A DNA stretch of 64,000 nucleotides from Lysobacterales bacterium 63-13 (GTDB lineage: Bacteria > Pseudomonadota > Gammaproteobacteria > Xanthomonadales > Rhodanobacteraceae). Shown one piece after another: positions 1 to 64,000 of the stretch; within the stretch, counting starts at the first letter, position 1; the number at the start of each line of letters is the position of its first letter. The notes under the pieces are model-generated. The model did not search any database, was not told the origin of the DNA, and saw only the letters and a list, made by a program, of their open reading frames with translations. The position numbers and the translations under genes are program-made. The DNA lies in assembly GCA_001899855.1 (NCBI GenBank), contig MKWR01000027.1:62001-126000 (forward strand), written 5' to 3'.

Positions 1-50
1 GACCATATGCCGGGTGCCAGTTTTGACTGGATCACAGGCCCGATCCAGCG

Positions 51-85
51 ATGCCACGTCTGCAAAGGCGTGGCATTCGTGTTTT
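51..85 (+). terminator. Possible rho-independent terminator of an upstream gene
   Basis: ATGCCACG (51-58) pairs perfectly with CGTGGCAT (69-76) around a 10-base loop, followed by a short T-rich tract (TCGTGTTTT, 77-85). The stem is only 8 bp and the T tract is interrupted, so this could equally be a simple hairpin. A gene ending left of the window would be its natural partner. Confidence 0.3.
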
Positions 86-256
86 CGGGCGGTGAAGAAC
101 CTTATCGGTAACAGCGTTTGACAGACTGTGACCTAAATCGCGGAAAACCCGCAGGCCGCGTAGACCTCAATCATTGCCGGTCATTTTACGACAGGAAACG
201 TCAACCCATTCGCATGGAAATGGAAGATTCAGGTGAATTTCACGTTTTGACGGGCT

Positions 257-272
257 TGGCACGCCCCTTGCT
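257..272 (+). promoter_or_regulatory. Sigma-54 (-24/-12) promoter
   Basis: The sequence TGGCACG-CCCC-TTGCT matches the sigma-54 consensus TGGCACG-N4-TTGCW at every defined position. The invariant GG (258-259) and GC (270-271) are exactly 10 bases apart. Transcription would start near 283, about 30 bases before the start codon at 314, which has a good AAGGAG ribosome site. Sigma-54 promoters need an ATP-driven activator, so the downstream gene should be under tight conditional control; which activator is not visible here. Confidence 0.8.
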
Positions 273-313
273 ACCTCTAGAACATCCACCCCATGCCCAA
301 GGAGTCCACCGCC

Positions 314-508
314 ATGCTCACCTCCGCCACCATGAGTCTGAATCCCCTCTTCCTCCGCCACGACCTGATGATCGAACTCGGTCGCCTGGAAATGGCCATG
401 CAGGATATGCGCGGCACCGACAGCTACGAACAAACCCCCGTTCAATTGCAGCAACTGGAAAACCGCCGCGCGCGCATCAATGAAGCGCTGAGCCGCCTTC
501 CGGCCTGA
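314..508 (+). CDS. Small protein of unknown function under a sigma-54 promoter
   Basis: A 64-residue protein that I do not recognise. The start at 314 is preferred over the in-frame ATG at 293 because AAGGAG lies at 299-304, nine bases before it. The product has no signal peptide or membrane segment and looks helical: residues from about 15 to the end are rich in Leu, Met, Glu, Arg and Gln, with the pattern of an amphipathic or coiled-coil helix (LGRLEMAMQDM, then LQQLENRRARINEAL). It is a single-gene unit: its own promoter lies upstream and a strong terminator follows 35 bases after the stop. A small helical protein under sigma-54 control could be an adaptor, an anti-factor or a structural accessory of pili or flagella, but nothing in the sequence decides among these. 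Confidence 0.75.
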   Translation: MLTSATMSLNPLFLRHDLMIELGRLEMAMQDMRGTDSYEQTPVQLQQLENRRARINEALSRLPA

Positions 509-543
509 GATACTTCACCCTGGCGGCATGCCGGGCGGGCAAG

Positions 544-571
544 AAAAAACCGCGCACTGCGCGGTTTTTTT
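544..571. terminator. Bidirectional rho-independent terminator
   Basis: AAAAAACCGCGC (544-555), loop ACT, GCGCGGTTTTTT (559-570). The GC-rich stem is flanked by an A tract on one side and a T tract on the other, so it can stop transcription from the small gene ending at 508 and from the convergent lipoprotein gene ending at 628. Confidence 0.9.
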
Positions 572-627
572 ATGGCCATGGATGGCCTGTATGCCAGCAA
601 CGCAGGAGCAGTTGCTGGCGATCCGCA

Positions 628-1242
628 TCATTGCTTTTGCGGGATCGGTGCCGAGCGCGTCGGTGGCGGCGGGCTGGAAGAACGCATCGGCGCGGAACCC
701 GACCGGGAAACCGGGGCCGCCGAACGCACCGGTGCGACCGAACGCGCTGGAGCAACCGGCTGTGGCGCAACCATCACGCGCGGAGAAGAAGCCCGCGGCA
801 TGCCCGCATCGGCATTTACCCTTGGGCCCATGGATGACTGCGGATACGCGGGCTGGGCACGAAACATCGTTGCCGCCTCCGGAGCGTGCACCGTGTCGCG
901 GCGGATCAACGCACTGCGCGAAGCGCGATCGCGTTCAACGCGCTCGCCGCGCAGGACGCCTGGTTGATCATGCGGCTGCAAAGGCTGCCACCAGATCGGC
1001 CGGTAGCCGTGGCCCCACCAGGAGTACGGATAGCCATAGCCATATCCGCCATAGCCATAACCGAAGCCGCCATTGAAGCCCGCGTAGTGACGGACATGGT
1101 CCGGCGAGTCGATGTAGACATCCGCGGTGGGCGAACCGTAGTAATAGTCGCCACTGCCTTCATGGCCGTAGTAATTGCCGCCAGTCGTCGCGCAGCCGGC
1201 CAGCAGCAACGCGGAAAGCAAGGCCATTGCGTGTCTCTTCAT
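628..1242 (-). CDS. Gly/Tyr-rich lipoprotein
   Basis: A predicted 204-residue lipoprotein. It starts MKRHAMALLSALLLAGCATT: a charged N-terminus, a short hydrophobic stretch and a lipobox LAGC that would be lipidated at Cys16. A GGAGGA ribosome site four to nine bases upstream decides this start. After the lipobox comes a Gly/Tyr/Trp-rich stretch (repeated GYGYG, then SWWGHGYRP), then a Ser/Pro/Arg/Ala-rich low-complexity tail with several PAxSVAP-like repeats. Similar lipoproteins of unknown function are common in Xanthomonadales envelopes. It follows pepN on the same strand by about 70 bases, and the terminator at 544-571 closes the unit. I cannot assign a function. Confidence 0.75.
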   Translation of the reverse strand: MKRHAMALLSALLLAGCATTGGNYYGHEGSGDYYYGSPTADVYIDSPDHVRHYAGFNGGFGYGYGGYGYGYPYSWWGHGYRPIWWQPLQPHDQPGVLRGERVERDRASRSALIRRDTVHAPEAATMFRAQPAYPQSSMGPRVNADAGMPRASSPRVMVAPQPVAPARSVAPVRSAAPVSRSGSAPMRSSSPPPPTRSAPIPQKQ

Positions 1243-1312
1243 GATTCCTCCAGCTTCTGGCATGGGCACATCTGCCTCCAACATGCACCCGGACACCGGC
1301 AGATTCAAGCGC

Positions 1313-3979
1313 TCAAGCCCTTGGCGGGCCGTCCTCGCCTGAATGCGCGAGGCTGCGCGCAAGGATGTCGGACACGTCGGGGGACATCGCAGCCGTCTCC
1401 TGCAAGCGCGTCAGCTGTGTGTGCATGCGCTCGCGCAAAGTCGGCGGATAGCGTCGCCACGCGGCAAAGGCCGTGGTCAATCGCGCCGCAACCTGCGGCG
1501 TGATGCGGTCGATCCGGCGGATCGAGTCCGCGATGAATTCGTAACCGGCGCCGTCCTCGCGATGGAAACCGACCGGATTGCGCAAGGCAAAGGCAAGCAG
1601 CAAGGCATACACCTTGTTTGGATTGTCCCAGCGGAACGCGGCATGCCGGGTCAATGCCTGCACACGCTCCAGTGCATTCGCGCTGGGCAGGGTTGCCTGG
1701 ACCGAAAACCAGCGATCCATCACCGTGGCTGCCGCTGCATAGTCCGTGGCGAAGGCATCGAGGGCCGCTTGCGCGCCGGCCGCTTCTCCGTGCACGAGGC
1801 AGGTCAATGCGGCCAGCTTGTCGCTGAGGCAGGTGGCCTCGCGGAAATGCCGCTGCGCCAGCGTGTGATGCTGCGCATCGGCGCGGCAAAGCAAGGCGAG
1901 GCAAGCGTTGCGCAGGCCCCGCTGGTTTTGTGCGGCCGGCTCCACTCCAGCCGTGGATGCCGCCTCAAGTCGCTGGTATCGCGCCAGCAATTCCGCTTCG
2001 AGCGTCCGCGCGATGGCTGTTTCCAGGCGCCGACGCGCGGCGTGGATTGCCAGCGGATCGATTTCGACAAGCGCTTCGCCAAGCGTGGATTCGTCGGCGA
2101 GAGTGAGCATCTCGGCCAGTGTCGCCGGATCCAGATCCGCCTCGGCAAACGCGGCACGCAAAGCCGCTGTCCAGGCCTGCAGCACGGCCACGTCCGCCAC
2201 GCCGTCGTGCAGTTCGGCCATGAACAGATGGCGGATCAGGCCATCGGCGGCCTGCCAGCGATTGAATCCGTCATCCTCGTGCATGGCCAGCACGGCCAAG
2301 GAGGCACAATCTCCATGCTGGGCCAGGCGCACGGGTGCCGAATAGCCGCGCAGCAGGGATGCGATGGGTGCTTGATCGAGATTGCGAAAGGTCAGCTCCA
2401 TGCGCGCGCGATCAAGCAGGACCAGTGTTTCACGGCTGCCGCTCGGGGTGCCTCGCCGGTCGATGGCGAGGCGATTCCCGGCCGCGTCGAAAAGAGCCAG
2501 GGCCAAGGGAACCGGCAAGGCCTGGGCGGGCGCGGCGGTCGGCGGCAGGTGCTGCGACAGTTCCAGCGTGTAACTGCGCGTGGGCGCATCGAATACACCC
2601 GTCGCCTCAAGTACCGGCGTGCCGGACCGGGTGTACCAGGCCAGCCAGGGAGACAGGTCACGCTGGTTGGCATCGCCCAGCGCCGCGAGGAAATCCTCGG
2701 CGGTCACGGCGGCACCGTCGTGACGATCGAAATAGAGATCCATGCCGCGCCGAAAACCGTCCCTGCCCAGCACGGTCGCCAGCATGCGCACGATCTCGGC
2801 ACCTTTCTCGTAGACGGTTGCCGTGTAGAAATTGTTGATTTCACTATATTGCGATGGCCGCACCGGATGCGCCAACGGCCCCGCATCCTCGCTGAACTGG
2901 TTGCGCCAGAGGACGCGCACATCCTCGATGCGGCGCAGCGTTCGCGAGGTCTGCTCGGAGACGAACTCCTGCTCTCGATAGACCGTCAGGCCTTCCTTGA
3001 GGCACAACTGGAACCAGTCGCGGCAGGTCACCCGGTTGCCTGTCCAGTTGTGGAAATACTCGTGGGCGACGACGGCCAGCACATGCCGGTAGTCGTCATC
3101 GGTGGCATGCAGCGGATCGGCCAGCAGATACTTCGAGTTGAAGATGTTGAGGCCGGTGTTCTCCATTGCACCCATGGTGAAATCGTCGGTGGCGACGACA
3201 TGGAAGACATCCAGCCGGTAGTTGCGGCCGAAACGCTGCTCGTCCCAGAGCATGGCCGCCTTGAGGCAATCCAGCGCATACCGGCAGCGCGCGATCAGCG
3301 GCGCGGGTGCCCAGATCTTCAAGCTCACCAGGCGGCCTTCGGCGGTGCGGTGCTGATCCTCGATGACGGCGAGGCGGCCAGCGACAATGGCAAAAAGATA
3401 GCTGGGCTTGGGCTGCGGATCGACAAAGCGCGCCCAATGCCGGCCATCCGCCAGTTCACCGGCACCATCCGCATTCCCGCCGGCAAGCAGCACCGGAAAG
3501 CGCGCGCGATCCGCGCGCAAGGTCACCGTGTAGCGGGCCAGCACATCGGGGCGGTCGATCGACCAGGTGATGTGGCGAAAACCTTCGGCCTCGCATTGGC
3601 TGAGCAGGAAACCCTGTTCCGCGCCACCGCTCAGGTAAAGGCCCTGCATCGCCTTGTTGTCGGCGGGGCGGATGCGCGAACGCGTCTCGATGACGGCCTC
3701 GCCGCGCACCGCGTCGAGGAACAGCAACGCGCCCTCGATACGGTACTCGTCGCTGGCGAGGACGCGGCCATCAAGACGGATCTCCAGCAGTTCGACATTC
3801 TCGCCGTCCAGGCGCAGGCCAACGTCCGCCTGTGCCGGATCCTGGATCACGTGCAGGCGCGCGCTGACCCAGGTCTCCTCGACATCGAGGTCGAAATCGA
3901 GAGCGATCGTGTGCATGCGCCATGCCGGTGGCCGATAGTCCTCGATGCGGGTGAGCGGTTTCTTCATGGCTTGGTCCAT
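1313..3979 (-). CDS. pepN: Aminopeptidase N (M1 family zinc metallopeptidase)
   Basis: Cytosolic aminopeptidase that removes N-terminal residues from peptides in the last steps of protein turnover. The protein is about 888 residues, close to the 870 of the E. coli enzyme. Near residues 270-274 is the exopeptidase motif GAMEN, and near 306-310 the zinc motif HEYFH, within the stretch HEYFHNWTGNRVT that is typical of PepN; the third zinc ligand Glu follows in the LKEGLTVYREQE region. The long helical C-terminal domain of PepN is present. The start is ambiguous: ATG at 3979 has AAGGAT five bases upstream, ATG at 3967 would give MKKPLTRIEDY, and ATG at 4000 has no ribosome site. It is transcribed divergently from the dehydratase gene at 4090. 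Confidence 0.95.
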   Translation of the reverse strand: MDQAMKKPLTRIEDYRPPAWRMHTIALDFDLDVEETWVSARLHVIQDPAQADVGLRLDGENVELLEIRLDGRVLASDEYRIEGALLFLDAVRGEAVIETRSRIRPADNKAMQGLYLSGGAEQGFLLSQCEAEGFRHITWSIDRPDVLARYTVTLRADRARFPVLLAGGNADGAGELADGRHWARFVDPQPKPSYLFAIVAGRLAVIEDQHRTAEGRLVSLKIWAPAPLIARCRYALDCLKAAMLWDEQRFGRNYRLDVFHVVATDDFTMGAMENTGLNIFNSKYLLADPLHATDDDYRHVLAVVAHEYFHNWTGNRVTCRDWFQLCLKEGLTVYREQEFVSEQTSRTLRRIEDVRVLWRNQFSEDAGPLAHPVRPSQYSEINNFYTATVYEKGAEIVRMLATVLGRDGFRRGMDLYFDRHDGAAVTAEDFLAALGDANQRDLSPWLAWYTRSGTPVLEATGVFDAPTRSYTLELSQHLPPTAAPAQALPVPLALALFDAAGNRLAIDRRGTPSGSRETLVLLDRARMELTFRNLDQAPIASLLRGYSAPVRLAQHGDCASLAVLAMHEDDGFNRWQAADGLIRHLFMAELHDGVADVAVLQAWTAALRAAFAEADLDPATLAEMLTLADESTLGEALVEIDPLAIHAARRRLETAIARTLEAELLARYQRLEAASTAGVEPAAQNQRGLRNACLALLCRADAQHHTLAQRHFREATCLSDKLAALTCLVHGEAAGAQAALDAFATDYAAAATVMDRWFSVQATLPSANALERVQALTRHAAFRWDNPNKVYALLLAFALRNPVGFHREDGAGYEFIADSIRRIDRITPQVAARLTTAFAAWRRYPPTLRERMHTQLTRLQETAAMSPDVSDILARSLAHSGEDGPPRA

Positions 3980-4089
3980 GGATCCTTGGCAGTCCGCCAT
4001 CAGAGCATGTGCATCACGGGCTGGGAAGCACTACACCGAAGCGTGGCGTGCCCTGTATTGTGCGCACTCCCCTCGCCCCGCATCTGCCC

Positions 4090-5082
4090 ATGACCACGAA
4101 TGCCGCACCCGAGGCCATCGAATTCGCCGACATCAAGGCTGCCGCCTCGCGAATTGCCGCCCATGCGCTGGTGACGCCGGTGCTGCAATCGCGCTCGCTC
4201 GACACCCTGGTCGGCGCCGAATTGCTGTTCAAGTGCGAAAACCTGCAGCGCGTCGGTGCATTCAAGTTTCGCGGCGCCTGCAACGCGGTCTGGTCGCTGC
4301 CCGCTGCACAGGCCGCCAGGGGCGTGGTCACGCATTCCTCCGGCAACCATGGCGCGGCACTGGCATTGGCCGCGCGCACGCGTGGCGTCCCGGCCCATGT
4401 GATCGTGCCCGAGGGGGCCGTGCGCTCGAAAGTCGAAGCCATTGAAATGTACGGTGCCACCTTGCACCGCTGTGCGGCAACCATCAGTGCGCGCGAGCAG
4501 GCCTGTGAACAGGTGCGTGAGCAGACCGGCGCAACCCTCGTGCACCCATATGCGGATGCGCGCGTGATTGCCGGACAAGGCACGGCGGCGATGGAATTGA
4601 TCGCGCAGGGCGGCCCGCTGGATGTGCTGCTGGCACCGGTCGGCGGTGGCGGCTTGATCAGCGGCAGCGCGATTGCCGCTGCCGCTCTGGCCCCGGACTG
4701 CCGGGTCATTGCCGCCGAGCCGGCAGGTGCCGCCGACACCTTCGAATCCTTGCGCCAGGGGGAACGCATCCGTGCTTTCGTGCCCGACACGATCTGCGAT
4801 GGACTGCGCACCCTGGTCGGTGAAATCAACCTGCGCATCATGCGCGCGCACGGCGTCGAGGTGCTGACCGTCGACGACGACGAAACGATCGCGGCAATGC
4901 GCCTGATATGGCAGCGCATGAAGATCATCGTCGAGCCATCCTCGGCAATCGTGCTGGCGGCGGTGATCAAGCATCGCCAGCGCTTTGCGGGCCAGCGCAT
5001 CGGCTTGATCGTCAGTGGCGGCAATGTCGACCTGGACGCCTTGCCGTGGCAGGCTCGACCATCGATTGCGGGCGAAGCCTGA
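4090..5082 (+). CDS. PLP-dependent threonine/serine dehydratase family protein
   Basis: A fold-type II pyridoxal-phosphate enzyme of 330 residues, similar to catabolic threonine dehydratase and serine racemase. The PLP lysine is in VGAFKFRGA (Lys59), the substrate loop is SSGNHG (83-88) and the phosphate-binding loop is GGGG (185-188). The usual reaction is deamination of threonine or serine to a 2-oxo acid and ammonia. There is no C-terminal ACT regulatory domain, so it is not the feedback-inhibited biosynthetic IlvA type. The ATG at 4090 is chosen because the residues upstream of it do not fit the family. The stop is only two bases before tag, so the two are probably co-transcribed. Whether the natural reaction is dehydration or racemisation cannot be told from sequence. 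Confidence 0.85.
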   Translation: MTTNAAPEAIEFADIKAAASRIAAHALVTPVLQSRSLDTLVGAELLFKCENLQRVGAFKFRGACNAVWSLPAAQAARGVVTHSSGNHGAALALAARTRGVPAHVIVPEGAVRSKVEAIEMYGATLHRCAATISAREQACEQVREQTGATLVHPYADARVIAGQGTAAMELIAQGGPLDVLLAPVGGGGLISGSAIAAAALAPDCRVIAAEPAGAADTFESLRQGERIRAFVPDTICDGLRTLVGEINLRIMRAHGVEVLTVDDDETIAAMRLIWQRMKIIVEPSSAIVLAAVIKHRQRFAGQRIGLIVSGGNVDLDALPWQARPSIAGEA

Positions 5083-5084
5083 GC

Positions 5085-5744
5085 ATGGCCGGCACCACCT
5101 CGAAATCCAGCAAGGCTGCGCGTGCACGGGAAGAAGGCAAGGTGCCTGACGACGGCAGGACGCGCTGCAACTGGGCCAGCGGTGCGTCGGTCGACCTGCC
5201 TTACCGGCGTTACCACGACGAGGAATGGGGCGTGCCGGTGCATGAGGATCGCCGCCTGTTCGAGTTCCTCGTGCTCGAAGGCGCCCAGGCCGGCCTGAGC
5301 TGGCGCACGGTGCTCGGCAAGCGCGACGCCTATCGGCGCGCATTCCACGATTTCGACATTGCCAAGGTCGCCGCCATGTCCGATGCCCGCCTCGAAAAGC
5401 TGCTTGGCGATCCGGCCTTGATCCGCAACCGGCTGAAGATCTTCTCGGCGCGCAACAATGCGCGTGCGGCGATGCAGATAATCGACGAGTCCGGCAGCCT
5501 GGACGCCTGGCTCTGGTCCCGGGTGGATGGCAAGCCCTTGCTCAATCACTGGCGCTCGCAAGGCGAGGTTCCGGCAACCAGCGGCATTTCCGATGCCCTG
5601 AGCAAGGCCTTGCACAAGCGCGGCTTCCGCTTTGTCGGTTCGACCATCATGTATGCCTTCATGCAGGCCACCGGCATGGTCAACGATCACCTCGACAGTT
5701 GCTTTTGCCATCCACGAAATCACGGCAAGGCCAAGCGCGCATGA
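5085..5744 (+). CDS. tag: DNA-3-methyladenine glycosylase I
   Basis: Base-excision repair glycosylase that releases 3-methyladenine from alkylated DNA. The core matches E. coli Tag: RCNW near the start carries a zinc-binding Cys, YHDEEWGVP a zinc His, LEGAQAGLSW the base-recognition segment, SDALSKALHKRGFRFVG a conserved helix, and NDHLDSCFCHP the last zinc His and Cys. The product is 219 residues; about 30 basic, low-complexity residues precede the domain and are absent from E. coli Tag (187 aa). It lies two bases after the dehydratase gene and its stop overlaps the next start (ATGA), so the three genes form an operon. Confidence 0.95.
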   Translation: MAGTTSKSSKAARAREEGKVPDDGRTRCNWASGASVDLPYRRYHDEEWGVPVHEDRRLFEFLVLEGAQAGLSWRTVLGKRDAYRRAFHDFDIAKVAAMSDARLEKLLGDPALIRNRLKIFSARNNARAAMQIIDESGSLDAWLWSRVDGKPLLNHWRSQGEVPATSGISDALSKALHKRGFRFVGSTIMYAFMQATGMVNDHLDSCFCHPRNHGKAKRA

Positions 5745-6655
5745 TCGTCACCGAGCCTGGGGCATTCCTGCGGGCCGTCGACACGCTGGCCTTGAAGCCC
5801 GAATTCCCGGCCGTTGCCAACGCGGCCTTCCTGGTCAGTCCGAACGGTTTCAGCCTCGCCGCCGAATCGGCCAGCGACAACCGCTACATGGATCTCGCCA
5901 GTCAACCCGATCCACGGCGCGCCCTCGCCGAGCATGCCGACCTGGCACGCCGCCTCAGCGAGGATGTCCCGCTGATCACCTTTCCGGGCGATCCCGAAGC
6001 CATGGACGGGGTATTCCCGAACAACGTCTTCGCCACTGTCCCCGGTCGCCTGATCATCGGTCGCATGCGCCATGCCGTGCGCCAACGCGAAGCATTGCGC
6101 GAGGACATCCGCCATTGGCTCGGTGTCCTGCAGGGCCGGCAAGTCATCGATCTGTCAGCGCGGAACCTGGTTGCCGAACTGACCGGCGCCCTGGTCATCG
6201 ACCGCGCCCGCGGAATCGGCTATTGCGGCCTTTCCGAACGCTGCGACATGGCCGGGGCCGAGGCGATGCATGAAGCTTTCGGCCTGCGCCTGACCTATTG
6301 TTTCGAGCTGGCGGCCGGCGAATACCACACCAATGTCGTGCTCGCGGTGCTCGCCGGTCGCGCGGCGATCATCGCCGCATCGGGATTCCGCGACCGCGCC
6401 GCGGCAACGGCGATTGCTTCGCTGTACGGCGCGCACGTGGTCTGCATCGACGAAGCCCAGAAACAGGCCTACGCTGCCAATGCGATCAGCCTTTCCGGTC
6501 GCCGCGTGTGGATGAGCACGCGCGCCGCCGGCAGTCTCGCGCCGGCGCACGTGCAAACCCTGGATGACGCCGGATTCGCCATTGGCCAGGTCGAACTGGG
6601 CGAAATCGAGAAGGCCGGCGGCAGTCTTCGCTGCTGTGTCGGCGAAATCTTTTGA
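5741..6655 (+). CDS. Arginine deiminase-related hydrolase (CtlX/amidinotransferase-like)
   Basis: A 304-residue member of the guanidino-group-modifying superfamily (arginine deiminase, dimethylargininase, CtlX). Visible features are FPNNVF (92-97), the catalytic His of EYHTNV (His196) and the catalytic Cys in SLRCC at the very C-terminus (Cys298). The start ATG overlaps the tag stop as ATGA, so translation is coupled. Family members hydrolyse guanidino or ureido groups of arginine derivatives or citrulline. The exact substrate here is unknown; CtlX (citrulline hydrolase) and dimethylarginine hydrolase are the closest known types by motif layout. Confidence 0.85.
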   Translation: MIVTEPGAFLRAVDTLALKPEFPAVANAAFLVSPNGFSLAAESASDNRYMDLASQPDPRRALAEHADLARRLSEDVPLITFPGDPEAMDGVFPNNVFATVPGRLIIGRMRHAVRQREALREDIRHWLGVLQGRQVIDLSARNLVAELTGALVIDRARGIGYCGLSERCDMAGAEAMHEAFGLRLTYCFELAAGEYHTNVVLAVLAGRAAIIAASGFRDRAAATAIASLYGAHVVCIDEAQKQAYAANAISLSGRRVWMSTRAAGSLAPAHVQTLDDAGFAIGQVELGEIEKAGGSLRCCVGEIF

Positions 6656-6791
6656 CGCGGCGCAAAACCTGCGCCGCGCCGCCGCTGCAGGACGTCCCGT
6701 TCATCAAGTTCAGCGGGAATTCAATGCGCGCCGTCAAGACTGCATCGGTCGGGCTGTCCCGGCGGCCGTCAACGAGAACCCGACTACCAAG

Positions 6792-7040
6792 ATGATTGCG
6801 AATCCAGGACGAATCCGACTGTCCGCGCTGGCCACGGCGCTTGCAGTCATCCTGACTTCCACCATTGCCGTGGCGCGGGAGATCACGGTGCAGGAAGCGG
6901 TGGCGCAGGTGCAACGCGAGACCAGCGCCAAGGTGCTCAGCGTGCAGACCCTGCGCATCGGCAAGCGCAAGATCTACCGGATCAAGATCCTCACGTCGGG
7001 CGGCCAGGTGCGCGTTCTGGAAATCAAGGCAGACCAATAA
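6792..7040 (+). CDS. Periplasmic PepSY-domain protein upstream of phoPQ
   Basis: An 82-residue secreted protein. After ATG at 6792 come a basic N-terminus and a signal peptide (LSALATALAVILTSTIAVA, cleavage probably after AVA near residue 28). The mature part, about 53 residues, is one PepSY-like unit: EITVQEAVAQVQRET, a central basic segment, then VRVLEIKADQ. PepSY domains often bind or inhibit periplasmic partners. The stop is 12 bases before phoP and the three genes run together, so this protein may modulate the PhoQ sensor; that is inference. An upstream frame extension through 6564 overlaps ctlX and does not look coding. Confidence 0.8.
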   Translation: MIANPGRIRLSALATALAVILTSTIAVAREITVQEAVAQVQRETSAKVLSVQTLRIGKRKIYRIKILTSGGQVRVLEIKADQ

Positions 7041-7052
7041 CAGGAGATTGCA

Positions 7053-7769
7053 ATGCGTGTACTACTGGTGGAAGACGAGGCACCGCTGCGCGAGACGCTC
7101 GCAGCCAGGCTCAAGCGCGACGGTTTTGCGGTCGATGCCGCCGGAGACGGCGAGGAAGGCCTTTTCCTCGGACGCGAAGTCCCCTTCGATGTCGCCATCA
7201 TCGACCTCGGCCTGCCGAAGTTGTCCGGCATGGACCTGGTCAAGCAGTTGCGCGAGGCCGGACAGAGTTACCCGATCCTCATCCTCACCGCACGCTCCTC
7301 GTGGCAGGACAAGGTGCAGGGCCTCAAGTACGGCGCCGATGACTACCTGGTCAAGCCGTTCCATGTCGAGGAACTGCTGGCGCGCATCAACGCACTCGTG
7401 CGTCGTGCCAGCGGCTGGTCGCGTCCGCTGCTGGAGTGCGGGCCGATCGCGCTCGACACCACGGCACAGACGGTCAGCGCCAATGGCAACACCGTCGACC
7501 TGACCAGCTACGAGTACAAGGTGCTTGAATACCTGATGATGCACGCCGGCGAGCTGGTCTCCAAGGCGGACCTGACCGAGCACATCTACCAGCAGGATTT
7601 CGATCGCGATTCCAACGTGCTTGAGGTCTTCATCGGGCGCCTGCGACGCAAGCTTGATCCCGAGAACACCATCAAGCCGATCGAGACGGTACGCGGGCGT
7701 GGCTATCGTTTCGCCCTGGAACGTACCGACAACGGTGCCGAAGAGACTGCAACAGCGCCTGCCGTCTGA
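7053..7769 (+). CDS. phoP: Response regulator PhoP (OmpR/PhoB family)
   Basis: A 238-residue DNA-binding response regulator. The receiver domain has the acidic pocket (VEDE), the phosphoacceptor Asp51 in IIDLGLP, Thr79 in LTARSSWQDK and Lys101 in LVKPFH. The winged-helix output domain ends in the typical IGRLRRKLDP and TVRGRGYRF. The stretch TARSSWQDKV closely matches E. coli PhoP. An AGGAG site is seven bases before the ATG. It sits between the PepSY gene and the sensor kinase, as expected of an operon. PhoP usually controls envelope, Mg2+ and antimicrobial-peptide responses. Confidence 0.93.
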   Translation: MRVLLVEDEAPLRETLAARLKRDGFAVDAAGDGEEGLFLGREVPFDVAIIDLGLPKLSGMDLVKQLREAGQSYPILILTARSSWQDKVQGLKYGADDYLVKPFHVEELLARINALVRRASGWSRPLLECGPIALDTTAQTVSANGNTVDLTSYEYKVLEYLMMHAGELVSKADLTEHIYQQDFDRDSNVLEVFIGRLRRKLDPENTIKPIETVRGRGYRFALERTDNGAEETATAPAV

Positions 7770-7783
7770 GTGCGGCCGGCGCC

Positions 7784-9169
7784 ATGGCCCGACCGCTTTC
7801 CCTGCAGACCCGATCACTGGCCGCGGCGGGCATCGCCCTCGCGGCCTTTCTCGGCTTGGCGTTCTTTGCCCTCGACCAGGCCTTCTTCGATGCCGCCCTG
7901 AGTTCGCAGCGCGAGCGCCTGCAGGGGTACCTGCATGCCTATCTGGCCGGCGCGGACACCAATCGTGCCGGCAACCTGATTCCACCCGAAGTCGGCCCGG
8001 ATCCACGCTTTGATCGACCGGGATCGGGACTCTACGCGATCATCGTCGGCGACAACGTGCGCAACGCGAAGGATCGCCAATGGCGCTCGCCCTCCGCACT
8101 CGGACTTGACCTGCCGTTCACCACCGAGCTTGAAAAAGGAGTCAGCGAGTTCTCCGGACCGGTGCACTCGGCACAAGGCAACTTGTTCGTGCTCTCCCAG
8201 GGCATCGCCTGGAGTGTCGCCAATCGCCCGGAGTTGAAACTGACGGTCAACATCGCCGAAGACGCCGCCACCCTGCAGACCCAGGTCAAGGTCTTCCGGC
8301 GCACCCTGCTGGCCTGGCTGGGTGGCCTTGGCGTATTCCTGATCCTGCTCTTGCTGGCGGTGCTGCGCTGGAGCATGGCGCCGTTGCGCAAGGTTGCCGC
8401 CGACCTCAGCCGCGTCGAGCGCGGTGCCGCCGAACACCTTGGCGACCGCTATCCGGCCGAACTCTCGGGTCTCGCCACCAACCTCAACAATTTCATTGAT
8501 TCCGAACGCGAGCGGCTCAAGCGCTATCGCAACACCCTCGCCGATCTTGCCCACAGCCTGAAGACCCCGCTGGCGGTGATGCGCACCCAGCTGGAAGCGG
8601 AAAGCGATGAAAGGCAATTGCGCTGGACGGTTCTGGAACAAGTCGGGCGCATGGACGAGATCGTCGCCTACCAGCTGTCGCGGGCAGCCACGTCCGGACG
8701 GCAGACCTTTGCCGCACCGCTGCCCGTGGAACCCTTTGCCGAGGAAATCGTGCGCAGCCTGGAAAAAGTGTACGCCGCCCGGCACGTCCTCTGCGAATTC
8801 GAGATTGATCCGGACACGCGCTTTCGCGGTGACCAGGGCGATCTGCTGGAACTGCTCGGCAATGTGCTCGAAAACGCCTTCAAGTGGGCCAGGCACAAGG
8901 TGCTGTTCTCGGCGCGTCCGCTGAATCCTGCCGACCATCGTTTTGGCGGCATGCACCTGGTCATCGAAGACGATGGCCCGGGCATCGCCGAAGACCAGGT
9001 CGAGCACCTGCTGCAACGTGGCGTGCGTGGCGACGAACGCGTGCAGGGTCACGGCATCGGCCTGTCGATCGTGCAGGACATCGTCAAGGCCTACAACGGC
9101 AGCCTCAAGGTGTCTCGCTCCGAAACGCTGGGTGGCGCACGCTTCGACCTGCGCCTGCTTGGCAGCTGA
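7784..9169 (+). CDS. phoQ: Sensor histidine kinase PhoQ-like
   Basis: A 461-residue membrane sensor kinase paired with PhoP 14 bases upstream. Membrane segments lie at about 11-31 and 176-196 and flank a periplasmic sensor domain of about 145 residues. A HAMP-like linker follows, then the phosphorylation helix with His257 in LADLAHSLKTPL. The ATP-binding domain has an N box (LLGNVLENAFKWA), G1 DDGPGI and G2 GHGIGLSI. The periplasmic domain differs in sequence from enterobacterial PhoQ, so the stimulus may differ; the name rests mainly on the kinase core and its PhoP partner. Confidence 0.9.
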   Translation: MARPLSLQTRSLAAAGIALAAFLGLAFFALDQAFFDAALSSQRERLQGYLHAYLAGADTNRAGNLIPPEVGPDPRFDRPGSGLYAIIVGDNVRNAKDRQWRSPSALGLDLPFTTELEKGVSEFSGPVHSAQGNLFVLSQGIAWSVANRPELKLTVNIAEDAATLQTQVKVFRRTLLAWLGGLGVFLILLLLAVLRWSMAPLRKVAADLSRVERGAAEHLGDRYPAELSGLATNLNNFIDSERERLKRYRNTLADLAHSLKTPLAVMRTQLEAESDERQLRWTVLEQVGRMDEIVAYQLSRAATSGRQTFAAPLPVEPFAEEIVRSLEKVYAARHVLCEFEIDPDTRFRGDQGDLLELLGNVLENAFKWARHKVLFSARPLNPADHRFGGMHLVIEDDGPGIAEDQVEHLLQRGVRGDERVQGHGIGLSIVQDIVKAYNGSLKVSRSETLGGARFDLRLLGS

Positions 9170-9180
9170 GTGCCGCGGAC

Positions 9181-10377
9181 TCAGGCCGATGCCAAGGCCT
9201 CGACTTCCGCCTGCAGGCGCGCCGTGACCTGCTCGCGGCTGTAGTTGGCAAGTACATAATCGCGCGCCTTTTCACCCTGCCTGGAGCGCTTCCGCGCATC
9301 CAGCGCGCTGACCCTGGCGAGCGCATCGACAAACTCGCGCTGATTGCGATAGATCTGCCCGCTGCCACTCATGTTGACATGCTCGACCAGCACCTCGCAT
9401 TGGCCATTGACGATCACCGGCGTGCCTTGCGCCATCGCTTCGAGGAGGACAATGCTGAGGCTCTCGTACGGTGACGGCTGCACGAAGGCGACGGCACCGG
9501 CCATCAATTCGAACTTGCGCTGCTCCTCGACGAAACCGAGATAGCGCACATCCCGGCGATTGCCGATGCCGAGCACGTCATTGCCGGTCAGCACCAGTTG
9601 CAGGTCCGATTGCGGATGGGCCGCCTTGAATGCCGCAAAACCATCGAGCAACTGCTGGCAGCCCTTGCTGACGTCGATGCGGCCGCAATAAAGCACATAG
9701 GGACTGGCTTCCCGCGCCGGCGTGACGAGCTCGGTTGCCACGCTCATGGATACGACATTGCCGCCATCGAGGTTCCAGATGCGCGCGCCGAGGCGACGCT
9801 CGGCCTCGGCGTTCCACAGCACGCGGGGTGCCGAGCGGGCCGTGTGCGCAAAGGTCTTCAGGTAGGCAGGCGGCTCGTCATGCAGCGCCGGCACCAGGGC
9901 CCAGCGGCGATGCGGCATGGCACGGATGCCGTCCAGCGTCATTGGATACAGATAGGGCAGGAAGAACACTGCCGCATAGTCATCGCCATGCGCGGCAAGA
10001 TGCGCATCGAGTTCCGGGCAATTTGGCCCCTGCGCACGGATGAACTCCTCCTCCAGCGCCTCCGGCCAGCAGTAGCGGGCATCCGGCGATTTCCCCGCGG
10101 AGCGGGCAAACGCATCGAGCATGTTGCGATGCAGGGAATGGAAGTACGGCGTGCGCCCGCGGGCGACGTGGAAACGGCGGATGCTGATGCCTTCGCGCTC
10201 TTCCACGCCAGCCTTGAGATCGTTGTCCCAGCGCATGTAGTCGAAGGCGGTCGAGGTCAGCACCTCGACGGCATATTGCTTCGACAGCAGTTGGGCGTAC
10301 TGCCAGGCCAGCGCCTCGGCACCGCCGACAAGACGCTCATGGCAGCGCGGAACGACGATGGCGATCCGTGCACTCAC
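9181..10377 (-). CDS. Glycosyltransferase, GT4 type (GT-B fold)
   Basis: A 398-residue glycosyltransferase of the group 1 (GT4) type. The N-terminus (MSARIAIVVPRCHERLVGGA) has the first beta strand and Gly-rich loop of a GT-B enzyme. The C-terminal half has YVLYCGRIDVSKG and the nucleotide-sugar motif PSPYESLSIVLLEAMAQG with its paired glutamates. It starts at a GTG whose bases overlap the stop of the upstream GT4 gene (GTGA), so the two are translationally coupled. It ends 11 bases from the convergent phoQ stop. The likely role is adding a sugar to a surface polysaccharide; donor and acceptor are unknown. Confidence 0.88.
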   Translation of the reverse strand: MSARIAIVVPRCHERLVGGAEALAWQYAQLLSKQYAVEVLTSTAFDYMRWDNDLKAGVEEREGISIRRFHVARGRTPYFHSLHRNMLDAFARSAGKSPDARYCWPEALEEEFIRAQGPNCPELDAHLAAHGDDYAAVFFLPYLYPMTLDGIRAMPHRRWALVPALHDEPPAYLKTFAHTARSAPRVLWNAEAERRLGARIWNLDGGNVVSMSVATELVTPAREASPYVLYCGRIDVSKGCQQLLDGFAAFKAAHPQSDLQLVLTGNDVLGIGNRRDVRYLGFVEEQRKFELMAGAVAFVQPSPYESLSIVLLEAMAQGTPVIVNGQCEVLVEHVNMSGSGQIYRNQREFVDALARVSALDARKRSRQGEKARDYVLANYSREQVTARLQAEVEALASA

Positions 10378-11459
10378 AACACCGGCTCCAGGAGTTCCAC
10401 GAAGCGCTGGCGCAGGACATCATTGGAAAACGACTGCCGGTAGCGGCGGCGACCACGTTCAAGCAGCCCGCTGCGCAGGTCATCGTCCGTGAACAGGCGT
10501 GCCGCACTGGCCGCATACAGCCACGGATCCTGTTCCTGCCAGGCGATTCCGGCGTCACCAAGGGTTTCCGGGATTGCACTGGAGGCATGCGCGACGATCG
10601 GCGTGCCGAGCGCCATTGCCTCGACCAGCGGCACGCAGAATCCCTCGTGCTCGCTCATCAGCATGAACACATGACTGGCCAGGTACGCTGCCTTGAGCTG
10701 GGCCTCGCTGGCACCGTCGATCCACAGCACATGCTCACCGAGGCCATGCGCATCGATGCGCTGCCGGATCGCCTCGGTATAGGCGTGCAATCGTGGATCC
10801 ACCTTGCCGAGCAGGATCAGGCGCGCCGGCTCCGCGTAGGCGCGCACGTAGGCGGAAAATGCCTCGACCAGATGCAGATGGCCCTTGTTGGGTGCGACTC
10901 GCCCGACCATGAGGAAATTGCGCGCACCATCGGTCAGCGCATCGATCAAGGCAACGTCCGCCTCGGCTTCGACGATTTCCTGCACGCGATGGAACGGCGC
11001 GAGTACACGGCTGCGTTCGCGTGGAGCGCCAGCCGCGATCAGTTCCTCGAGGTTGTAGCTCGAATCGCCGAGATACATCTCGAATCCCAGCGCGGCAACC
11101 TTCTCCAGCTCCTTGCGCCCATTCTCGCAGGCGGTTCGATAATCGCCTGAATATCTCTGGAAAAATTCGGGGGGCGTAATGTTGTGATACTTCACCATGC
11201 GCAATCCGCGGCAGCGCCTCAGCAGATCGAGCGCCAGCGGCCAGCCTGTCGAATAATGATAAATGACCAGATCATCAGGCCCGCCGGCAAAGGCCACCAT
11301 CTCCTCGGCGGGCCAGGTCCTGCGCTGCACGCCACTTGAGGACTGGCAGAAGACGCGGGTTTCGATCCCCAGTTCATCGAGGATCCGTGCCATCGCCAAG
11401 GCGTCGGCACCGACGGCATCCTTGCTGGTCAGGACCGGAATCAGGATCGCCGCCTTCAT
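10374..11459 (-). CDS. Glycosyltransferase, GT4 type
   Basis: A 361-residue GT-B glycosyltransferase. The start chosen (MKAAILIPVLTSKDAVGADA) gives the normal family N-terminus; an upstream extension to 11561 has no ribosome site and would overlap the neighbouring gene. The second domain contains FLMVGRVAPNKGHLHLVEAF, and the donor site SEHEGFCVPLVEAMALGTP carries the two family glutamates. It belongs to the minus-strand polysaccharide operon, 74 bases after the DUF4214-methyltransferase gene and overlapping the next GT4 gene by four bases. Confidence 0.88.
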   Translation of the reverse strand: MKAAILIPVLTSKDAVGADALAMARILDELGIETRVFCQSSSGVQRRTWPAEEMVAFAGGPDDLVIYHYSTGWPLALDLLRRCRGLRMVKYHNITPPEFFQRYSGDYRTACENGRKELEKVAALGFEMYLGDSSYNLEELIAAGAPRERSRVLAPFHRVQEIVEAEADVALIDALTDGARNFLMVGRVAPNKGHLHLVEAFSAYVRAYAEPARLILLGKVDPRLHAYTEAIRQRIDAHGLGEHVLWIDGASEAQLKAAYLASHVFMLMSEHEGFCVPLVEAMALGTPIVAHASSAIPETLGDAGIAWQEQDPWLYAASAARLFTDDDLRSGLLERGRRRYRQSFSNDVLRQRFVELLEPVL

Positions 11460-11533
11460 GACCGATCGCCTCGCGGCTTGGTCGGCGAAATGCCGATTTG
11501 GCGGATTTGCACTTGCATGTCCACGATCCGATG

Positions 11534-12865
11534 CTAGTTTGGCTGGTCGGCAATCAGGCAATAGCTGGCGTCGTCGACGGCCAGCCGCCGGATCCGCACG
11601 AAGCCGGACGCCTGCAAGGCACGCTCGATGAGTTCGCCATCGACCTGCGCGCGCGCGCGCCCCTCAAGGCGATCGGCGATCGTCGCCGATTCCGCACCCA
11701 TGCCGAAAAGCACCTGGCCCGTGGGCCGCACGATGCGCCGCATCATGTCGAGCAGGATCACTGCCGGCAGGCCGCGCAGGATCGAGGCAAGATCGAGGAT
11801 CGTCACGGCGTCGAGACTGTGATCGGCAATCCTTGCCAGCACCACCGACGGCTCGGCAACGGCAACGGTGAGGCCGGCATCACGGATGTGCTGGCCGATC
11901 TCGGTGTTCTGGTTGATGGCAGTGACCACCAGGCCACGGCTGGACATCGACTGCAGCCAGTCGAGGCCACCGCCGATATCGAGCACCTCGGCCGCCGGCG
12001 GCAGACCCGCGGCGAACTCCGCAGCCCAATGCCGCAGGCGGGCAGGCCGCTGCGGATCGAATTCGAGCAGGCGCGCGGCAACATCGGCATGCACGGCATC
12101 GGCCTTGCGCAGGTGTTCGCTTTCAGCGGCTTCCAGGGCCGCGAGATTCTGCCGCAGCGAGGCCAGCCAGTGATTCATGCTGAGGACGAGATGGCGCAGC
12201 TCGCGCACCTCCTGGAACGCCTTGCCGATTTCCGCATGCAGCGGCACGAAGCGCTCGCCAAGCGCCTGCATTTGCGCGACAACCTCGCTGCGCTCGCGAT
12301 CCAGGCGGGCGATTTCCTCGCGCAGCGGTTGCATTTGCGCACCCAGCGCGGCGAGATCCTCACGCAGCACGTGGTCGCGCGCCGCATGATAGGCATCCGC
12401 GGCACGTTGGTGGCGCAGCACCCGCGGCAGGCCGCCGAGGCACACCAGCCATTCGATCGCATAGCCGATGAGCGGAATGTGCATGGCCTTGGCCAGCAGA
12501 TACCGCGGCAACAGCCACGGCACGCGAACGCCGACGGCGCGACCTTCGCCGGAAAAGCGCAGGTTGCCGAGAATCTCGATCTTGCTGCGCCCCGACTCAA
12601 GCAGTCGGATCTGCTGCGTGAGTCCGGCGGAATCAGGGCTGCGTCCGAGCAAGACCGAATAGGCATGTTCGATGAACTCGATGAACTGGAAACGGGCCAG
12701 TTCGTCGATCGACACGGCAGTGCGCGCCGGCGCAATTTCACCAATTGCCCGTGGCGCGGCGGCAGCACGCGGGTTGTGCGCGGCGCGCGAGCGCGCGACC
12801 TGTGCTTCGGCGCGGATTTCTTCCTTGATGCGCCGAAGGGAATTGTCTGCGTCGGGTTTTTTCAC
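11534..12865 (-). CDS. DUF4214-coiled-coil-methyltransferase protein
   Basis: A 443-residue protein in three parts. Residues 58-115 hold a DUF4214-like segment (EHAYSVLLGRSPDSAGL), a domain often found in S-layer, adhesin and polysaccharide-related proteins. Residues of about 160-270 form a long Leu/Glu/Arg-rich coiled coil. The C-terminal 150 residues look like a SAM-dependent methyltransferase: VLDIGGGLDWLQ is motif I, followed by a degenerate acidic motif and VTILDLASILRGLP. In known systems, coiled-coil methyltransferases such as WbdD cap O-antigen chains and set their length, and this domain order suggests a similar measuring role; that is inference. Starts at GTG, overlapping the preceding stop (GTGA). 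Confidence 0.78.
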   Translation of the reverse strand: MKKPDADNSLRRIKEEIRAEAQVARSRAAHNPRAAAAPRAIGEIAPARTAVSIDELARFQFIEFIEHAYSVLLGRSPDSAGLTQQIRLLESGRSKIEILGNLRFSGEGRAVGVRVPWLLPRYLLAKAMHIPLIGYAIEWLVCLGGLPRVLRHQRAADAYHAARDHVLREDLAALGAQMQPLREEIARLDRERSEVVAQMQALGERFVPLHAEIGKAFQEVRELRHLVLSMNHWLASLRQNLAALEAAESEHLRKADAVHADVAARLLEFDPQRPARLRHWAAEFAAGLPPAAEVLDIGGGLDWLQSMSSRGLVVTAINQNTEIGQHIRDAGLTVAVAEPSVVLARIADHSLDAVTILDLASILRGLPAVILLDMMRRIVRPTGQVLFGMGAESATIADRLEGRARAQVDGELIERALQASGFVRIRRLAVDDASYCLIADQPN

Positions 12866-14055
12866 GGCAAACGACGTTCTGGCCTTGACGATACGGCAGG
12901 AGTGGATGTTGCAACCGGGCTGCTGGCGGGGTTCCCCCGGCGCCCGACAGCGAGCGGCATGATGCCATAGGCGCGTGCCGTCGAGATGTCGATGAGTGCG
13001 TAATCCGGTCGATGTCGACCATCCAGCTTGGTCACGACCGTGCGGTATCGCGCACGCCCGGCGCGACGCGCCGCTTCGAAGCCGGGCAAGGCGCGCTGGC
13101 GGACTTGTGCCGCACTTTCCGCGTCATGCCCGGGCGGCTTGCGAAAGCCGAGCAGCGTGGTTTCAAGGAATTCGGCCTCGCGGCGCTCGCCATCGACGTA
13201 GAAACCGACAAAGGCATGGCCGGGGACGAGGACAAGGAACGAGCCAATGCCAAGCCGCTCCAGCACCGAGGCGATGAGGACACTGCCATCCAGGCAATTG
13301 GCGACGCGATCGTTCCACGTATCCGAAAGCAGGCGCACGCGCTGGCTGTAGATGACCGGCCCCTGGCTCAGTCCGGCGCCTTCCTCGGCATAACGCAAGC
13401 CGCGCTGCTCCAGGGCAACCCACAATTTCCGCGCCAGGCCCAGGCGCGCCGGGCGATCCCCGGGCAGGCTTTCCTCGGCATGGATGCCGGCAAGCTCCAG
13501 CAGATGATCGACGACCGGATCCTGCGGATCCACCCAGGCGGCAAATGCCCAGCCCAGATCGATGCGGGCATCGCCCTCGCGGACAAAGTAGACGGCTTCA
13601 TCAAGCGGATGGACATCCAGTTGCACTTCGCGCTCAAGCATTTTCATGCCGCGTGCGCTCACGCTCACCCGCAGCGTTTGCCGGCGTGGCTGGCGCAGTT
13701 GCAGCAAGGCCTCGGTATCCCAATCCAGCTTCGGCCGCAGCACGGTGTCGCCGCTGATGCGGGTCTCGATCACGCTGGCATGACGCAAGCCCTCGGTGGA
13801 CACGGTCAAGCGCACATCGTGCGGCATGCGCACGTCGCCAAGGCGGATGCGCAGCAAGCCATTGCCCTGACCGGCGTCGACCCCCTGCCGCTCGCCCTGG
13901 GACAATTCCAGCGCCGGGAACAGCTCGCCGGCCGGCGTGGTTTCGACCTCCACGGTCATCGCCGCCACCTGTGCGGCACCAAAGCAGCATGCCGCGATCA
14001 CGGCAAATCGCCACGCGCGCAAGCGCCGCTGACGGCAGAGCGGGAACATCATCAT
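12862..14055 (-). CDS. Secreted transglutaminase/cysteine-protease-like protein
   Basis: A 397-residue protein with a signal peptide (RFAVIAACCFGAAQVAA, cleavage near residue 32). Residues of about 33-150 look like beta-rich modules. The middle has the pattern NCLDGSVLIASVLERLGI with Cys254, then VPGHAFVGFY with His280 and EFLETT with an acidic residue near 298. This Cys-His-acid order is that of transglutaminase-like or papain-fold hydrolases. It is first in the minus-strand operon and overlaps the DUF4214-methyltransferase gene as GTGA. It may process a secreted substrate of the same pathway; the substrate cannot be read from sequence. Three consecutive ATGs open the gene and no clear ribosome site distinguishes them. 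Confidence 0.72.
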   Translation of the reverse strand: MMMFPLCRQRRLRAWRFAVIAACCFGAAQVAAMTVEVETTPAGELFPALELSQGERQGVDAGQGNGLLRIRLGDVRMPHDVRLTVSTEGLRHASVIETRISGDTVLRPKLDWDTEALLQLRQPRRQTLRVSVSARGMKMLEREVQLDVHPLDEAVYFVREGDARIDLGWAFAAWVDPQDPVVDHLLELAGIHAEESLPGDRPARLGLARKLWVALEQRGLRYAEEGAGLSQGPVIYSQRVRLLSDTWNDRVANCLDGSVLIASVLERLGIGSFLVLVPGHAFVGFYVDGERREAEFLETTLLGFRKPPGHDAESAAQVRQRALPGFEAARRAGRARYRTVVTKLDGRHRPDYALIDISTARAYGIMPLAVGRRGNPASSPVATSTPAVSSRPERRLP

Positions 14056-14165
14056 TCGGATTCAGGTTGCCAGTGCATGCATGGCGCGACTATCGTTGCC
14101 GGATCCGCTTCTGTCCAGTCGCCCGATTGGGCACGCCGGAATCCCCCATCTGCCACGGAATCATC

Positions 14166-14675
14166 ATGCGCCCACTCATCCTGCCCCTGTTGCTCAGCCT
14201 GACCTTGAGCGCCTGCAACCAGCCTTCGCCCGAGCAGACCGCCAGCGCGCCCGCCAAGGAAGTAGCCGCCGTTCCCGCACAACCGGCCGAACCCGCCCCG
14301 GCGGCCACCGAAGCGGTCGCCGCCAAGCCTGCCGAAGGCGACTGCGGCGACCAGTCCGCACTGGCCGCGGAAGATCGTCTTGCGAACACGCCGAAATGGT
14401 CGCTGGCCAGCGAACAGGACAACTTCGGCTTCGACGTGTTCCGCGGTGACAGCGAGAACGGCGAATTCACCAAGTTGAACAAGGACCCGATCTTGGGCGC
14501 CGGCACCACCGACGAAACGCAGAAGTATTCCTGGCGCGACGACACCATCGATCCGTGCAAGGAATACTGGTACTACGTCGATTCCATCAGCACCACGGGC
14601 GTGCGCGAAAAGATGACGCCGACGTTCAAGGCGCCGGCCAAGCGTTCGCCACGTACGCAGCCCGCCGCGCAATGA
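14166..14675 (+). CDS. Lipoprotein with a fibronectin type III-like domain
   Basis: A 169-residue predicted lipoprotein: MRPLILPLLLSLTLSACNQP has a lipobox LSAC. A 40-residue Ala/Pro/Glu linker follows, then a compact domain with VFRGDSENGEFTKLNKDPI and DPCKEYWYYVDSISTTG. This spacing (a strand, GxF..LN..PI, then YxYxVxxV) is typical of a fibronectin type III-like beta sandwich. Two cysteines (about 58 and 138) could pair. It is divergent from the transglutaminase-like gene and opens the plus-strand run of polysaccharide genes. Function unknown. Confidence 0.7.
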   Translation: MRPLILPLLLSLTLSACNQPSPEQTASAPAKEVAAVPAQPAEPAPAATEAVAAKPAEGDCGDQSALAAEDRLANTPKWSLASEQDNFGFDVFRGDSENGEFTKLNKDPILGAGTTDETQKYSWRDDTIDPCKEYWYYVDSISTTGVREKMTPTFKAPAKRSPRTQPAAQ

Positions 14676-14693
14676 CGCATCGGTTCATCGCCG

Positions 14694-14724
14694 TGCGCAG
14701 CAGATCTTGCCGATTCGCTGCGCA
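14694..14724 (+). promoter_or_regulatory. Hairpin ending on the start codon
   Basis: TGCGCAGC (14694-14701) pairs perfectly with GCTGCGCA (14717-14724). The last paired base is the A of the ATG at 14724. No Shine-Dalgarno sequence is visible near this start. In the mRNA the stem could hide the start region and so modulate translation; it might also be a chance pairing in GC-rich DNA. Confidence 0.35.
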
Positions 14725-16094
14725 TGACGCTGGACGCTGAGCCGATCTCGCCGGCACGCCGCGTCGGGCCCTGGCTGCTTGCCGCGGCCTGGTTGCTGCT
14801 CAATGGCGCCTTGTTGTGGATGTACTACAACCCGGCGCAAAAGCCGCTGGTCGGCGACGAGTTCGATTACCAGCGGCGCGCGCTGGCCCTGCTCGCCGGG
14901 CAGCCGCTGCCGGAGTTGTTCATCTGGCCACCGGGCCAGACCTGGTTCCTTGCCGCGATCCAGGCGCTGTTCGGCAGCCACCTGCTTGTCGTGCAGCTCG
15001 TGCAGATTGTCCTTCTTGCATTCTGTGCGTTCCTGCTGGCGCGGCTCTGGAAAACGCTGGACGGTGCGCGTGCGGCGTGGCTGGCGGTGGCGATCTTCCT
15101 GCTCAATCCGGCCAGCCTGGCCTACGCGCATTGGCTGTGGCCGGAAGTCCCCTACCTTGCCTGCCTGCTGGGTGCCCTCGCCCTGCTGCTGACGTTCAAC
15201 GCACGGCCACACCTGCGCGCCCTGCTCGCCGGCTTGCTGATCGGCCTGGCGGTGTTGTTCAAGAGCCTGCTTGGCGGCTTCTGGCCGCTGTTCTTCCTCG
15301 TCTTCCTGTCACGCAAGGATGGTCGCCTTTCCTTCGCCTGGCTGGCGGCCGCGGCTTTTGCCGGCGGCCTGCTGCTGGCAACCTCGCCGGCACTGTGGAA
15401 CGGCTACGTGAAAACCGGCTCGGCGCTTATTGCCGACAGTTCGCTGTACAACCTGCATGTCGGCCTGCGCGACCACAGCCGCAGCGACTACGTCGACGAA
15501 GCAGGGCTGCCGGCCTTGACTGCCTTCATCGAGAGTGCGCCGACCCCGCAACAACGCAATGCCATCTATGGCGACAAGGTCAAGGCGGAAATCGCCAGCC
15601 GCGGCTGGCTCGGCGTGCTTGGCGAGCAACTGGACAGCCAGTATTTCCGCCTGTTCAATGCCAAGACCCTGCTCAATTCGCAATTGCCGGGCGCGGCCTG
15701 TGCCGGTCACCTCGGTGCGTACGCGCCCAGTGCCCTGGCAACGCCCATCGGCTGGCTGGCGGCGGCCAGCCACAGCATGCTGCTCATCCTCTGCGCGTTC
15801 GGCATCGCCTTGTGGAGATCCTGGCGGCAGCCGTTTGCCGTGTTCTGTGCGCTTTATCTCGGCTACCAACTCGTGCTGTTCCTTGGCCTGCATGTGATGG
15901 AGCGGTATTTCTTCCAGATGCAGCCGCTGTTGTGCGGATTTGCCGGCAGCTTTGTCGCCGCAATCATCGCGCGCAAGGATGCGTCGTCGGCGCTGGCATT
16001 CACGCGCGGGCGCTGGCTTGCCGGAAGCCTGCTTGCCGCATTGCTGCTCGGACTGGCCTGGCTCGGCCCCGTTCTGGATGGCAATTGTCCCTGA
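14724..16094 (+). CDS. Multi-pass membrane glycosyltransferase, GT39/ArnT-like
   Basis: A 456-residue membrane protein with about ten hydrophobic segments. After the first membrane segment comes GDEFDYQRRALALLAG, the acidic loop found in GT-C enzymes of the PMT/ArnT type, in which the Asp is catalytic. Such enzymes use polyprenyl-phosphate sugars on the periplasmic face. A second soluble segment near residues 240-330 contains NAKTLLNSQLPG. No ribosome site is visible; the start lies at the foot of a hairpin. The ABC exporter genes lie downstream, so a role in modifying the exported glycan or a lipid carrier is plausible. Confidence 0.78.
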   Translation: MTLDAEPISPARRVGPWLLAAAWLLLNGALLWMYYNPAQKPLVGDEFDYQRRALALLAGQPLPELFIWPPGQTWFLAAIQALFGSHLLVVQLVQIVLLAFCAFLLARLWKTLDGARAAWLAVAIFLLNPASLAYAHWLWPEVPYLACLLGALALLLTFNARPHLRALLAGLLIGLAVLFKSLLGGFWPLFFLVFLSRKDGRLSFAWLAAAAFAGGLLLATSPALWNGYVKTGSALIADSSLYNLHVGLRDHSRSDYVDEAGLPALTAFIESAPTPQQRNAIYGDKVKAEIASRGWLGVLGEQLDSQYFRLFNAKTLLNSQLPGAACAGHLGAYAPSALATPIGWLAAASHSMLLILCAFGIALWRSWRQPFAVFCALYLGYQLVLFLGLHVMERYFFQMQPLLCGFAGSFVAAIIARKDASSALAFTRGRWLAGSLLAALLLGLAWLGPVLDGNCP

Positions 16095-16126
16095 GCGCGG
16101 GAAGCGACGAGGCCCGATTCCCGCGC
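16095..16126 (+). other. Intergenic stem-loop before the ABC exporter
   Basis: GCGCGGGAA (16095-16103) pairs perfectly with TTCCCGCGC (16118-16126) across a 14-base loop. It starts immediately after the stop of the GT39-like gene. No T tract follows, so it is not a classical terminator; it may protect an mRNA 3' end or cause partial termination before the exporter genes. Confidence 0.4.
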
Positions 16127-16166
16127 CGATCCGGTATCCTCGCCCTCCCTCGTGGTTCCCGTCGTC

Positions 16167-16928
16167 ATGCACCAGCACCTGATTGAATTGATCCGCTTCA
16201 GTACCTATGCCGAGCTGCGCGCCGAACGCGAGCGCAGCTACCTCGGGCTGATCTGGTGGGTAGCCGAGCCGGCCATGATGATGGGCGCGTTCTGGCTGGT
16301 CTTCGACCTGATCCTGAAGACCGGCGGCCCGGATTACGTGCCCTTCCTGCTGGTCGGCCTGACCCTCTGGCAGTGGATGAAATCCTGCATCACCCATGGC
16401 GGCTATTCGATCTGGGGCAATCTCGGCCTGATCCGCCAGGTGCGCATTCCGGTGCTGGTGTTTCCGCTCGTGCAGATATTCGCCGACACCATCAAGTTCC
16501 TCTACATCTTCGCCTTGTTGCTGGTGATCCTGTGGCTTGCCGGATTTCCGCCGAACATCACCTACCTGGCCTTGCCGGTCGTCTTCGTGGTGACCCTGCT
16601 GTTCTCTGCCGGCGGCGGATTCCTCATGTCGGCAGTGATCCCGCTGATCCCGGACCTGCGCTTCGTCATCGAGCAGATCCTGACCATGGTCATGTTCCTC
16701 TCCGGCGTGGTCTTCGCCCTCGATGCGGTGCCGCCACCGCTGCGGGACTGGTTCGCCCTGAATCCGGTGGTGACCCTGCTCGATGCCACGCGCGGCATCC
16801 TCATGCACGGGCAGTGGCCGGACTGGATCGCCCTGCTCAAGGTCACGCTTGTTTCACTGGTGATCCTGGCCATCGGCGTTGGCGTGGTCTTGCGGCTCGC
16901 GCCGCGTTATCCGAAGCTGGCCGCGTGA
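16167..16928 (+). CDS. Polysaccharide ABC exporter, membrane subunit (Wzm-like)
   Basis: A 253-residue ABC-2 type permease with six hydrophobic segments. The N-terminal helix LIRFSTYAELRAERERSYLG followed by LIWWVAEPAMMMGAFWLVF is characteristic of KpsM/Wzm-type exporters of capsule and O-antigen. The ATG at 16167 is preferred to a GTG at 16152. The stop overlaps the start of the ATPase gene by one base (TGATG). The protein would form the channel moving a lipid-linked or chain-capped glycan across the inner membrane. Confidence 0.88.
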   Translation: MHQHLIELIRFSTYAELRAERERSYLGLIWWVAEPAMMMGAFWLVFDLILKTGGPDYVPFLLVGLTLWQWMKSCITHGGYSIWGNLGLIRQVRIPVLVFPLVQIFADTIKFLYIFALLLVILWLAGFPPNITYLALPVVFVVTLLFSAGGGFLMSAVIPLIPDLRFVIEQILTMVMFLSGVVFALDAVPPPLRDWFALNPVVTLLDATRGILMHGQWPDWIALLKVTLVSLVILAIGVGVVLRLAPRYPKLAA

Positions 16929-17635
16929 TGGACCAGCCGCTCATCGAACTCGAACACGTCGGCGTCGCTTTCAGCGCGCAGCGACGCGTGGGCAGCGGAA
17001 AGTTCTGGGCGCTGGAAGATGTCAGCCTGAGCCTCAGGCAAGGCGAGCGCCTCGGCATCATCGGCCGCAACGGTGCCGGCAAGAGCACCTTGCTGCGCGT
17101 CATCGCCGGCATCCTCGCGCCGGATCGCGGGCGCATGCGCCGCGGCACGCTGTCGTGCCAGTTGCTCTCGCTGAGTGTCGGCTTCACTCCGTACCTTTCC
17201 GGTCGCGACAACGCCATCCTCTCCGGCCTGATGATCGGCCTGCGCCAACGCGACATCGTCGCGCGGCTGCCGGCGATCAAGGCGTTTTCCGAACTTGGCG
17301 ATTTCTTCGAGCAACCGATCGCCACCTATTCCTCGGGCATGCTCATGCGCCTCGGCTTCTCGGTGGCCATCCAGGCCGAGCCCGATGTGCTGCTCATCGA
17401 CGAGGTGCTGTCGGTGGGCGATGCCGAGTTCCAGGAGAAATCCGGCAGCGCCTTGCGCGAGCGCATGCGCCAGGGGCATACCGTCGTCCTCGTCAGCCAT
17501 GACGAGACCCAGGTCTCGACCTTGTGCGACCGCCTGCTCTGGGTCGAGCACGGCAAGAGCGTCTGCGAGGGCAACCGCGACGAAGTCTTTGCCGCCTACC
17601 ACCACGGTTTGGCCGTGAGCACCGCAGCGTCATGA
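16928..17635 (+). CDS. Polysaccharide ABC exporter, ATPase subunit (Wzt/KpsT-like)
   Basis: A 235-residue ATPase: Walker A GRNGAGKST, signature YSSGMLMRLGFSVA, Walker B DVLLIDEVLSVGDAEF and switch His in LVSHDE. The sequence LSVGDAEFQEK is typical of the polysaccharide and teichoic acid exporter ATPases. It ends soon after the core, so it lacks the C-terminal carbohydrate-binding domain by which long Wzt proteins recognise capped O-antigen. Substrate selection must therefore come from the permease or another protein. It is coupled by one base to the permease gene and by ATGA to the next gene. Confidence 0.9.
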   Translation: MDQPLIELEHVGVAFSAQRRVGSGKFWALEDVSLSLRQGERLGIIGRNGAGKSTLLRVIAGILAPDRGRMRRGTLSCQLLSLSVGFTPYLSGRDNAILSGLMIGLRQRDIVARLPAIKAFSELGDFFEQPIATYSSGMLMRLGFSVAIQAEPDVLLIDEVLSVGDAEFQEKSGSALRERMRQGHTVVLVSHDETQVSTLCDRLLWVEHGKSVCEGNRDEVFAAYHHGLAVSTAAS

Positions 17636-17907
17636 GCCACGATGAGGCGAGCCTGCTTTTCACCCTGGCCCGGCGCACGGGCAGCACGCCACGGCATGTC
17701 CTCGTTCGTGCCGCACGCATGACCGAACAGGGCAATGAGGATGCCAACGAAGGCTTGCGGCGTCTTCGTGATACCGGCATGCGCTACTGCCCGCTCGTCA
17801 ACGATTGCGCCAACCTGCTGCTGACGCCGATTGCCAGCTATGCGCACGACAACCTCGACAGCGCCCTGGAACTGCTGTGGCAGGACGCCCACCAGGCAGG
17901 CCCGTGA
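17632..17907 (+). CDS. 91-residue unknown protein embedded in the exporter operon
   Basis: I do not recognise this protein. It is helical, has no signal peptide or membrane segment and carries two cysteines in CPLVNDC. Evidence that it is real: its ATG overlaps the Wzt stop (ATGA) and its TGA overlaps the next start by one base (TGATG), so translation runs straight through. The position between the exporter ATPase and the sulfotransferase fusion suggests a cytosolic accessory of the same complex, perhaps a helper of the short Wzt. There are no catalytic motifs. Confidence 0.7.
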   Translation: MSHDEASLLFTLARRTGSTPRHVLVRAARMTEQGNEDANEGLRRLRDTGMRYCPLVNDCANLLLTPIASYAHDNLDSALELLWQDAHQAGP

Positions 17908-20513
17908 TGCGGGGTGCGGCCCTCATCATCCTCGCCTGGAACCAGTGGACGCTGACCCGACGCTGCCTTGACAGCCTGCTGGCGCAGGATCTGGATGCCG
18001 CCGAGATCATCGTCGTCGACAACGGCTCCGAGGATGAGACCCCGACGGCACTGGATGCCTATGCGTCACGCGTCCGCATCGTGCGCCTGCCGGCAAATCT
18101 CGGCTTCGTGCGCGGCATGAACGCGGGCATCGCCGCGGCGCGGCCGGATGACGATGTCGTCCTCCTCAACAACGACCTGCTGTTCGGGCAAGCGGACTGG
18201 CTCAATCGCCTGCGCGATGCCGCCTACGCGGCCGCCGACCACGGCATCGTCGGCTGCCGCCTGCTCGGCCCGGAACCGGGCAACTTGCTGTTCCATCTCG
18301 GCGGCTTCATCGAACCGGAGCTGCTCTGGGGCCAGCAGAGCGAATCGGGCCAGCAGGAAACCGATGTCGGACAATTTCCGCGCACGCGCCGCGTGCAGGC
18401 GATCGCCTTTGCGCTTGCCTACATCCGCCGCGATTGCCTCGATCGCATTGGCGGACTTGATGAGATTTTCCACAGTTATTTCGAAGATACCGACTACTGC
18501 CTGCGCGCCGCCGACGCCGGGATCGCCAGTGTCGTCGCCGGTGCCGTCACCTTGCGCCACGACCAGCACGGTTCGACCCGTGATGACGGCGGCTTCCGCG
18601 AGCGCTTGTGGAAGAACAGTCGCGCGCGCTTCGCCGAACGCTGGCAGCAACGCCTGATCGATCGCTATCGCGGTACCGTGCTGTGGCAGGGCCTGACGCG
18701 CCTGCCGCATGCCTGGGGACAATTGACCCGCGCCCTGCTCTGGCGCCTCGATGCGCGCGGTCTGCGCATGGCCTATTCACCGGTGTTGCCGGAGCTGCTC
18801 GACGGCAACGATTTTCGCCTCGAACTCGCCGCGCGACGCATGCTGCACTCGTTTCCCGATGTCGCCCTGGTCTGCACGCCCGGCCAATCGCAGATGCCCG
18901 CACGTGGCCGTTTTCGCGTCGCCATCGCCTTTTCCGAATGGCGGCGTCCGCCCGCCGCCTGGGCCGATTACTACCGGGGTTTCGACCTGCTGCTGGTGCC
19001 CGACGCATTCCAGGCCGAAGCGTTTCGAGAGATCGGCATCGACACGCCGATGGAAATCCTGCCGCTGGGCGTCGATCGCGAATACTGCCATCCGCAGGTG
19101 CCCGCGCTGCGCCATCCGGCTGGGCATTTCGTCTTTCTCGCGGTCGCCGAGTCGCTGCACGGCGATGCTCCCGAGCTGATCGTCGAGGCTTTCCGGCGCA
19201 GCTTCCGCGACGATGAAGCCGTCGAGCTGGTCGTCTACATCTGCCCGGGCAACGATGAAAGCGCAATCCGCGAAGCGCTCGAGAACATGCTTGCGCGGAG
19301 CAGCGGCGCACGCGTGCGGCTGATGTTTGGCTGGGGATTTCCCGGTTACGAACGCGCGCAGTTGCTGACGGCCGCCGATGCCTACGTCAGTGCGCGTCGC
19401 GGCGCTGGCTGGGATCCGGTGGTGCGCGCGGCGATCGCCTGCGGCTGCGTGGTCATCGCCCCGGCCTGGGGCAGCCAGCAGGCGCTGGTGCAGGAATGGG
19501 CCTTGCCGGTCGAGCTTGCCGGCGAGATCGAGGATCCCGCCGAGCCTGGCTGCGTGTGGGCGCAACCCGATCGTGACGCGCTCGCCTGGCGCATGAGGGA
19601 TGTCTTCAACCGTCGCGAGGAGTGCGTCACGTCGGCGATGACGCGGGCCACGCAGTATTCGGCATCGAACCACCTCGATCTCAGCGCCGATCGCCTGACG
19701 GAAATGCTCGGCCGTGGATCGACCCTGCTCCCTTCGGTGCCCGGCGCGCGCCCGCATCAGCCGCGCGATCTCGATCGACCGCCGAGTGGGCAGATGGTCG
19801 TGCTCGGCATGCACCGCTCGGGGACTTCGAGTATCGGCGGCCTGCTGGCCTTGTTCGGCACCTGGCCCGGGCCGGAGGAATTGCTCCTGCGTGGGCCGGA
19901 CAATCCGCGCGGTCATTTCGAGCACGGCGAAATCCACCTGGCCTGCCTTCGTCGCCTGCAAGCGGCCGGAGGTGACTGGAAGTCGCCGCCCGGGCACGCC
20001 CCACCCGCGGCCATCGATGCCTTCCGCCGCGAGATCGCCGTGGTCCTCGACAGCCTCGATGGGCGTCGCCCATGGTTCATCAAGGAACCCCGCTTGTGCC
20101 TGCTCGTCCGGGAGTTGCTGCCGCTGCTGACCCGACCGGTGTTCATCCATGTCGTGCGTGATCCGTTGGAAGTCGCCGCATCCCTGCATCGACGCGATGC
20201 AGTGTCCACCGTGCAGGCGCTCGCGCTATGGGAAACCTACACACGGGAAGCCTTTGCCGGCAGCGCCGGCTGGCCGCGCATCCTCGTCGATTACAACGCC
20301 TTGCTCGAAAATCCGCTGGCCACCGCCAATGCATTTTTCGATGATCTGCAAAACCTCGGCATTGACGGGCTTGAGCGACCGCAGCCGGAGCGCATTGCCG
20401 AGTGGATCGAGTCCGCCGGCACAAAAGCAGATTGCAGCGGCATCCGCCTCAGTGCCGCACAGGCAGACCTGCAGGCACGCATTGCCGATCGCGGCATCCT
20501 TGGGCAACGCTGA
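17907..20513 (+). CDS. Three-domain GT2-GT4-sulfotransferase fusion
   Basis: An 868-residue protein with three enzymatic parts. Residues 1-260 are a GT2 (GT-A fold) domain: IIVVDNGSEDETP near 34-46, an NND metal motif in LLNNDLLF and the YFEDTDYCLR helix. Residues of about 300-615 look like a GT-B/GT4-type domain (LLVPDAFQAEAFREIG; VSARRGAGWDPVVRAAIACG). Residues 625-868 form a PAPS-dependent sulfotransferase: VVLGMHRSGTSS is the 5'-phosphosulfate loop and HVVRDPLEVAASL the 3'-phosphate motif. The middle domain lacks a crisp paired-Glu motif, so it may be divergent or inactive. It lies in the exporter operon and suggests a sulfated glycan. The stop abuts the convergent hydroxylase gene. Confidence 0.85.
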   Translation: MRGAALIILAWNQWTLTRRCLDSLLAQDLDAAEIIVVDNGSEDETPTALDAYASRVRIVRLPANLGFVRGMNAGIAAARPDDDVVLLNNDLLFGQADWLNRLRDAAYAAADHGIVGCRLLGPEPGNLLFHLGGFIEPELLWGQQSESGQQETDVGQFPRTRRVQAIAFALAYIRRDCLDRIGGLDEIFHSYFEDTDYCLRAADAGIASVVAGAVTLRHDQHGSTRDDGGFRERLWKNSRARFAERWQQRLIDRYRGTVLWQGLTRLPHAWGQLTRALLWRLDARGLRMAYSPVLPELLDGNDFRLELAARRMLHSFPDVALVCTPGQSQMPARGRFRVAIAFSEWRRPPAAWADYYRGFDLLLVPDAFQAEAFREIGIDTPMEILPLGVDREYCHPQVPALRHPAGHFVFLAVAESLHGDAPELIVEAFRRSFRDDEAVELVVYICPGNDESAIREALENMLARSSGARVRLMFGWGFPGYERAQLLTAADAYVSARRGAGWDPVVRAAIACGCVVIAPAWGSQQALVQEWALPVELAGEIEDPAEPGCVWAQPDRDALAWRMRDVFNRREECVTSAMTRATQYSASNHLDLSADRLTEMLGRGSTLLPSVPGARPHQPRDLDRPPSGQMVVLGMHRSGTSSIGGLLALFGTWPGPEELLLRGPDNPRGHFEHGEIHLACLRRLQAAGGDWKSPPGHAPPAAIDAFRREIAVVLDSLDGRRPWFIKEPRLCLLVRELLPLLTRPVFIHVVRDPLEVAASLHRRDAVSTVQALALWETYTREAFAGSAGWPRILVDYNALLENPLATANAFFDDLQNLGIDGLERPQPERIAEWIESAGTKADCSGIRLSAAQADLQARIADRGILGQR

Positions 20514-21236
20514 TCAATTGTCCGCGCGATCGCGTGTTGCGGGCGGTCGTTTGCGACCCTGGTAGCGCGTGCCGAGCAGGTGATCCCACAGCGGCGTGGT
20601 GACGCCGAAATTGGCGTCCTCGTGGTGATGGTGGATGTGGTGGCTGGCTGCCCAGCGGCGCAGCCAGGGCTGCCGGAAGCGCAGGGCGTGGATGGCGAAA
20701 TGGCTGAGCCCGTAGCCGACATAGCCAAAGGCGATGGCGCCGCCGAGCAGGCAGGCATGGCTCATCGGCATGAACACCGCGAACGCCAGGGTCAGTCCGA
20801 TGAGGATTGCCGAGGGCAGGAAAAACGGCAGGGCATCGTATCCGCGCGGGTCGAGGTGATGGGCATCATGGCCGCGCCGATACATCGAATCGGGTCCGTG
20901 GAAGATCCAGCGGTGAAACAGGTATTCGATGAAACTGAAAGCGACCAGGCCGGCCAGCACGGTGGCGAATGCCGCAAACCATGAACCGCGATGGCGTTCG
21001 ACGCCGGTGGCGAGCAGGGCAATGGCGAGACTGCCGGTGAAGGCGAATTCGAGCCAGTAGTTGAGCCGCGTCGAGGACATGCGGACGATGCCATCGAGGG
21101 TCGCCGAGGCGAATCCCCGCAGTGCAGCCCGCAGTTGCGTGGCAGATGCCGGGGGTGGGTCTCGTCGGGGATCGTTCAAGGGGTGTTCCGCTGCCTGGCC
21201 AGGAAAAGCCGTCGAACATTCCACGGCAACGCACAT
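20514..21236 (-). CDS. Fatty acid hydroxylase/sterol desaturase superfamily protein
   Basis: A membrane di-iron enzyme of about 240 residues. The His clusters that bind iron are present in order: HRWIFH, HDAHH, HFAIH and HHIHHH. Three or four hydrophobic segments separate them. Superfamily members hydroxylate or desaturate lipid chains, for instance fatty acids, sterols or carotenoids; the substrate here is unknown. The start is uncertain: GTG at 21275, ATG at 21236 and ATG at 21080 are all possible and none has a clear ribosome site. It lies between the polysaccharide export operon (convergent) and the diguanylate cyclase gene (divergent). Confidence 0.85.
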   Translation of the reverse strand: MCVAVECSTAFPGQAAEHPLNDPRRDPPPASATQLRAALRGFASATLDGIVRMSSTRLNYWLEFAFTGSLAIALLATGVERHRGSWFAAFATVLAGLVAFSFIEYLFHRWIFHGPDSMYRRGHDAHHLDPRGYDALPFFLPSAILIGLTLAFAVFMPMSHACLLGGAIAFGYVGYGLSHFAIHALRFRQPWLRRWAASHHIHHHHEDANFGVTTPLWDHLLGTRYQGRKRPPATRDRADN

Positions 21237-21314
21237 TGTGACAAACGCGCGACTGTTTTGCTGCCCTTGGCGCACGCCCGAGGCAAACCATTGTGCGGGC
21301 CGCTCGCATATGCA

Positions 21315-21330
21315 GGCATGGAACTTGCAT
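21315..21330 (+). promoter_or_regulatory. Candidate sigma-54-like promoter
   Basis: The sequence AGGCATG-GAAC-TTGCA has the invariant GG (21316-21317) and GC (21328-21329) ten bases apart and otherwise differs from the sigma-54 consensus TGGCACG-N4-TTGCW at two positions. It would start transcription near 21341, about 180 bases before the diguanylate cyclase gene. This is weaker than the match at 257-272. Confidence 0.4.
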
Positions 21331-21521
21331 TATCGATTCTCCACTGCCAGCATGACGCAGACCCCGGAACTCGGCGCCCTGGCGCGCACCCCCATCAGGT
21401 ACGGGCCTATCGGTTCGGCTCCGCAGCGCGACGAGCTTCGATCCGACCTGCCGTCGCCTGGCGGCAGGAATCCGGGTGCGCCGCAGGCAACCCTCAACCA
21501 TCACGCAGATCCGGAAAAGGC

Positions 21522-24500
21522 ATGCCGGCGTTTGACAAGAAAATCCGCTGGCACGGCACGAAACCGGTGAACCGTCCGCGCCGGCAGCTACTCCAGCTGA
21601 TCCTCGCCGCGATCCTGCTGCTGGCTGGCAGCGCGCTTGCGGTCGAGCCGCCAGCGCCGCCCGCCTTGCGCGATTACGCCGTCGACCGCTGGACCTCCGT
21701 GCAGGGCCTGCCGCACAACTCGATCCGTGGCCTCGCGCAGACTCCGGAAGGCCACCTGTGGTTTGGCACCTGGGAAGGCCTGGTCAGTTACAACGGCCTC
21801 GAGTTTGCCGTGCTCGATCGCGCCAGCAAGCCCGGCCTGCTCGACAACGGCATTGGCGCGGTCTATCTGGATGGCCAGGGCGCGCTGTGGATCAGCGATT
21901 CGCGCGGCAATGTCGGGCGTCGCGAAGCCGATGGCCAATTGCGATTCTGGCCACGTCCGGCGGATCTGCCGAAGATCCTGATCCAGGCAATGACCATGGA
22001 TCGCAGCGGCCGCTTGTGGCTGCTCTACGAAAGCCTGGGCCTCGCCAGCCTCGATGCCGATGGCGTGTTCCACTACGACCCGCCGCCTGCGGATTCACCG
22101 TTGCGCCAGGCCAATGCACGCATGGTGCTGGACACGCAGAATCGCCTGTGGATCGGCAGCTTCGGTGGCCTGCTCTACCGGGACATCGATGGCGACGGCG
22201 TGACGCGACGCGTTGCTGCGGATTTCGGACTGCCTGCCGGCGGCCTTGCCTGGCCTTACCTGGCCCGCGACGGGCGACTCTGGATTGCCGCCGAGGACAG
22301 CCTCTATCTCATGCAGGATGGCCGACCGGTGTTCAAGTACCGGGTGCCGGACAAGGGTCGCCTGACGGCGGTGCTCGAGGATCGCAACGGACAATTCTGG
22401 CTCGGCACTGAGAACCTCGGCTTGTTCCGCATCACCGGGCGATATGGCGTGGAACGCATGGCCGACAATCTCGATCTGCCGGGCGGCCGCATCACCGAGC
22501 TTTTCGAGGACGCCGAAGGCAGCATCTGGGTCGGCGCCAACGGCGGCCTGTTCCGCCTGCGGCAAACGCTGTTCAGCAATTTCACCGTCAGCAATGGCTT
22601 GAGCGGCAACTACATCCGCGCGGTCATGGAAGACCGGCGCGGACGCCTGTGGATCGCATCGGCCGGCGGCCTCGATCGCATGGATGCGGACGGCAGCCTG
22701 CATGCAGTCCATCTGCCGACGGCGAGTGGCAATCCGCCCTCGGCCTTGAGTCTCGCCGAAGACCATCGCGGCAATCTCTGGATCGGCACCTACGTCGACG
22801 GCCTCTACCGCCTCGGCAGCAACGGTGCCATTCGCCGTTATGGCGTCGAAGACGGGCTGCCGCCCGGCAACCTGCGCGGCATTGCCGTGGATACCGATGA
22901 CGTCGTCTGGCTGGCGACGCAGCGCGGCGTGGCCAGGCTGGGCGGCAATCGCGCGCGCATGCTCGAGGGCGAAAACGCGCCCACCGGCCTGACCACGGCG
23001 CTGGACAACCAGCCTGGCGAACTCTGGATCGGCACGATCGAAGGTGCCCGCGTCCTGCGTGGCACGCGCATCGAGCGCATCGACATCGATGCCCTTGGCG
23101 GCGGGCGCTCGGTCTTCGGCTTCAGTCGCCTCGGCAGCGACATGTGGATCGTTTCCGATCGCGGCCTGTATCGCTATCGCGCCGGCCAGCTGGCGCGCGT
23201 CGGGCTCGAACAGGGCCTGCCTGTCGATGCAACCTTCGAGATGGTTCCGGATCAGGCCGGCAACGTCTGGATCACCAGCAATCGCGGCGTCATGCGCACC
23301 ACCCATGCGGCCCTCGATGCCGTTGCCGACGGGCGCGCCGCGCGCATCGAAGTCGAGCGCTACAACGAAATGGATGGAATGATCAGCGCGCAGGCAAACG
23401 GCAGTTCCGGCCCCGCCGCCTGGCTGCGCCGCGACGGCACGCTGTGGGTGGCCACGGCCAGCGGCTTGAGCACGCTGGATCCGGCCCGCCTCGCCCTGCT
23501 CAGCCAGCGCATGCCACCGCCGACAGTCATCGAAAGCCTGCGCGTCGGCGGCCAACCGCTGCCGCTCGGCGCGGCCAGCAGGAAGGTCTCGCTGCCGGGC
23601 GGCAAACGCCTGACCGTGGGCTATGTAGGTCTCAGCTTCGTGCTGCCGGAACGCATCAACTACCGCACGCGACTGGACGGACTCGACCAGGGCTGGGTCG
23701 AACGCGGCCATCAGCGCAATGTCGAATACGTCGGCCTGCCACCGGGCGACTACGCCTTGCACGTCGCCGCGGCGCACCCGGGCGGCCCCTGGGGCAGCAG
23801 CGAGGCACTCTGGGAATTCCATGTCGAACCCTTCTGGTGGCAGCGCCTGGACGTGCGCGTCGGTGCCGCCCTGCTCGCCGTGTCGTTCCTGCTTGGCATG
23901 TATCGGGTCCTGGTCCGCCGCTACCGCAGCAGCAATCTTCGCCTCAGCCAGCTGGTCGATGAGCGCACCGAGGATCTCAAGCGCCAGACCGAACGCCTGC
24001 TGCGTGCCGACCAGGAAAAATCCACCCTTCTCGAACAATTGCGCGAGCAATCCGAAGCTTTCGAAAAACAGGCGCGCGAGGACGTGCTGACCGGCCTGCC
24101 CAACCGGCGCGCCTTCGATCACGCCCTCGACCGGGCCATCGATTGGGCACGCAATGGCAACCGTCCGCTGACCCTGGCCATGCTCGACATCGATCATTTC
24201 AAGGAGGTCAACGACCGCCACTCGCACGGCATCGGCGATGCCGTGCTGCGCGAAGTCGGCCGCCTGCTCAGTGGTGCCAGCCGCGTTTCCGATGTCCCCG
24301 CCCGCGTCGGTGGCGAGGAGTTTGCCCTGCTCTTCCACGACACCACGCTGGAGCAGGCACAGATGACCTGCGAACGCTTGCGCCAGCGTTTCCACGACCA
24401 GCGCAACTGGGCTGGCGTGGCCGGCTTGCAGATCAGCTTCAGCGCCGGGATCGTGCAATGGAAGGGCGATCCGGAAACCGAGCTGGCCATGCGCAAGCGC

Positions 24501-24560
24501 GCGGATGCGGCGCTCTACCAGGCCAAGCAGAGCGGTCGTGACCGAATCTGCATTGGCTGA
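21522..24560 (+). CDS. Propeller-sensor diguanylate cyclase (reg_prop-Y_Y_Y-GGDEF)
   Basis: A 1012-residue membrane sensor that makes cyclic di-GMP. After an N-terminal membrane or signal segment (about 23-41) comes a periplasmic region of about 650 residues with many repeats of the type LWIGTxxGLxR, which form beta propellers. A Y_Y_Y-like Ig domain follows (YRTRLDGLDQGWVERG; PPGDYALHVAA), then a membrane helix (about 780-800), a short coiled coil and the GGDEF domain from about 856. The active motif is GGEEF. RVSD five residues before it is a correct RxxD inhibitory site, so product inhibition is expected. Start: ATG at 21522 behind a GGAAAAGG stretch, or GTG at 21567. Likely a carbohydrate or surface sensor; ligand unknown. 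Confidence 0.9.
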   Translation: MPAFDKKIRWHGTKPVNRPRRQLLQLILAAILLLAGSALAVEPPAPPALRDYAVDRWTSVQGLPHNSIRGLAQTPEGHLWFGTWEGLVSYNGLEFAVLDRASKPGLLDNGIGAVYLDGQGALWISDSRGNVGRREADGQLRFWPRPADLPKILIQAMTMDRSGRLWLLYESLGLASLDADGVFHYDPPPADSPLRQANARMVLDTQNRLWIGSFGGLLYRDIDGDGVTRRVAADFGLPAGGLAWPYLARDGRLWIAAEDSLYLMQDGRPVFKYRVPDKGRLTAVLEDRNGQFWLGTENLGLFRITGRYGVERMADNLDLPGGRITELFEDAEGSIWVGANGGLFRLRQTLFSNFTVSNGLSGNYIRAVMEDRRGRLWIASAGGLDRMDADGSLHAVHLPTASGNPPSALSLAEDHRGNLWIGTYVDGLYRLGSNGAIRRYGVEDGLPPGNLRGIAVDTDDVVWLATQRGVARLGGNRARMLEGENAPTGLTTALDNQPGELWIGTIEGARVLRGTRIERIDIDALGGGRSVFGFSRLGSDMWIVSDRGLYRYRAGQLARVGLEQGLPVDATFEMVPDQAGNVWITSNRGVMRTTHAALDAVADGRAARIEVERYNEMDGMISAQANGSSGPAAWLRRDGTLWVATASGLSTLDPARLALLSQRMPPPTVIESLRVGGQPLPLGAASRKVSLPGGKRLTVGYVGLSFVLPERINYRTRLDGLDQGWVERGHQRNVEYVGLPPGDYALHVAAAHPGGPWGSSEALWEFHVEPFWWQRLDVRVGAALLAVSFLLGMYRVLVRRYRSSNLRLSQLVDERTEDLKRQTERLLRADQEKSTLLEQLREQSEAFEKQAREDVLTGLPNRRAFDHALDRAIDWARNGNRPLTLAMLDIDHFKEVNDRHSHGIGDAVLREVGRLLSGASRVSDVPARVGGEEFALLFHDTTLEQAQMTCERLRQRFHDQRNWAGVAGLQISFSAGIVQWKGDPETELAMRKRADAALYQAKQSGRDRICIG

Positions 24561-24597
24561 TCGACGGTGCGGCGGACCGGGCAAACCCTTGCATAAC

Positions 24598-24613
24598 CGC
24601 ACGTCGACGTGCG
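24598..24613. repeat. 16-bp perfect palindrome between cyclase and GT2 gene
   Basis: CGCACGTCGACGTGCG reads the same on both strands. It lies 37 bases after the cyclase stop and 36 bases before the GT2 start, in a spacer of 89 bases. Its position would suit an operator or a short hairpin in the leader of the GT2-gmd-GT4 operon. Confidence 0.45.
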
Positions 24614-24649
24614 TAATCGCGCGTCGAATCGTCGCCCGCCTTCATTGCC

Positions 24650-26152
24650 ATGAGTTCACTTACGTCTTCGTCATTGCTGCCGCCGGTCTGGGATGGGCGC
24701 TGCCTGACCCTGCATGCGCTGCCTGCGGCGACGCTCGGTGTCGTGATCGACGGTTCACGCTTCATTGATCTGGTTGCCGGCGAGGAAGGATCGGCCAAGC
24801 TGGAACTGGCGTTCTCGCCTTCGGGCAACGCGCGTCTTGCGCTCGGGGTCGCGACGGCCGATGCCGGGCATGCCACATTCGCCATCGAACTTGGCCAGCC
24901 CGGCCTGCACGCGGTCGAGGCAAGCCCTCAGCCACTGCGCAACCTCGGTGCCGCCGAGCAGCTCGTGGCCCCCGAGGCCACGCCGATGCAGCGTGAAATC
25001 GCCATCATCGTGCCCGTCTACAACGCGCCAGACGATGTCGAGCGCTGCCTCGATTCGGTACTCGCGCACACCACGGGGCCGAGTCGATTGATCGTCATCG
25101 ACGACGCGAGCACGGATGTGCGGATCGCCCCGCTGCTGGATCGCTATCGCGGCATTGCCGGTGTCGACATTCTTGCCAATGCGCAAAACCTCGGCTTCAC
25201 CGCCACGGTCAATCGCGGCATCGCCCTTGCCGGGGAGGCGGATGTCGTCTTGCTCAATGCCGATGCGGAGGTCGCCGCATCCTGGCTGACTGGATTGCGC
25301 CGTGCCCTGCATGCGGCTGACGACATTGCCACGGTGACCGCGGTTTCCGACAATGCCGGGGCATTTTCCGTACCCGAACTGGAACGGGAAAATCCCTTTC
25401 CTGCCGCCTGGACATTTGCCGAAACCGCGCTCGCCCTGTGGCAGGACGCCGGACTCGCCTATCCGCAACTGCCCACCGGCAACGGCTTCTGCATGGCGAT
25501 CCGCCGCCAGGTGATCGCCGCCGTCGGTGCCTTCGATGTCGCCGCGTTCCCGCAAGGCTACGGCGAGGAAAACGATTTCTGCCAGCGCGCCTGCGCGGCC
25601 GGTTATCGGCACCTGATCGCCGGCAATGTCCTCGTGCGGCATGCACGCAGCCGCAGCTTCGGCCATGAGCGCCGCCAGGCACTGGGGCGCGCCGGCATGC
25701 AGGTGCTGCGCGAGCGCTGGCCGCGCTATGAGGCGGATGTCGGCGCGCAGTTGTTTTCCTTTGAACGCCGCGTCCTCGATTGGCGCGTGCGACGGATCCA
25801 TGCCGAAGCAGCGAGCCGGCATCCGCGTCCACGTGCGCTGTGCTTCGGCACGACTGCCGGGATCGACACGGCAAACGCGTACGATACGCTGATGCTGACA
25901 TCATCCAATCACGGATTCGCCCTCGGTCGCCATGGCGGCCCACCGCTTGAAACCAGCGCATCCCTCGACGCGCGCACTGCTTCGACCTGGCTGCAACGCC
26001 ATGCGATCGATCGCCTCGTGCTGGCGCGTGAAGCACTCGATCCGGCCTCCACCATGCTGGCCAGCGCGGCGGTCCGCCTTGGCGTTGCCCTGCAATGCGG
26101 CGAGCAATTCGATGCCGATGCACTGCGCAGCTTTCCGCGGAGGCCGGCATGA
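24650..26152 (+). CDS. Glycosyltransferase, GT2 type, with extra N- and C-terminal domains
   Basis: A 500-residue protein. Residues 1-110 are a small beta-rich domain that does not match the family core. The GT2 core starts at REIAIIVPVYNAPDDVERCL, has LIVIDDASTD, a VVLLNADAEV metal motif and YGEENDFCQRACAAGYRHL. After about residue 370 there is a further domain of about 130 residues, Ala-rich, without motifs I recognise. It is followed without a gap by gmd (ATGA overlap) and a GT4 gene. It probably adds a GDP-mannose-derived or other sugar to the same polysaccharide. Confidence 0.85.
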   Translation: MSSLTSSSLLPPVWDGRCLTLHALPAATLGVVIDGSRFIDLVAGEEGSAKLELAFSPSGNARLALGVATADAGHATFAIELGQPGLHAVEASPQPLRNLGAAEQLVAPEATPMQREIAIIVPVYNAPDDVERCLDSVLAHTTGPSRLIVIDDASTDVRIAPLLDRYRGIAGVDILANAQNLGFTATVNRGIALAGEADVVLLNADAEVAASWLTGLRRALHAADDIATVTAVSDNAGAFSVPELERENPFPAAWTFAETALALWQDAGLAYPQLPTGNGFCMAIRRQVIAAVGAFDVAAFPQGYGEENDFCQRACAAGYRHLIAGNVLVRHARSRSFGHERRQALGRAGMQVLRERWPRYEADVGAQLFSFERRVLDWRVRRIHAEAASRHPRPRALCFGTTAGIDTANAYDTLMLTSSNHGFALGRHGGPPLETSASLDARTASTWLQRHAIDRLVLAREALDPASTMLASAAVRLGVALQCGEQFDADALRSFPRRPA

Positions 26153-27195
26153 GCCGCCGCTACGCCCGCGCGTTGATCACCGGCATCAACGGCCAGGACG
26201 GTGCCTGGCTTGCGGCACGCCTGCTTGGCGAAGGCATCGAGGTCTTCGGCACGCATCGCCCGACCAGTCCGGCAGGCAATTGGCGCTTGCAGGAACTCGG
26301 CTTGGCCAATCATGCGAACCTGCACCTGCATGCGCTGGATGCCGGCAATATCGGCGCCTGTCGCGACTTGCTCGCTGATGTCGAGCCGCAGGCGATCTTC
26401 CATCTGGCTGGACAATCACGCGTTGCCGATTCCTTTCGCGATCCGCTGGGCAGCGTCCAGGCCAACGGCATCGCCACCCTGAACCTGCTCGAAGCCATGC
26501 GCCGGCAGACCCCCGATGCACATTTCGTGCTCGCAGCGAGCGCGGAAATCTTCGGCAGCCCGGAAGTGGCGCCGCAGGATGAGGGAACACCGTTGCGCGC
26601 GGCATCGCCGTACGGGCTTTCCAAATTGCTCGCGCATGCGGCAATGGGCAGCTGGCGGGCCAGTTTCGGCCTCGCGGCCAGCAGCGCAGTCCTCTTCAAC
26701 CACGAATCGGAATTGCGCGACGAGGCATTTGTCACGCGCAAGATCAGCCTCGGCGTTGCCCGCATCCTGCTCGGGAAGCAGCAGGAACTCGCCCTCGGCA
26801 ATCTCGATGCGCGCCGCGATTTCGGCTACGCCCCCGAGTACATGGCGGCGCTGGCGAACATGGCCGATCGCGAATCCGGCGACGATTACGTGCTGGCGAC
26901 CGGCCACGCTGCCAGCGTGCGTGAATTCGCCAGTGCCGCGTTTGCCGCGATCGACATGCCGATCGAGTGGCAAGGCCACGCCGCCGCCGAGATCGGGCGC
27001 GAAGTGAAAAGCGGCGAGGTGCGCGTGCGCATCGATACGCGCCTGTTGCGACCGGTCGATGCACCCTTGCTGGTCGGCAATGCCGGCAAGGCGCGCAAGC
27101 AGCTCGGCTTCGATCCACAGATCGACCTGCACGAACTCACCCGACGCATGGTCGAGGCGGATCTGCAACGCGAACGCAACGGTCGCCCGGGCTGA
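26149..27195 (+). CDS. gmd: GDP-mannose 4,6-dehydratase
   Basis: A 348-residue short-chain dehydrogenase/reductase of the extended type. It converts GDP-D-mannose to GDP-4-keto-6-deoxymannose, precursor of GDP-fucose, GDP-rhamnose, GDP-perosamine and related sugars. NADP-binding motif: TGINGQDGAWLAARLL. Substrate and catalytic motifs: LAGQSRVADSF, SAEIFGS (Ser in place of the usual catalytic Thr, then Glu) and SPYGLSKLLAH (Tyr and Lys). The C-terminus has RPVDAPLLVGNAGKA, typical of Gmd. The ATG overlaps the GT2 stop and the stop overlaps the GT4 start by one base. No reductase, epimerase or aminotransferase that would finish the sugar lies in the window. Confidence 0.9.
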   Translation: MSRRYARALITGINGQDGAWLAARLLGEGIEVFGTHRPTSPAGNWRLQELGLANHANLHLHALDAGNIGACRDLLADVEPQAIFHLAGQSRVADSFRDPLGSVQANGIATLNLLEAMRRQTPDAHFVLAASAEIFGSPEVAPQDEGTPLRAASPYGLSKLLAHAAMGSWRASFGLAASSAVLFNHESELRDEAFVTRKISLGVARILLGKQQELALGNLDARRDFGYAPEYMAALANMADRESGDDYVLATGHAASVREFASAAFAAIDMPIEWQGHAAAEIGREVKSGEVRVRIDTRLLRPVDAPLLVGNAGKARKQLGFDPQIDLHELTRRMVEADLQRERNGRPG

Positions 27196-28331
27196 TGCGC
27201 GTCATCTTCAATGTCGATGCGATCAGTGCACCACTGACCGGCATCGGTCGCTACGCGCTGGAACTCGCGCAAGGCCTCGCCACGCATCCGCATATCGAGC
27301 AACTGCGCCTGTATTCGGCAATTCGCTGGGTCGAGGATCCGGCCGATGCGCTGTCCTCGAACCGCATGTTCGCCAGCCTGCGCAACAACCTGCCATTCAA
27401 GACGCGCGCACTGGAAATGTATTCCGGCCTGCGCAACGTGCTCTTTCGCGCGCATACGCGAAAGCTCCAGGGTTATCTGTTGCACACGCCAAACTACATC
27501 CTCATGCCGTTCGACGGACCGTGCGTGACCACCGTGCACGATCTGTCTGCATTCAATTTTCCGGAAACCCATCCGCCCGAACGCGTGCGCTTCCTCGAAC
27601 GCCACTTGCCGCGCACGCTGGAACGCGCCGAGCGCGTGCTCGCCGATTCGCGATTCATCGCCGAGGAGATCCACGAAAAGCTCGGCGTTCCCCGCGAAAA
27701 GCTGCGCGTGGTCGCGCTCGGTGTCGATCCGGTGTATCACCCGCGCAAAAGTGAAACCCTGGCCGAGGCGATGAGCCGCCATGGCCTTGTCGCAGGCAGC
27801 TATCTGCTGGTCGTCGCCACCCAGGAGCCGCGCAAGAACCTGATCCGCCTGGCCAATGCCTACGCCGCGCTGCCGGCACGCCTGCGTGAACGCCATCCGC
27901 TGATCATCGTCGGCGCGCGTGGCTGGCTGAATGCCGAACTGGAACGCGTGCTGGCACCGCTCGAGGCAAGCGGTTCGAGTCGCCGCCTCGGCTATGTCAG
28001 CGAAGCCGACTTGCCGCTGATCTATGCCGGCGCGCGCGGTTTTGCCTTTCCATCCCTGTACGAAGGCTTCGGCTTGCCGGTGCTCGAAGCCATGGCCAGC
28101 GGTATTCCCGTGCTGACATCGAATGTCTCGTCATTGCCCGAGGTGTGCGCCGGCATTGCCCTGTGCGTCGATCCGCTTGATGAGGATGCCTTGCGCGCAG
28201 GACTCGAACATCTCCTCGAAGATGACACCTGGCGCTCGCGCAGCGCGGCCGACGGACTCGCCCACGCCGCCAGCTTTCCCTGGTCGCGCTGCGTGGATGA
28301 AACCGTGGCGGTGTATCGCGAAATCGTTTGA
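27195..28331 (+). CDS. Glycosyltransferase, GT4 type
   Basis: A 378-residue GT-B glycosyltransferase. N-terminus MRVIFNVDAISAPLTGIGRY is typical of mannosyltransferases of the WbaZ/WbdA sort. Then VTTVHDLSAFNFPETHP, the donor-domain start YLLVVATQEPRKNL and the nucleotide-sugar motif FPSLYEGFGLPVLEAMASG with paired glutamates. It is coupled by one base to gmd, so a 6-deoxymannose-type or mannose donor is a reasonable guess. Last gene of the three-gene operon 24650-28331. Confidence 0.9.
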   Translation: MRVIFNVDAISAPLTGIGRYALELAQGLATHPHIEQLRLYSAIRWVEDPADALSSNRMFASLRNNLPFKTRALEMYSGLRNVLFRAHTRKLQGYLLHTPNYILMPFDGPCVTTVHDLSAFNFPETHPPERVRFLERHLPRTLERAERVLADSRFIAEEIHEKLGVPREKLRVVALGVDPVYHPRKSETLAEAMSRHGLVAGSYLLVVATQEPRKNLIRLANAYAALPARLRERHPLIIVGARGWLNAELERVLAPLEASGSSRRLGYVSEADLPLIYAGARGFAFPSLYEGFGLPVLEAMASGIPVLTSNVSSLPEVCAGIALCVDPLDEDALRAGLEHLLEDDTWRSRSAADGLAHAASFPWSRCVDETVAVYREIV

Positions 28332-28392
28332 ACGCCCACCCGCAGGCGGCCGGTCAGATTCAGCCCCGACCGCCATGCGCGGATGGGGTGGC

Positions 28393-28728
28393 TCAGGCGG
28401 TCAGATCCTTGATCGTCGTGCTCGCGCCATTGGCTTTCACGCTGCCGATGCCGGTCTCGCGAGCCGCTTCCGAGGCATACATCTGGCTGGTTCCGATCAC
28501 CTGATGATTGGCCGCCTTCAGGTTGAAGTGCAGCTTGTCGTTTTTCGCCGCCTTGCGCTCGTAGTTGCCGTCATTGGCAGAGTTCGCCTGCACCGAGCGG
28601 ATGCCGCCTTCGGCTGCCGCCCTGGTCTTGTACAACTCACTGGTCAGTATCGTTTCGCTGTTTCCCGCTTTCAGGACAAAACGAAACTGCCCGTCGCTGC
28701 TCTTGCTGAGTTCGAACCAACCTGCCAT
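28393..28728 (-). CDS. yegP: YegP/DUF1508 family protein
   Basis: A 111-residue protein made of two tandem DUF1508 repeats of about 50 residues. The first runs from GWFELSKSSDGQFRFVLKAG to AEGGIRSVQAN; the second repeats the pattern KLHFNLKAANHQVIGTSQMY. Length and layout match E. coli YegP (110 aa). The start is set by AGGAGC six bases upstream. The biochemical role of the family is unknown. It converges with the GT4 gene 62 bases away. Confidence 0.9.
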   Translation of the reverse strand: MAGWFELSKSSDGQFRFVLKAGNSETILTSELYKTRAAAEGGIRSVQANSANDGNYERKAAKNDKLHFNLKAANHQVIGTSQMYASEAARETGIGSVKANGASTTIKDLTA

Positions 28729-29147
28729 GGAAATGCTCCTGCCTGTTGAAGTAAGCACGTCGTCGTCAAACCGGCGGCTTGACGGCAACACCACAGCAAT
28801 TCTTATCACGCTCCCTCGGCAGGAGAAGTCCACGAGTCCGGTTCGTGACGATTGTTCACCGCGAGTGGGGATGGCGAGGGATTCCGTATCCACGATCCAT
28901 TCCCGCTCACCTGCGGAGGCATTTTGGGTGCATCGAGCGCCCTGATTGTGCCGATTCCATTCTGATGGGCAGGGGAGCGCCTTCATTCGTGAAGGCCAAG
29001 CCATTCGCCTCAAAGTGCGTTGGACACTCGCTATCGCGAGTACCCCGATTCGCCTTCGAGATTTCGGGTATCCCGATTCATCGTCCCGCCGAGGCACGAT
29101 CGAACTTGTGCATGCGCCCGGACCCGCAGCGGAATCCCCACAAAGCA
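28729..29147. other. Non-coding stretch upstream of yegP
   Basis: About 420 bases between the yegP start and the hairpin behind the subtilase gene. Short open frames exist on both strands but none has a ribosome site, a start context or a protein I recognise. The yegP promoter must lie here, on the minus strand, but no convincing -35/-10 pair stands out. Short GATTC-containing patches (about 28880 and 29040-29080) resemble decayed units of the interspersed repeat seen near hrpA; the resemblance is too weak to call a copy. Confidence 0.45.
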
Positions 29148-29175
29148 GAAGCCCGGGCATGCCCGGGCTTCTTTT
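29148..29175 (-). terminator. Hairpin terminator after the subtilase gene
   Basis: GAAGCCCGGGC (29148-29158) pairs perfectly with GCCCGGGCTTC (29161-29171) across a 2-base centre. A T-rich tract follows on the plus strand (TTTTCGTT) and a weaker one (TTCTGCTTTG) on the minus strand. It lies 30 bases past the subtilase stop, in the right place for its terminator; it may also act on any plus-strand transcript. Confidence 0.7.
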
Positions 29176-29201
29176 CGTTGCAACTCAACCAATGACGACG
29201 A

Positions 29202-31547
29202 TCAATTGCGCTTGACCGCAACCGTGATGTGGGCTGGCGGAGCAAGGGTGTTGGCTTCGGTGAAATTGACCGTGCCGAACGCAATACCGGTGGTCGGCCC
29301 GGTCGTGGTCGCGGTGATCGTGATCGTCTGCGTTTCCGGAGCCGATGGCGGAACAAAGGTTTCGAAGTTGCCGGCAAAAACAACGTCTGGATCCGGGATG
29401 CCCGCACCGGTGAAGGAGAACGAGGTCGGGTTGACCGTTACGGTCACGCCGGGCGGCTGGTTCACGCTCACGTTCCATGTCGTGGCGGCCGATGAGCTGT
29501 TGCGCAATACGCGCGTCCACTGGTAGCTCGGAACGCCCGCGGAAAGCGCGACGTTGCGCACCGACGGCAGGTTGAGCGTCTTGACGTTGATCGAGCCGCC
29601 GCTCGGATTTGCCGCGAGGAAGTTGGCGTAGGTTTCGTCCATCACGAATCCGGCAAAGGGTGCGGCGCTGAGATCGACGCGACCGCTGCCGACATCGTCG
29701 ATGTTCCACGACGTGGTCTCATCTTCCTTGGTTCCGGTCGTCTTGGCGGTCAGCATGATCGCCGACTTGACCTCGGGCGGGGTCCAGGTCGGGTTGATGG
29801 CGCGCACCAGCGCGGCTGCGCCGGCCAGATGCGGGCTCGACATCGACGTGCCACTGGTCGTGAAGTAGTCGCCGTCAGCGACGCGACCGGCCGCGTAGAT
29901 GTTCACGCCAGGTCCGGTGATGTCCGGCTTGGTCAAATCAGCCAGATTGCCCGGGGTCGGGCCGCGGAAGCTGAAGTCGGCGAGGACGTCGCCTTGAACC
30001 GGACCGGTGATGCGAGCTGCCAGAGTGGCCGTGGTGGGGGTCGCGCCATTGGCCGTGATGAAGTTGTTCATCGCGGTGCCCGCAGCCTGGGTGATGCTGT
30101 AAGCAGGGATCGTCGCGCCCGTGGTGTCCATGTTGATGGTGCCAAAGGTGTTGTTGTAGATGAAGACTTGCTGAGCGCCGGCAGCGGCCGCATTGGCGAC
30201 CTTCTCGGTAAAGGCGCAGGTGCCGCGCTGGATCAACGCCACGGCACCGGCGAAGAAATTGGCCGGGAAAGCGCCGCCTGCAGTACAGCCGATCAGGTTG
30301 GTGGCCGACACCCGGATTGGCAGGTCGGTGAACGGAACAGGGGCGGAAATGTGATTGCCCAGCGCGGTCAGCAGGTTCTGCGTGTTGGCGGGCGGAGTGC
30401 CTGGGCCGGTGGCGGAGATGCCTGCACCCATGTTGACATCCTGGGTTGAGGCGGCAACCGTCATCATCCACGGACCACGATGGTTGACCTGGCCAACCGG
30501 ATTGGTGACCGTGGCGCTCGTATTGCCCGCCGAGGCAGCAATGACGATGTCGGCATTGACCGCATCGAGGAACGAGCGGTCGTTGTCACTCCAGGGGCTG
30601 GTACCACCCGAAATCGAGAAGTTGATGACATCAACCCCGTCGATGATCGCATTCTGGATGCCGGCCGTGATCGCAGCTCCCGGGCAGGAAGATCCAGGAC
30701 AAACCTTGTAGGTGCGCAGCGAGGCGCACGGGGCAACGCCGGACATCTGCGTGAACGACCCGACCAGGTTCGGTGAGGGCACCGCCGCGTTGGTCACCAC
30801 GTTTCCGGCTGCAGTGCTGGCCGTGTGGACGCCATGACCCGAGCCATCCGCTTCCGGAGTGGGGCCGTTGCAGACGCCGGCAGTCGACGTGGAGCAGTCG
30901 TCTGCACTCAGCAATTTGTGCTCGCTGGGGCCAAAGCCGCAAGAGGCGTCATCGGCAAACGAGGGATGTGCCGCAGCAACACCGCTGTCAAGCACGCCAA
31001 CCACGACCCCCTTGCCGCGATTCCTGGCACCGCCAGGAACGGCGAGGTTCCACACGTTATCGGCGCCAATGAACGTCGGGCCACGATAGGTGTCGAGGTG
31101 ATAGATCTCTTCCTGCGTGACTGACACCACACCGGGTGCGTTGGCGATCGCAGCCGCTTCGGCGGCAGTCAGCTTCGCGGCAATACCGCTTTCGGTGATT
31201 TCATAGCTGTGCGTCACTTCGAGCGGATGTCCGATCAGCGAGGCCATCATCGCGATCTGGTCCTTCTGACGCTCGCGCAGGAAGTTGCGATAGTTTGTCG
31301 AATCCACGCTCTTCGCATCGAACTTGCGCGAACGCGCCGTCGGATCAGGTGCCGTTGCACGCAGGTTCGCGATGCCACCCTGATAGTGCAGCGCACCTGG
31401 CTCCGCAAACCGGATCAGATAGGTATTGACCGCCGGGGCCGTCTGTTCGCCGACTCCAGCAGCGACCGCATTGCTTGTCCAGACACTGCCGCCAAGGCAT
31501 GCGCCGATCACGACCGCCAAGGTCGTCACTCGAATTGATGTCGCCAT
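29202..31547 (-). CDS. Secreted subtilisin-like serine protease with PA insert
   Basis: A 781-residue S8 peptidase. A signal peptide (to about residue 30) leads to an I9-type propeptide (about 40-150). The catalytic triad is Asp187 (GVLDSGV), His238 (GSGHGVH) and Ser568 (GTSMSSPH), with oxyanion Asn342 (AASAGNTS). Residues of about 395-510 form a protease-associated insert (VALIQRGTCAFTEKVANAAA) between the oxyanion Asn and the Ser. The last 150 residues are a beta-rich Fn3-like domain. Start: ATG 31547 with TGGAG upstream; a longer frame to 31670 has no ribosome site. It would be exported and activated outside the cytoplasm. Cys pairs (203/218, 274/283) suggest disulfides. Confidence 0.93.
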   Translation of the reverse strand: MATSIRVTTLAVVIGACLGGSVWTSNAVAAGVGEQTAPAVNTYLIRFAEPGALHYQGGIANLRATAPDPTARSRKFDAKSVDSTNYRNFLRERQKDQIAMMASLIGHPLEVTHSYEITESGIAAKLTAAEAAAIANAPGVVSVTQEEIYHLDTYRGPTFIGADNVWNLAVPGGARNRGKGVVVGVLDSGVAAAHPSFADDASCGFGPSEHKLLSADDCSTSTAGVCNGPTPEADGSGHGVHTASTAAGNVVTNAAVPSPNLVGSFTQMSGVAPCASLRTYKVCPGSSCPGAAITAGIQNAIIDGVDVINFSISGGTSPWSDNDRSFLDAVNADIVIAASAGNTSATVTNPVGQVNHRGPWMMTVAASTQDVNMGAGISATGPGTPPANTQNLLTALGNHISAPVPFTDLPIRVSATNLIGCTAGGAFPANFFAGAVALIQRGTCAFTEKVANAAAAGAQQVFIYNNTFGTINMDTTGATIPAYSITQAAGTAMNNFITANGATPTTATLAARITGPVQGDVLADFSFRGPTPGNLADLTKPDITGPGVNIYAAGRVADGDYFTTSGTSMSSPHLAGAAALVRAINPTWTPPEVKSAIMLTAKTTGTKEDETTSWNIDDVGSGRVDLSAAPFAGFVMDETYANFLAANPSGGSINVKTLNLPSVRNVALSAGVPSYQWTRVLRNSSSAATTWNVSVNQPPGVTVTVNPTSFSFTGAGIPDPDVVFAGNFETFVPPSAPETQTITITATTTGPTTGIAFGTVNFTEANTLAPPAHITVAVKRN

Positions 31548-31814
31548 TGCCAAACTCCAGGAATTGGTTGCTTGAAAGGTGGGGAAGCCCGCTTCGCCAC
31601 GCCATTCAGATTGGATTCGATCGTGGGTGCGTGGACTCCGCGTTATAGCATCGCACTTCACCCCGATCAAACCGAGGCTGCCGGCGCGACGCTTCGCGAA
31701 TCCATTTTCAGAACCATCCGTTTGCGTACTGTCCGCATCGGAACCGAATCGTTCCGCCAGATGGCGCGTCCTTGTTCATGCGCAAGGCGGATGCCCGTTC
31801 CGCGCAAGCCGCAT

Positions 31815-33731
31815 TCAAGGAATGCCACGAAAGAAGGCACGGACGTCTTCGACATCGGCTGATCGCGGCATCGGCGGCAGGCTGGCGAGGAAGATGCGTC
31901 CATAGCCCTTGCTGGTCAGGCGCGGGTCGCAGAGGACCAGCACGCCGCGATCGTTGATGTCGCGGATGAGGCGACCGGCACCTTGCTTGAGGGCGATCAC
32001 GGCATTCGGGATCTGCCATTCGACAAAGGGATTGAGGCCGGATTCGCGCAACACTTCCAGGCGCGCGACCAGCACCGGATCATCCGGCGCGGCGAACGGC
32101 AACTTGTCGATGACGACGACGCTGAGTGCTTCGCCGGCGACATCGACACCCTCCCAGAAACTCGCCGCGCCCAGCAGCACGCCATTGCCCGACTCGCGGA
32201 ATCCGCTGAGCAACTGGTGGCGCGGTGCCGAACCTTGCACGAACAACGGGTACGGCACGCGCCCTTCGAGCAATTCGGCCGCATGGCGCAGGGCGCGATG
32301 CGAAGTGAAGAGGAGGAAGGCGCGGCCGGCTGATGCCTCGAGCACCGGCAGCACGGCCTCGATCATCTTTTCGGTGTAGTCGCGCGCGCCCGGCTCGGGC
32401 AGGCCTTTCGGCAGGTAGGCGAGCGCCTGGCGGGCGTAGTCGAACGGACTGTCGAGGCATACCGAGCGTGGATCGTGCAGGCCGAGCTGGCGCGCGAAAT
32501 GATCGAAGCGCCCGGCAATCGACAAGGTGGCCGAGGTGAAGATCCACGCCGCATGACTCTGCTCGCGCAATTCACGCAGCGGTTGCGAGAGATCGAGCGG
32601 TGTCGCATGCAGGGCGAATCCGTGCGCGCTCAATTCATACCAGTGCACGGAATCGCGCGCACTGCTGTCGCACAGGTGGGTGAGCCGCGCGCTCATGGCC
32701 ATGGCGCGCTCGTGCACGGCGGCAAGGCCGCGGCTGCGCTCGGCATGCACATCGAGCGCGCTGGCCAGTTCGTCGAGGGCAACGCGCACCTCTTCCAGCC
32801 CGCGTTCCACGTCGGCATCGCGCTCGATGACGACGAAGGCAGCCTTGGCCGGGAATCGATCCAGCGCCAGGCGCAGGCGCCGCACGGCAGGCGCGATGGC
32901 CTCGATCAAGGGCTGCAGGGTCGCCAGCGCCCCGCTGGCCGAGGCGCACTCGGCCAGGGTGTCGGTGGCCAGCTCGGTCAACTGGCGCGCGGTCAGGGTG
33001 ATCGAGAAGAACTGCCCGGCCAGCTCGGGAACCTGGTGCGCCTCATCGAGGATGAAGGCATGCGCGCCAGGCAGGATTTCGCCGAAGCCTTCCTGGCGGA
33101 TGGCGAGGTCGGCAAACAGCAGGTGGTGATTGACGACGACGATGTCGGCTTCCTGCGCGGCACGGCGCGCCTTGACCACGAAGCAGTCGTTGAAGAACGG
33201 GCAATCGCTGCCGAGGCAGTTTTCCGTGGTCGAGGTGACCCGCGGCCACAGCGGCGAATCCTCGGGCAACTCGGCAAGCTCGGCGCGATCGCCACTCTTC
33301 GTCGCCTTCGACCAGGCGTGGATCGACTGCAACTGGCTGACCTGCTCACGGTTGCTGAAGTGGCCTTCATTGCGCGCCTGTTCGAGGCGATGCAGGCAAA
33401 GGTAATTGGCGCGGCCCTTGAGCAAGGCCGCGGACAGGGGCGCGCCGAGCACACTGCGCACGCGCGGCAGATCGCGATGGAACAACTGGTCCTGCAGCGC
33501 CTTGGTGCCGGTGGAGATGATCACGCGCTTGCCCGAGATCATTGCCGGTACGAGGTAGGCGAAGGTCTTGCCGGTACCGGTGCCGGCCTCGGCAATCAGC
33601 GCATGGCGATCGTCGATCGCCTCGGCCACGGCGCGGGCCATGACCTGCTGCACCTCGCGCGGCACGAATCCCGGCACTTCACGTGCGAACGGACCTTCGG
33701 CCCCCAGCAATTCCTCGACCGACTCGTGCAT
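31815..33731 (-). CDS. yoaA: ATP-dependent DNA helicase, YoaA/DinG type
   Basis: A 638-residue XPD-like superfamily 2 helicase, the length of E. coli YoaA (636). Walker A is EAGTGTGKT (Lys55), the Walker B box is DEAH (229-232) and four cysteines (112, 172, 177, 183) are spaced as in the iron-sulfur cluster domain. The C-terminal motor has GVLLGAASFWEGVD, typical of the DinG/YoaA group. Such helicases unwind 5'-3' at damaged replication forks or R-loops. It is separate from the neighbouring lipoprotein gene by 50 bases. Confidence 0.9.
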   Translation of the reverse strand: MHESVEELLGAEGPFAREVPGFVPREVQQVMARAVAEAIDDRHALIAEAGTGTGKTFAYLVPAMISGKRVIISTGTKALQDQLFHRDLPRVRSVLGAPLSAALLKGRANYLCLHRLEQARNEGHFSNREQVSQLQSIHAWSKATKSGDRAELAELPEDSPLWPRVTSTTENCLGSDCPFFNDCFVVKARRAAQEADIVVVNHHLLFADLAIRQEGFGEILPGAHAFILDEAHQVPELAGQFFSITLTARQLTELATDTLAECASASGALATLQPLIEAIAPAVRRLRLALDRFPAKAAFVVIERDADVERGLEEVRVALDELASALDVHAERSRGLAAVHERAMAMSARLTHLCDSSARDSVHWYELSAHGFALHATPLDLSQPLRELREQSHAAWIFTSATLSIAGRFDHFARQLGLHDPRSVCLDSPFDYARQALAYLPKGLPEPGARDYTEKMIEAVLPVLEASAGRAFLLFTSHRALRHAAELLEGRVPYPLFVQGSAPRHQLLSGFRESGNGVLLGAASFWEGVDVAGEALSVVVIDKLPFAAPDDPVLVARLEVLRESGLNPFVEWQIPNAVIALKQGAGRLIRDINDRGVLVLCDPRLTSKGYGRIFLASLPPMPRSADVEDVRAFFRGIP

Positions 33732-33781
33732 GCCGCGAAGCGCCGCTCAGCAAACTGGTCGGACGACGGCAGCGCGCTCGC

Positions 33782-34318
33782 TCAAAGCCGCACCGGCCGC
33801 TTGACCTTGCATTGCTCGCGGCGTGTCTGCGCGTGCGCGAGATAATCGGTGTCGTTGAAACTCCTGCGCGCCTCGATGATGGTCTGCCAGTTCTGCACGC
33901 ACAGCGTGCCGACTTGCGGGCCATTCTTGAAACTCTCGTAGGCAAGCTTCTCGGCTTCGATGATGTTGCCGCGCAGGAACTCGATCTCGGCTTCGTCCTG
34001 CAACAGGTCCGGGGCCTCGGGGGCGAGGGCGCGTGCCTTGACGATGGCCGCGTAGGCGTCGTCGAACTGCTGCTGTTGTTCGGCTTGCCTGGCCTTTTCG
34101 ACGAAGCCCTCGACGGCCGGATCACGCAGCGGATTGACCTGCAAGGCCGAATCTTCGCCGGCATTGGCCGCGCGGATCGCCTTGACCGCAGAGATGCGCT
34201 CGCTGACCGGACGCACCAGGCTGGATGGGGCTGATGGATTTGAACTCGAGCAGGCAACCAGGGCGAGGCTGCCGGCGTAAAGGATGAACGGGCGCATGCA
34301 ACGGGCAAGGATGGACAT
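33782..34318 (-). CDS. Lipoprotein with TPR-like helices
   Basis: A 178-residue predicted lipoprotein. From the ATG at 34297 the protein starts MRPFILYAGSLALVACSSS, a lipoprotein signal with lipobox LVAC; the ATG at 34318 adds seven residues (MSILARC). Residues of about 65-160 contain helix pairs of TPR type (AEQQQQFDDAYAAIVKARAL then NIIEAEKLAYESFKNGP). It lies 40 bases after PBP1B on the same strand, so an outer-membrane accessory of peptidoglycan synthesis is possible; that is a guess from position. No clear ribosome site favours either start. Confidence 0.68.
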   Translation of the reverse strand: MSILARCMRPFILYAGSLALVACSSSNPSAPSSLVRPVSERISAVKAIRAANAGEDSALQVNPLRDPAVEGFVEKARQAEQQQQFDDAYAAIVKARALAPEAPDLLQDEAEIEFLRGNIIEAEKLAYESFKNGPQVGTLCVQNWQTIIEARRSFNDTDYLAHAQTRREQCKVKRPVRL

Positions 34319-34358
34319 GGAAAGCACTACGCAAAAACGGAAGTCGGCAAGCATACCG

Positions 34359-36644
34359 TCAATTGTCATCGCGACCGAACCACTCGCGGATGCGATCCAT
34401 TGCACAACCCTCGCGCTCGCTGGGCGTATAGCCGGCGATGAACGGCAACTCGCGTGCACCGCTGCATACCGCGTCACTGCGCCGGCCATTTTCGGGATTG
34501 ACCCAGACCCGCTCGATGCCATCCTCCGGCGGCAGCAGCGCCTGCACGGGCAAACGCCTGAACAGGTCGATCCAGACCTTGAGCGCACCCGTCGATCCAA
34601 ACAGGCCGGTTGGGCGATTGTCGTCACGGCCAACCCAGACCACGCCAAGCTGGTTGCCGCTGAAGCCGGCAAACCACGAATCGCGCTGGCTGTCGCTGGT
34701 GCCGGTCTTGCCTGCAGCCCGCAGGCCGCCAAGCCCGGCCTCGCCAATGGCACGTGCCGTGCCCGATTCGACGACCTGCTGCATCGCCCAGGTGACCAGG
34801 CGCGAAGCCGCCACGTAGTCGCCGGTGCCGGGCTTGACGCCAAATCGCGACAAGGTGCGACCCTTGCCATCGATCACGCCGCGCACCGCACGCAAGGGCA
34901 CGGCATGGCCGTCGGCGGCGAAATACTGGTAGATCTGGGCAACATCGAACGGACTCAGTTCGACCGCGCCCAGCAGCAAGGAGGGATTCGGATTGATCGT
35001 GCGGCCGAGGCCGAAGGATTCGAGCAGGCCGCGCACCTTGTCCACGCCCAGGCGCAGGCCAAGCTGCACCGTGGCCAGGTTCCAGCTGTTCTTCAGCGCA
35101 TCAAGCAGCAGCACCTGGCCATGCACGTCGCCATCGGCGTTCTTCGGAATCCAGCGCGTGCCGTCGCGCTGGGCGATGTCCACGGGCGCATCGTCAACCA
35201 GGCTGGCCAGCGAATAACGCTGCGGTTGGGCAAGGGCAACCAGGTAGACAAACGGCTTCACCAATGAGCCGATCGGCCGCCGCGCATTGAGGGCGCGGTT
35301 GAAGCCGGGCGCGTCGGCATCGCGGCCGCCAATGAGCGCCAGCACTTCGCCACCGGGCACGGCGGTGACGACAACCGCGGCATCGACGCCGGCATCGCGC
35401 TTGCCGAGATCCTTGAGCGCGGCATCGAGCGCGGCCTCGGCCTGCAGTTGCGCCGAGGGTGCCAGCGTGGTGTGGATGGTCAAGCCCGCGGCATCGAGTT
35501 CGTGGTCGGCGAAATCGCGCTGCAACTGCTGGCGCACGAGTTCGAGGAAGGCCGGAAAGCGATTGCGCGGCAAGGCCCCTTTCGCGCTGACGCCAAGCGG
35601 CTCGGCACGCGCGCGCGCGAAGGCCTTGGCATCGAGCAATCCGGTATCGAGGAATTGCTGCAGCACGCGGTTGCGCCGCTCCAGCGCACGCTTTGGCGCG
35701 CTGCGCGGATCGTAGTAGCTCGGCCCCTGCACGAGGCCGACCAGCAGGGCAATGTCGGCAGGGCCGAGTGCCTCGACTTCGCGGCCAAAATAGAATTCCG
35801 AGGCGGCAGCAAAGCCATGCACGGCCTGGCCACCTTGCTGGCCGAGGAAGATCTCGTTGACGTAGGCCTCGAGAATTCGCCGCTTGTCGTAGCGGAACTC
35901 GATCAGGACGGCGATCAAGGCCTCGTTGATCTTGCGCATGTAGCTGCGCCCACGATCGAGAAAGAGGTTCTTGACCAGTTGCTGGGTCAGCGTCGAGCCG
36001 CCCTGGACAACGCGCCCGGCGCTCAGGTTGGCCCAGCTCGCGCGCAGGATCGCCAGCGGCGCGATGCCATGATGATGCTTGAATTCGCGATCCTCGACCG
36101 CCTGCAATCCGCCCACCAGCAAAGCGGGCAACTGTTCAAGCTGGACCAGCCGGCGTTCCTCCTGCTGCAGGCCGTACAAGGTGGCAATGCGCGCCGGATC
36201 CAGTTCGGCCTGGTGCAGGGCCGCGCCGGTCTGCAGATCAAGCACGCGGCTGATGCGCCCATCCTGCAGGTCCACGCCCAGGCGTTGCGCCGGATAGCGC
36301 CCGTCGAGGCCGGCAAAGGCGCGTCGGGCAATCTCGAAATGATTGCCGTTGCGGGCGAAGCTGCCCGGCACGCGCCCCGTGCCGTCGTTGCGGTAGCGCG
36401 CGGCATCGAGCTCCAGCAGCAAGGTGTCGGCATTCATGGCCCGTCCCGGGGCGAGATCGAGCGGCCGGGCGAGGACGCGGCTCGGGATCTGCCAGCTCAG
36501 GTCGTCGAAGCGCTCGCGCAGCTGGTGATCGAGACTGATCGTGTAGGGAACGAGAAATCCGGCAAGGGCACCGCAAGCCAGCAGGATCGGCGCGCGCAGC
36601 AGGCGCCAGCCCAGCGCGAAAAAGGAAACGAGACGTCGAAACAC
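34359..36644 (-). CDS. mrcB: Penicillin-binding protein 1B (bifunctional peptidoglycan synthase)
   Basis: A 761-residue class A PBP: glycan chain polymerisation by a GT51 domain and cross-linking by a transpeptidase. After a membrane anchor (about 16-36) comes a UB2H-like segment, then the transglycosylase with Glu184 in AVEDREFKHHHG and GGSTLTQQLVKN. The transpeptidase has nucleophile Ser460 in GSLVK, SWN (520-522) and KTGTSD. The start is GTG at 36644 and no ribosome site is evident, so it may lie a little inward. The lipoprotein that follows on the same strand may be a partner, as PBP1B has lipoprotein activators in enterobacteria. Confidence 0.93.
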   Translation of the reverse strand: MFRRLVSFFALGWRLLRAPILLACGALAGFLVPYTISLDHQLRERFDDLSWQIPSRVLARPLDLAPGRAMNADTLLLELDAARYRNDGTGRVPGSFARNGNHFEIARRAFAGLDGRYPAQRLGVDLQDGRISRVLDLQTGAALHQAELDPARIATLYGLQQEERRLVQLEQLPALLVGGLQAVEDREFKHHHGIAPLAILRASWANLSAGRVVQGGSTLTQQLVKNLFLDRGRSYMRKINEALIAVLIEFRYDKRRILEAYVNEIFLGQQGGQAVHGFAAASEFYFGREVEALGPADIALLVGLVQGPSYYDPRSAPKRALERRNRVLQQFLDTGLLDAKAFARARAEPLGVSAKGALPRNRFPAFLELVRQQLQRDFADHELDAAGLTIHTTLAPSAQLQAEAALDAALKDLGKRDAGVDAAVVVTAVPGGEVLALIGGRDADAPGFNRALNARRPIGSLVKPFVYLVALAQPQRYSLASLVDDAPVDIAQRDGTRWIPKNADGDVHGQVLLLDALKNSWNLATVQLGLRLGVDKVRGLLESFGLGRTINPNPSLLLGAVELSPFDVAQIYQYFAADGHAVPLRAVRGVIDGKGRTLSRFGVKPGTGDYVAASRLVTWAMQQVVESGTARAIGEAGLGGLRAAGKTGTSDSQRDSWFAGFSGNQLGVVWVGRDDNRPTGLFGSTGALKVWIDLFRRLPVQALLPPEDGIERVWVNPENGRRSDAVCSGARELPFIAGYTPSEREGCAMDRIREWFGRDDN

Positions 36645-36699
36645 GTGCAGACCGTGGTGCCGGGGAGCGAAGGCACGAGTTTAGGGCAATGCTGATCAA

Positions 36700-39600
36700 G
36701 TGGGACAACCGTCACGGCAGCCCGTTACCGGCCGGCCGGGCGCCGCCGTGACAGTGTGCGCCGGCATCGCCGATAATCCGCAACCGCTTGTCGCCTGGAC
36801 CGTCGTGCTGAAACCCTTGTCGGAACCCGCCTGCCTCTGCGTGCATGGTGCACTCGCCTGCACCGACGCCTGGCTGGCCGCAGCCATGGCGCAGATGCCG
36901 GAAGGCGCGACCCTTGTCCTGCTCGGGGCATCGGCGGCGATGGACGGGCACGGCGAGGCGCTGCGCTTTGGCGATCTCCCCGACACATCCGCCGAGGCGC
37001 TGGCCAGGGCACTGGCGCTGCGCCTGCCGCAGCGGCACTTGCTGATCGTGCGCAGCGATGCCGAATTGCCAGCGCTGGCACTGCCGCGCCTGCTGCGCGC
37101 ACTCGAGGAGCCCGATGTGCTTGCCGCCGGCGCGCTGGACAATCTCGATGCGGCACGCTCGCCCTTGCCGGCGGGCTTGCTCAGCGAAGCGGATGTCGCG
37201 CACATCGACGCGCTTTGCTACGCCCATTCGCGCCATCGATTGATCGAGGTGGGCGAAGTCTCGCCGCTGGCATCGGCCTGGCATGGCCAGCGCCTGGCCG
37301 AGCGCACGGGCGCATGGCGCACGGTCATGCTCGATCATTGTTATGTCGGTGCCCGCGGCCACGCCCTTGCCGGTGCCGGGCAAAGCGCGGACCCGCGCGA
37401 TCCTCTGCCGCCTTCGGCACTGGCCGGATTGTGCGCGCAACTCGCCGTGGCACTGGCCACGCCGACGACACCGGCCAGCGCGGCGCTGCCTGCAAGACCG
37501 GTGATCCTGCATGTCCTGCATGGCTGGGGCGGTGGTGCCGAACGTTGGGTACGCGATTTCTGCAGTGCCTTCACGGCGGCCGATCACCTGGTCCTGAAAT
37601 CCTGCGGCAGCCATCAACGCCGGCGTCACGGCGAATGGCTTGAACTGCACGATGGATCGCTCAACGGACCGCCGTTGCGCCGCATTGCCCTGCCCTGCGC
37701 CATTGCCGATACCGATGTGCACAACCCGGGCTATCGTCGCTTGCTCGGCGAACTGCTTGCCGAGCACGCGGTTGATTCGATCATCGTTTCCTCGCTGATC
37801 GGGCACAGCCTGGATGCCCTGCGCACGGGTTTGCCGACCACCCGCATCATCCACGACCACTATCCGCTGTGGCCGCTGCTGCATCGTGATTTCAGCGATC
37901 CCGCCCTGCCCTTCGACGATGCCCAGCGCGTTGCCGATCTCGCCGCACAAGGTGCGGATCGCGAGTTCGCCAATGCCGATCCAGTCCATTGGCGGGCACT
38001 GCGTGATGCCGCCGTTGCGGCGATGATCGAAGCGCGCATGCAATTGATTGCGCCGAGCCGCTCGGCGCTGGACAACGACCTGCGCCTCGCGCCGGAACTG
38101 CGCTCCTTGCCCGCGCAGGTCATCGCGCACGGCTTGTCGGCCTGGCCAGACGCGAACCTGCGCGCCTTGCCACCACCGCGAACACGCCTGCGCCTGGTCT
38201 TTCCGGGCCGCGTGCGCCACGGCAAGGGCGCGGTCTTGCTGCACCAGGTCTTGCCGCGACTGGCCGGGATCGCCGAGGTGTTCCTGCTCGGCGCCGGTGC
38301 CGATGCACAGGACTTCTTCGGCATCGATGGCGTGCACATCGTCCTCGACTATCGCCGCGACGACCTGCCCAGCCTGCTCGCCACGCTCGCCGCCGATGCC
38401 GCCGTGCTGTTGCCGACCGTGGCCGAGACCTTCGGCTACACGCTGTCGGAATTGCGCGCGCTGGGCATGCCGGTGATTGCCACGCGCATGGGCGCGTACG
38501 TCGAGCGCATCGCCGATGGCGTCGACGGCTTCCTCGTCGCTGCCAACGCCGATGCCATCGTCGCCCGCATCAGCCAGCTCGCCGCGCAACGCGAACCCCT
38601 GCAAGTCGTGCGCGCAAATCTGGCAACGTGGCGCGAACCCGATCTCGCCACCATGGCGCAGGCCTACGCGCAGGTGCTTGAGCTGCCGAAGGTCGAGGCG
38701 CTGCGCTATGCGCTGAACTCGACGAGCATCGATTCGCAGATGCTCGCCGCGCGCAGCGATCAACTGGCCAGCGCCGAGACGCGCATCCTTGCCTTGCGTG
38801 CGGCCGTGGACACGGCCGATGCGGAAAGCCGGCGGCGTGGCGAATGGGGACATGCGCTCAGCCGCGACCTGGCCACCTCGCGCGAACAGGTCGACGCCCT
38901 GCACGACGAGCTTGCCGTGCGCACCGCCTGGGCACAGCGCCTCGATGCGGAAGTCGAGGCGCTGCGTCCGTACCAACCTGCCTACGAAATGGTCGTCGGC
39001 AGCCGTTCCTGGCGCCTGACCGCACCGCTGCGCAACGCCGCCACCCGCCTGCGCGGCCTGCGCGCGGCGCTGGCCTTCCGCAAGAGTCGCCTCCTCGCCC
39101 AACTGCAACGCCTGCGCGGCAGTCTCGTCCAGCATGGCCTCGCCGGCACCTGGACGCGCCTGCTGCGTGAACTGCGTGGAAGCACGGCAGTGTCGGCGCG
39201 CGAAACCTTCGCCGCGCCCGGCGAGGAATTCTCGCCGTTCGCCGTGCCCGGCAGCGAGTCACCGCAGGTTTCCATCATCATCCCGGTGCACAACAAGTTC
39301 GCCTACACCGCGGCCTGCCTACGCTCGCTGGCCGAACACGCCGATGCGACGCCGTTCGAGGTCATCGTCGTCGATGACCTGTCGACGGATGCAACTGCCG
39401 CGCGCCTTGCCCAGATCAGCGGCATCCGCTCGATCCGCAATGCCGAAAACCTCGGCTTCGTCGGTTCGTGCAATGCCGGTGCGGCCATCGCGCAGGGCGA
39501 TTTTGTACTCTTTCTCAACAACGATACGCTGGTCACGGCCGACTGGCTGGGCGCCTTGCTGCGCTGTTTTGCCGAGCAGGCCGATGCCGGCCTCGTCGGC

Positions 39601-41142
39601 TCGCGCCTGGTCTATCCCGATGGCCGCCTGCAGGAAGCCGGCGGCATCGTCTTCAATGACGGTTCGGGCTGGAACTACGGACGCTTCGAGGATCCCGCGG
39701 ACTGCCGATTCGCCTTCCGCCGCGAAGTCGATTACTGCTCGGGCGCGGCAATCATGTTGCGCCGTGATTTGTTCGAGCGCCTCGGCGGATTCGACCAGCG
39801 CTACGCGCCGGCCTATTACGAAGACACCGATCTCGCCTTTGCCGTGCGCGCTGCCGGGCTCAAGGTGTACTACGAGCCGCGCTCGCGCGTCATCCATTTC
39901 GAGGGCATCACCGCCGGCACCGATACCGGCAGTGGCATGAAGCGCTACCAGCTGGTCAACCGCGGGAAGTTCCTCGACAAGTGGAACGATGCCTTGCGCC
40001 GGCAGCCGCCGCCCGGCACGCCGATCCATCTCGCCGCCACGCACCGCGCGCGCCGGCGCATCCTCATCATCGATGCGACCACGCCGACGCCGGATCAGGA
40101 TTCCGGCTCGTTGCGCATGGTCAACCTGATGCGCATCCTGCGCGGCAATCATTGCCATGTGGTGTTCATGGCCAGCAACCAGGCGTGGATCGAACGCTAC
40201 ACGGCCGATCTGCAGGCGCTTGGCATCGAAGTGCTGTATCAACCCTGGCTTGGCAGTCCCGCCACGTTCTTCCGCGAGCGTGGCGGCGAGTTCGATGCGA
40301 TCGTTCTCTCCCGCCACTATGTCGCCGCCGAGTTCATCGGACTCGCCCGGCTCTATGCGCGCAAGGCGCGGCTGATCTTCGATACCGTCGACCTGCACTA
40401 CCTGCGCGAACTGCGCGCGGCCGAACTCGAAGGCCGCGACGAGCTGGCCCGCGTCTCGGCGCGAACCCGTGCCCAGGAGATCGGCATCATGCGCGAGTGC
40501 GACGTGACCCTGGTGGTCAGTCCGGTCGAGAAGGAAATCCTCGCGCGCGACGCACCGGGTGTCAGCGTCGACGTGCTCTCCAACGTGCACGAGATCTTCG
40601 GCTGCCGCACGCCCTTTGGCGAACGCCGCGATCTGCTTTTTGTCGGCGGCTTCCAGCATCCGCCCAACAGCGACGCGGTGCTCTGGTTCGTCCGGGACAT
40701 CCTGCCGCGCGTGCATGCCGCCATCCCCGGCCTGCGCCTGCACGTGATCGGCAGCAAGGTCACCGAAGCGATCCGTGCGCTCGCCAGCGAACAGGTCATC
40801 GTGCACGGGTTCGTCGATGACATTGCCCCGGCCATGGACGCCGCGCGCATCTCCATCGCCCCGCTGCGCTACGGCGCGGGAGTCAAGGGCAAGGTCAACA
40901 TGGCCATGAGCTACGGCCTGCCGGTGGTCGCCACGCCGATGGCCGTGGAAGGCATGCACGTGCAATCCGGCAAGGAGGTGCTGATTGCCGAAACCGCCGA
41001 AGCCTATGCCGATGCGATCATCGCGTTGTACGACGACGAGGTGCTGTGGCAACGCCTCTCGGCCAACGGCCTCGACAATGTGCGTGCGCACTTTTCCTTC
41101 GATGCCGCGGAAAAGGCAATCAGGCGCATTTTTGGATTCTGA
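36700..41142 (+). CDS. 1480-residue multi-domain glycosyltransferase (GT4-coiled coil-GT2-GT4)
   Basis: Four regions are visible. Residues 1-245 look like a degenerate GT2 domain without the metal motif. Residues of about 265-665 are a GT-B domain (VILHVLHGWGGGAERWVRDF; RLVFPGRVRHGKGA; LLPTVAETFGYTLSELRALG). About 680-790 is a coiled coil (MLAARSDQLASAETRILALR). About 855-1090 is a GT2 core (VSIIIPVHNKFAYTAACL, VVDDLSTDAT, FLNNDTLVT, YYEDTDLAFAVRAAG). About 1117-1480 is a second GT-B domain (ILIIDATTPTPDQDSGSLRM; ISIAPLRYGAGVKGKV). It starts at GTG 36700, divergent from mrcB, and stands alone. Probably a multi-step polymerase of a surface glycan. Confidence 0.88.
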   Translation: MGQPSRQPVTGRPGAAVTVCAGIADNPQPLVAWTVVLKPLSEPACLCVHGALACTDAWLAAAMAQMPEGATLVLLGASAAMDGHGEALRFGDLPDTSAEALARALALRLPQRHLLIVRSDAELPALALPRLLRALEEPDVLAAGALDNLDAARSPLPAGLLSEADVAHIDALCYAHSRHRLIEVGEVSPLASAWHGQRLAERTGAWRTVMLDHCYVGARGHALAGAGQSADPRDPLPPSALAGLCAQLAVALATPTTPASAALPARPVILHVLHGWGGGAERWVRDFCSAFTAADHLVLKSCGSHQRRRHGEWLELHDGSLNGPPLRRIALPCAIADTDVHNPGYRRLLGELLAEHAVDSIIVSSLIGHSLDALRTGLPTTRIIHDHYPLWPLLHRDFSDPALPFDDAQRVADLAAQGADREFANADPVHWRALRDAAVAAMIEARMQLIAPSRSALDNDLRLAPELRSLPAQVIAHGLSAWPDANLRALPPPRTRLRLVFPGRVRHGKGAVLLHQVLPRLAGIAEVFLLGAGADAQDFFGIDGVHIVLDYRRDDLPSLLATLAADAAVLLPTVAETFGYTLSELRALGMPVIATRMGAYVERIADGVDGFLVAANADAIVARISQLAAQREPLQVVRANLATWREPDLATMAQAYAQVLELPKVEALRYALNSTSIDSQMLAARSDQLASAETRILALRAAVDTADAESRRRGEWGHALSRDLATSREQVDALHDELAVRTAWAQRLDAEVEALRPYQPAYEMVVGSRSWRLTAPLRNAATRLRGLRAALAFRKSRLLAQLQRLRGSLVQHGLAGTWTRLLRELRGSTAVSARETFAAPGEEFSPFAVPGSESPQVSIIIPVHNKFAYTAACLRSLAEHADATPFEVIVVDDLSTDATAARLAQISGIRSIRNAENLGFVGSCNAGAAIAQGDFVLFLNNDTLVTADWLGALLRCFAEQADAGLVGSRLVYPDGRLQEAGGIVFNDGSGWNYGRFEDPADCRFAFRREVDYCSGAAIMLRRDLFERLGGFDQRYAPAYYEDTDLAFAVRAAGLKVYYEPRSRVIHFEGITAGTDTGSGMKRYQLVNRGKFLDKWNDALRRQPPPGTPIHLAATHRARRRILIIDATTPTPDQDSGSLRMVNLMRILRGNHCHVVFMASNQAWIERYTADLQALGIEVLYQPWLGSPATFFRERGGEFDAIVLSRHYVAAEFIGLARLYARKARLIFDTVDLHYLRELRAAELEGRDELARVSARTRAQEIGIMRECDVTLVVSPVEKEILARDAPGVSVDVLSNVHEIFGCRTPFGERRDLLFVGGFQHPPNSDAVLWFVRDILPRVHAAIPGLRLHVIGSKVTEAIRALASEQVIVHGFVDDIAPAMDAARISIAPLRYGAGVKGKVNMAMSYGLPVVATPMAVEGMHVQSGKEVLIAETAEAYADAIIALYDDEVLWQRLSANGLDNVRAHFSFDAAEKAIRRIFGF

Positions 41143-41232
41143 TCCGCACGGCAGGTGTGGATGGCTGGCGATGCAGGCGCGCTGCGGGCCTGGCCGGGCG
41201 CAGATGAAGAGCTGCCGCGTCGCGGGACTTGC

Positions 41233-42027
41233 TCACGCCGCGGCCTCGGCGAGTTGCCATTCGCCATCGCTTTCCAGGCATTGCCACTGCACGTCGCCAA
41301 GCGCCGCAGCCAACGGCCCGAAACTGCGTTCGCGGAAAAACAGGCTGCCATCTTCGTGGCGCATGACCAGCGAACTCGCCCGCGTTCCGTACTGATCACC
41401 AGAAATGAAGACTGGCGCAAGCAGGCGTTCAAGATGCGCGCCGACGCCGGTATCGGGCAACTCCGCATCATCAGGCTGGAGGCTGTCGGCGAGCAGGGCC
41501 AGCAAGCTGTCCTCGTCGCGCTGGCCACGGCCGATCGCGTCGCGGAAGCGCGTGCGCAGGCGTTCGACCTTGGGCCAGGCACTGGCGAACGGACCGTTGC
41601 CGACCACATGGATGCCGGCGGGCAGGCGTTGCCAGGTCGCGCTGCTGCCATCGATGAGGATGACGCCGGAGCGATCGCCGAAAACAAGGTTGAACGGGCC
41701 GTACTCGTCGATGTGGTCAAGCACGCGCCGGGCGAAATCCGCGACGCCTTCATTGCCGATGACAAACTCGCGCACGAGAGCGCCGCGCGAGCGTGGTGCC
41801 TGTGCCGGAACGCCGCTGCGCAGGTTGGTCACCGCGGCGAAGCGACCGTCATTGCGCTGCGCGAGCCAACTGCCACCGGCCTTCAGGTCGAGGCCGCCGA
41901 GGCAATCGGACTCGCCGCGCCAGGGCTCGGCGGCGGCGCTTGGCCGGGCATGGTATTCATCGCGGTTGCCGAGCAGCAGCAGCGGCCACTCGGGCATCGA
42001 ATCGATGGCGACGAGGATGATGCACAT
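41233..42027 (-). CDS. NRDE family protein (TANGO2-like)
   Basis: A 264-residue protein of the NRDE/TANGO2 family, found in bacteria and eukaryotes. The N-terminus MCIILVAIDSMPEWPLLLLGNRDE carries the invariant Cys2 and the NRDE motif, followed by WRGE (as W-G-E) and GGSWLA, all typical. The catalytic or binding role of the family is not established; an N-terminal nucleophile-type fold has been proposed because Cys2 becomes N-terminal after Met removal. It converges with the large glycosyltransferase gene. Confidence 0.92.
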   Translation of the reverse strand: MCIILVAIDSMPEWPLLLLGNRDEYHARPSAAAEPWRGESDCLGGLDLKAGGSWLAQRNDGRFAAVTNLRSGVPAQAPRSRGALVREFVIGNEGVADFARRVLDHIDEYGPFNLVFGDRSGVILIDGSSATWQRLPAGIHVVGNGPFASAWPKVERLRTRFRDAIGRGQRDEDSLLALLADSLQPDDAELPDTGVGAHLERLLAPVFISGDQYGTRASSLVMRHEDGSLFFRERSFGPLAAALGDVQWQCLESDGEWQLAEAAA

Positions 42028-42193
42028 GGCTCAGCCCGGACTATCCGCAAATACGCGCGATGATCGCGCAGGACATGGGATTCACACGGCTTTTCGCGAT
42101 TGAGGCGATGGCGGAACCTGTCGCCGAATGAGCGAAATGACGTGTGGATTGCAGGGACAAGCGAGGGCGTGCGTCTTTCATGGATGGTTCTGG

Positions 42194-44743
<2,550 letters not shown>

Positions 44744-44838
44744 GTCGGGACTCTATCCATGCCCAATGCCGCACTGCAGCGAGGTTGTTAGCATATCAGC
44801 CCATCCGGCACTTGCGCCGCCCCGGAGCCATGCCGGCA

Positions 44839-46959
44839 TCAGGCCTTGCGCTGCGCCTCGATCACGTTCGGCACGGCGTGCAACTGCCCGAGCAGGCTCG
44901 ACAATTGGCCGAAATCGGCCACCCTCAGGGCCAGGTTCATGGTCACCTCGTTGCGTGCAGGATCGACCCGCGCATCGATCGCCAGGATCTGCACATTGGC
45001 CGCCGCAATGACATTGCTGACATCCTTGTGCAGGCCCTTGCGGTCGTAGCCGCGGACGAGCACGTCGACCTCATAGGCGCGCTGCTTGCCGCCGCCCCAT
45101 TCGACATCGATGATGCGATCGGCATCGAGCAGGCGCAGGCGTTGCAGTTGCCGGCAATCGGACCGGTGCACGCTGACCCCGCGCCCACGCGTGATGAAAC
45201 CGGTGACCGCATCGCCCGGCACCGGCTGGCAACAGCGCGCGAGGACGCTCAACAGATTGCCGACACCCTCGATGACCAGGGCGTCCCTGGCCGGCGCGCT
45301 CGACTTCGACGTTGGTGCCGAGCGCGGAATCTGTGCATCCTCGTTGCGCTCACCGTCGTGCAGGTTGCGCGCAATCTGCGTCGGCGTGACATCGCCAAGC
45401 GCGATCGCCTCGTACAGGTCCTCGACACTGCGCAGGTGGAAGCGTGCCGGCAAGCTGTCGAGATCGACGTTGTGCAGTGCCAGGCGCTTGAGTTCGCGAT
45501 CGAGCACGCCACGGCCGGCGGCGACGTTGATCTCGCGATCGGCCTGGCGGAACCAGTTGCGCACCTTGTTGCGGGCGCGCGCCGTCTGCAGGAAGCCATG
45601 CTGCGCCGACAGCCAGTCACGGCTGGGTTCGGCGTTCTTTGCGGTGAGGATTTCAATGCGATCGCCACTGCCGGGCTGGAACGTCAGCGGCACGATGCGC
45701 CCGTTGACCTTGGCGCCACGGCAGCGATGGCCGACATCGGTATGCACGAGATAGGCGAAATCAAGCACGGTTGCGCCTTTCGGCAGGTCGAGCACCTGGC
45801 CCTTCGGGGTCAGCAGGTAGACGCGATCCTCGATGACATCGGTGCGGAAACCGGCAAGCAGGGCGGCATCGTCGTCGTGCTCGTCGCGGCTTTCCAGCAG
45901 TTGCCGCATCCAGGCGATCTTGCGTTCGAAGCTGGCGTCGCCGCCGCTGCCTTCCTTGTAGCGCCAATGCGCGGCAAAGCCGAGCTCGGCATACGCATGC
46001 ATGTCGTGCGAACGGATCTGCACTTCCAGCGCACGCCCCTCCGGGCCGATCACGGCAGTATGCAATGATTGGTAATTGTTGCCTTTGGGGCTGGCGATAT
46101 AGTCGTCGAACTCGCCGGCAATGAACGGCCACAGCGAGTGCACCACGCCCAGCGCGGCATAGCAGGAAGGCACGTCGCCAACGAGCACGCGCAGCGCGCG
46201 AATATCGTAAAGGTCGGAGAAATCCAGGCCCTTCTTCTGCATCTTCCGCCAGATCGAGCTGATGTGCTTCGGCCGCCCGGCCACCTCGGCCTTGATGCCG
46301 GCATCGGCCAGCGCCTTTTGCAGCAGGCCGCAGGCGTGCGCGATCCAGGTTTCGCGATCGCCGCGGCGCTCGTCGAGCAGGTTGGCGATGCGCCGGTAGG
46401 TTTCCGGTTGCAGGTAGCGGAAGGCCAGGTCCTCAAGCTCCCACTTCAATTGCCAGATGCCGAGGCGATTGGCCAATGGCGCATGGATGTCGGCGGTGAG
46501 TTGGGCAATGGCGCGGCGCTCGTCGTCAGCCAGCGCGCCAGCCCGGCGCATCATCACCAGTTGCCGGGCGAGCAGGATGAAGACCACGCGCAGGTCGCGG
46601 ATGATCGCCAGCAACAGGCGCCGCAGGCCTTCGGCAGCACCCGCGCCGTTGCGCGCGGCATGCAGCGACCAGACCTTTTCCGCAGCGCGCTGGCCCTCGA
46701 CCAGCTCGGCAACCTCGCTGCCGAATGCAGCCAGCTCCACCTCGGGAAATTCGCAGCCGGCGCTGAGCGCCTCGTACACGAGCAGGGCCGTGCGCGCGAC
46801 CGGCCCGGTGGCCAGCTTGTCGAGTTCGGCAAGAATCGCGTCGCGGATCGGGATGGCCGCGTCCCAGCGTCGACGTGCGGCTGGCGAGGCGTCCAGCCTT
46901 GCCTCGATACGCTGCAGCGCCTCATTGCTCGATAGCGACACGCTTGCATCCGCATTCAT
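44839..46959 (-). CDS. relA: (p)ppGpp synthetase RelA
   Basis: A 706-residue long RSH protein. The N-terminal hydrolase-like domain lacks the HD residues, so it should not degrade (p)ppGpp. The synthetase has GRPKHISSIWRKMQKKG and the EFDD motif (283-286), which marks monofunctional RelA rather than SpoT (RxKD). NNYQSLHTAV and AHWRYKEG complete the active site. A TGS domain (VYLLTPKGQVLDLPKGAT) follows from about 376 and a C-terminal ACT domain from about 635. On ribosome stalling it makes the stringent-response alarmone. E. coli RelA has 744 residues. Confidence 0.95.
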   Translation of the reverse strand: MNADASVSLSSNEALQRIEARLDASPAARRRWDAAIPIRDAILAELDKLATGPVARTALLVYEALSAGCEFPEVELAAFGSEVAELVEGQRAAEKVWSLHAARNGAGAAEGLRRLLLAIIRDLRVVFILLARQLVMMRRAGALADDERRAIAQLTADIHAPLANRLGIWQLKWELEDLAFRYLQPETYRRIANLLDERRGDRETWIAHACGLLQKALADAGIKAEVAGRPKHISSIWRKMQKKGLDFSDLYDIRALRVLVGDVPSCYAALGVVHSLWPFIAGEFDDYIASPKGNNYQSLHTAVIGPEGRALEVQIRSHDMHAYAELGFAAHWRYKEGSGGDASFERKIAWMRQLLESRDEHDDDAALLAGFRTDVIEDRVYLLTPKGQVLDLPKGATVLDFAYLVHTDVGHRCRGAKVNGRIVPLTFQPGSGDRIEILTAKNAEPSRDWLSAQHGFLQTARARNKVRNWFRQADREINVAAGRGVLDRELKRLALHNVDLDSLPARFHLRSVEDLYEAIALGDVTPTQIARNLHDGERNEDAQIPRSAPTSKSSAPARDALVIEGVGNLLSVLARCCQPVPGDAVTGFITRGRGVSVHRSDCRQLQRLRLLDADRIIDVEWGGGKQRAYEVDVLVRGYDRKGLHKDVSNVIAAANVQILAIDARVDPARNEVTMNLALRVADFGQLSSLLGQLHAVPNVIEAQRKA

Positions 46960-47108
46960 GGGTGGCGCGGCGACTTTACCGGATCGGCATCCGCTCGGCC
47001 GATGCGCTGGCAGGAAAACTGCTTGCCGTGGCAGTGTGCCGCGCCGGATTCACGCCAGCACAAGCCTGCCGGCGCGGCCGAACGCGTCGGCCGCGACAGG
47101 AGATCGAA

Positions 47109-48119
47109 TCAGTAGTTGTACCAGACGCTGTCGTCGGCGAACCAGTCCTGCGCTTCCTCGGACACGCCAACCATGCCGCCACCGGTACGCAATGCGGCAA
47201 AGCCCTGGATCGGCGTTCCGGCCGTGGCGGTACCAACCTTGCCGCGATAGACCAGCACGTAATACGCGCCCGCGCCGGGCAGCGCCGCGAACTGATGACG
47301 GACGAATTGCCCGCTGGCCTTGACGATACCGGACAAAGTCAGCAACGGGTCGTCGCACAACAGGGGGGGCGGTGTCGTGCCTTCCACCCAACTCGTGCCG
47401 AGACCGCACCAGGTCGCGCCGCCCAGCGCGGACAGGGCGCTGGTGTTGAAGCCGTCGACGAGGGTCCAGACGACGCCTACCGGCGTGGTCGGATCAAACT
47501 GGGTTTCAATCTTGACGACACTGACCGCCTGGCCGGCAAATCCGGCAAAGGTCTGCGCGCTGACGCTGACGTTCTGGCTTGGCCCGGTCGGCGGCGTCGG
47601 CAACACGCTGCCGCCAAAACCGCTGTCGAAAAGTCCATGGCTGACATTGGGCCGATCAATACTGTCACCCGGCTGCGCGCTGAGGCAGCGGAATTGCTTG
47701 CTGAGCGCCTTGTCCGCCTGGCCGATCAGCAGCACCGGCGCACCGGTCGCCTGCGTGCCGGAGCCCTGGTAATTCAGGCTGTGCGCGTACACATCAGGAA
47801 ATTTCCACACATCGTTGCCGAGGCTTGCCGGCAACTGGTAACGCGGCTGCACGGCAATCTGCGATGCCTGGCGCGGGGTTTCAGCGCAGAACACATGCGC
47901 ATTCAGATAGACGGTGGCAACGCCGCCACTGCCGGGATTGGAGAAACTGAATGCATTTGCCACGGCACCGTCGAGGGCAATGGTGGCTTGATCGCCGGAG
48001 ACCACATCACCGCCGACCAGGGTCGAAACGTTGTCGATGGCGAACGCCGAACCGGCAGCTGCCAGCAGGGCGATGGAGAGTGCAGCGCCGAGGCTGCTTG
48101 CGTGACGCTTCTTTATCAA
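47109..48119 (-). CDS. Secreted protein of unknown function
   Basis: A 336-residue exported protein starting at TTG: a signal peptide MIKKRHASSLGAALSIALLA ends near AFA (residue 27). The mature part is beta-rich with many Gly, Ser, Thr and Val residues, four cysteines (FCAETP, FRCLSA, TWCGLG, LLCDDP) that could form disulfides, and Trp/Tyr residues at the end (DWFADDSVWYNY). I see no catalytic motif and do not recognise the family. GGAAC lies 13 bases before the TTG; no better start is visible. It is divergent from the gene at 48352, sharing a spacer of about 230 bases. Confidence 0.7.
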   Translation of the reverse strand: MIKKRHASSLGAALSIALLAAAGSAFAIDNVSTLVGGDVVSGDQATIALDGAVANAFSFSNPGSGGVATVYLNAHVFCAETPRQASQIAVQPRYQLPASLGNDVWKFPDVYAHSLNYQGSGTQATGAPVLLIGQADKALSKQFRCLSAQPGDSIDRPNVSHGLFDSGFGGSVLPTPPTGPSQNVSVSAQTFAGFAGQAVSVVKIETQFDPTTPVGVVWTLVDGFNTSALSALGGATWCGLGTSWVEGTTPPPLLCDDPLLTLSGIVKASGQFVRHQFAALPGAGAYYVLVYRGKVGTATAGTPIQGFAALRTGGGMVGVSEEAQDWFADDSVWYNY

Positions 48120-48316
48120 GTTCTTGAGTTCCGCAATGTGTCCGGTGGGTTGAAATGACCGCCGACAGGCTCGTGACGATCAATTTTCTGGCTCTGGCAG
48201 GCAGGACACTCGGAACTCGTATGCCCGATGCTAGACTGCATGGGTGCGGATTCTAACCCCAGTTTCCGCAAAGTGCACCTGTTAACCTCGCGTTAGACAA
48301 CGAGTTTTTGATCAAC

Positions 48317-48333
48317 TGGTCACAAATTGACCA
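48317..48333. promoter_or_regulatory. Inverted repeat, possible operator
   Basis: TGGTCA (48317-48322) and TGACCA (48328-48333) are inverted around CAAAT. A second palindrome TTGATCAA (48308-48315) lies next to it. The pair stands between two divergent secreted-protein genes, just before the coding region of the plus-strand one. Spacing of one helical turn between half-sites fits a dimeric repressor; no known site is matched. Confidence 0.4.
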
Positions 48334-48351
48334 ATGCCGAGAGCCCATCCC

Positions 48352-48828
48352 ATGCAGCCCAGAGTCCTCATTCTTGCCGCCTTGCTTGCCATTCCGTTTG
48401 CCGGATCGCTGTTTGCCCAGTCGCAGGCACCGACCCTGGAGGAGCGCATGACGCAGCAGGAGTTCACCGCATCCGGTCTCGACAAGCTCAGCCCCGAGCA
48501 GCTGAAGTACCTGAATGACTGGATCCAGTCCAAGGGTGTCAGCGAAATCGGCGCGCCGGTCCGGCATCGTGACGGCAGCACCACCTTCTATGCCGATGAG
48601 CAGGATCGCGAAATAGTCGAATCCGCCATTGCCGGCCAGTTCACGGGTTGGCACGGCACGACGCGTGTCACGCTGGAGAATGGCCAGGTCTGGCAACAGG
48701 TCGAATCCGGCAGCAAGGGTTTTCCCCTCAAATCACCGAAAGTGCGGGTAAAGCCGATGAGCATGGGCAGTTGGCTGATGTACGTGGAAGGCTGCAATTG
48801 CGACATCCGCGTCAAGCGCGTCAAGTGA
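48352..48828 (+). CDS. Exported protein of unknown function
   Basis: A 158-residue exported protein. Start: the ATG at 48352 gives MQPRVLILAALLAIPFAGSL, an ordinary signal peptide cleaved near FAQ; an ATG at 48334 adds six residues and overlaps the operator-like repeat. Mature residues of about 25-60 are polar and helical (LEERMTQQEF; LDKLSPEQLKYLNDWI). The rest is a beta domain (GWHGTTRVTLENGQVWQQVE; SWLMYVEGCNCDIRVKRVK) with a CNC pair. Proteins of this layout occur in Xanthomonadales without a known role. Ends 22 bases before the convergent hrpA stop. Confidence 0.72.
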   Translation: MQPRVLILAALLAIPFAGSLFAQSQAPTLEERMTQQEFTASGLDKLSPEQLKYLNDWIQSKGVSEIGAPVRHRDGSTTFYADEQDREIVESAIAGQFTGWHGTTRVTLENGQVWQQVESGSKGFPLKSPKVRVKPMSMGSWLMYVEGCNCDIRVKRVK

Positions 48829-48849
48829 CAGGGGCCGCCGGCACTACCT

Positions 48850-51800
48850 TCAGTCGAGCGCAGCCAGCGCGCGCGCCAGGCGTTTCGGTGATACCGGCTC
48901 GGCCGTGCGCAGCTCCTGGGCAAACACCGATACGCGCAACTCCTCGATGAGCCAGCGCAGGTCGTTCAACGCCTCGGCATCGGCATCACCGGCGTTGCGC
49001 CGCTTCAGGTACTCGCGCCAGTAGACGTGCACGCCGAGCATGCGTGCCTGGTCACGTGCCGGATCCTGGCGCAAGCGTTCGCCGCGCAGGCGCATGCCGC
49101 GCAGGTAGCGCGGAATATGGCCAAGGTGCGCGGGATCGGTGTTGCGCAGGAAGCCCGGCGCAAGCAGCGTGTCGCGTTGTTCGCGCAGATCCTCGTAGTT
49201 GGCCGTGGCAAAGCCCAGCAATGGCGGCTCCAGCCAGGGCAACAACTCGGCATGTGCCTCGATGATCGATTCGGCCAGGCCGAGGCGTTCAATGACCGCG
49301 GGAAACAGTTCACTGCCGATTTCCGCCTGCAGTCGCTCGAAATCGCCGCGCCTGCGCGCATCCAGCGCATGCGCCGCCAGACGCTCGGCGAGGGCGGCCT
49401 CAACCAGATCGGCACGCAAGGTTTCAGCGCTGCCGAGCGCGGCCCATTTCAGCGCGGTGATGTTGGCCAGCGGCAACTGCCGTCGCGCCTGCTTGACCTT
49501 GTCGGCCAGCGCCCGTCGCAACAGGCGTTCGACGCCACGTCGATGTTCCGCGTGCGCCTCGTCGGCATTCTCGAACACGCGCAAGGCCACGCTGTCGCCA
49601 AGATCGACCAGGGCCGGCCAGGCGACAAGGCCTTCCGCGGAGCGGATCGATTCGGGAATGTCCTCGATATCGAATCCGGACAGCTCCTCGCGGGTCAGCT
49701 CGGCATCGGCGCGCTGCGAGAATGCCGCACGCGCCGCTGCCGCCCAGTCTTTCTGGATCACGGCAAGGTCACGCCCTTCGGCGATGGTCTTGCCCTTTTC
49801 ATCATGCACGCGCAAGCGCATCAGCAAATGCGCCGGCAGCTCGATGCCGGCGAAATCCGCCGCCGTGACCTCGATGCCGGTCACCTTGCGCAGATAGGTC
49901 GCCAGGACTTCGGCCAGGGGTCGTTGGCGAATTGCCGCGTCCTTGCCCAGCGATTCGACGAAGGCACGCGCAAAGTCCGGCGCGGGGACGAAATTGCGGC
50001 GCAGGGATTTCGGCAGTCCACGAATCAACTCGCTGACTTTTTCCATCAGCATACCCGGCACCAGCCATTCGCAGGCGCTCGGCGACAGGGCATTGACCAG
50101 GGCAAGCGGCAGGTGCGCGGTGACGCCGTCGGCTGGATCGCCAGGGACAAAACGGTATTCAAGGCGAAGCGCGTGCGTGCCGAGCATCAGCCGTGGCGGA
50201 AAATCCTCGGCGGTAAGCCCCGGTGTCGCCGACATCACATCCGCCAACGACCAGCGCAACGCCGCCTGCTCGGCCGGTCGCGCCTTGCGATACCAGGCGT
50301 CCAGCGCCGCACTGGTATGGATGTCGGTCGGCAGGCGGCCATCAAACAAGGTGGCCAGTTGCTCCGTCGACTTGAGCAGGCCGGAACGCCGCTGCTTGGC
50401 TTCGATCTCCAACGCCTGGGCCAGCGTGCGCTGGTTGGCGCGGATGAAATCCGCATGCGCATCGATCTCGCCGGTGGCCAGCGCCTCGCGCACGAAGATT
50501 TCGTGCGCCGCCGCCGGATCCTGCTTGCCGAATTGCACCACACGCCGCTCGACCAGGACCAAGCCGAACAGGCTGACCTGTTCGTAGGCAACCACCGCAC
50601 CGCGCTTGCGCGACCAATGCGCGTCATGCCAACTGCGCCGGATCAGGTGCGCGGCCTGCTGCTCGATCCAGAGCGGCTCGATGCGTGCGCATTGCATCGC
50701 ATAGACCTTGCCGATATCGATGATCTGCCCGGCCAGCAGCCATTGCGGCGGCGACTTGGCCAGCGCCGAACCCGGGAAGATCGCGAATTTGCGCTCGCGC
50801 GTGCCACGGTACTGGTTGCGCTCATCCTTGCGCGCAACCTGGGTCGGCCAGCCGCTCAGGAGGCACCGATGAACTTGTTCATCGGTGCCGGGATTCGAGA
50901 TTCGGGATTCGGGATTGGTTGGAGCAGACTTCGCTTCGGCTGATGCATCGGGCTTGCGGCGGCGTCTGCTTCTGCTCTTGCTCTTCTCGAATCCCGAATC
51001 CCGAATTTCGAATCCCGGCTCCTTGCCGAATTCCGAATCCCCAATCCCGAATCCCGGCATCACCAGCAACTGCCTGTGCAGTTCCCGCCACTCGCGCATG
51101 CGCATGAAGGAGAGGAAGTGGCTGCGGCACCAGTCACGCAGTTTCGATTGGGTGAACTCCTCGTGGGCGCTGGCGTAGGCGGCCCACAGGTTGAGCACGC
51201 CGATGAAATCGGATTTGGCATCGGCAAATTGCGCGTGTGCGGCGTCGGCTTGCTGGCGCGCGTCAGCCGGACGTTCGCGGGGATCCTGGATGCTCAGGAA
51301 GGAGACGAGGATCATCAGCTCGCGCGAGACTCCGAGCCGCTGCGCCTCGATCAGCATGCGCGCCAGCGCGACATCGACCGGCAGGCTGGCGATCGTCGCA
51401 CCGATCTTCGTCATGCGGTGCTGCTCGTCGATGGCGCCAATCTCGATCAGGCGTCGATAGCCATCGCCAATCGCGCGCTCGGGCGGCGCTTCGACAAACG
51501 GGAAATCCGCGACATCGCCGAGCTTGAGGCTCAACATGCGCAGGATCACGCCGGCCAGCGAAGTGCGCAGGATCTCCGGATCCGTGTAGCGCGGACGCCC
51601 GGCGTAATCGTCCTCGGCGTACAGGCGATAGCAGATGCCGGCGGCGACACGTCCGCAGCGGCCCTTGCGCTGGTCGGCGGCGGCCTGCGAGATGGGTTCG
51701 ATGTGCAATCGCTCAAGCTGGCCGCGCTGGCTGTAGCGCTTGACCCGCGCCGTGCCGGTATCGACGACGAAACGGATGCGCGGCACGGTCAGCGAAGTCT

Positions 51801-52854
51801 CGGCGACATTGGTCGCCAGCACGATGCGCCGCTTCGGTCCGGGTTTGAACACGCGATCCTGTTCGGTTGCGGAGAGCCGCGCATACAGGGCAAGCACTTC
51901 GGTTTCGCGGTACTTGCGCCGATCGAGGGCAAGGTGCGCATCGCGAATCTCGCGTTCGCCGGGCAGGAAGACGAGCACATCGCCGCGCGGATCCTCGACG
52001 GTGATCTCGTCGACCGCGGCAACGATCTGCTCGACGGAACTGCTCTCGCCACGCTCGCCCTTCACCCCGCCATCGGCAGCCGCCGCGGGTCGCCAGCGCA
52101 CCTCGACCGGAAAGGTCCGCCCCTCGACTTCAAGCACCGGCGCGTTGTCGAAATGTGCGGCGAAGCGCGCCGTGTCGATGGTCGCCGAGGTGACGATGAG
52201 CTTGAGGTCGCGGCGCCTGGCCAGCAGGCGCTTGAGGTAACCAAGCAGGAAATCGATGTTGAGGCTGCGCTCGTGGGCCTCATCGAGAATGATCGTGTCG
52301 TAGGCACCGAGCCAGGCATCGCCCTGGGTTTCGGCGAGGAGGATGCCGTCGGTCATGAACTTGATCAGCGCGGCATCGCCAACCTGCTCGGTGAAACGCA
52401 CCTGGAAACCGACCAGATCGCCGACGGTCGTATCCAGCTCGCTGGCGACGCGGCGTGCGACCGTGCGCGCGGCAATCCGGCGCGGTTGCGTGCAGCCGAT
52501 CATGCCAGTCGTGCCGCGTCCGGCGGCGAGGCAGAGTTTCGGCAATTGCGTGGTCTTGCCGGAACCGGTTTCACCGGCCAGCACGATGACCTGGTTCTCG
52601 CGGATCAGCTTGATGATCTCGTCACTGCGCTCGGCGATCGGCAGCGCTGCATCGATGCGGATTTGCGGCACGCGCGCCGCGCGTGCGGCGACCTTCGCCG
52701 TCGAGGCCGCGATCTCGGCCGAGAGCTTTTCGAGTTGTTCGCTGCTTGCCGACGCCGTGTCCCGTTGCAGTCGCCGCAAGCGTCCGCTCAAGCGACCACG
52801 ATCGCTGCTCGCGACGCCCGCCAGTGCGGATATCAGTTCTGACAAGTTGGACAT
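48850..52854 (-). CDS. hrpA: ATP-dependent RNA helicase HrpA with an in-frame repeat insertion
   Basis: A DEAH-box RNA helicase of 1334 residues from the ATG at 52854 (E. coli HrpA 1300). Walker A GETGSGKTT (94-102), DEAH in ILDEAHERS, SAT, then TNVAETSLT and QRKGRCGR mark the motor; the long C-terminal part ending in WLIEELRVSVFAQEL matches HrpA. It remodels RNA or ribosomes in E. coli, including collided ribosomes. After LREWRELHRQLLVM-type sequence, about 57 residues encoded by a repeat element (50888-51057) interrupt the linker before TDEQVHRCLLSGW, which aligns with E. coli YREIHIALLTGL. No ribosome site precedes the ATG because a second repeat array abuts it; the frame continues open to 53094. 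Confidence 0.93.
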   Translation of the reverse strand: MSNLSELISALAGVASSDRGRLSGRLRRLQRDTASASSEQLEKLSAEIAASTAKVAARAARVPQIRIDAALPIAERSDEIIKLIRENQVIVLAGETGSGKTTQLPKLCLAAGRGTTGMIGCTQPRRIAARTVARRVASELDTTVGDLVGFQVRFTEQVGDAALIKFMTDGILLAETQGDAWLGAYDTIILDEAHERSLNIDFLLGYLKRLLARRRDLKLIVTSATIDTARFAAHFDNAPVLEVEGRTFPVEVRWRPAAAADGGVKGERGESSSVEQIVAAVDEITVEDPRGDVLVFLPGEREIRDAHLALDRRKYRETEVLALYARLSATEQDRVFKPGPKRRIVLATNVAETSLTVPRIRFVVDTGTARVKRYSQRGQLERLHIEPISQAAADQRKGRCGRVAAGICYRLYAEDDYAGRPRYTDPEILRTSLAGVILRMLSLKLGDVADFPFVEAPPERAIGDGYRRLIEIGAIDEQHRMTKIGATIASLPVDVALARMLIEAQRLGVSRELMILVSFLSIQDPRERPADARQQADAAHAQFADAKSDFIGVLNLWAAYASAHEEFTQSKLRDWCRSHFLSFMRMREWRELHRQLLVMPGFGIGDSEFGKEPGFEIRDSGFEKSKSRSRRRRKPDASAEAKSAPTNPESRISNPGTDEQVHRCLLSGWPTQVARKDERNQYRGTRERKFAIFPGSALAKSPPQWLLAGQIIDIGKVYAMQCARIEPLWIEQQAAHLIRRSWHDAHWSRKRGAVVAYEQVSLFGLVLVERRVVQFGKQDPAAAHEIFVREALATGEIDAHADFIRANQRTLAQALEIEAKQRRSGLLKSTEQLATLFDGRLPTDIHTSAALDAWYRKARPAEQAALRWSLADVMSATPGLTAEDFPPRLMLGTHALRLEYRFVPGDPADGVTAHLPLALVNALSPSACEWLVPGMLMEKVSELIRGLPKSLRRNFVPAPDFARAFVESLGKDAAIRQRPLAEVLATYLRKVTGIEVTAADFAGIELPAHLLMRLRVHDEKGKTIAEGRDLAVIQKDWAAAARAAFSQRADAELTREELSGFDIEDIPESIRSAEGLVAWPALVDLGDSVALRVFENADEAHAEHRRGVERLLRRALADKVKQARRQLPLANITALKWAALGSAETLRADLVEAALAERLAAHALDARRRGDFERLQAEIGSELFPAVIERLGLAESIIEAHAELLPWLEPPLLGFATANYEDLREQRDTLLAPGFLRNTDPAHLGHIPRYLRGMRLRGERLRQDPARDQARMLGVHVYWREYLKRRNAGDADAEALNDLRWLIEELRVSVFAQELRTAEPVSPKRLARALAALD
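50863..50888. repeat. 12-bp inverted repeat bordering the hrpA insertion
   Basis: GCACCGATGAAC (50863-50874), two T residues, GTTCATCGGTGC (50877-50888): a perfect inverted repeat inside hrpA. It touches the left end of the inserted element. The bases also code for residues TDEQVHRC that align with conserved HrpA positions, so it may be the original target site rather than part of the element. Confidence 0.6.
50888..51057. repeat. Interspersed GGGATTC repeat element, copy A (inside hrpA)
   Basis: About 170 bases. Left arm: units of GGGATTC and variants (50889-50918). Core: about 50925-50984, including CTGATGCATCGGGCTTGC (50940-50957). Right arm: inverted units of GAATCCC (50988-51057). The arms are complementary, so the element can fold. 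On the minus strand it is open throughout and codes for about 57 residues (FEIRDSGF, ESRISNPG and basic KSRSRRRR). The core matches copy C in inverted orientation, 18 bases identical. Confidence 0.85.
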
Positions 52855-53006
52855 GGATTGGGAATCGGGAATCGGGAATAGGGAATAGGGAATGGTCAAA
52901 GCGGTTTGCGGTCCATCCACCCTCCTCGCAAACGCCTCAACCTTGAAATCTGCGCTGTCGTTGCTTCCGCCTTTGCCTTTGCTCCTGCCGACTCCCCATT
53001 CCCGGC
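52855..53006. repeat. Related repeat, copy B (GGGAATA type) at the hrpA start
   Basis: Five units of GGGAATC/GGGAATA/GGGAATG run from 52859 to 52894, directly against the hrpA start codon. An inverted patch CCCCATTCCCGG lies at 52994-53005. The core between differs from copies A and C, so this is a relative or a decayed copy. It removes any ribosome site from the normal place before the hrpA ATG. Confidence 0.6.
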
Positions 53007-53117
53007 CCCGCATCAGCACATGATAGCCGCTGGCTATCCCCTCGATCCCGGCAATCGATTTCCATTTGCCGGTCCGCGGATGCAGACTGGACATCCACCC
53101 GGCACAGGAGTCTGCAC

Positions 53118-53585
53118 ATGGCCATCGATATCGGTATTTCTTCCAAGGATCGCAAGACCATCGCCAACCATCTGTCGAAGTTGCTGGCCGACAATTATTC
53201 GCTGTACCTGAAGACGCACAGCTTCCACTGGAACGTGACCGGGCCGATGTTCAACAGCCTGCACACGATGTTCGAGACCCAGTACAACGAACTCTGGCTG
53301 GCCAACGACATCATTGCCGAGCGCATCCGCGCGCTTGATGTCATGGCGCCGGGCTCGTATTCCCAATTCGGCAAGCTGACTTCGATCAACGAAGAGTCCG
53401 GCGCACCCGATTGGAAGGAGATGGTGCAGCAACTCGTCGATGGCCACGAAACCGCGGCGCGCACCGCGCGCGCGACGATCAAGGTGGCCGACAAGGCCGA
53501 CGACCAACCCACCGCCGATCTCGCCACCCAGCGTGTCGAGGCGCATGAAAAGACGGCGTGGATGTTGCGGTCGTTGCTCAAGTAG
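53118..53585 (+). CDS. dps: Dps-family ferritin-like protein
   Basis: A 155-residue DNA-binding/starvation-type mini-ferritin. It forms 12-mers that oxidise iron with hydrogen peroxide and shield DNA. The family signature is visible: [20 protein letters not shown] with the ferroxidase His and Asp/Glu residues, then [14 protein letters not shown]. The start has AGGAG seven bases upstream. No lysine-rich N-terminal tail, so DNA binding may be weak. It converges with the ThrE-type gene; a repeat copy fills the space between. Confidence 0.93.
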
Positions 53586-53722
53586 CCGGGAATCGGGATT
53601 CGAAATTAGGGATTCGGTTAGATCAAAAGCGGACGCAATCGCAAGCCCGATGCATCAGTCGAAGCGGAGTCCGGCCTACCCAATCCCGAATCCCGAATTC
53701 CGGCTTCACAACCGAATCCCGG
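53586..53722. repeat. Interspersed repeat element, copy C (between dps and thrE-like gene)
   Basis: About 137 bases that start right after the dps stop and end four bases before the stop of the convergent exporter gene. Left arm GGGAATC/GGGATTC units, core with GCAAGCCCGATGCATCAG (53641-53658) and right arm CAATCCCGAATCCCGAATT. The core equals the reverse complement of copy A over 18 bases and is similar over about 45. Facing arms could form a long hairpin and act as a two-way terminator. Confidence 0.85.
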
Positions 53723-53725
53723 CCT

Positions 53726-54988
53726 TCAAAGCTTCCTTCGCGGTGGCACCAGCAGGTCGCCGAAGAGCAGGCCGGCGACCAGGGCGACGAGCAGGGTGAC
53801 CAGGGTGATGCCGGTGTCGATGCCGAGCATCACATCGCGCTCGAAGACAAAGCTCAGGGTGCGGAAACCGACGCTGCCGGGCACCAGCAGGATGATGCCC
53901 GGCTCGCGGATCAGCGCGCCCGGCCGGTGGAAGAAGCGCGCAAACACATTGCTGGCGGCACCGAGCAGCAGGCCGCCGGCAAACACGCCGAACGCCGCCG
54001 AGACATAGGCGCCGCCGACCCGCGTGCAGATATAGCCGGCGATGACCGCGCCGATGACGATCGGGAAAAAACGCAGGGGACTGCGGAAGGTGATGGCAAA
54101 GGTCAGCGCGGCCAGCGGCACCGCCACCCACTCGGTCCATGGCGGCATCGCCAACCGCGGAACCATTGGTGGCACGAGGCCGAACAAGGCACAGACCTGG
54201 GTCGCCGCGACGGTGCCGAAGGCGAGCTTGAGCAATACCGCCATCGCGCCGGCCATGCGCGCGGTGCCAGATACCAGGTCCTGGCTGGAGAGTTCGCGCA
54301 CTGCCGCGGTCAGGCTCATGCCGGGCAAGAGGATGATCAAGCTGGCGACGACCACCGAGCGCACCTGGATCGGCACCAGATACACCGCCACCAGGGTTGC
54401 GATGATGGTCGCCAGCAGTGCCGAAATGGCCTCGAAGGCGGCGGCGATTTGCGGTCGCTTGCTTGCTGCAAGGGCGGTGATGCCGGTCGCCAGGCCGATG
54501 CACCCCGCGGTGGCGACACCGGCCCAGCCGGTCAGCAGGATTGCCGCCACGCAGGCCGAGGCAACCGCGTAGGCCACCAGCACCAGCATCGTTGCCGGCA
54601 GCGACGGCTTGCTCAAGCCGACTTCGCGCAGGCGTCGCCGCCCTTCGGCAAGTTCCAGCTTGCCACTGATGACCTGGTCGGCAATCTCGTCGACCAGGCA
54701 CAGGCTCTTCAGATTGACTTCGCCGGGCGGCAGGCGCAGCACCTGGGTCGTTTCCGCCAGGCCACCAACGCCATCGTCGACTTGCGAGAACGACATGATG
54801 ATCGAGGTCGGCGTCGACAGTGGATCGCAGTTCAGGCCGAGGCGTTGGGCAACGAGGATGATGGCCGCTTCCAGGCGCGGCGCAGCGGTTCCGTATTCAT
54901 GCAGGCGACGCGCGAGCTCGACGACGAATTCGACGCGGGTGGTCAAGGGCAGGTTGGTCATCGGCAAGTCCGGAACAGCGCGCGGCAT
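53726..54988 (-). CDS. Threonine/serine exporter family membrane protein (ThrE-like)
   Basis: A 420-residue protein with two parts. The N-terminal soluble half is the ThrE/DUF1212 domain (VVELARRLHEYGTAAPRLEA; LSTPTSIIMSF). From about residue 165 come roughly ten membrane segments, including LIILLPGMSLTAAVREL and IILLVPGSVGFRTLS, both typical. It probably exports threonine/serine or small organic acids. Start: ATG at 54988 has AGGGAG eight bases upstream; ATG at 54961 is an alternative. Divergent from the lipid-transport operon at 55081. Confidence 0.9.
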   Translation of the reverse strand: MPRAVPDLPMTNLPLTTRVEFVVELARRLHEYGTAAPRLEAAIILVAQRLGLNCDPLSTPTSIIMSFSQVDDGVGGLAETTQVLRLPPGEVNLKSLCLVDEIADQVISGKLELAEGRRRLREVGLSKPSLPATMLVLVAYAVASACVAAILLTGWAGVATAGCIGLATGITALAASKRPQIAAAFEAISALLATIIATLVAVYLVPIQVRSVVVASLIILLPGMSLTAAVRELSSQDLVSGTARMAGAMAVLLKLAFGTVAATQVCALFGLVPPMVPRLAMPPWTEWVAVPLAALTFAITFRSPLRFFPIVIGAVIAGYICTRVGGAYVSAAFGVFAGGLLLGAASNVFARFFHRPGALIREPGIILLVPGSVGFRTLSFVFERDVMLGIDTGITLVTLLVALVAGLLFGDLLVPPRRKL

Positions 54989-55080
54989 TATGCCGGCTCC
55001 CTGCCCCGGTCGCTGCGCGGCTGTTGCCGGAGATTCAGCTCCAGCGCGGCCTTGCGGGCGATTGCTGCTAACCTTTGCCA

Positions 55081-56193
55081 ATGAGCGAAGCGGGCAGCGC
55101 ACAACTCGTCGAGGATGGCAGCCGGCTCAGCATCCGCGGAGACTGGACGCTTGAGCACGTCGCGCGACTTGCCACCCTGTGCGCAAACCTGCGGGGCAGG
55201 ATCGCTGCCGATTCGCGCATCGATGCGCGCGCGATTGGCCGCATCGACACTGCCGGTGCCAGTTTCCTGCTCGACCTTGCCGGTGCGGATCTGGCCCGCA
55301 TCGATGTCGACCGCGCATCCACGCGCAAGCTGATTGCCGCGGTATCGCGCGCGGAAAATGCGCCGCCGGCAAAGCGTCGTCGCAAGGATCGAGGATTCAT
55401 CGCCATCCTCGCCAATGTCGGCCAGGCGCTTGGCGATATCTGGAACGATGCAATCGCCCTGGTCGGCTTCATCGGCCTTATCCTCGCGGCCTTTGCACGC
55501 AGTGCCCTGGATCCACGGCGCTGGCGCGTGACATCGACCGTTGCGCACATCGAACAGACCGGCCTGAACGCCCTGCCGATCGTTGCCCTGCTGTGTTTCC
55601 TGGTCGGCGCGGTGGTCGCCTTTCTCGGTGCCACCGTGCTCAAGGATTTCGGTGCGAGCATCTACACGGTCGAGCTTGTCGGCTACTCGTTCCTGCGCGA
55701 ATTCGGCGTGCTGCTGACCGCGATCATGGTTGCCGGGCGCTCCGGCAGCGCGTTCACCGCGCAGATCGGTTCGATGAAGGCGCGCGAGGAGGTCGATGCC
55801 ATTCGCACCCTCGGCCTGCAACCGGTCGATGTGCTGGTCATGCCGCGCGTGCTTGCCCTGCTCGTGTCGATGCCGATCCTGACCCTGATCGGCATGCTCG
55901 CCGGCATCATCGGCGGTGCCGCGGTGTGCGTGATCACGCTCGATGTCTCGCCGCTGATGTTCATCACGCGCCTGCACGAGACCACCGGCGTGCGCCATTT
56001 CTGGGTCGGCATGAGCAAGGCGCCCGTGTTCGCCTTCCTGATTGCCGCGATCGGCTGCCTCGAGGGCTTCAAGGTTTCCGGCAGCGCCGAGTCGGTTGGC
56101 ATGCATACGACATCGAGCGTGGTGCAGTCGATCTTCGTGGTCATCCTCATTGATGCGCTGGCGGCGATCTTCTTCATGGAGATCAACCTGTGA
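55081..56193 (+). CDS. MlaE-family permease with fused N-terminal STAS domain
   Basis: A 370-residue subunit of an MCE-type phospholipid transporter. Residues 10-90 resemble STAS (RLSIRGDWTLEHVARL; RIDTAGASFLLDLAG), normally the separate MlaB. The permease then has GANVLKDF-type helices, FGASIYTVELVGYSFLREFG, MVAGRSGSAFTAQIGSMKAR and EVDAIRTLGL, hallmarks of MlaE. It opens a four-gene operon and its stop overlaps the ATPase start (GTGA). ATG 55081 is preferred over TTG 55075. It would sit in the inner membrane and move lipids between the membranes. Confidence 0.92.
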   Translation: MSEAGSAQLVEDGSRLSIRGDWTLEHVARLATLCANLRGRIAADSRIDARAIGRIDTAGASFLLDLAGADLARIDVDRASTRKLIAAVSRAENAPPAKRRRKDRGFIAILANVGQALGDIWNDAIALVGFIGLILAAFARSALDPRRWRVTSTVAHIEQTGLNALPIVALLCFLVGAVVAFLGATVLKDFGASIYTVELVGYSFLREFGVLLTAIMVAGRSGSAFTAQIGSMKAREEVDAIRTLGLQPVDVLVMPRVLALLVSMPILTLIGMLAGIIGGAAVCVITLDVSPLMFITRLHETTGVRHFWVGMSKAPVFAFLIAAIGCLEGFKVSGSAESVGMHTTSSVVQSIFVVILIDALAAIFFMEINL

Positions 56194-56993
56194 GCGCCGA
56201 GGAGCCGATCATCCGCATCCGCGGGCTGCGCAACCAGTTCGGCGATTTCGTCGTGCACGAGAATCTCGATCTCGATGTCCGCCGTGGCGAGATCATCGGC
56301 GTGGTTGGCGGCTCGGGTTCCGGCAAATCGGTGCTGATGCGCGCGATCATCGGCCTCGGCAAGCCTGCCGCCGGCAGCATCCTCCTGTTTGGCGAGGAAG
56401 TGGCGACGATGTCCGATGCCCGCCGCGCCAGTGTCGAACAACGCTGCGGCGTGTTGTTCCAGAACGGCGCGCTGTTCTCGTCGCTGACCGTCGCCGAAAA
56501 CGTCGGCGTGGCGCTGACCGAGCACCATGATCTCGATGCGGAAATCGTCCATCGCCTGGCCTTGCTGAAGATTGCCCTCGCCGGCCTGCCACTCGATGCG
56601 GCAGACAAGTTCCCGTCACAGCTCTCCGGCGGCATGGTCAAGCGCGCTGCGCTGGCGCGCTCGCTCGCGCTGGATCCCGAGATCCTGTTTCTCGATGAAC
56701 CGACGGCCGGACTCGACCCGATCGGCGCGGCCGCCTTCGACCAGTTGATCCTGACCCTGCGCGACAGCCTTGGCCTGACCGTATTCCTGATCACCCATGA
56801 CCTCGACACGCTGTACACGATCTGCGACCGCGTTGCCGTGCTGGCAAAGAAACGCATCCTCGTCGCCGACACGCTGGATGTCGTCGAGCAGGTCGACGAG
56901 CCATGGATCCAGGAATACTTCCAGGGTCCACGCGGACGCGCCGCACGCCGCGCGACGCAAACCCATTCCACTCCACTCCCGGCAGGCCCCTGA
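56190..56993 (+). CDS. MlaF-family ABC transporter ATPase
   Basis: A 267-residue ATPase of the lipid transporter. Walker A GGSGSGKS, the Q loop in LFQNGALFSSLTVAENV, signature LSGGMVKRAALARS, Walker B EILFLDEPTAGLDP and switch His in LITHDLDTL. GALFSSLTVAENV and SGGMVKR are specific for MlaF-type ATPases. Starts at GTG, overlapping the permease stop. It powers the STAS-MlaE permease upstream. Confidence 0.94.
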   Translation: MSAEEPIIRIRGLRNQFGDFVVHENLDLDVRRGEIIGVVGGSGSGKSVLMRAIIGLGKPAAGSILLFGEEVATMSDARRASVEQRCGVLFQNGALFSSLTVAENVGVALTEHHDLDAEIVHRLALLKIALAGLPLDAADKFPSQLSGGMVKRAALARSLALDPEILFLDEPTAGLDPIGAAAFDQLILTLRDSLGLTVFLITHDLDTLYTICDRVAVLAKKRILVADTLDVVEQVDEPWIQEYFQGPRGRAARRATQTHSTPLPAGP

Positions 56994-56995
56994 CC

Positions 56996-57940
56996 ATGGA
57001 AACACGCGCCCACCATGTCCTCATCGGCGGCTTCGCGATCCTCGCCTTCCTCCTCGGGCTCGGCTTCGTGCTGTGGCTGTCCAAGACCAGTGCCGACCGC
57101 GAATTCAGCTATTACGATGTCGTCTTCACCGAAGCGGTGACCGGCCTGTCGAAAGGCGGGCTGGTGCAGTACAACGGCATCAAGGTGGGTGAGGTGACCC
57201 AGCTCAAGCTCGCCCCGGATGATCCGCGCAAGGTCATTGCGCGCGTGCGCCTGGATGGCGAGACGCCGGTCAAGGTCGATACCGAGGCCAAGCTCGGCCT
57301 GCTCGGCGTCACCGGCACGGCGTTCATCCAGCTCAGTGGCGGCTCGCCAGGCAGCAAGCCGCTGCTGCCGAAGGACGCGCATGCGGTGCCGGTGATCGTG
57401 GCTTCGGAATCAGCCTTGTCGAAGCTGCTTTCTTCCGGCGAGGACATCGTCACCAGTGTCAACCAGTCCTTGCTGCGCGTCGGCCAGTTGCTGTCCAAGG
57501 AGAATGTCGATCACGTCTCGGCAACGCTGCAGCACTTCGACAACATCGCCTCGACGATCGCCGACCAGCGTGGCGACATGGCCAAGGCGCTGAACCAGTT
57601 GGCCGATGCCAGCAGCGAACTGAAGTCGACCTTGACCACGCTGCACAACATGGCCAGCACGACGAACGAGCTGATCAATACCGATGTGCGCCGGGTGCTG
57701 CAGTCGACCGACAAGGCGATTGCCGCCATCGAACGGGTCGCCGGATCGACCGGCCAGCTGCTCGACCAGAACCAGGCAGCGATCGCCAGCTTCAGTGACC
57801 AGGGCTTGCGCCAGGTCGGCCCTACCCTGCTCGAACTGCGCGAGACGCTGCGCTCGTTCAGGCAACTCGGTGACCAGCTGGGCAGCTCGAACACCTTGTT
57901 GCTGGGGCGTGACCAACCCAGGGAGTACCAGCCGAAATGA
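56996..57940 (+). CDS. MCE-domain lipid-binding protein (MlaD-like)
   Basis: A 314-residue protein with one N-terminal membrane anchor (VLIGGFAILAFLLGLGFVLW) and one MCE domain at about 35-120 (VVFTEAVTGLSKGGLVQYNG, then IKVGEVTQLKL). After it come about 170 residues of helices with coiled-coil character (VSATLQHFDNIASTIADQ; LNQLADASSEL). A C-terminal helical extension this long is more like LetB/PqiB or mycobacterial MCE proteins than E. coli MlaD. It likely spans the periplasm to hand lipid to an outer partner. Two bases separate it from the ATPase stop. Confidence 0.9.
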   Translation: METRAHHVLIGGFAILAFLLGLGFVLWLSKTSADREFSYYDVVFTEAVTGLSKGGLVQYNGIKVGEVTQLKLAPDDPRKVIARVRLDGETPVKVDTEAKLGLLGVTGTAFIQLSGGSPGSKPLLPKDAHAVPVIVASESALSKLLSSGEDIVTSVNQSLLRVGQLLSKENVDHVSATLQHFDNIASTIADQRGDMAKALNQLADASSELKSTLTTLHNMASTTNELINTDVRRVLQSTDKAIAAIERVAGSTGQLLDQNQAAIASFSDQGLRQVGPTLLELRETLRSFRQLGDQLGSSNTLLLGRDQPREYQPK

Positions 57941-58638
57941 ACCGCAGCATCCGATTCGTGATCCTCGGCGCAAGCATCTTGCTGGGTGCCTGCGCGGCAT
58001 TGCGCGGCAATCATGCCTCGTTTGCGGTCTATGCGCCGCAGTTGCAGATTGCCGCAGCGGAAAAATCCGCGACGCAGGCGCCAGTCGACTGGCAACTGCT
58101 CATCGATACGCCACTGGCCAGTGCCGCGCTGGATACGCGGCGCATCGCGATCATGACCAGTCCTGGCGTGCTGGAGGTCTATGCCGATGCGCGCTGGCGT
58201 GACCCGGCACCGCTGATGCTGCGCAGCCTGCTGCTGCAGGCGTTTGATGAAGATGGCCGGATCGACGGCGTCAGCGCCATCGATTCCGGACTCAATGGCG
58301 ATTATTCGCTGGCCATGGACCTGCGCGATTTCCAGGTCGAACTGGTCGATGGCGCGGCCCGCGCGGCCATCCGCTGCACCGCCCGATTGTTCGACCGCCG
58401 CAGCAATCGCATTGTCGCCAGCCAGTCATTCAGCGCGGAAACGCCGGCGGCCGGCAAGGATGTCGCCAGCGCCGTCGACGCATTCACCGCCGCACTCGAT
58501 CAACTGTTGCCGAAGGTCGTCAGTTGGACGATCGAACAAGGTCAGGCAAATCGGATGACACGCCCGGCCAATGGAAACCCGGACGAAGAATCGCCGCGCC
58601 AGGGAACCATCAACGATCAGCGTGGCAGCACTGGATAA
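57937..58638 (+). CDS. ABC transport auxiliary lipoprotein (PqiC-like)
   Basis: A 233-residue lipoprotein: MNRSIRFVILGASILLGACA has lipobox LGAC (Cys19). The mature domain (VDWQLLIDTPLASAALDTRRIAI; YADARWRDPAPLMLRSLLLQAFD) is the ABC-type transport auxiliary fold also found in PqiC. It is the likely outer-membrane partner of the MCE protein, whose gene it overlaps by four bases (ATGA). Its last 22 bases overlap the 3' end of the convergent amidase gene. Confidence 0.88.
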   Translation: MNRSIRFVILGASILLGACAALRGNHASFAVYAPQLQIAAAEKSATQAPVDWQLLIDTPLASAALDTRRIAIMTSPGVLEVYADARWRDPAPLMLRSLLLQAFDEDGRIDGVSAIDSGLNGDYSLAMDLRDFQVELVDGAARAAIRCTARLFDRRSNRIVASQSFSAETPAAGKDVASAVDAFTAALDQLLPKVVSWTIEQGQANRMTRPANGNPDEESPRQGTINDQRGSTG

Positions 58639-60026
58639 TTCGGCGTCGCATCCAGCCGCGATGCGCAAACCTCGGCGAGCTCGAGCAGGCGCAGGTCCGA
58701 TCCGGGCGCACCGACCAGTTGCAGGCCAATCGGCATGCCGTTTTCGAGGATGCCCATCGGCAGGCTGACCGCCGGGCAACCGGCGAGGCTGGCGAAACTG
58801 CACAGATCGGCATCGCCCGCGCGTTCGGTTTCGCCAATGCGGTAGGGACCGTGCGAGACGGTCGGCAGCACCAGCACATCGACCTGCTCGAACAAATGCC
58901 GCGCGGTGAGCACGGCCTGGTCGAGCATGCGGTCGGCGGCGGCGTAGGTGACCGCGGACTTGCTGCGCGCAAATCCGAGCATGTCGCGCAGGCGTGGCGA
59001 AACCGGGCTAGCGCCATCGTCGAGATCGGCCTCGAGCTCGACGGCCAGTTCGGCCTCCATGATCAGCAAGGCAGCGCGACGCATGCGCGCAAAGTCATAG
59101 CCGCTGAAATCGGCATCGCTGCGTTCGCCAAGCTCAAGCGCCAGGGCATCCATCGCCTCGGCAAACACCGCACAGACATCCGGGCTGACGCCGAGCCCGG
59201 GCAGGTTGCCAATGAATCCGCTGCGCAGGCGACCCGGCTCCCAGTCCGGCGGCGACAAGGCGACACGGCGGCGGCGCGAACGCACATCGTCGACGTCGTA
59301 GGCGGCAAGCACCTGCAGGACGATGGCCAGATCCTGCACCGAGCGGGCGAGGATGCCGACACTGTCGAGGCGCCGCGCCGCCGGCACCACGCCGTGCGTG
59401 GACAACTCGCCAAGCGTCGGGCGCAAGCCGTAGATGCCGCAATGACTGGCCGGAATGCGCACCGAGCCAAGCGTGTCGGTGCCGATGGCGAAACTGCACA
59501 AGCCCGCGGCAACCGCCGCCGCCGAGCCGGCCGAGGAACCGCCGGCGATGAATTCGAGGCGGTGCGGATTGTGCGTCGGGCCGGGATCGCCGGTGGTGCC
59601 GGTGGTGCCCAGCGCGGCTTCGTCGACGGCGGTCTTGCCGAGAATCACCGCGCCGGCCGCGCGCAAACGCGCAATCACGCTGGCATCTTCAGCGGCAATG
59701 CGCTGCCTGCGCCCGGCCAGGCCAAGCGCGGTCGGCAAGCCGGCGACATCGATATTGTCCTTGATCGCCACGGCCAGGCCATCGAGGCGGCCAATCGTGT
59801 TCTTCGCCTTGCGCCGCTCGTCACTGGCGCGGGCGGCGCCAGGCGCCGTGTCGTCGCTGCAGACAAAAGCAGCCAGGGCCGCGTTCTCGGCAGCGATCGC
59901 ATCGGCATACAGGGACTGCAGTTGCACGGCGCTGATGCGCCCGGCGGCCAGCCAGTGCAGCAACTGGAAGGCACTCGCACCGCGCAGGCGCTGGCTGGAG
60001 AGTTCGGATTCCTGGCTCGTGCTCAT
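58617..60026 (-). CDS. Amidase signature family enzyme
   Basis: A 469-residue hydrolase with the Ser-cisSer-Lys triad: Lys89 in VAIKDNID, the Gly-Ser loop GGSSAGSAAAVAAG (162-175) with the cis-Ser, and nucleophile Ser188 in GTDTLGSVRIP. The family cleaves amides, including aliphatic amides, ureides and aminoacyl-tRNA linked amides; the exact substrate is unclear. TDTLGS in place of the more common TDTGGS is a small deviation. It is divergent from the ETF-QO gene with an 84-base spacer. Confidence 0.9.
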   Translation of the reverse strand: MSTSQESELSSQRLRGASAFQLLHWLAAGRISAVQLQSLYADAIAAENAALAAFVCSDDTAPGAARASDERRKAKNTIGRLDGLAVAIKDNIDVAGLPTALGLAGRRQRIAAEDASVIARLRAAGAVILGKTAVDEAALGTTGTTGDPGPTHNPHRLEFIAGGSSAGSAAAVAAGLCSFAIGTDTLGSVRIPASHCGIYGLRPTLGELSTHGVVPAARRLDSVGILARSVQDLAIVLQVLAAYDVDDVRSRRRRVALSPPDWEPGRLRSGFIGNLPGLGVSPDVCAVFAEAMDALALELGERSDADFSGYDFARMRRAALLIMEAELAVELEADLDDGASPVSPRLRDMLGFARSKSAVTYAAADRMLDQAVLTARHLFEQVDVLVLPTVSHGPYRIGETERAGDADLCSFASLAGCPAVSLPMGILENGMPIGLQLVGAPGSDLRLLELAEVCASRLDATPNYPVLPR

Positions 60027-60069
60027 GCTTGATTCCTGCTTTTTGCCGGCGATTATGACCTATCCGCAA

Positions 60070-60098
60070 TTGATGCCTGCGCCACTAACCCCGACAAT
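60070..60098 (+). promoter_or_regulatory. Probable sigma-70 promoter of the ETF-QO gene
   Basis: TTGATG (60070-60075), 17 bases, GACAAT (60093-60098). Spacing is ideal and each hexamer matches the consensus in four positions of six. Transcription would begin near 60105. Confidence 0.55.
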
Positions 60099-60128
60099 GG
60101 GGATTGGACGATGGCACAGGACAGCGAG

Positions 60129-61733
60129 ATGAGCGAACGCGAAACGATGCAATACGACGTCATCACCGTCGGTGCCGGCCCGGCCGGGCTCGCCTTTGCC
60201 ATCCGCCTGAAGCAGCTGAAACCCGATTTGACCGTCTGCGTGATCGAGAAAGCATCGACGATCGGCGCGCAGATCCTCTCCGGTGCGGTGATCGAACCGG
60301 AGCCGCTGAACGAGCTGCTGCCGGAATGGGGTGCCAACCCGCCGCCAATTTGCGTGCCCGCCACGAAAGATGAATTCTGGTGGCTGCGTGATCACGAGCG
60401 CGCAATGAAATCGCCGATCACGCCGCCGCAAATGCACAACCACGGCAATTTCATCGTCTCCCTCGGGGCGTTGTGTGCCTGGCTTGCGCCGCAGGCCGAG
60501 GCACTTGGCGTCGACGTGTTCCCGGGCTTTGCCGCCGCCGAGGCACTGATCGACGACGCCGGCGCGGTCAAGGGCGTGCGCATCGGCGACATGGGCGTCG
60601 CCCGTGATGGTTCGCACAAGCCAGGCTACACCGAAGGCATCGATATCCTTGCGCCGATCACCGTGCTCGGCGAAGGCTGCCGCGGCAGCATCAGCAAGCA
60701 GCTGATCGCCCGCTACAAGCTGGATGCGGAGAGCGATCCGCAAACCTATGGCATCGGCCTCAAGGAACTCTGGCAGGTACCGCCCGGGCGCGTGGAGCCG
60801 GGCAAGATCGTGCATACGCTGGGCTGGCCGCTCGATCCGGCGACCTATGGCGGCAGCTTCCTCTATCACCTGGACAAGGATCGCATTGCCATCGGTTTCG
60901 TTGCCGGGCTCGACTACATCGATCCCGAGTTCAAGCCGTTCGAGGCCTTCCAGCAACTGAAGAACCATCCCTTGATCAAGCCACTGCTCGAAGGTGGCGA
61001 GATCCTCTCCGCCGGTGCACGCGCGCTCATCGAAGGCGGCTACCAGTCGCTGCCGAAAGTCGAGATGCCCGGGGCAATGCTGATCGGCGATTCGGCCGGC
61101 CTCATGAACGTGCCGAAGATCAAGGGCACGCATCAGGCCATGCGCTCGGGCATGCTCGCCGCCGAGCATATTGCCGCCACCGGCACCTCCGCCGGCTGGG
61201 ATGCGCGGCTGCGCGGCTCGGTGGTGATGAAGGAGTTGCGCAAGGTGCGCAACATCCGCCCGGGCTTCCACAAGGGCCTGTGGCTGGGTCTTGCCAACGC
61301 CGGCTGGGAAACCGCGACCGCAGGGCTTTCGCCGTGGACGCTGAAAAACCACGCCGATCATTCGGCGCTGAAGAAAGTCGGCGAATATGAATCGCCGGAC
61401 CGCGACTGGACCGAACGCACGCTGCCGCCGCGTGATCGCCTGGCCAGCGTCTACTTTGCCGCCACCGAGCACGACGAGGATCAGCCGATCCATCTGCATG
61501 TCGCGGAACCTGATATCTGCGTGACCCGCTGCACGGTGGAATACAACAACCCGTGCACGCGCTTTTGCCCGGCGGGTGTCTACGAGATGGTCGATGACGC
61601 CGCCGGCAGGCGCCTGCAGATCAACGCCGCCAACTGCGTGCACTGCAAGACCTGCGACATCAAGGATCCCTACCAGATCATCAACTGGGTCACCCCGGAA
61701 GGTGGCAGCGGGCCGAATTACCAGAACCTCTGA
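60129..61733 (+). CDS. Electron transfer flavoprotein-ubiquinone oxidoreductase
   Basis: A 534-residue FAD/4Fe-4S membrane-associated enzyme passing electrons from ETF to ubiquinone. FAD site: DVITVGAGPAGLAFAIRLKQ. The cluster motif is CTRFCPAG followed by NCVHCKTCDIKDP, with GGSGPNYQNL at the end. I place the start at 60129 (MSERETMQYDV) since it matches family N-termini such as MEREYMEFDV and has AGGA seven bases upstream. ATG 60111 is the alternative, too close to the predicted transcription start to carry a ribosome site. Its partners EtfB and EtfA lie at the right end of the window. Confidence 0.95.
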   Translation: MSERETMQYDVITVGAGPAGLAFAIRLKQLKPDLTVCVIEKASTIGAQILSGAVIEPEPLNELLPEWGANPPPICVPATKDEFWWLRDHERAMKSPITPPQMHNHGNFIVSLGALCAWLAPQAEALGVDVFPGFAAAEALIDDAGAVKGVRIGDMGVARDGSHKPGYTEGIDILAPITVLGEGCRGSISKQLIARYKLDAESDPQTYGIGLKELWQVPPGRVEPGKIVHTLGWPLDPATYGGSFLYHLDKDRIAIGFVAGLDYIDPEFKPFEAFQQLKNHPLIKPLLEGGEILSAGARALIEGGYQSLPKVEMPGAMLIGDSAGLMNVPKIKGTHQAMRSGMLAAEHIAATGTSAGWDARLRGSVVMKELRKVRNIRPGFHKGLWLGLANAGWETATAGLSPWTLKNHADHSALKKVGEYESPDRDWTERTLPPRDRLASVYFAATEHDEDQPIHLHVAEPDICVTRCTVEYNNPCTRFCPAGVYEMVDDAAGRRLQINAANCVHCKTCDIKDPYQIINWVTPEGGSGPNYQNL

Positions 61734-61859
61734 GGCGTGTGGCACGCGCATGGGCACGCGGCACGGCGTGCGCATGCGTGGATTGTCCCGATGCAGTGCT
61801 GACTTGAGCAATTCCCGGCGCGCGGGCACGATGGCGGACTTCACGCCGGAGTTGCCCGC

Positions 61860-62765
61860 ATGCCGCACATCGCCCTCGTCACTGTCCACGCTGCGCGCGC
61901 GAGCGATGCGGATCTGGCACCGTTGCAGGCGGCCTTGCTGGATGCCGGCGCGCAGGTGGCGATTGTCGACTGGGATGATGCCGCGGTGGATTGGTCGGTG
62001 TTCGATCTGGTCGTGCTGCGCTCGTGCTGGGACTACACCGAGCGTTATGTCGAGTTCCTCATCTGGGCCGAGCGAGTCAGCCATCTGACGCGCCTGCTCA
62101 ATGACTTCGAGATCGTGCGCTGGAACACCGACAAGCATTACCTGGCCGACCTGGAACGTGCCGGCATCGCCATCGTGCCGAGCCACTTCATCGAACCGGA
62201 AGCCGATGTCATGGCCGAGCTGCAGGCTTTTCTTGATGCGCATGGCGGATGCGCCGAACTGGTCGTGAAACCGGCCATCGGTGCCGGCTCGCGCGATACG
62301 CAGCGGCACGCACGCCATGACATCGACGCCATCAGCGCCCATGTCGAACGTCTGCTCAGGGCTGGCCGCAGTGTCCTCCTGCAGCCCTATCTCGATCGCG
62401 TCGACGACGCCGGCGAAACCGCGCTGATCCATTTCGACGGCGCGTTCAGCCACGCCATCCGCAAGGGCCCGTTGCTGCGCAAGGATGCGGGTCCGACCGC
62501 GGAACTGTATGCGCCCGAACAGATCGATGCGCGCGAGCCGGGTGCCGACGAACGCGCGCTCGCCACGAAGGTGCTGGCCGCCCTGCCCTTTGCCGGCATG
62601 CCTGCCTATGCGCGTGTCGATCTGATTCGCGCCGCCGATGGCAGTCCGCTGCTGCTGGAACTGGAATTGACCGAGCCGTCGCTGTTCTTTGCCCACGGCC
62701 CCGGTTCGGCGCAATGCTTCGCTGCCTCGTTGCTGGCGCATTGTGCGCAGGATGCGCGCGACTGA
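61860..62765 (+). CDS. ATP-grasp domain protein
   Basis: A 301-residue ligase-like protein of the ATP-grasp superfamily, related in layout to the D-cycloserine ligase DcsG. It has VVLRSCWDYTER (40-75), LVVKPAIGAGSRDTQ for ATP binding, LLQPYLDRV, GETALIHFDGAFSHAIRKG and the metal-binding ELELTEPSLFFAHGPGSA. The family joins a carboxylate to an amine or thiol using ATP. No neighbour tells the substrate; peptide or amino-acid ligation is likely. It is separated from ETF-QO by about 125 bases and no promoter is evident. Confidence 0.82.
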   Translation: MPHIALVTVHAARASDADLAPLQAALLDAGAQVAIVDWDDAAVDWSVFDLVVLRSCWDYTERYVEFLIWAERVSHLTRLLNDFEIVRWNTDKHYLADLERAGIAIVPSHFIEPEADVMAELQAFLDAHGGCAELVVKPAIGAGSRDTQRHARHDIDAISAHVERLLRAGRSVLLQPYLDRVDDAGETALIHFDGAFSHAIRKGPLLRKDAGPTAELYAPEQIDAREPGADERALATKVLAALPFAGMPAYARVDLIRAADGSPLLLELELTEPSLFFAHGPGSAQCFAASLLAHCAQDARD

Positions 62766-62856
62766 AACAGGCGCCTCACCGCGACAGTGGGCAGGAATTG
62801 CCCAATCCGACGCCCGCGCAAGCAACCCTGCGGGTCAGCGCAATTCCATACCGGTC

Positions 62857-62891
62857 TTGTCCACAGGGCTATCCACGTCGCCTGTGGATAA
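62857..62891. promoter_or_regulatory. Cluster of three DnaA-box-like sites
   Basis: TTGTCCACA (62857-62865, one change from TTATCCACA), CTATCCACG (62869-62877, two changes) and TGTGGATAA (62883-62891, a perfect box on the minus strand). They fall within 35 bases, about 145 bases before etfB. No AT-rich unwinding region or dnaA/dnaN gene lies here, so this is not a chromosome origin; a DnaA-regulated promoter or a titration site is possible. Confidence 0.5.
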
Positions 62892-62970
62892 AGGCTGGCG
62901 ACGCCGGCGCCGTGCCTGCACATGATTTCATCGGCAACCGCCGGCACGGACGCAATGCCGCACGCTTTCC

Positions 62971-62997
62971 TTGCCGATCGGCAGCCTACGTTACAAT
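62971..62997 (+). promoter_or_regulatory. Possible etfB promoter
   Basis: TTGCCG (62971-62976) and TACAAT (62992-62997) are 15 bases apart. The -10 matches well but the spacing is short, so the -35 assignment is uncertain. The predicted start would be about 35 bases before the etfB ATG at 63036, which has AGGAA ten bases upstream. Confidence 0.4.
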
Positions 62998-63035
62998 GCG
63001 CGGGTCATGTTTCCCTGCTCAGGAATCCCGCAGCG

Positions 63036-63782
63036 ATGAAGATCCTCGTTGGTTACAAGCGTGTCGTCGATTACAACGTGCGCATCCAGGTCAAGCCGGA
63101 TGGCTCCGGTGTGGTCACCGATGGCGTCAAGCTGTCGGCCAACCCTTTCGATGACATTGCCCTTGAAGAAGCCCTGCGCCTGCGCGAGAAAGGCATCGCC
63201 AGCGAAGTAGTCGTGGTCACCATCGGCCCGGCCAATGCCCAGGCGCATATCCGCAACGGCCTGGCCATGGGTGCCAACCGTGCCATCCACGTGGTCACCG
63301 AGGAAGCGATCCAGCCGCTGACCGCCGCGCGCGCGATGCTCAAGCTGATCGAGAAGGAGCAACCCGGGATCGTCATCCTCGGCAAGCAGGCGATCGATGA
63401 TGACTGCAACCAGACCGGGCAGATGCTGGCCGCGCTGTGGGATCGCCCGCAGGCGACCTTTGCCTCGAAGATCGAAATCAGCGGACAGGTTGCCAAGGTC
63501 ACCCGCGAGGTGGATGCCGGCCTGGAAACGATCGAGGTCGATCTGCCGGCGGTGATCACCACCGACCTGCGCCTCAACGAGCCGCGTTTCATCAAGCTGC
63601 CCGACATCATGAAGGCAAAGTCCAAGCCGCTGGAGACACTGCAGTTTGCCGATCTCGCCGTCACCTCGGGCGATCACCTGAAGACGACCCGCTTCGAGCC
63701 GCCGGCCAAGCGCAGCAAGGGCGTCATGGTCAAGGATGCCGCCGAACTGGTCGCCGCGCTCAAGGCCAAGGGCCTGCTCTGA
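63036..63782 (+). CDS. etfB: Electron transfer flavoprotein beta subunit
   Basis: A 248-residue subunit of ETF, which takes electrons from acyl-CoA and other dehydrogenases and binds AMP. The N-terminus MKILVGYKRVVDYNVRIQVK, ANPFDDIALEEALRLREKG, ILGKQAIDDDCNQTGQMLAA and the EtfB signature near VTREVDAGLETIEVDLPAVI with DLRLNEPRF are diagnostic. AGGAA lies ten bases before the ATG. It is followed 47 bases on by etfA, so both form one operon. Confidence 0.97.
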   Translation: MKILVGYKRVVDYNVRIQVKPDGSGVVTDGVKLSANPFDDIALEEALRLREKGIASEVVVVTIGPANAQAHIRNGLAMGANRAIHVVTEEAIQPLTAARAMLKLIEKEQPGIVILGKQAIDDDCNQTGQMLAALWDRPQATFASKIEISGQVAKVTREVDAGLETIEVDLPAVITTDLRLNEPRFIKLPDIMKAKSKPLETLQFADLAVTSGDHLKTTRFEPPAKRSKGVMVKDAAELVAALKAKGLL

Positions 63783-63829
63783 TCGAACCGGCGCGCTCGC
63801 GCCTCCACAGGATTCAGCAAGGAAAACCA

Positions 63830-64000
63830 ATGTCGAAGATCCTCGTCATTGCCGAACATCTGGACGGCAAACTCAATTCCAGCACCGCGCGCTGCGTCAG
63901 CGCCGCCCAAGCAGTCAAGCCCGCAGCCATCGACGTGCTCGTGCTCGCCGCCGATGCCGCCGCGATCGCCGCCGATGCGGCAAGGATCGAAGGTGTCAGC
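63830..64000 (+). CDS. etfA: Electron transfer flavoprotein alpha subunit (5' part only)
   Basis: The first 57 residues of the FAD-binding alpha subunit: MSKILVIAEHLDGKLNSSTA is the family N-terminus. The frame is open to the window edge and the FAD domain must lie outside. An AAGGAA site is six bases before the ATG. The order etfB-etfA with a short spacer is the usual one. Confidence 0.95.
   Translation, partial: MSKILVIAEHLDGKLNSSTARCVSAAQAVKPAAIDVLVLAADAAAIAADAARIEGVS

Follow-up and report, generated by a model that had tools for sequence, protein, structure and literature searches.

The window analysed here, a stretch of 64,000 nucleotides, carries a short non-coding element between two convergent genes. 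A dps-like gene (53118..53585, plus strand; Pfam Ferritin domain) ends with its stop codon at 53583-53585, and a ThrE-like exporter gene (53726..55102, minus strand; Pfam ThrE/ThrE_2) faces it, leaving 140 bases between the two stops. Element A (53586..53722), recognised by sequence match, occupies 137 of these bases, in agreement with the sequence-only reading, which had described the gap as filled by a repeat. Its left arm (53588..53615, plus strand) reads GGGAATC GGGATTC GAAATTA GGGATTC in four registers, of which the third is degenerate; it mixes two dialects of the heptamer, and only three of its GGG tracts are intact. The loop (53616..53680, plus strand) holds the core singled out earlier (53641-53658), and the right arm (53681..53720, minus strand) consists of CAATCCC GAATCCC GAATTCC (53681-53701) followed by a displaced GAATCCC (53714-53720). 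The tandem units GGGAATC GGGATTC place element A under the published heptamer definition, which comprises at least two tandem GGGANTN units including one GGGAATC. Rfam at gathering score gave 0 matches across the window. The gap filler is a worn non-coding relative of the xanthomonad GGGAATC-family hairpin element, and the orthologous dps/ThrE-like gap holds an element in four of the ten genus genomes examined (the own genome, G018, G025 and G022).

A second element, B (50890..51016, minus strand), comprises four units, a loop at 50918-50988 and four further units. It lies in frame within an hrpA-like helicase gene (48850..52854, minus strand; the start at 52854 is inferred from the sequence, with the frame open to 53094), 2.6 kb from A and in inverted orientation. 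B is better formed than A, the hrpA reading frame stays open through it, and an extra outer half-arm of four units sits beside it in the same gene (51028..51055, minus strand). The core, GCAAGCCCGATGCATCAG, starts at 53641 in A, and its reverse complement starts at 50940. A and B share 77% identity across query positions 9-113 of A (E 1.2e-20), and their loops score z 16.9 relative to shuffled sequence, a likeness far beyond chance which bears out the inverted copy proposed earlier. A third feature, array C (52860..53003, no strand assigned), has five GGGAATN units (52860-52894), which a CATTCCC at 52997 faces. It lies immediately upstream of where hrpA is inferred to start, with five bases between the end of the array and the start codon, and has no counterpart in G018. 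The corresponding place in G018 and G025 carries CGGAATCGGATATGG-like and CGGATTCGGATCTGG-like sequence, possibly a seed for the array.

The core had also been proposed as one of the marks of a dispersed family; the dispersed family is borne out through the arms, while the shared core is not. A search of the 3.75 Mb genome gave two occurrences of the core pattern, and the reversed control gave 0. Of 233 genomes of the taxonomic family, only the own genome yielded the 67-base core and none of the 232 others did, and the exact core pattern matched no record in the searched genome-contig collection, from which the own genome may itself be absent. When 83 loops (47 own, 36 from G018) were compared, two pairs exceeded the highest shuffled score of 28: A/B, at 64, and an orthologous pair, at 32; the only loop relative of A among the catalogued elements of its own genome is the hrpA element, and the other catalogued loops are unrelated to this core. 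The array pattern GGGAWTNGGGAWTNGGGA, with one mismatch allowed, gave 300 matches genome-wide (overlaps included) against 0 in the reversed control. The family mark is the arms and not the core: (GGGAWTN)4 faces (NAWTCCC)4 around unrelated loops.

The facing-pair pattern gave 35 and 24 matches in the own genome for two spacing ranges, and 50, 32, 23, 14, 7, 2, 0, 0 and 0 in nine congeners for the first range; these matches overlap and hence do not count elements. A catalogue of at least 101 distinct elements was drawn from fetched stretches (47 own, 36 G018, 18 G025). It is partial, and many sites were chosen for holding a pair, so that a recount of 50 arrays among the matches listed is the one figure free of that choice. 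In this recount an opposite array lay within 200 bases in front of 36 arrays and behind 0, a same-strand array lay in front of 2, and 12 had nothing in front. Among the 202 arms of the catalogued elements, 141 have four units. The units occur in two dialects, GGGAATN (AAT) and GGGATTN (ATT), with a single dialect in 185 of the arms and a mixture in 5, and both arms share their dialect in 96 of 99 callable elements, 2 more being uncallable. The inner edge carries the box GNNARAGC; of 166 edges, 99 have RAGC no more than 12 bases away, whereas shuffled loops averaged 13.5 such edges and reached 24 at most. Beyond the first unit, an outer GCC is present at 80 of 198 edges, where about 7 are expected. 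The unit of the family is a pair of facing arms, each usually of four GGGAWTN heptamers, with a loop that varies by element. Unpaired arrays can be long: those at L181 (G000 C23:93579 and 94160) and L166 (C13:292864) have 7 to 12 units, compared with the usual four. Across the order, a half-element of four perfect units plus the box was found in 46 of 299 genomes (control 0); by hand count, 20 of these belong to the own family (76 genomes) and 26 to a second family (78 genomes), and the remaining 145 genomes have 0.

In outline, the family is already known. GGGAATC heptamer repeats and facing pairs have been published for Xanthomonas (Rehm et al. 2015, PMC4692102), and passages of that paper report 70 facing pairs in Xcc and 75 in Xac, a repeat type 'usually preserved' between species, and formation of G-quadruplexes in vitro by Xcc oligonucleotides of the repeat. 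The elements described here resemble the repeats of those passages in their tandem GGGANTN units, the preference for four units, the facing pairs, the mostly intergenic position and the lower frequency between divergent genes. The same passages contain no GGGATTC dialect, spacer analysis, inner box, loop inversion or replacement; what is new relative to them is the matching of dialects, the inversion of loops and the replacement of elements at fixed sites.

Position relative to genes was assessed in orthologous gaps of three species pairs, counting gaps with an element in either species in regions chosen around elements. Elements occupied 7/40, 14/50 and 12/31 tandem gaps, 6/13, 6/14 and 5/6 convergent gaps, and 0/9, 0/4 and 1/2 divergent gaps. 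In these sampled gaps, elements are present in tandem and convergent arrangement and almost never in divergent arrangement, in agreement with the positions published for Xanthomonas (PMC4692102), and the family may plausibly act at the 3' ends of genes. Folding of 98 elements, with three of the 101 left out for exceeding 180 bases, gave z < -2 in 95 and a median of -5.8; the values were -2.9 and -2.6 for element A, and -0.2 and -1.7 for array C. The same reading had proposed that the element serves as a two-way intrinsic terminator, an idea that draws on the place of A between convergent genes and on the frequent occupation of convergent gaps. A T-rich tail (a U tract after the stem) accompanies just 7 of 202 element edges, no terminator-like site was found at element A, and B lies inside the hrpA reading frame, all of which argue against it. 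An intrinsic two-way terminator is unsupported, and we consider it highly improbable.

Mobility offers another explanation, in which the elements are REPIN-like or MITE-like transposons mobilised in trans by a transposase (a RAYT or one of another kind), with the changed sites described below being fresh insertions after loss. REPINs consist of two inverted units around a variable spacer, REP-type palindromes have the head GTAG, and MITEs are short, dispersed and bounded by terminal inverted repeats. The elements share with MITEs the terminal inverted repeats, short length and dispersal, and differ from them in having neither target duplication nor a common interior. They share with REP/REPIN sequences two inverted units, a variable spacer, many copies and gene-end positions; unlike them, they have arms of tandem heptamers, and no RAYT adjoins them at the examined loci or tracks them. 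REP elements with their RAYT are the subject of PMC3686654. The facing arms with a defined inner box and the frequent outer GCC are consistent with transposition, as are the truly empty orthologous sites at L231, L248 and, in G018, array C. Eleven rows in the gap comparison were scored as 'absent'. Those of L140, L259:7809 and L260:8352 are gene-calling artefacts with elements present; among five places that were re-read, arms are present at L247, L234 and L266 and there are none at L231 and L248. Further such rows are L251:10609 and L260:9132.

Several results argue against transposition. Target-site duplication of 2-8 bases beyond the ends was at or near permutation in 98 elements, and the copies have no shared loops. 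A REP-type tyrosine transposase had been suggested as a mobilising enzyme and was searched for: of 19 Y1 matches, the 12 loci examined include 0 with a heptamer array, and PF01797 does not track facing pairs: it is present in three congeners that have no pairs and absent from one that has two. A RAYT-driven REP is unsupported, and a transposon of either type appears unlikely.

Conservation within the arms was examined in 13 orthologous elements, four of them with G000 and one being the ambiguous L196:3609. Where a unit had no more than one mismatch, the six fixed bases were identical at 525 of 552 positions (95%) and the seventh base at 69 of 92 (75%; permuted 32.8). Taking all 104 units of the same elements, the corresponding figures were 556/624 (89%) and 72/104 (69%), and the nine G018/G025 pairs alone gave 394/432 and 53/72. 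The seventh base is near-neutral, close to the four-fold sites (0.776), and the other six are conserved above it, an excess that comes partly from detecting arms through those very bases. At same-dialect sites the arms are inherited, with the six bases kept more than the seventh.

Within an element, arm identity is not above permutation against other same-dialect elements in any dialect set. Because the arms of one element are no more alike than this, there is no sign of arm homogenisation or of pair covariation, and the matching of dialects must come from the founding or replacement of elements, or from selection for uniform arms. In the AAT set, the seventh-base matches between arms were 1.21 of 4 against a permuted 1.40, with 1908 of 2000 permutations at or above. 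Perfectly complementary arms occur in none of the 95 matched-dialect elements.

Comparison of orthologous sites shows how elements change. G018 and G025 are two Dokdonella species with a four-fold identity of 0.776; G000 and G018 are more distant (0.651). Between G018 and G025, 18 orthologous element sites were scored, each site once. All 8 clear same-dialect sites had related loops (z 6.1 to 27.9), of which one was inverted; at the dialect-switched sites, where both arms had switched, z was >5 in 0 of 9 (range -1.3 to 4.0), the top value of 4.0 belonging to the coding hrpA linker. The eighteenth site, L196/L219, has the same dialect and a tandem duplication that leaves its partner ambiguous: the loop of L219:971 in G025 matches the neighbouring G018 copy L196:3609 with z 11.8 and the flank partner L196:2285 with z 0.8, while the flanks favour L196:2285. 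Element-free gaps between the two species gave z >5 in 31 of 34, and a neutral simulation, run at an indel rate of 0.04 of our own choosing, gave z >5 for all loops. In the hrpA-dps-ThrE region, the element-free stretch scored z 41.7, against 0.3 for the gap loops. At many sites, arms and loop differ between related species although neighbouring element-free gaps align.

Loops can also be inverted in place. At L239/L240 (G018/G025), the forward comparison gave 3.6 and the reverse z 22.3; at L266/L267 (own/G025), the values were 2.4 and z 19.5. In the latter case (L266:2366 and L267:11950) a 33-base loop is inverted between arms and collinear flanks that are nearly identical, and the flanking genes are those we take to be nusG and rplK. 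The 11 sites of the G000/G025 comparison comprise 8 of the same dialect, with 0 forward z >5 and one of them the inverted loop, and 3 counted different, one of them related; element-free gaps gave z >5 in 8 of 11.

For G000/G018, 18 sites include 7 of the same dialect, with one related loop (z 5.2), and 11 counted as different, with one related loop, that of the half-switched element C4:252925. This last element has an ATT left arm and an AAT right arm and was tallied as 'different', as was element A because of its mixed left arm. Element-free gaps for this pair gave z >5 in 20 of 29 and <3 in 7 of 29, and the simulation gave z >5 in 70%. The split between same-dialect and switched sites is less clean at larger distance. 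In the G025 gap, ATT units remain outside an AAT element; this arrangement and the half-switched element may be intermediates.

These comparisons bear on a purely selective account, in which hairpins or G-quadruplexes are maintained at gene ends while loops drift neutrally and nothing is copied. Conservation of six bases beyond the seventh, gene-end positions and hairpin folds all suit such an account, as do the greater distance of G000 and G018 and the seven low-scoring element-free gaps of that pair. It does not accommodate the neutral simulation for G018/G025, in which every loop stayed above z 5, yet nine sites with both arms switched fall below; nor does it explain the contrast between the hrpA-dps stretch and the adjoining gap loops, the loop common to A and B, or the loops inverted in place. 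Selection alone was already disfavoured and is, in our assessment, very unlikely.

The hrpA linker deserves separate description. In hrpA (window 50890-51055; L140, L141, L145) the arms form two nested layers, an outer arm, box and inner arm. They are ATT throughout in G018 and AAT throughout in G025, so one switch can affect several arms at once. In other genera (L099, L103-L118, L124), the linker translations, judged by eye, contain, besides GGGAAT arms, further inverted repeat classes: PSPLRGEG...PLTPALSPEGRG-type sequence and GGGACTC-like sequence (SGLGTRDSG). The linker looks like a tolerant site that is repeatedly refilled.

Loop relationships connect this linker with the gap. In G025, the gap loop matches the hrpA loop with z 9.8, and its comparison with the gap loop of the own genome gives a score of only 3.6; neither G018 nor G022 has a gap loop related to its hrpA loop. 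This pattern suggests that hrpA and the gap exchanged sequence independently in two lineages (own and G025), in inverted orientation both times. Loops of hrpA are partly alike across species (for example G021/G022, z 11.8, and G022/G000, 5.4), and because of this hrpA is the likelier source, so that the direction of copying would be from hrpA to the gap.

Taken as a whole, element A is probably an hrpA-related member of an arm-defined family whose elements are copied between sites and whose loops flip while the arms are kept. Whole elements would be copied from element to element, and for the nearby hrpA/gap pair this copying may proceed by replication template switching or short-tract conversion. 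For whole-element copying, the partial catalogue offers hrpA and the gap as its sole donor and recipient; it contains no donor for most of the replaced elements, since only A/B stands out apart from one orthologous pair. Loop flips would arise by template switching at the hairpin. Passages of PMC8604942 describe spacers inverted by template switching at inverted repeats, and the spacer inversion at two sites here resembles the cases in the passages of PMC8604942 and PMC8794818; unlike those cases, which concern yeast and RNA genes, the arms here are not homogenised. The flipping of a loop between inverted arms also resembles the small inversions reported for hairpin loops of plastids, which differ in affecting plastid DNA with no dispersed fixed-arm family. 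Template switching explains the loop flips, but homogenised arms, its other signature and one expected if switching were frequent, are missing, as the arms within an element are no more alike. The arms themselves might be kept because each acts alone near gene 3' ends, perhaps as a G-quadruplex or a protein-bound sequence, a suggestion we put forward more weakly than the others. A bolder and more tentative proposal, which we hold to be possible though doubtful, is that the arms bound exchangeable cassettes, and that at conserved sites next to genes an undescribed bacterial copying process rewrites whole elements from one dialect to the other and flips their loops, both at a faster pace than the surrounding intergenic DNA changes, and can also carry part of a protein-coding gene, the hrpA linker, into the gap.

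These repeats are abundant in xanthomonads, and the passages of PMC4692102 describe them as quadruplex-forming without giving an account of their spread or turnover. The present data give the family a precise anatomy and part the six conserved heptamer bases from a near-neutral seventh. They also reveal loop inversion and whole-element replacement at fixed sites, two observations for which every mechanism has to account. Three named sites make the process directly testable: the dps gap, the hrpA linker and the nusG-rplK-like gap.
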